DNA of 18,565 nt from Candidatus Raymondbacteria bacterium RIFOXYA2_FULL_49_16 (GTDB taxonomy: Bacteria > Fibrobacterota > OXYB2-FULL-49-7 > XYB2-FULL-49-35). Of this stretch, positions 1 through 18,565 are shown one piece after another. The stretch is from NCBI GenBank assembly GCA_001789205.1, contig MFYT01000003.1, positions 570 to 19,134 on the forward strand, in the 5' to 3' direction. Each line of letters opens with the position of its first letter. The stretch's first letter is position 1. The notes below the pieces were generated by a model that did no database searches, was not told where the DNA came from, and was given only the letters and a program-made list of their open reading frames with translations. The translations under genes were made by a program, and so were the position numbers.

Positions 1-175
1 GATACCCCATGCTCAGATACCCGTCCAATTCATGGGCTTCTTGAAATATCTTCTCGGAAATATTCATGGTCACCCGTTTTATCTGCGGAATTACCCTTCT
101 GCCCTGGTGGCGCTTCATGGCTTCAGAAAAATCCGTCTCCTCGTAATACGCAGTCCGTGATTTATTTTTTTTCAT
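1..175 (-). CDS. Partial antitoxin-like ribbon-helix-helix protein (N-terminal 58 residues)
   Basis: The reading frame starts at the ATG at 175 and runs off the left edge. A strong Shine-Dalgarno site, AAGGAGGT (181-188), lies 5 nt before the start, so this start is well supported. The visible part has a charged N-terminus (MKKNKSRTAYYEETDFSEAM), then a segment around residues 35-58 (VTMNISEKIFQEAHELDGYL) that resembles the beta-strand plus first helix of CopG/ribbon-helix-helix antitoxins. It overlaps the 3' end of the upstream DUF4258 gene by 14 nt, the tight coupling expected of a toxin-antitoxin operon. The inferred role is DNA-binding antitoxin that neutralises the neighbour and represses the operon. 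The C-terminus is outside the window, so the family call is tentative. Confidence 0.6.
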   Translation of the reverse strand, partial: MKKNKSRTAYYEETDFSEAMKRHQGRRVIPQIKRVTMNISEKIFQEAHELDGYLSMGY

Positions 176-431
176 GCCCCACCTCCTTATTGTAAACAGC
201 TTTTTCTTTCTTCCGCATTGGCCTGACTGTAATGATGGTTTCTTTCTCCCGGTCCACGGGAATCATCATGAATTTGCCTCCGGCATTCCCGAAATATAAA
301 TCCACCGTCTCTTCCCGCGGACTCGGATAGACCAGGGCGGGGACATCGCCCTCAAGAACCTGCAGGACGTCCGTTTCAAGATATCCGCGTTCCTTCATCC
401 GTTCCACTGCATGCCGGGTGAATTTCCACAT
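162..431 (-). CDS. DUF4258-family toxin-like protein
   Basis: This 89-residue protein opens with FTRHAVERMKERGYLETDVL (residues 4-23), the HA-ERM-ERG signature of DUF4258 (PF14076), followed by a predicted beta-rich half with DLYFGNAGGKFMMIPVD (45-61) and TIITVRPM (65-72). DUF4258 proteins are small, often sit beside RHH or HTH antitoxins, and are thought to be toxins or toxin-like; a nuclease activity here is inference. The gene precedes and overlaps the antitoxin-like gene, an inverted toxin-first order also seen in some RelE/HigB-type pairs. No Shine-Dalgarno site precedes the ATG at 431; instead a 19-bp palindrome (430-448) overlaps the start codon, suggesting low or leaderless translation of the toxin compared with the strong site of the partner. 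Confidence 0.65.
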   Translation of the reverse strand: MWKFTRHAVERMKERGYLETDVLQVLEGDVPALVYPSPREETVDLYFGNAGGKFMMIPVDREKETIITVRPMRKKEKAVYNKEVGHEKK

Positions 432-448
432 ACATATAATATATGTAT
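430..448. promoter_or_regulatory. 19-bp palindrome at the start of the toxin-antitoxin operon (candidate operator)
   Basis: The arms ATACATATA (430-438) and TATATGTAT (440-448) are perfect inverted complements around a single central A. On the minus strand the palindrome covers the first base of the DUF4258 start codon and the bases just upstream. A perfect, AT-rich palindrome here fits an operator for autorepression by the ribbon-helix-helix partner. Overlap with a -10-like TATATT on the minus strand also allows a leaderless start. Confidence 0.45.
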
Positions 449-599
449 TACGTATTCATGTTTCAAGTATTAAATTGGCTTCGCGCATCGGAGGTAAAAA
501 AAGCAAAGGGCCGCGCCTTTTAACGGGCTGCCGCCCTGTGCAGTTTTTCCATCCGCCCAGTGGGGCAGCAACGACGCAATCAAGTGGGACAAGCTTGCG

Positions 600-1001
600 G
601 TGTTCACCCCCCGCGAAGGCCTCGCCATGTCCGACCCTCAAATGATCATGATCTGGCACGAGATCAACCCGAACGCGGTCGAGAGGATCGGGGAGGACGA
701 ATTTGTTGTCGTCTCTGCCGGGGGCAACCGGGCCTCCGGAGTGGCCACGCGGGTGGTCGAGTTGTACGAGATTTTCCTCGCCGGCGACGGCCGGACCCTG
801 ACCCGCGAGAGCCGAAAGGTTTTGGCCCGCGGCCCGGCCAGCGCGGGCGACAGTGAGGAAGCGGCCGAGCCGACCTTGGCCCGCATCAGAGACGCCTGGC
901 ATCTGGTTTATGTCGGCGCCAGTCAAAAGGGCAAGCTGAACACCGTCATGGCCGCCACCGGCTCCTTCAACCCCGACGCCCCGCTCCCCCCAAAACTGTA
1001 G
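600..1001 (+). CDS. Unrecognised GC-rich ORF, probably 5'-truncated
   Basis: From the GTG at 600 (or ATG at 627) to the TAG at 999-1001 the frame shows a strong coding signature: third positions are mostly G or C. The product of about 133 residues has no motif I recognise. It looks soluble, without signal peptide or membrane segment, and ends with a proline-rich tail (FNPDAPLPPKL). The same GC-biased frame stays open upstream to 498 (QWGSNDAIKWDKL just before the GTG), which suggests the visible start is internal to a longer ancestral gene. There is no Shine-Dalgarno site before 600 or 627; GGAGGT at 490-495 is followed by an in-frame stop. Base and codon use differ clearly from the AT-rich neighbours, so horizontal transfer or a gene remnant is likely. 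No function is assigned. Confidence 0.4.
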   Translation: MFTPREGLAMSDPQMIMIWHEINPNAVERIGEDEFVVVSAGGNRASGVATRVVELYEIFLAGDGRTLTRESRKVLARGPASAGDSEEAAEPTLARIRDAWHLVYVGASQKGKLNTVMAATGSFNPDAPLPPKL

Positions 1002-1010
1002 AAGCAGGGA

Positions 1011-1166
1011 TCACCTCACGAAACGGAAAAAATCGTAAGATGTGCTTGAAGGCGTGACCTGCGCGTGCACCATGACTACAGTCACAGCCATACATGCGAT
1101 CATGATGATCAGACATATAGCCGGTCTTGTGATATCATTTCCTTTCTTCCAAATATTGTTTATCAT
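1011..1166 (-). CDS. Possible small membrane or secreted peptide (51 aa)
   Basis: The ATG at 1166 lies 2 nt after the stop codon of the upstream glycosidase gene, so translation could be coupled. The product has a basic start (MINNIWKKGNDITR), a hydrophobic stretch at about residues 16-34 (AICLIIMIACMAVTVVMVHA) and a short polar tail ending DFFRFVR. This resembles a signal peptide or single membrane anchor. No Shine-Dalgarno site of its own is visible. It could be a true small protein, the 5' remnant of a secreted protein cut off at its mature start, or chance. I do not recognise a family. Confidence 0.3.
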   Translation of the reverse strand: MINNIWKKGNDITRPAICLIIMIACMAVTVVMVHAQVTPSSTSYDFFRFVR

Positions 1167-1168
1167 AT

Positions 1169-3205
1169 TTATTTTAACAAAACCGCGGTCTTTTCAAGTA
1201 TCTTGTCACCGGATTTAAGTCTGAATATGTAAATTCCGGAAGCCGCTGTCCTTCCCTGCCTGCCTTCTCCCTGCCATACCACAGTACTATGACCGTCCCT
1301 CAACGCGAAAGACCTGATCAGCCTTCCGGAAAGATCAAAAATTTCCATTGCGGCTTTTTTATCCTTGTTCCCAAGAGCATAGGTTATGGACACCGCAGGA
1401 TTGAAAGGATTGGGGAACACCGATACCTGCATCGGCTGTATCTGCATCCGCGTACTTTCAATTTGTGCAGCAGGCTCACAGGCTGCATAGGTGTGACCTA
1501 AATAATCGTGGAGCACTTTGACCACTTTTTCCATGCCATCGATGTATTTCTGACGGTACCAGGCAGAATCCAGCACTGTAACAGGATTGTCCTTTAGTTC
1601 CGCAACAATCTGGCACATCTGCTGCGCTATGGTTTCGGCCTCCGCGCGATTTCCTTGCAGTGGCCATGGACGGGTAGCGGAGGGTGTAAAGTACACGGTC
1701 TTTAGCAGAAACAGACAGCTGTCAAAAGCCGCCACAGAAGGCGCATGCTCTTCTCCGAATATGGTTTTGTATATATGCATGCTCAACTTCTTGAAATTAA
1801 AATCAGCAGGATTCCATGTCCATAACCCCATCATCATGTTCAAATATTCATCAGGCACTCGATACCCGCCCCATCTTAACATTCTTGGAGTATAATTCTC
1901 CATGGAAATCCATGGTTCCTGTTCATATCCGGCAGGCGTGCAGGTATATGGTGACCAAAAGCAAGACCAACCATCTTGCGGTCCAAGCATATCCATATAA
2001 TAAACGGTATCCATGACATACGCTTGATATGAAAAACCATAATAATAATAATTCTGACCTCTCCATCCATCTGCCGGTAAATTATTCCACCAGCAGGGTT
2101 TATAGGTAAGCCCAAGAATAGAATCCGCCGTGTTCATGGCAAGGGGGCCTGGATTTGCCGTAAAAATCCAGGGAATCTCTCTTAATATGGGAACTGCCTG
2201 GACAAGATCCAGGTTCCCCGGTTGAAGAGGATGCTCATAATCCGGATATTTGGGCAAGAACATCATATTCGTATCAGCCAAACCGTTTACTCGGCCCCAT
2301 TTTACAAAAGTATCAAGAAGCGTATACGTATTAACTGAAGATCCGCCATCATCAAGATTGGCCCATATTCCGTCAACATGATATTGGTTAAGATATTTAT
2401 TCCAGTATCCGATTTTTGTACTGATTTCACTTACAGAATCAATCTTTGCATTAAAACTACCCCATAAAAAACAGCCCCGTTTGGTTTTGTATTCATTAAC
2501 ATATTGAGTAACCCACGCATCATCAATTTCAGATTCCGCACCTCCATAGCTATTCCAGTGGATATCTGCTGTGTTGTACCGTGCCATCATGTAAGCATCT
2601 ATATATCCAGGAGTCATTATTTTTTGACCGTATTTATTTGCGGGCAGGAAACTTCCCCTGCTTTTTACGCTGGGCCAATCACGGATACTCGCGTGATTAA
2701 GTTTTAAATCGCCGCTTTCTGTCTTTTCAAAAAGCTGAAAGAGCGTATTCTGGCCATAGATAACGCCGCTTGCATCGGACCCGCCAACAAGGGCTATGTT
2801 CTGTCCTCCGGAACTCACCATTTCTATGACATACCCGTTAAATCCGGGCGACGTCGCGCTGAGGTTGACGCTGTTGGCTGTTGCCAATTGATCGAGCAAA
2901 GCGTTTCCGGCCCTGGTTCCAAGAAGAAAAACATATGTGTATCCGGTCAGGGCATCGTTCTCACGCTTTATATCGAATGTCCGTCCAAAACGCCTGCTCA
3001 TCCACTTCTGGAACTGCTCTGCCGCGTATGATTCTGGCCCTGATGCTGACGCGCCGATCACAATCGCGCAACTGTCGGAAACAGCAATGTTCCAGCTCTG
3101 CAAAGGATCGGTCAATTCTTTGGGTGCAGGGACAATGGTTACGGCCGCATTGGCTGTGCAAAGCATTACACTCGCCAAGAGAAGATAAAAGAATGTCTTT
3201 TTCAC
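1169..3205 (-). CDS. Secreted GH84/GH20-like glycoside hydrolase with C-terminal sorting domain
   Basis: A protein of about 678 residues. The GTG at 3205 is preferred over the ATG at 3211 because AAAGGA lies 7 nt before the GTG but almost touches the ATG. It starts with a Sec signal peptide (KKTFFYLLLASVML, cleavage near ANAA). Residues ~25-165 resemble the beta-strand domain preceding GH20/GH84 catalytic barrels, ending with GGSDASGVIYGQNTLFQLF. Residues ~175-560 look like a TIM barrel beginning RDWPSVKSRGSF; the pair in WANLDDGG (~residues 285-286) is placed like the twin catalytic aspartates of GH84 hexosaminidases. The last ~80 residues form an Ig-like domain (VFPNPFNPAVSITY ... GIYIFRL) ending in Lys, like type IX secretion tags. 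The likely role is extracellular cleavage of amino-sugar glycans, but the substrate is uncertain because the barrel is divergent. It is divergent from the GntR/LacI-type regulator at 3316. Confidence 0.7.
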   Translation of the reverse strand: MKKTFFYLLLASVMLCTANAAVTIVPAPKELTDPLQSWNIAVSDSCAIVIGASASGPESYAAEQFQKWMSRRFGRTFDIKRENDALTGYTYVFLLGTRAGNALLDQLATANSVNLSATSPGFNGYVIEMVSSGGQNIALVGGSDASGVIYGQNTLFQLFEKTESGDLKLNHASIRDWPSVKSRGSFLPANKYGQKIMTPGYIDAYMMARYNTADIHWNSYGGAESEIDDAWVTQYVNEYKTKRGCFLWGSFNAKIDSVSEISTKIGYWNKYLNQYHVDGIWANLDDGGSSVNTYTLLDTFVKWGRVNGLADTNMMFLPKYPDYEHPLQPGNLDLVQAVPILREIPWIFTANPGPLAMNTADSILGLTYKPCWWNNLPADGWRGQNYYYYGFSYQAYVMDTVYYMDMLGPQDGWSCFWSPYTCTPAGYEQEPWISMENYTPRMLRWGGYRVPDEYLNMMMGLWTWNPADFNFKKLSMHIYKTIFGEEHAPSVAAFDSCLFLLKTVYFTPSATRPWPLQGNRAEAETIAQQMCQIVAELKDNPVTVLDSAWYRQKYIDGMEKVVKVLHDYLGHTYAACEPAAQIESTRMQIQPMQVSVFPNPFNPAVSITYALGNKDKKAAMEIFDLSGRLIRSFALRDGHSTVVWQGEGRQGRTAASGIYIFRLKSGDKILEKTAVLLK

Positions 3206-3251
3206 GTGCATGTCCTTTCAACAAGTTTTATTCTAACGCCTACTGATAATA

Positions 3252-3280
3252 ATTATACGTTTAAAATCCTGGTTACGCAA
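3252..3280 (-). promoter_or_regulatory. Sigma70-type promoter of the glycosidase gene
   Basis: Reading the minus strand, TTGCGT (3275-3280) is followed after 17 bp by a perfect TATAAT (3252-3257), 47 bp before the GTG start at 3205. It lies inside the 104-bp region shared with the divergent regulator, so a regulator bound here could control both genes. Confidence 0.5.
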
Positions 3281-3315
3281 CACGCGTTCTTATTATTTTA
3301 CCCATATACTCCTAT

Positions 3316-4389
3316 ATGAAATACATCGATATCTATAAATCACTAAAAAGCGATATCATTTCAGGCCGTTACAAGCCTGACTCAAAGATGCCTTCTGCTC
3401 TGGAACTCAGGTCAATCTTTAAGGTGAGTCTTCGAACGATTCAGCACTCACTTAATTTGCTTAAAACAGAGGGCTTGGTAAAGGGTGTGCGTTCTCAGGG
3501 AATCTTTGTACGGAATACTCATGACCTACCTGCTAATACCAGACGGAAAAGCAGCGGCCAAATTGAAAAAGTAGGCGTACTATACCCCCGCTATTCAATG
3601 CACACGATCTGGTCACCCTATTTTTACCATATGTTCTGGGGAATCCAAAATTTGCTCGTTCGCGAGAAAATCAGATGCTATCTGATTGAGACAAAGGATA
3701 AAACCATACAGGAATTATTCAGGGAGATAAACGCGCTTCAGATCGGCGGCCTCATCTGTCTTGAACTGGAGAATGAGATACTGCAGAAAGAACTGGAACA
3801 GCTGAGAATTCCACTCGTTCATGTAGAACTGACCAGTTTTAAAAGCAGTACTCCCTTGGTAGCAGCCAACCATTTTCAGGGTGGAGAACTCGCGGTCAGG
3901 CACCTGCACAAGCTCGGGCACGGGAAAATCCTGTTCCTGTATGCGCGGAAGAAGAACGATCCTATTATGGGCCCAACTACCAAAATGCGCTGGCAAGGCG
4001 TCCAATCAGAAGCAAAAAAAAATAAAATATCAGCGGTGAAAGAGTTTGTGCTCCACCAGGCGCCAGGCGAAGGATTACGCAGGTCGCTCAATACCGTCTT
4101 GAATACGCATGCTGAATGTACAGGAATCATCATAACGACTGACTATATGCTCAGAGAACTCAAATCCATGCTCGAGAGTGAGGTAACAGGAAGCGGCCCA
4201 CAGCTGGACTTTGTCTCTTTTGATGAGGAAATTCAAGTGCCGGAAATCCGCGGCAGGCCTGTACAATTCTGTCTCTGGGACAAGGGATTGATGGGCGCTA
4301 AAGCGGTTGAGACCCTTCTGGCATGGAATAGCAAACCCCCGCGGAAACAGTATTTGCCGATGTTTCTAAAGGGGTCTGTAAAAAGTTAA
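3316..4389 (+). CDS. GntR-HTH / LacI-type ligand-binding transcriptional regulator
   Basis: A 357-residue protein. Residues 1-70 form a GntR winged helix (YKSLKSDIISGRYKPDSKMP, then LRTIQHSLNLLKTEGLVKGV). Residues ~82-357 form a LacI/periplasmic-binding-protein-like sensor (VGVLYPRYSM, GGLICLELENE, AANHFQGGELAVRHLHKLGH, THAECTGIIITTD). This AraR-like architecture usually means a cytoplasmic repressor released by a sugar or oligosaccharide. The gene is divergent from the glycosidase and followed by a polysaccharide lyase, so sensing a glycan breakdown product is the natural inference. No clear Shine-Dalgarno site precedes the ATG, and TATACT (3305-3310) lies only 5 nt before it, suggesting a leaderless transcript. 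The 349-residue regulator at 13070 is a diverged paralog with matching landmarks. Confidence 0.85.
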   Translation: MKYIDIYKSLKSDIISGRYKPDSKMPSALELRSIFKVSLRTIQHSLNLLKTEGLVKGVRSQGIFVRNTHDLPANTRRKSSGQIEKVGVLYPRYSMHTIWSPYFYHMFWGIQNLLVREKIRCYLIETKDKTIQELFREINALQIGGLICLELENEILQKELEQLRIPLVHVELTSFKSSTPLVAANHFQGGELAVRHLHKLGHGKILFLYARKKNDPIMGPTTKMRWQGVQSEAKKNKISAVKEFVLHQAPGEGLRRSLNTVLNTHAECTGIIITTDYMLRELKSMLESEVTGSGPQLDFVSFDEEIQVPEIRGRPVQFCLWDKGLMGAKAVETLLAWNSKPPRKQYLPMFLKGSVKS

Positions 4390-4403
4390 CAGTACAGGTT
4401 AAC
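4385..4403. repeat. Repeated GTTAAC palindrome between regulator and lyase
   Basis: Two copies of the self-complementary hexamer GTTAAC (4385-4390 and 4398-4403) lie 13 bp apart, the first overlapping the regulator's stop codon. This could be a weak operator or a small hairpin between the two genes. The chance probability in AT-rich DNA is not negligible. Confidence 0.2.
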
Positions 4404-4461
4404 AGAGCTTATTTATTTGGAAGGCGAGGCGCTTATTATGGAGATACAGGAGATGATAGGG

Positions 4462-5271
4462 ATGAAACAAAAATTTTGCAACTACGCGAGATTAGCATTC
4501 ATGATGATGGCTTTATCCTTGATTCTTGGATGTTCTTCCGGCGGAACACCACCCCCGGCGCCACCCGCAATCCCGGATACCCAGCAAACCGTGAATCGAG
4601 CGCTTGAGATTTCTTACCTGCGGCTTGCTATGGACACTTCGCTTGTCCGGTGGGCATCCATTGAAGCGTGTTGTCTTTCCAGCTTGCGAAAAACAGCGCC
4701 CAACAATGACTCATGCCTGGGATTTCGTGTTTACCAGGGCCAGGACACCGTGAACAACGGCATCCGCGCCGAGGCCTCGTGCGATTTCCCATTTATTGCA
4801 GGCGATTCCGTGGTATATCAATGGCAGTTATTCCTGGCTTCGGACTTTGACTCCACCATGCCGGCAAACACCTGGTGCATTGTTGGCCAGTGGCACGACC
4901 AGCCTGATACAGCGCAGGGCGAAACCTGGGCCGCGCATCCGGCCATGTCACCTCCGGTTTCCATCAACTACGGTCCGCTTAACGGATCGGACTGTTTGGG
5001 GCTCCGGTACGGGGCCTGGCCTGTTATCAACGACATTGGGACCTTCCCCATCGTGCGTAACCGGTGGCTGAAACTCACCGTGGAGATCCGCTGGTCGCAA
5101 GGAAACAATGGTTCAATCAGGCTTTTCCTGGATGACACCCTCCAATTAACGGCCGTAGGGCCGAACATGAACAATTCTTTTCGCCATTATTTCAAGTTCG
5201 GTATGTACCGCCATGCAGCTATACCTTCAGATAATTGGATCTATCTGCGGGGGCTGACCATTGTGAAGTAA
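4462..5271 (+). CDS. Polysaccharide lyase lipoprotein (heparinase-like jelly roll, PF14099-like)
   Basis: A 269-residue protein. The ATG at 4462 is chosen because it gives a proper lipoprotein signal (KQKFCNYARLAFMMMALSLI, lipobox LILGC with Cys24) and has AGGAG (4448-4452) 9 nt upstream; in-frame starts further up only add charged residues. A Pro/Gly linker follows the Cys, then a predicted beta-sandwich. Landmarks of the polysaccharide lyase PF14099 family are visible: GIRAE (100-104), QWHDQP (143-148), PPVSINYG (164-171), a WLKLTVEIRWS strand (202-212) and HYFKFGMYRH (242-251) near the C-terminus. Such enzymes break uronic-acid-containing polysaccharides by beta-elimination; the polymer here is unknown. 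It lies 72 nt downstream of the regulator and may be co-transcribed. It is probably membrane-anchored, unlike the sorting-domain enzymes nearby. Confidence 0.7.
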   Translation: MKQKFCNYARLAFMMMALSLILGCSSGGTPPPAPPAIPDTQQTVNRALEISYLRLAMDTSLVRWASIEACCLSSLRKTAPNNDSCLGFRVYQGQDTVNNGIRAEASCDFPFIAGDSVVYQWQLFLASDFDSTMPANTWCIVGQWHDQPDTAQGETWAAHPAMSPPVSINYGPLNGSDCLGLRYGAWPVINDIGTFPIVRNRWLKLTVEIRWSQGNNGSIRLFLDDTLQLTAVGPNMNNSFRHYFKFGMYRHAAIPSDNWIYLRGLTIVK

Positions 5272-5280
5272 ATACGTCTG

Positions 5281-5430
5281 AGGTCCGCCTGAGGCGGACG
5301 GACTCTGGAAAGACCCGCCTCGCTCTCGCGAAAGCGAGGCAAGATCCCTGCCAAGGCCGCATACCTGAAATCTGCCACCTCAACTCGCTCGCCTCGCAGA
5401 GCCTTTGGCGAAGCGGGCGACGCGAGGCAG
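5281..5430. repeat. Block of GC-rich inverted repeats upstream of uup
   Basis: This stretch between lyase and uup holds three palindromic units: GTCCGCCT/AGGCGGAC (5283-5290, 5292-5299); GCCTCGCT/AGCGAGGC (5317-5324, 5333-5340), which can also fold as CTCGC-GAAA-GCGAG with a GNRA-type tetraloop; and GCCTCGC/GCGAGGC (5391-5397, 5422-5428) enclosing a small GCC-TTT-GGC hairpin. None is followed by a T-tract, so they are not classic terminators. They resemble dispersed intergenic palindromic elements. The uup frame stays open through the block back to 5235, but this part does not look like protein. Confidence 0.55.
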
Positions 5431-5477
5431 TGCGGCTGTTGCGGTACGGCGCGGCGCACAACTATCTTTCGTTCTCC

Positions 5478-7364
5478 ATGTCCCTTGTAACCCTCCACAA
5501 CATCCGCATCGCATTCGGCGGGCCCGCTGTTCTGGACGATATTTCCCTGACAATCCAGAAAGGACAGCGAATATGCCTCCTGGGCCGCAACGGGGAAGGC
5601 AAATCCACCCTTCTTAAGATTATCAGCCGTGAACTGACACCCGATTCAGGTGAGGTTATTACCGCTCAGGGGATCACGGTCGCGTATCTTCCTCAGGAGG
5701 TCCCCATGGGGCTTCAGGGCAGCGCCTTTGAATTGACCGCCTGCGGCGCAGGAAAACTGGGCGAATCATTGGCCGCCTATCATCGCCTTTTTCAGGACCA
5801 CAGTGATCCGGCAATGTTTCAGGAGCTTCAGCACGAGCTTGATACCCATGACGGCTGGCAGATCCAGACCCGGGTGGAGCGGGTACTTGACCAGGTGCAG
5901 GTAAAACCGGATCTTGAATTCAGCGCGCTTTCCGGAGGTCTGCGGCGTAGGGTCTTTCTGGCCCGTGCCCTTGTCCGGGAACCGGATCTTCTTCTGCTGG
6001 ATGAGCCGACCAACCATCTTGATCTTGATTCCATTGCCTGGCTGGAATCCTTTATCCTGAATTCCGGCCTGACCGTGCTTTTCGTCACCCATGACCGGCG
6101 ATTGCTCAAACGATTGTCCACACACATCATTGAACTTGAACGCGGCAGGGCAATCAGCTGGCCATGCGATTATCCAACTTTTTTAACACGCAAGCAGGCA
6201 GTACTGGATATTGAAGAAAAAGAATGGGCACGGTTCGACAAAAAACTCGCTCAAGAGGAAGTGTGGATCCGACGGGGCGTTAAAGCGCGGCGCGCGCGCA
6301 ATGAAGGCCGGGCCAGGGCATTATACTCGATGCGCGAAGAACGGCGGAAGCGCCGTGAACGCGTTGGAAGTGTTTCCATGACAATTAGTGAAGCGAATCG
6401 TTCGGGCGTACGGGTGCTTGAAGCGAAACACATCTCCTTTGCCTACCAGGAAACGCCGATTATCCGGGATTTCTCTTTTACCCTGATGCGCAAAGACCGG
6501 GTCGGCATTATCGGCCCCAACGGATCCGGCAAAACCACCCTGCTCAACCTCCTTCTGGGCACACTCACTCCTGTGAAAGGCAGCATTGAACAGGGAAGCA
6601 ATGTGGCGCCCCTTTATTTTGACCAGCTCCGCGAAGCCATTGATCCGGAAAAAAGCGTCTGGGAAAACGTTGCCGGAAACCAGGGGAGCACAATCACGGT
6701 CAATGGTATCGCACGCCACATTATTTCCTATCTTCAGGACTTTCTCTTTACCTCGGAAAGGGCCAGCACGCCTGCCCGGAACCTTTCCGGCGGCGAGCGC
6801 CACCGTCTGATGCTGGCACGCCTCTTTACCCAGCCCTCAAACGTCCTGATCTTTGACGAGCCGACCAATGATCTTGACACCGAGACTCTGGAACTGCTTG
6901 AAGAGGTCATCATGGAGTATCCGGGCACCATTCTGGTCGTCAGCCATGATCGAGAATTTCTTAATAATGTGGTGACATCAGCCCTTATTTTCGAGGGAGA
7001 AGGAGCGGTCAGGGAATACGTGGGCGGCTATGACGACTGGGAACGGCAATTGAAAAAACCGAGTATCCCCCTGCCTCCTAAAGCGGCAGTCCCCCAGAAG
7101 GCTGCGCCCGTGCCCGCAGAAGCAAGCGGCCCCAGAAAACTTACCTTCAAGGAAAGACTTGAGCTAGAAGCATTGCCTGCGCTGATTGAAAAAATGGAAC
7201 AGGAGAGCCATATACTGTGTTCTCAGATGGCAGATCCGGCCTTCTTTCAAAAGACCGGATTTGTCAGAGAGACCACTATTCGCATCAAAGAACTGGAAAA
7301 GGCGGTTCTGTCGGCGTATGAGCGGTGGCAGGCGCTCGAGTCGCGTTCCGGCATCAAATCCTGA
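5478..7364 (+). CDS. uup: ABC-F family ATPase Uup
   Basis: A 628-residue soluble ABC-F protein with no membrane segments, acting on ribosomes (and possibly DNA branch intermediates in E. coli). The ATG at 5478 gives MSLVTLHNIRIAFGG, close to the family's usual N-terminus and length (about 635 in E. coli); the open frame upstream is repeat DNA. Site 1 shows GRNGEGKS (36-43), LSGGLRRR (151-158), LLLLDEPTNHLD (171-182) and THDRR (204-208). The Arg-rich linker between the ATPase halves (264-296) matches the tRNA-interacting motif. Site 2 shows GPNGSGKT (346-353), LSGGERHR (436-443), LIFDEPTNDLD (457-467) and SHDREF (489-494). A Pro/Ala linker and a charged helical tail (~555-628) match the Uup C-terminal coiled coil. 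No Shine-Dalgarno site is seen. It is followed after 37 bp by the CDF gene. Confidence 0.9.
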   Translation: MSLVTLHNIRIAFGGPAVLDDISLTIQKGQRICLLGRNGEGKSTLLKIISRELTPDSGEVITAQGITVAYLPQEVPMGLQGSAFELTACGAGKLGESLAAYHRLFQDHSDPAMFQELQHELDTHDGWQIQTRVERVLDQVQVKPDLEFSALSGGLRRRVFLARALVREPDLLLLDEPTNHLDLDSIAWLESFILNSGLTVLFVTHDRRLLKRLSTHIIELERGRAISWPCDYPTFLTRKQAVLDIEEKEWARFDKKLAQEEVWIRRGVKARRARNEGRARALYSMREERRKRRERVGSVSMTISEANRSGVRVLEAKHISFAYQETPIIRDFSFTLMRKDRVGIIGPNGSGKTTLLNLLLGTLTPVKGSIEQGSNVAPLYFDQLREAIDPEKSVWENVAGNQGSTITVNGIARHIISYLQDFLFTSERASTPARNLSGGERHRLMLARLFTQPSNVLIFDEPTNDLDTETLELLEEVIMEYPGTILVVSHDREFLNNVVTSALIFEGEGAVREYVGGYDDWERQLKKPSIPLPPKAAVPQKAAPVPAEASGPRKLTFKERLELEALPALIEKMEQESHILCSQMADPAFFQKTGFVRETTIRIKELEKAVLSAYERWQALESRSGIKS

Positions 7365-7401
7365 CCCTGCGGTCTGCTCCAAAGAGTTATTTTATACCAC
7401 T

Positions 7402-8337
7402 ATGGATACTGATCTTCTCAATACCGATAAAAGCACATCCTGCAACAAAAGACGTGATAAAGCTGGAGCGGTGGTCAATGTCGGCCTCGGGGCCAATGCT
7501 GTTCTGGCGCTGACAAAGCTTTCTGCAGGCATACTTGGCCATTCCCAGGCGCTTCTTGCCGATGGCATCAACTCCATTTCCGACGTTGTCTATTTTATTG
7601 TTGTTAAAATTCTTGTGGCCCTTTCGAGAAAGCCTTCCGACGAAGAGCACCCCTACGGTCATCATCAGTTTGAAAGTATTGCGGCTCTTGTTGTAGGCGC
7701 TTTTGTTATCACCACCGGACTCGCCATCTTCTGGGATTCGATTAATTCCGCGTTTGATCTTTACTCGGGCCAGATCGAAAAAAAGCCTATCCGGTTGTTT
7801 ACATTTTTTGTTGCAGTCGGAACAATTCTGGTAAAGATCGTGCTTCTGTTTCATGCCCGCGGCATCTGGAAAAAAACCGGCAACCTGGCTGTCGGTGCTC
7901 TGGCGAGTGATCACCGCAATGACATTTTCGCTTCGACCGGTGCTGCTATCGGCATACTGTTCGGTCTTCTGGGGTATCGCATTTTCGATCCCATTGCAGG
8001 AGCGGTGGTAGCAGTTATTGTCGCCAAAACCGGAACGGATATTTTACGTGAATCCTCAGCGCAGCTTATGGATTCGGTTCCAAGCCGCGAAATCGATACC
8101 CAGATTCGGGCTCTGCTGGAAGATTTCAAAGATGTAGCAACCGTTGAATTGGTGCACTCCCATCGGTTCGGCCCCTACCTTGTTGCAAATCTCACCATCG
8201 GGATTGACGGAAATATCAGCGTTCTCGAAGGCGATAAAATTGCCGACCGTGTTGAAGAACGGCTTGTTGACAGTATCGATATGCTGCGGCGAGTATATGT
8301 TCATTATCACCCTCGTAAGGCGGAAAAATCCACTTAA
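7402..8337 (+). CDS. Cation diffusion facilitator transporter, possibly Mn2+ type
   Basis: A 311-residue inner-membrane CDF protein (PF01545) with six predicted membrane segments at ~21-225 and a C-terminal cytoplasmic dimerisation domain (~228-305). The ATG at 7402 is chosen because it gives a short N-terminal tail before TM1, as usual in the family. Characteristic segments are LLADGINSISDV in TM2, HPYGHHQFE (83-91) after TM3, ALASDHRNDIFAS in TM5 and a His-containing tail (VHSHRFGP, HYHPR). The metal-site pairs read N57-xxx-D61 and D170-xxx-D174 rather than the His-containing TM5 pair of Zn/Fe FieF. An Asn/Asp-rich pattern is associated with Mn2+-exporting members such as MntE, so Mn2+ is a reasonable but unproven substrate. 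Likely co-transcribed with uup. Confidence 0.85.
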   Translation: MDTDLLNTDKSTSCNKRRDKAGAVVNVGLGANAVLALTKLSAGILGHSQALLADGINSISDVVYFIVVKILVALSRKPSDEEHPYGHHQFESIAALVVGAFVITTGLAIFWDSINSAFDLYSGQIEKKPIRLFTFFVAVGTILVKIVLLFHARGIWKKTGNLAVGALASDHRNDIFASTGAAIGILFGLLGYRIFDPIAGAVVAVIVAKTGTDILRESSAQLMDSVPSREIDTQIRALLEDFKDVATVELVHSHRFGPYLVANLTIGIDGNISVLEGDKIADRVEERLVDSIDMLRRVYVHYHPRKAEKST

Positions 8338-8360
8338 ATATTAAAAATTCATTTTGAAGC

Positions 8361-8418
8361 AAAAAAAAAATAAAAAAATCTTGACATGGCTTTGGCACTA
8401 ATTTATTTCTAATATAAC
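8361..8418 (+). promoter_or_regulatory. Promoter of nrdJ with an A-tract UP element
   Basis: Two A-tracts (8361-8370 and 8372-8378) lie immediately before a perfect -35 TTGACA (8381-8386), the placement of an UP element. With 17-bp spacing the -10 would be the weak TATTTC (8404-8409); an overlapping alternative is TTGGCA (8392-8397) with TATAAC (8413-8418) at 15 bp. No cobalamin-riboswitch-like structure is recognisable in the leader. Confidence 0.5.
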
Positions 8419-8440
8419 AAACCACTAAATATTGTTATAT
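8412..8440. promoter_or_regulatory. Perfect 9-bp inverted repeat with an NrdR-like box in the nrdJ leader
   Basis: ATATAACAA (8412-8420) and TTGTTATAT (8432-8440) are perfect complements separated by 11 nt. Within and over the right arm, 8422-8437 (CCACTAAATATTGTTA) matches about 12 of 16 positions of my recollection of the NrdR box consensus (ACACWATATATWGTGT). The position, at the -10 or just after the transcription start, suits repression of the reductase. A second, tandem NrdR box, normally expected, is not clear. Confidence 0.4.
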
Positions 8441-8537
8441 GGCACCTTTGAAAACACAAGATACTTTGGATCATAAAACCAATTGTCGGTTTGTAACGCA
8501 TTTAATATCAACGATTTACTGACGGTTGGAGGAAGAA

Positions 8538-11357
8538 ATGCCCATTCAGGAAGCAACGCAAGCGGTAAAAGAGTCCCAAAAAGCCCCCCAAAAACCAGAA
8601 TTTAAAAAGCTGGGACTCAGGTTCGACCGCTATTTTACAACCGAAAACATCCATCCCTACAACCAGGTCGAATGGGAACTTCGGGCCGCCCGCATCACAA
8701 ACGACAAAGGCCAGATCATCTTCGAACAGAAAGATATCGAAATCCCCAAAGTATGGTCGCAGATGGCAACCGACGTCGTGGTTTCCAAATATTTCTACGG
8801 CAAACCGGGCAATACTGAACGCGAAACCAGCCTCAAGCAGATCATCGACCGCGTCAGTAAAACCCTTGCTGAATGGGGCCGCAAGGACGGCTACTTCGGC
8901 ACCATCGAAGATTCCGAAATATTCGAGACCGAACTTACGTATATCCTGCTGAATCAGTATGCCTCGTTCAACAGTCCCGTATGGTTCAATGTGGGCATTG
9001 AAAAAAACCCCCAATGCAGCGCCTGCTTCATCAACTCGCTCAAAGACTCCATGGAGGCGATCCTCGACCTGGCCAAAACCGAAGGCATGCTCTTCAAACA
9101 CGGCAGCGGCACTGGCACAAATTTCTCCGCCCTCCGTTCCGGAAAAGAGACCGTTAGGGGCGGCGGCAAGGCTTCGGGCCCCGTCTCCTTCATGAAAGGG
9201 TTCGACGCTTTCGCGGGAGTCATTAAGTCCGGCGGCAAGACGAGGCGCGCGGCTAAAATGGTCATTCTCAACATCGACCATCCCGATATCGAGGAATTCA
9301 TCGAATGCAAGGCGCGCGAAGAAAAAAAGGCGTGGGCCCTCATCGAAAAAGGATACAGCGGCAGCTTCGGCGGCGAAGCGTACGGCTCGGTCTTTTTCCA
9401 GAACTCCAACAACTCGGTGCGTGTCACCAAGGCCTTCATGGACGCGGTCGTCAAGGACAAGCCATGGCACACCCGCGCGGTCAAAACCGGTAAAATCATG
9501 GACACCTACCGCGCACGCGACCTCATGCGCAAAATCGCCGAGGCCGCCCACGTCTGCGGCGACCCCGGCCTTCAGTTCGACACCACAATCAACGAGTGGC
9601 ACACCTGCAAGGCGACCTCGCGCATCAACGCCAGCAACCCCTGCAGCGAATATATGTTCATCGACAACAGTTCGTGCAATCTCAGCTCGCTCAACCTGCT
9701 CAAGTTCCTTGACGAGTCCGGCGGTTTCAAAATCAAGGATTTCTGCCATGTGGTAAACATCATGCTCATCGCGCAGGACATCATCGTCGACAACGGGTCG
9801 TATCCAACGGAAAAAATCCGCGAAAACAGCGTCGAATACCGGCCCCTGGGTCTGGGATACGCCAACCTGGGAGCGCTCCTCATGTGCCGCGGTTATCCCT
9901 ATGATTCCGACGAAGGCCGCGCATACGCCGCAGCCGTCTCAGCCCTGCTCACTGGCCAGGCATACAAAACATCGGCGCATATCTCAAAGGCTATGGGACC
10001 CTTCAAGCACTTTGACGCAAACCGCGAATCAATGCACCAGGTCATCCAGATGCACCGTTACCATCTTACCCGTATCGAATCGTCCTATCTGCCCGACGAG
10101 CTGTTAAGCGCGGTCAATCGCGTCTGGAACGAAGCGAGCAGCCTGGGTTTTGAAAGCGGCTATCGCAATGCGCAGGTCACGGTCGTCGCGCCCACCGGCA
10201 CCATAGGGTTCATGATGGATTGCGACACCACGGGCGTCGAACCCGACATTGCCCTGGTAAAATACAAGAAGCTCATCGGCGGCGGCGTGCTCAAAATGGT
10301 CAACCGGTCAGTGCCCCGCGCGCTCAAAACGCTTGGCCATTCCGACGAACAGGTGGCCGACATTCTCAAACATATCGAAGAAAACGAAAAAATCGAAGGC
10401 GCCCCGCACATCAGTAACGAATACATGCAAATCTTCGACTGCGCATTCAAGCCTAAAAACGGCACACGCTACATCCATTACATGGGCCATCTGCGCATGA
10501 TGGCCGCGGTGCAGCCGTTTGTCTCCGGCGCCATCAGCAAAACCGTGAACATGCCCGCTGAGACCACCCCCGAAGAGATCATGGAGACCTTTATTGAGGC
10601 ATGGCGCATGGGCCTCAAGTCCATCACCATTTATCGCGATGGCAGCAAACGCACCCAGCCCCTTACCACCTCTCTTGCTGACAAGGACAAGGACGGAGCA
10701 ACGGGCCAGGGTGCCACTGAAACAGTATCAGTGCGCAAGCCCTACCGTAAACGCCTGCCCAACGAACGTCCCTCAATCACGCACAAATTCGCCATCGCGG
10801 GCCACGAAGGTTACATCACTGTCGGCATGTACGAGGACGGATATCCCGGCGAAATATTCGTGCGCATGGCAAAAGAAGGTTCCGTGGTTTCCGGTCTGGT
10901 CGACGCATTCGCCACCGCCACATCCATCATGCTGCAATACGGCGTTCCTCTCGATGTTCTGGTGAACAAGTTCAGCCATACCCGGTTCGAGCCCTCGGGA
11001 TTCACCAACAATCCAAAAATCCCCATTGCAAAATCCATCCTCGACTATATCTTCCGCTGGCTCTCCCTCAAGTTCATTCAAAAAGAAGACAAGACAAATG
11101 TACGGCTTGCCCTCGATGAAACCGGGGAAAAACCGGCCAGCACGGCGGAACCCGCGCAAGCCATAGCAGCGCCGTTGGCTGATCAGAAAAAGGAGAAGGA
11201 AGCTCCCGAGACCGGCAAGGCCGAGACCCGGGAAGAAAACATCTCCTACCAAGCGGATATTGATTCTCCGCCCTGTCCCGAATGCGGCTCAATCATGATC
11301 CGCAATGGCGCGTGTCATAAATGCATTAATTGCGGCACCACGAGCGGCTGTTCTTAA
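8538..11357 (+). CDS. nrdJ: Adenosylcobalamin-dependent (class II) ribonucleotide reductase
   Basis: A 939-residue enzyme that converts ribonucleotides to deoxyribonucleotides with a B12-generated thiyl radical, needing neither oxygen nor a second subunit. The ATG at 8538 is set by GGAGG (8528-8532), 5 nt upstream. Family landmarks: NPQCSACFIN (158-167) with a redox Cys; KHGSGTGTNFSALRSG (187-202); the radical site NPCSE (367-371), where C369 would carry the thiyl radical, and partner C380, 11 residues on as in class II enzymes; ATGTIGFMMDCDTTG; and a TSCPD-type domain (~740-850). The tail carries CPEC (913-916), CHKC (926-929), C932 and C938, a zinc-ribbon/redox-shuttle arrangement typical of the long NrdJ type. 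Codon use is GC-rich. It is convergent with the phosphoesterase, with only 17 bp between stops. Confidence 0.95.
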   Translation: MPIQEATQAVKESQKAPQKPEFKKLGLRFDRYFTTENIHPYNQVEWELRAARITNDKGQIIFEQKDIEIPKVWSQMATDVVVSKYFYGKPGNTERETSLKQIIDRVSKTLAEWGRKDGYFGTIEDSEIFETELTYILLNQYASFNSPVWFNVGIEKNPQCSACFINSLKDSMEAILDLAKTEGMLFKHGSGTGTNFSALRSGKETVRGGGKASGPVSFMKGFDAFAGVIKSGGKTRRAAKMVILNIDHPDIEEFIECKAREEKKAWALIEKGYSGSFGGEAYGSVFFQNSNNSVRVTKAFMDAVVKDKPWHTRAVKTGKIMDTYRARDLMRKIAEAAHVCGDPGLQFDTTINEWHTCKATSRINASNPCSEYMFIDNSSCNLSSLNLLKFLDESGGFKIKDFCHVVNIMLIAQDIIVDNGSYPTEKIRENSVEYRPLGLGYANLGALLMCRGYPYDSDEGRAYAAAVSALLTGQAYKTSAHISKAMGPFKHFDANRESMHQVIQMHRYHLTRIESSYLPDELLSAVNRVWNEASSLGFESGYRNAQVTVVAPTGTIGFMMDCDTTGVEPDIALVKYKKLIGGGVLKMVNRSVPRALKTLGHSDEQVADILKHIEENEKIEGAPHISNEYMQIFDCAFKPKNGTRYIHYMGHLRMMAAVQPFVSGAISKTVNMPAETTPEEIMETFIEAWRMGLKSITIYRDGSKRTQPLTTSLADKDKDGATGQGATETVSVRKPYRKRLPNERPSITHKFAIAGHEGYITVGMYEDGYPGEIFVRMAKEGSVVSGLVDAFATATSIMLQYGVPLDVLVNKFSHTRFEPSGFTNNPKIPIAKSILDYIFRWLSLKFIQKEDKTNVRLALDETGEKPASTAEPAQAIAAPLADQKKEKEAPETGKAETREENISYQADIDSPPCPECGSIMIRNGACHKCINCGTTSGCS

Positions 11358-11374
11358 AACACCAGATACCTGCG

Positions 11375-12916
11375 TTATCGGGCAAGCACAGCCTTCTGTA
11401 TTACCGTATATTGACCTGCACGCACCTGAATGAAATAAATGCCGCTTGGCTGACCAGAAGCATCCCAGGTGATTCCAGTGTTTAGCTGGTAGTAGGAAGC
11501 TGATAGTTTACGGACCAGTTTTCCATAAACATTGAAAACCTCAATTTCAATCTCTTCTCCGTCCGTTGCCAACTGTCTGTTACCAGTTATTCTTGTGTTT
11601 GGGTTGAACGGATTGGGCGACACGGAAACCGTTATGCCCCTAGCCGGGGTTTCCTGCGCACCAGCCCCTGTTGTTATAAAATAATCGCTGACTAACTGGC
11701 GTCCGTCAATATTCAGCGAATCCAAAACAGCGTGTTCTACATTAATGTTGCCGGCCGCATTGAGTACGCGAAACGCCCTGTGGTAGATCATGCCGTCGCC
11801 TGCGGCCTCTATGACGCTCATAAGCCGTGAACCGTCCTCTATTGCGCCACCGCAATTTTGATAAGCGGCAATAGCGCTGTCAGCGGCGCATCCGGTAGCG
11901 GTCCCTGCGGCCTGGCCGGCAACAATATATACCATATGACTATCCGCCTGTACATCGCTGGTGTCTACAATGCCGCCGCAATATGTGCTGCTCATTTTCA
12001 GCCATTTGGTTCTTGAGTACCAATGCAGGTGCCCGCCATACATTGCCAGGCATCTCCTGTTCTGGAACGTGGACCCAAGTTCTGACCGATAATAGCATGC
12101 CCCATATTTGGGGTAATGGCTCAGTTCTATGACAATGGGGCGCAATGTATTGTTTGCAATGCGCTCGTTGAGCTTTGCGGTCCACCAGCTTTTCAATGAA
12201 CTTATCGACCATGAATACGTGCCGCCTACATCCAAATAGTTTTTACCTTGGCTGCCTTCATCAATGCAAAACGTGATATTACCGTAATCCATGAAATAGT
12301 TGACTCCTGTCTGAAACTGAGGCAGAGGGGACGGATAGACCGTATTGGGAATATGCGGGAAATGCGCCTGCCATTCGAGAAGTTTGGCGTCATGATTACC
12401 GATGACAGGCACAAAAAGGGCATTGGCAAAGAGTTTGGGGTACCTGTTGAAAACATTATGCCAGTCCTCGCAGCCCCCGCACATCGAATTGTCCATGGTC
12501 ATCAGGTCTCCAAGAATGGCGATAATGTCCGGTTGGACTGTATAGGCATACTGGAAGAATTTGACAACATTTGTGTCCAGGAACTGGGTGTCGCCGAACA
12601 GGACAGCTTTGAACCTGCCTCCGGGACCCGGGTCAAGTTGAAAACTTCCCATCTCGCTGGTGTCGCCGTCCACTACAAGGAACCAGTTGTACCGCATAGA
12701 AGGGGCAAGCCCGGTCAGATGGACATAATCTATACCAGTGATACTTAAGCTATAGCTGCTGTCAATGCTGAAATAAACGGTCCCTTCCCCGCCTTCCCAG
12801 TGGATAAAAACCGCTGTCCTGGGATTGTCTGTGTCGATATACTGCCACGGTTGGAGGGTAATTCCTGCGAATGCGGACAAGGCTGCTATAAGCAGCATTA
12901 GGAACATCTTTTGCAT
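11375..12916 (-). CDS. Secreted calcineurin-like (purple acid phosphatase-type) phosphoesterase with sorting domain
   Basis: A 513-residue protein with signal peptide MQKMFLMLLIAALSAFA; AGGAG lies 6 nt before the ATG at 12916. Residues ~20-95 form an Fn3-like domain as in purple acid phosphatases (TAVFIHWEGGEGTVYFSID ... GLAPSMRYNW). The metallophosphoesterase core carries the dimetal motifs: GDTQ (108-111), LGD (135-137), GNHD (173-176), H267 in ELSHYPK, and GGHLH (294-298). Residues ~425-513 are the Ig-like sorting domain (VSVSPNPFNPNTRITG ... GIYFIQV) ending in Arg. The predicted role is an exported or surface phosphomonoesterase or phosphodiesterase that could release phosphate from organic polymers; the substrate is not visible. 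It is divergent from the regulator at 13070, 153 bp away. Confidence 0.85.
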   Translation of the reverse strand: MQKMFLMLLIAALSAFAGITLQPWQYIDTDNPRTAVFIHWEGGEGTVYFSIDSSYSLSITGIDYVHLTGLAPSMRYNWFLVVDGDTSEMGSFQLDPGPGGRFKAVLFGDTQFLDTNVVKFFQYAYTVQPDIIAILGDLMTMDNSMCGGCEDWHNVFNRYPKLFANALFVPVIGNHDAKLLEWQAHFPHIPNTVYPSPLPQFQTGVNYFMDYGNITFCIDEGSQGKNYLDVGGTYSWSISSLKSWWTAKLNERIANNTLRPIVIELSHYPKYGACYYRSELGSTFQNRRCLAMYGGHLHWYSRTKWLKMSSTYCGGIVDTSDVQADSHMVYIVAGQAAGTATGCAADSAIAAYQNCGGAIEDGSRLMSVIEAAGDGMIYHRAFRVLNAAGNINVEHAVLDSLNIDGRQLVSDYFITTGAGAQETPARGITVSVSPNPFNPNTRITGNRQLATDGEEIEIEVFNVYGKLVRKLSASYYQLNTGITWDASGQPSGIYFIQVRAGQYTVIQKAVLAR

Positions 12917-12933
12917 TTCATTCTCCTGGTTAA

Positions 12934-12962
12934 CTCACTTATAAGGATTCTCTCACTTATAA
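12934..12962 (-). promoter_or_regulatory. Tandem 11-bp direct repeat upstream of the phosphoesterase
   Basis: CTCACTTATAA occurs at 12934-12944 and again at 12952-12962 (TTATAAGTGAG on the coding strand), offset 18 bp, just upstream of the ribosome-binding site. The first copy extends to the palindrome CTTATAAG. It could be a duplicated operator or two TATAAG-type -10 elements. The repeat is exact; its function is inferred. Confidence 0.4.
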
Positions 12963-13069
12963 TAATAATTAAAACTCCCTTGGTTATCTATAAAAATAGG
13001 CTTAATATATATTGCTTATTTATCTTTTATATTCTATTTTAAATGAAACATGCTATATATTAGTATTTT

Positions 13070-14119
13070 ATGAAATATTTATTACTATATCAAAAGCTCA
13101 AACAAGCCATTGGCACTGGTTTTTATCCAACTGGAAAACGGATTCCCCATACGCACGAACTGGTAAAAAAATACAGTGTCAGCCTTACGACAGTCACCCG
13201 GGCTGTCACCCTTCTACAGGACGAAGGACTAATCAGAAGGGTCAAGTCAAAAGGCTCCTTTGTCCTTAAACAGAAAAGTGACGATTATATTGCCTCTCAC
13301 CGCAGGGAACGGATCGGGCTTCTGATTGACGGAAAAATATCCAAATTCATGGACATGCATTTTTTCAGACAGATATTTGAAGGAATGGAGCGCATTGCCC
13401 AAAAACAGGGAAAAAGCATTGTCATTATTCCGCGGGAGGACAAACCTGTCGAGGAATACCTTGCGGAGATACATTCGAACAGCGTCGCAGGCGTCATCCC
13501 CTATTCGTTCTACAACCAGCTTCTCTACAATGGACTGAAGAAATCAGGACTGGCGCTTGTATATTGCGATTTCCTCGACCATATCCTGCCTGTGGACCAG
13601 GTGACCGTGGATCACGCACGCGCAGGCGCACTCGCTTTTAACCGGCTCTTTGAGCTGGGCCATAAAAAGATGCTCTTTTTCGGGACCTATATAGGTGAGG
13701 GTAAACGTGAGGACACCGACCATTTCTACTGGTGGCAAGGCATTGAGTCCCAGGCCCGGTTCCAGAAGCTGAAGCACGTGTTCCGTTCGTTTTTTTTCAT
13801 GGACAACACGCTTAAGGAAAGGATACGCACAGCCGTCGATACGCATGCAGATTGCACCGGCTATATCTGCGCATCAAGCACATATCTTGAACATGTGAAG
13901 GATATAATTGAGAATGACCGGAAATATCACGGGAAAACACGGGACGCTGTTCTTTTCGGCGACGTGAAAGAGGGGCTTTTTCTGCGGGACCGCTGTGTGA
14001 GCCTGTGCCGTTGGGACACGCGGAACATGGGCGGTCGCGCCATGGAAGCCATGCTTGAAATACTGGAGAAAAAGCCGCGCAGGCCCGGCATTCAGTACGT
14101 TCCTGTGGAGATTGTGTAG
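13070..14119 (+). CDS. GntR-HTH / LacI-type ligand-binding transcriptional regulator (second paralog)
   Basis: A 349-residue protein. Residues 1-68 form the GntR winged helix (YQKLKQAIGTGFYPTGKRIP, then LTTVTRAVTLLQDEGLIRRV). Residues ~80-349 form the LacI/periplasmic-binding-like sensor (RIGLLIDGKI, VAGVIPYSFYNQ, DHARAGALAFNRLFELGHKK, WWQGIESQA, THADCTGYICASS). It is a diverged paralog of the regulator at 3316, sharing WQG, THA(E/D)CTG, the C-RWD/C-LWD motif and the KPPRK/KPRRP tail. Expected role: cytoplasmic, ligand-released control of the divergent phosphoesterase. The start is the first ATG; there is no Shine-Dalgarno site, and an extended -10 (TGCTATATA, 13051-13059) lies 10 nt before it, so the mRNA is probably nearly leaderless. 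The ligand is unknown. Confidence 0.85.
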   Translation: MKYLLLYQKLKQAIGTGFYPTGKRIPHTHELVKKYSVSLTTVTRAVTLLQDEGLIRRVKSKGSFVLKQKSDDYIASHRRERIGLLIDGKISKFMDMHFFRQIFEGMERIAQKQGKSIVIIPREDKPVEEYLAEIHSNSVAGVIPYSFYNQLLYNGLKKSGLALVYCDFLDHILPVDQVTVDHARAGALAFNRLFELGHKKMLFFGTYIGEGKREDTDHFYWWQGIESQARFQKLKHVFRSFFFMDNTLKERIRTAVDTHADCTGYICASSTYLEHVKDIIENDRKYHGKTRDAVLFGDVKEGLFLRDRCVSLCRWDTRNMGGRAMEAMLEILEKKPRRPGIQYVPVEIV

Positions 14120-14140
14120 TATCAGTCCAAAAATCGTTCG

Positions 14141-14226
14141 ATGCGGGCACAGTATCTTGCCGAAGTGAGTCGAAGCACCCGCATGCCAAATAAACCGCTC
14201 GTTTCGGCTCCGCTCAACGAGCGGTT
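14141..14226. repeat. Two intergenic inverted repeats between regulator and esterase
   Basis: ATGCGGG (14141-14147) pairs with CCCGCAT (14178-14184). A perfect 11-bp stem, AACCGCTCGTT (14193-14203) with AACGAGCGGTT (14216-14226), has a 12-nt loop that itself contains CGG-CT-CCG. They sit between convergent genes and could end transcription from both sides, though no long T-tract follows. The sequence style resembles dispersed intergenic repeats found in many FCB genomes. Confidence 0.5.
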
Positions 14227-14267
14227 ATGACAAGTACGCGTTCCTGATACAAAGACACGATCCCCGG

Positions 14268-16415
14268 CTATTTTAAGCATATCATGCGTTGAACAAGAAT
14301 TCTTCCGTTAATCTTCGCTTTAATCATATATATGCCTACCGGCTGCGCATATGCGTTCCAACACACAGTTGACGGTGTAGAAGAAGGATTAAGAAAAGAA
14401 TAAACAAGTTTACCGGTAACAGTATATATGCATATTTTCTCAGAAACGCATTCTTCCTTATTTTTACTTAATTGTATATGCACACTAGAACTAAACGGGT
14501 TCGGCGACACGATAAGGTGGACATTATCCTCCTTCAACGGCCGGGCCGCCGCACGAGAGACCGGATCCAGGGGAATCATGACAAATCGCGATCCGCCAGT
14601 GTCCTGATCACCCGATTTTACCTGGAAACCCGGAAACGTGACAAGCCCGTATTCGTCAGCGGTAATAGTATCGATCTGATAGACCATAGCCGTGTCGTTA
14701 ACCGCCGTATTTCTTACGATGTATTCTTCCCCGGGAATTATCCTGAAATTCTGGAGCCGTCTGGGCGTTATATCAGCGGTATCATCGCCAATAGGATCCA
14801 TATAGTTGGACTTCCACGATGCCAGCACAATCTCGTACCTGTTGAGTTCGTCAATCTGCTCCTGCACGCCGCCTGCCTTATAATGGGGCGTGCTCCATAT
14901 AAAATGATTGTTCAACGGGAAATCAATCTCTTCCGGGACATCAGGAAAGGGAAGGTCCGCGTTGCTCGCCACATTGGAAAACGCGGGCAAGGAGTTGTTT
15001 TTCCTTATTGTGGTCAATTGCGGAAGCGCCGAGGCTATTACATCACACTCGCCGTGGCCGTACGCGCCCCGTACTCCCCCGTTGAATCCTCTCCTGCTTA
15101 TCTCCAGGTTGGTGAAATAATTCCGTCCCTGTGAAGGCCAGTCAACGGTCAAATCCTTTGCCCCAAAACCATAGGCGATCCATGGCATATCATCGCCGGG
15201 ACTCAACAGAAGTTTTTCTTCCTGATTAAACCAATTGTTGACAGTCATGCCTTTGAATTTTTCGTTCAGCAATTCGCTGCGCCATCCGGTAAAAGAGACT
15301 GTCATGGCTGTATCGTCATAGGCGCCCCATAACTTGCTGAAATAGCCGCGCTTATCATATACCCCCTCGTCATAATAGTCTGTGGCGCCGGAATAGGAAA
15401 ACGCATAAGCGAAGAAATCGGGATAATTGTACGCAAACTGCAAGGTACCGCCTGAACCATTGGAATTCCCCTTGAGGAAAACGCGATTAGTGTCGATTCG
15501 CGCTGAAAAATAAGCGTCCTTGAAAATAAGATACTTCAGGAAATTCATCACCCGTGCCTGTGTAAAATTCATTGTGGGACCCGTGTCAACGACATCACCC
15601 AAGCGGTAATTATACGTCTGGCTGAACCCAAACCAGTATGTGTTGTCGCCTTCGGGAATCACTTTAATATCGATATGCTTGTTTGCCATATTATCCGGTA
15701 TGGAATCTGTTATACCCCCAAGGTCCTGTGTGCCGCCATTCAGGCACAATTCAAGATTACAGCCTCCTAAAGTTGAATTATAACGTCTGTTTACTCCTAC
15801 CCAGTATGGAAAAGCGTATTCCTGGTACCGATAGGACAAATTAAATGTATCAACATCAATATACTGCAGATAGATGCGTGCGGTCTTATAGTTCGACTGC
15901 CAGATTAAAAGAGGAGCGGGATCCGCAACGGTTTCCGCAACAGGCCCTATGCTGTTGCCGCCATCCACGCTTTTATCCTCAATGCCGCCTATGACCGCGG
16001 TTACGGCATAGTAATAGGTTCCATTTATATGAGTGGTCAACACAATCATGTTTTTACCTTCCGGCAACTGCTCCGTATTGCCTGTCGCTGCCGGGTCTAG
16101 CGGTTCTGTTACGTTTCTAGAAAAGACACAGGGAGGCGTTAAATTCGAGAATGTGGAAATCTGCGAAAGATGGTCCAGTATGTCATTATGAGCGAATCCC
16201 TGCGCAACTTCAAACCTTTTATTCTCCAATGTCAGATCAGCGACTGTTATCGGGGACGTACTGCGATACATGATATACTTTTCACCGCTCGCCACTTCAT
16301 CCCAGGTAAGGAATACCTGCCCTGAGCGGAAAGATACAGCCAAATTCGAGGGTACGGCAGCGAAAACAGGCATTAGTATTGAAAGAAACAGGGGAATTAA
16401 ATAAAATAGCTTCAT
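14268..16415 (-). CDS. Secreted alpha/beta-hydrolase-fold esterase with Fn3 and C-terminal sorting domain
   Basis: A 715-residue protein. The ATG at 16415 is preferred over an ATG 30 bp upstream because AAGGA lies 7 nt before it and it begins a clean signal peptide (MKLFYLIPLFLSILMPVFA). Residues ~21-165 look like Fn3 (PSNLAVSFRSGQVFLTWDEV ... GTYYYAVTAV). The middle (~170-600) resembles a carbohydrate-esterase/polymer-depolymerase hydrolase: nucleophile elbow GNSNG (316-320, S318), then YPDFFAYAFSYSG, a candidate acid in GAKDLTVDW (D421 or D425) and a candidate His in YGHGE (H454). The last ~80 residues form the Ig-like tag (VSPNPFSSSVHIQL ... VGIYMIKAK) ending in Lys. It probably de-esterifies a plant or algal polymer outside the cell; the triad assignment and substrate are inferred. 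It is divergent from the PAS/AraC regulator. Confidence 0.65.
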   Translation of the reverse strand: MKLFYLIPLFLSILMPVFAAVPSNLAVSFRSGQVFLTWDEVASGEKYIMYRSTSPITVADLTLENKRFEVAQGFAHNDILDHLSQISTFSNLTPPCVFSRNVTEPLDPAATGNTEQLPEGKNMIVLTTHINGTYYYAVTAVIGGIEDKSVDGGNSIGPVAETVADPAPLLIWQSNYKTARIYLQYIDVDTFNLSYRYQEYAFPYWVGVNRRYNSTLGGCNLELCLNGGTQDLGGITDSIPDNMANKHIDIKVIPEGDNTYWFGFSQTYNYRLGDVVDTGPTMNFTQARVMNFLKYLIFKDAYFSARIDTNRVFLKGNSNGSGGTLQFAYNYPDFFAYAFSYSGATDYYDEGVYDKRGYFSKLWGAYDDTAMTVSFTGWRSELLNEKFKGMTVNNWFNQEEKLLLSPGDDMPWIAYGFGAKDLTVDWPSQGRNYFTNLEISRRGFNGGVRGAYGHGECDVIASALPQLTTIRKNNSLPAFSNVASNADLPFPDVPEEIDFPLNNHFIWSTPHYKAGGVQEQIDELNRYEIVLASWKSNYMDPIGDDTADITPRRLQNFRIIPGEEYIVRNTAVNDTAMVYQIDTITADEYGLVTFPGFQVKSGDQDTGGSRFVMIPLDPVSRAAARPLKEDNVHLIVSPNPFSSSVHIQLSKNKEECVSEKICIYTVTGKLVYSFLNPSSTPSTVCWNAYAQPVGIYMIKAKINGRILVQRMICLK

Positions 16416-16462
16416 GGCACCGTCCTTATTTATTATTTTACACAATATTTTGCTATATTATT

Positions 16463-16497
16463 ATAATAACAAATTATCATACCAAATACAATGTCAA
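16463..16497 (-). promoter_or_regulatory. Promoter of the esterase gene with a 13-bp repeated motif in the spacer
   Basis: On the minus strand, TTGTAT (16486-16491) is separated by exactly 17 bp from TATTAT (16463-16468); TTGACA (16492-16497) lies just upstream. The spacer ends with ATTATCATACCAA (plus strand 16473-16485), which recurs exactly at 18333-18345 beyond the regulator gene. It could be an operator for the divergent regulator. Confidence 0.4.
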
Positions 16498-16557
16498 TTA
16501 TTATATTAATTATTGTTAAAAATTATACTATGTCGACGCTTTAGAGTTCCTTGCTTA

Positions 16558-18270
16558 ATGAATGAAATAACTTTTAAAGACCTCTTTTCGAATCCAAATC
16601 TTGTTTTTCTCATAATAGACGAAAACGGGATAATACGCGATGTTTCACCCAATGCAAAAAAAATGATCGGATTTGATAAAACGTATTTCCACGGTAAGCG
16701 CTTGGAGCAGATTTTTTCCCAAAGATCATCATTCGAAAAGCAGATACTCACTATTGCATGTATTAAAGAACATGCGATATGCCCCGGTTACGTATATGTG
16801 GGTCTTCGAGGAAAAGGTACGCACAATGCCATAGAGGATGTTTTTGTCGACAAGATATTCCATTTTTCATATTTCAGTTGGGTAAATAAAAATAGCGCGA
16901 AATTCCTGCCCATATCTCTGGCGCCGCAACACGTAACACTGGAATCACCGATTGTTCAATGGCTGACAAGTCTTTATAGGCAGGTCCAGCAGCCGCTGGT
17001 GCTTCTGGATAACGATTTCAGGATATTTTTTTATAATTCCAGCTTTCTTTCTCTGCTGAATTACTACGATGATTCGAAAATCCTGGGTTTTCCCATCCTG
17101 GAATTTCTTGATGAAAGGCACAGAAATCCCAGCCCATTCGATTTTCTCAAAAAAATAAGGGACCCCGTTGGCGCTATTTCAAAGGACGTCAAACACCAAT
17201 GGAAGCCGATGGTCACGGTTCCCTTAAAAAACGGTTCAGCTAAAAAAGCGGTCAATCGTCTGTTTGTTAAAAACAAGCGATTGAAATTAAAATGCAGCAA
17301 TGGCGCCCTGAAAATCCGCGAAAACCAAGCCGATCCCGCAGAACCCAGCCGGCTTATTTTTTCAAAAGCCGTGAATTTTCCCAACCGGGACCTTAAAGTG
17401 GAAATATCCTTTATAGCGGAGAAGGGGATCGATGTGACAATAGCCCTTGGGCGTCCTGTTTCCGGAGGATTATACAGGTTTTTTGATCATGGATATCATA
17501 TTGACATAAAATTTCACAATCATTTGTTCTGTCAATTTTCAAGAAGGTCCTCGCCTCTTTTGAGAAGCGAGATCGAGCATATTACACCGGGAACAACGTG
17601 CGCAATAACGATAAAACGCATAGGCCCGGTAATTTCCATTGAAATGAATGGCAGGATTATTATGCATTACAAGGATCCCAGGCCGATCATCGGCGTATTC
17701 GCGTCCCATTTGTACCTCTATTGCTGGGGGCATGCGCTGGAGTTAAGGAAGTTTGCAATAAGTATAAAAACTTCCAAATATAATCGTGAAACAGAGGAAC
17801 ATGATAGATCAAAATTCATATCCTTTGCCACGGTTCCGGGAAAGCTCTTCAATTTTTATACTGAACAGATTTACTGCATAAACAGGGTGGCATTTGTTGT
17901 AGGCTTTAATGAATTACCGATACTATCGCGTAATCCTGGAAAAGACACGCTGCTGTCGCGTTTGGAAGAGGTCCGCAACCACATTGAAAGCAATTATTTC
18001 AGAAAAACTGATTTTAAGAAACTAGCCGGTATGTGTTGCATAAGTTATGTCCATTTCATAAATAAATTCAAGGAAGTGTATGGTTCGGCGCCCAAGTCTT
18101 TTCAAATAGAATGTAAATTGCGAGAAGCTGAAAAACTTTTAAAAAGTGGGAAATACCAGATAAAAGAAGTGGGGGAAATGATCGGGTTCGAGGATGTGGT
18201 CAATTTCCATCATTTTATTAAAAAACATCGGCATACGACCCCAGGCTACATGCGAGAAAAGCCTGTCTGA
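16558..18270 (+). CDS. AraC-family regulator with two PAS-like domains and a concanavalin-like beta domain
   Basis: A 570-residue cytoplasmic protein without signal peptide or membrane segment. The ATG at 16558 is preferred over the TTG at 16513 because the PAS domain begins directly after it; no Shine-Dalgarno site is present. Order: PAS-like 1 (~5-115, LVFLIIDENGIIRDVSPNAK); PAS-like 2 (~143-240, PLVLLDNDFRIFFYNSSFL); a beta-rich region (~242-404) resembling ConA-like/DUF1080-type sandwiches (DLKVEISFIAEKGIDVTIAL, HGYHIDIKFHNHLFCQFSRR, ITIKRIGPVISIEMNGRIIM); and the AraC double HTH (~465-568, HIESNYFRKTDFKKLAGMCC ... GEMIGFEDVVNFHHFIKKH, TPGYM). It probably controls the divergent esterase. 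The beta domain might bind a carbohydrate or other ligand; this is inferred from fold-like pattern only. The AraC call is strong, the PAS calls good and the beta domain moderate. Confidence 0.75.
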   Translation: MNEITFKDLFSNPNLVFLIIDENGIIRDVSPNAKKMIGFDKTYFHGKRLEQIFSQRSSFEKQILTIACIKEHAICPGYVYVGLRGKGTHNAIEDVFVDKIFHFSYFSWVNKNSAKFLPISLAPQHVTLESPIVQWLTSLYRQVQQPLVLLDNDFRIFFYNSSFLSLLNYYDDSKILGFPILEFLDERHRNPSPFDFLKKIRDPVGAISKDVKHQWKPMVTVPLKNGSAKKAVNRLFVKNKRLKLKCSNGALKIRENQADPAEPSRLIFSKAVNFPNRDLKVEISFIAEKGIDVTIALGRPVSGGLYRFFDHGYHIDIKFHNHLFCQFSRRSSPLLRSEIEHITPGTTCAITIKRIGPVISIEMNGRIIMHYKDPRPIIGVFASHLYLYCWGHALELRKFAISIKTSKYNRETEEHDRSKFISFATVPGKLFNFYTEQIYCINRVAFVVGFNELPILSRNPGKDTLLSRLEEVRNHIESNYFRKTDFKKLAGMCCISYVHFINKFKEVYGSAPKSFQIECKLREAEKLLKSGKYQIKEVGEMIGFEDVVNFHHFIKKHRHTTPGYMREKPV

Positions 18271-18332
18271 GACCCTTTTAAAATTTATTATTCAGTACTA
18301 ACCGATTTTTAAACTTATTTAGACTTATATAG

Positions 18333-18345
18333 ATTATCATACCAA
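18333..18345. repeat. Second copy of the 13-bp motif flanking the PAS/AraC gene
   Basis: ATTATCATACCAA is an exact copy of 16473-16485, so the regulator gene is bracketed by the motif in direct orientation. With such AT-rich DNA one chance match in a window this size is possible. Confidence 0.3.
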
Positions 18346-18381
18346 TAATTCACCGGATACCGCGATCGATTCGATCAGTTT

Positions 18382-18498
18382 TCAATTCCTGTATTCCCTC
18401 GGCGACATGCCCATTTTTTTCTTGAAAAGCCTGTTGAAACTCGAGAGCGTTGAAAATCCGCACTCAAACGCCGCGCTAGTGCCACGACCACTTAATTT
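18382..18498 (-). pseudogene. Truncated C-terminal tail of an AraC-family regulator
   Basis: On the minus strand the frame ending at the TGA at 18382-18384 encodes AAFECGFSTLSSFNRLFKKK followed by MGMSPREYRN, the unmistakable last helix-turn-helix and PREYR ending of AraC/XylS proteins. The coding similarity stops abruptly near 18478 and an in-frame TAA (18499-18501) closes the frame upstream. Beyond the break the DNA is AT-rich with no AraC-like sequence up to the window edge. The gene has therefore lost its N-terminal part, by deletion or by insertion of an element whose body would lie to the right. It differs from the tail of the intact AraC regulator next door. Confidence 0.7.
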
Positions 18499-18565
18499 TT
18501 ACACTTTTTGTATTTAAATTTTTCTCGCGCTTTTTTTCGTGTAAAGCGCCAGTTGATCAATATTT

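Follow-up and report, generated by a model that had tools for sequence, protein, structure and literature searches.

A predicted cytoplasmic AraC-type regulator with a lectin-like sandwich probably inserted in its second PAS domain, encoded beside a secreted hydrolase gene

The window, which is the whole 18,565-nucleotide stretch of Candidatus Raymondbacteria DNA analysed here, carries a regulator gene at 16558-18270 on the forward strand. The open reading frame starts with ATG at 16558 and encodes 570 residues; an alternative in-frame TTG at 16513 would make the protein 15 residues longer. From the reading frame, Pfam and AlphaFold2 modelling, the protein is composed of PAS1, PAS2 with an apparently inserted concanavalin-like (ConA-like) domain, and an AraC-type HTH domain. 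PAS1 (residues ∼15–124; 16600-16929) is matched by Pfam PAS_9 at residues 17–63 and formed by model strands at residues 16–123. The first part of PAS2 (residues ∼131–211; 16948-17190) is matched by PAS_8 at residues 136–188, and both models agree on the PAS fold of this N-terminal sensor region. Next come the ConA-like (lectin/glucanase) β-sandwich (residues ∼213–407; 17194-17778) and the putative last strands of PAS2 (residues ∼416–454; 17803-17919), modelled at residues 431–440 and 443–452. The C-terminal AraC-type double HTH (residues ∼467–568; 17956-18261) is matched by HTH_18 (PF12833) at residues 489–567 with an E-value of 5e-12; this match and the two PAS matches are the Pfam hits above cut-off. 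The regulator has no signal peptide and no transmembrane segment, and its highest 19-residue hydropathy window is 1.33. The protein is thus predicted to be cytoplasmic, as the preliminary description of this DNA had proposed from the lack of an export signal.

The divergent gene (14268-16415, − strand) encodes a secreted α/β-hydrolase of esterase-like type, as judged by Pfam and sequence; it carries a T9SS-type C-terminal tail and has weak similarity to PETases and PHB esterases. The secreted esterase that the preliminary description had placed opposite the regulator is therefore present, and it is the likely target of the regulator. The intergenic region between the two genes (16416-16557) is, by its position, likely the control region for both; sigma-70-like matches were the only elements found there, and an operator was sought without success.

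The window contains additional regulatory genes. Proteins combining a GntR-type HTH with a LacI-type sugar-binding domain are encoded at 3316-4389 and 13070-14119, and also at L029:15485-16597 and L113:12564-13658, where they were recognized by similar sequence only; these fusions occur in several copies, also near genes for secreted T9SS-tailed proteins. At the end of the window (18382-18485, − strand, and 18476-18565) lies what remains of another AraC-family gene, its C-terminal part (…FNRLFKKKMGMSPREYRN*), cut off by a repeated sequence. The truncating sequence, which recurs at 12 genomic sites and chiefly at the ends of contigs, probably represents the terminus of an insertion element. Eight other AraC proteins of the genome have an extracytoplasmic sensor region, followed by a single strong transmembrane segment directly ahead of the HTH (L012:340-1803, L022:1764-3782, L015, L016, L017, L019, L026:2601-4268 and L026:7188-8747); all adjoin secreted-protein genes, and in two of them the sensor is a CBM9 domain. 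Since these membrane-anchored proteins coexist with the cytoplasmic regulator, carbohydrate may be sensed in this organism both inside and outside the membrane.

Two AlphaFold2 models were built for the regulator, one with ten paralogs as input (pLDDT 77, pTM 0.69) and the other for residues 129–456 with 21 sequences (pLDDT 81, pTM 0.77). Both contain a many-stranded jelly-roll β-sandwich of the ConA-like lectin/glucanase superfamily. Compared to ConA-like lectins and glucanases, the sandwich gives Z-scores of 15–18 over ∼150–185 residues, and Foldseek returns an E-value of 6e-8 for the region. The top structural match is Bacillus subtilis YesU (1oq1; Z 18.0–18.4, 184–185 residues, rmsd 2.8–2.9); L-type lectins, legume lectins, GH16 laminarinases and a DUF1080 structure rank next, the L-type lectins, GH16 and DUF1080 with Z-scores of 15–17. 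The ConA-like fold foreseen in the preliminary description thus stands, and its extent has grown; because the structural matches span residues ∼207–407, the sandwich is ∼195 residues in size and exceeds the 242–404 originally assigned. The suggested relationship to DUF1080 fared less well. A match to PF06439 (3keto-disac_hyd, DUF1080) does cover residues 239–400, but its E-value is 0.07, its score of 13.6–15.1 bits lies below the gathering cut-off of 26.8, and it appears in only 1 of the 21 family members described below. A PDB sequence search with the module profile gave no useful relative. Trp215, Asp278, Tyr313, Arg329 and Asp373 are common to all output groups of the family; they may have a structural rather than a ligand-binding role. 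Binding to fucosylated glycans has been measured for YesU (PMC6120924). By analogy, the sandwich could bind oligosaccharides, although a shared fold is no proof of a shared function.

The domain set of the preliminary description (PAS, PAS, ConA-like domain, AraC HTH) is retained, but its linear chain is not: sequence profiles and models together indicate that the sandwich most likely lies inside PAS2, between its helices and its last β-strands. Three observations indicate that PAS2 is not continuous. Ahead of the sandwich, sequence profiles recognize only the first half of a PAS domain; in a profile of 129 positions derived from 30 ordinary PAS domains encoded by this genome, the match covers positions 7–60. 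In both AlphaFold2 models, the missing PAS2 strands are located after the sandwich. The homologous post-sandwich segment of 11 non-AraC paralogs, a subset picked after HMMER and hhalign tail tests over all 21 members, aligns on its own to the end of the PAS profile (positions 105–128), scoring 23.6, whereas 100 column permutations reached at most 17.4. Joined to the PAS2 first half, the tails of these 11 proteins align to positions 8–128 of 129 (score 43.4 versus 34.2). PAS domains are usually trailed by a linker helix, and the stretch that aligns alone takes in the start of such a helix. The AraC-type tails align with the non-AraC tails and are too diverged to score alone as PAS by sequence; artificial excision of the sandwich extended the Pfam PAS match of PAS2 modestly only. 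Taken together, the insertion appears well supported, short of proof.

The PAS-PAS[ConA] module is present in at least 21 proteins of this genome, with three kinds of output: 10 end in AraC, 8 are sigma-54 AAA+ activators and 3 are SpoIIE-type PP2C phosphatases. In addition to the regulator, the AraC group comprises nine full-length paralogs of 27–40% identity. With these nine and the 11 further proteins carrying the module, the recurrence of the architecture is far above chance. Seven of the sigma-54-type members were scanned by Pfam and match Sigma54_activat (PF00158) with E-values of 1e-64 to 1e-68; the eighth, at L052, was assigned from its sequence. A sigma-54 gene was found in the genome. 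In a tree of the module the output groups are clustered: a branch with full support separates the AraC group from the rest, and two changes, the minimum, account for the three outputs. A contig scan with the full alignment returned generic AraC HTH matches only. At L047 (G000:C9:145346-145474), a short ConA-region fragment of the family in a 122-codon frame is likely a pseudogene remnant.

The genes facing the DNA-binding members were compared with other divergent pairs; the three SpoIIE members do not bind DNA and are outside these counts. Among the 17 DNA-binding members with an upstream neighbour on the contig, 14 have a first divergent neighbour with a T9SS-type sorting tail; in 400 kb of background sequence, 7 of the 98 genes in divergent pairs encode such a tail (Fisher p 2e-10). 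The 17 are not fully independent counts, since they arose by duplication, in part along with the neighbouring genes. A fifteenth neighbour, at L052, has such a tail by Pfam only. About 10 of the 17 neighbours are esterase-like hydrolases or paralogs of one, so the linkage to a secreted esterase noted for the regulator does recur in the family, and many of the linked genes encode carbohydrate- or ester-active enzymes. At L113:8577-10784 and L114:9541-11898, secreted T9SS-tailed leucine-rich-repeat proteins are encoded divergently from sigma-54-type members. Such tailed and esterase neighbours, placed back to back with the module regulators, point to intracellular sensing of polysaccharide fragments.

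The promoters of these neighbours differ with the regulator. Compared to 318 other upstream regions, −24/−12-like sites are enriched upstream of the sigma-54-type targets (p 4e-4), whereas sigma-54-like sites show no enrichment upstream of the AraC-type targets (p 0.9). The promoter type of the target therefore follows the output type of the regulator, as would be the case if every regulator acted on its own neighbour. Because sigma-54-like sites occur only upstream of the neighbours of sigma-54-type members, the genomic data support the idea that each DNA-binding member locally regulates its divergent neighbour. A search for operator k-mers common to the AraC-type intergenic regions gave nothing significant.

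Outside this genome, ∼730 others were surveyed, comprising 166 of the same phylum, ∼220 from elsewhere and 343 of three other groups. The full module was absent from them, at a depth of few candidates scored per genome, so that rare or diverged cases may be missed. The 343 genomes of the three groups gave partial sandwich matches only, in large proteins of one group; those inspected had no obvious PAS or HTH domain, and one large sandwich-relative protein elsewhere has a signal-peptide-like start. A plasmid search likewise gave partial matches only, the best over residues 399–546. The usual home of the ConA-like, or lectin, fold is in secreted sugar-binding proteins. Within the phylum, relatives of the sandwich sit behind the transmembrane segment of Ser/Thr kinases; four such kinases (L074, L036, L037 and L078), from this and other genomes of the phylum, have the ConA-like domain behind an apparent transmembrane segment. 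This distribution would fit an origin of the cytoplasmic sensor by capture of an extracytoplasmic domain. AraC outputs, PAS sensors and ConA-like folds are each of known kinds, and the new aspect appears to be their arrangement, with a lectin-like domain inside PAS, in the cytoplasm, common to three outputs. We found no description of a PAS-inserted lectin architecture in the open-licence literature searched, and together with the genome survey this sustains the earlier suggestion that the architecture is undescribed.

The regulator is probably best read as a cytoplasmic, predicted glycan-sensing, local activator of the secreted hydrolase gene. In the working model, extracellular hydrolases would release oligosaccharides, which, or whose breakdown products, would enter the cell, and the sandwich would bind the imported oligosaccharide. 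Binding could then change the host PAS2, which connects to the output domain through its final strands; this geometry is supported, and the effect is proposed. The AraC, sigma-54 or phosphatase output would act in turn, and linkage and promoter type suggest that the DNA-binding types act on the adjoining secreted-protein gene, so that transcription of secreted esterase or glycanase genes would be activated. A second input, for instance a metabolite or the redox state, probably comes in through PAS1.

We lean, by a small degree, towards a family of cytoplasmic one-component regulators whose sensor consists of two PAS domains with a lectin-like sandwich in PAS2, and which is predicted to place secreted genes under glycan-driven control. 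The main alternative, which we consider unlikely but worth serious weight, gives the sandwich a structural or dimerization role, in which it spaces or couples subunits and has no sugar ligand, while the PAS domains sense a small metabolite or redox. PAS domains are proven sensors in general, the residues conserved across all groups could be the core of the fold, and a fold match alone shows no function. However, 21 regulators have retained the sandwich, and those that bind DNA are mostly encoded beside secreted hydrolase genes; the closest structural relative of the domain, YesU, does bind glycans (PMC6120924).

It is improbable that the sandwich recognizes a protein instead, for example the cytoplasmic precursor of a T9SS-tailed protein, with the regulator reporting a secretion backlog. 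ConA-like folds can bind proteins, and the consistent linkage to varied T9SS-tailed proteins, including leucine-rich-repeat ones without an obvious enzyme, would agree with such a role; nothing ties the sandwich to T9SS tails, however, and the abundance of carbohydrate- or ester-active enzymes among the linked genes argues against it. Still less probable is a sandwich that is or was an enzyme, such as a relative of 3-keto-glycoside hydrolases, in which case the regulator would sense the turnover of a sugar that the domain processes. The weak PF06439 match and the Z-score of 15.1 to the DUF1080 structure 3hbk are in line with this, but the single sub-threshold match among the 21 members counts against it, and no catalytic motif was identified in the sandwich. 

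Carrying the glycan-sensing reading further, it is a possibility rated slightly short of even that the family represents an undescribed module in which a PAS domain encloses an intracellular lectin, and which has multiplied in one lineage and been joined to at least three outputs, so that many secreted-hydrolase loci would each be switched by a cytoplasmic glycan receptor of their own. If so, the sensor of a transcription factor would be an intracellular lectin, and a PAS domain would house a whole binding domain. Every DNA-binding member would then be matched to a single secreted-enzyme locus, which would allow ligand specificity to be tested one locus at a time, in a bacterium with many genes for secreted T9SS-tailed proteins.

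Among known systems, YesU resembles the sandwich in its ConA-like fold, being the best structural match; like the regulator, it has no predicted classical export signal, and export without one was discussed by its authors (PMC6120924). Different from the regulator, YesU stands alone, without PAS or DNA-binding domains, and identity over the match is ∼10–11%. The DUF1080/3-keto-disaccharide hydrolase family (PF06439) shares the fold and a weak sequence match, whereas the sandwich stays below the Pfam cut-off, is cytoplasmic and apparently lies inside PAS. PAS one-component regulators such as PpsR (4hh2), which appears in the fold search, are also cytoplasmic and have PAS followed by HTH, but they have no β-sandwich in PAS and use another HTH family. 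In Bacteroidetes polysaccharide loci, AraC-type hybrid two-component systems accompany genes for secreted enzymes that degrade polysaccharides (reviewed in PMC10766802), a setting similar to that of the regulator; they are phosphorelay sensors with AraC-type response regulators, whereas the regulator has no kinase or receiver and its sensor is fully cytoplasmic. Within the same genome, the membrane-anchored AraC proteins (L012, L026 and others) likewise place an AraC output beside secreted-protein genes, but they have no PAS domain, their sensor lies outside the membrane, and a transmembrane segment immediately precedes the HTH.
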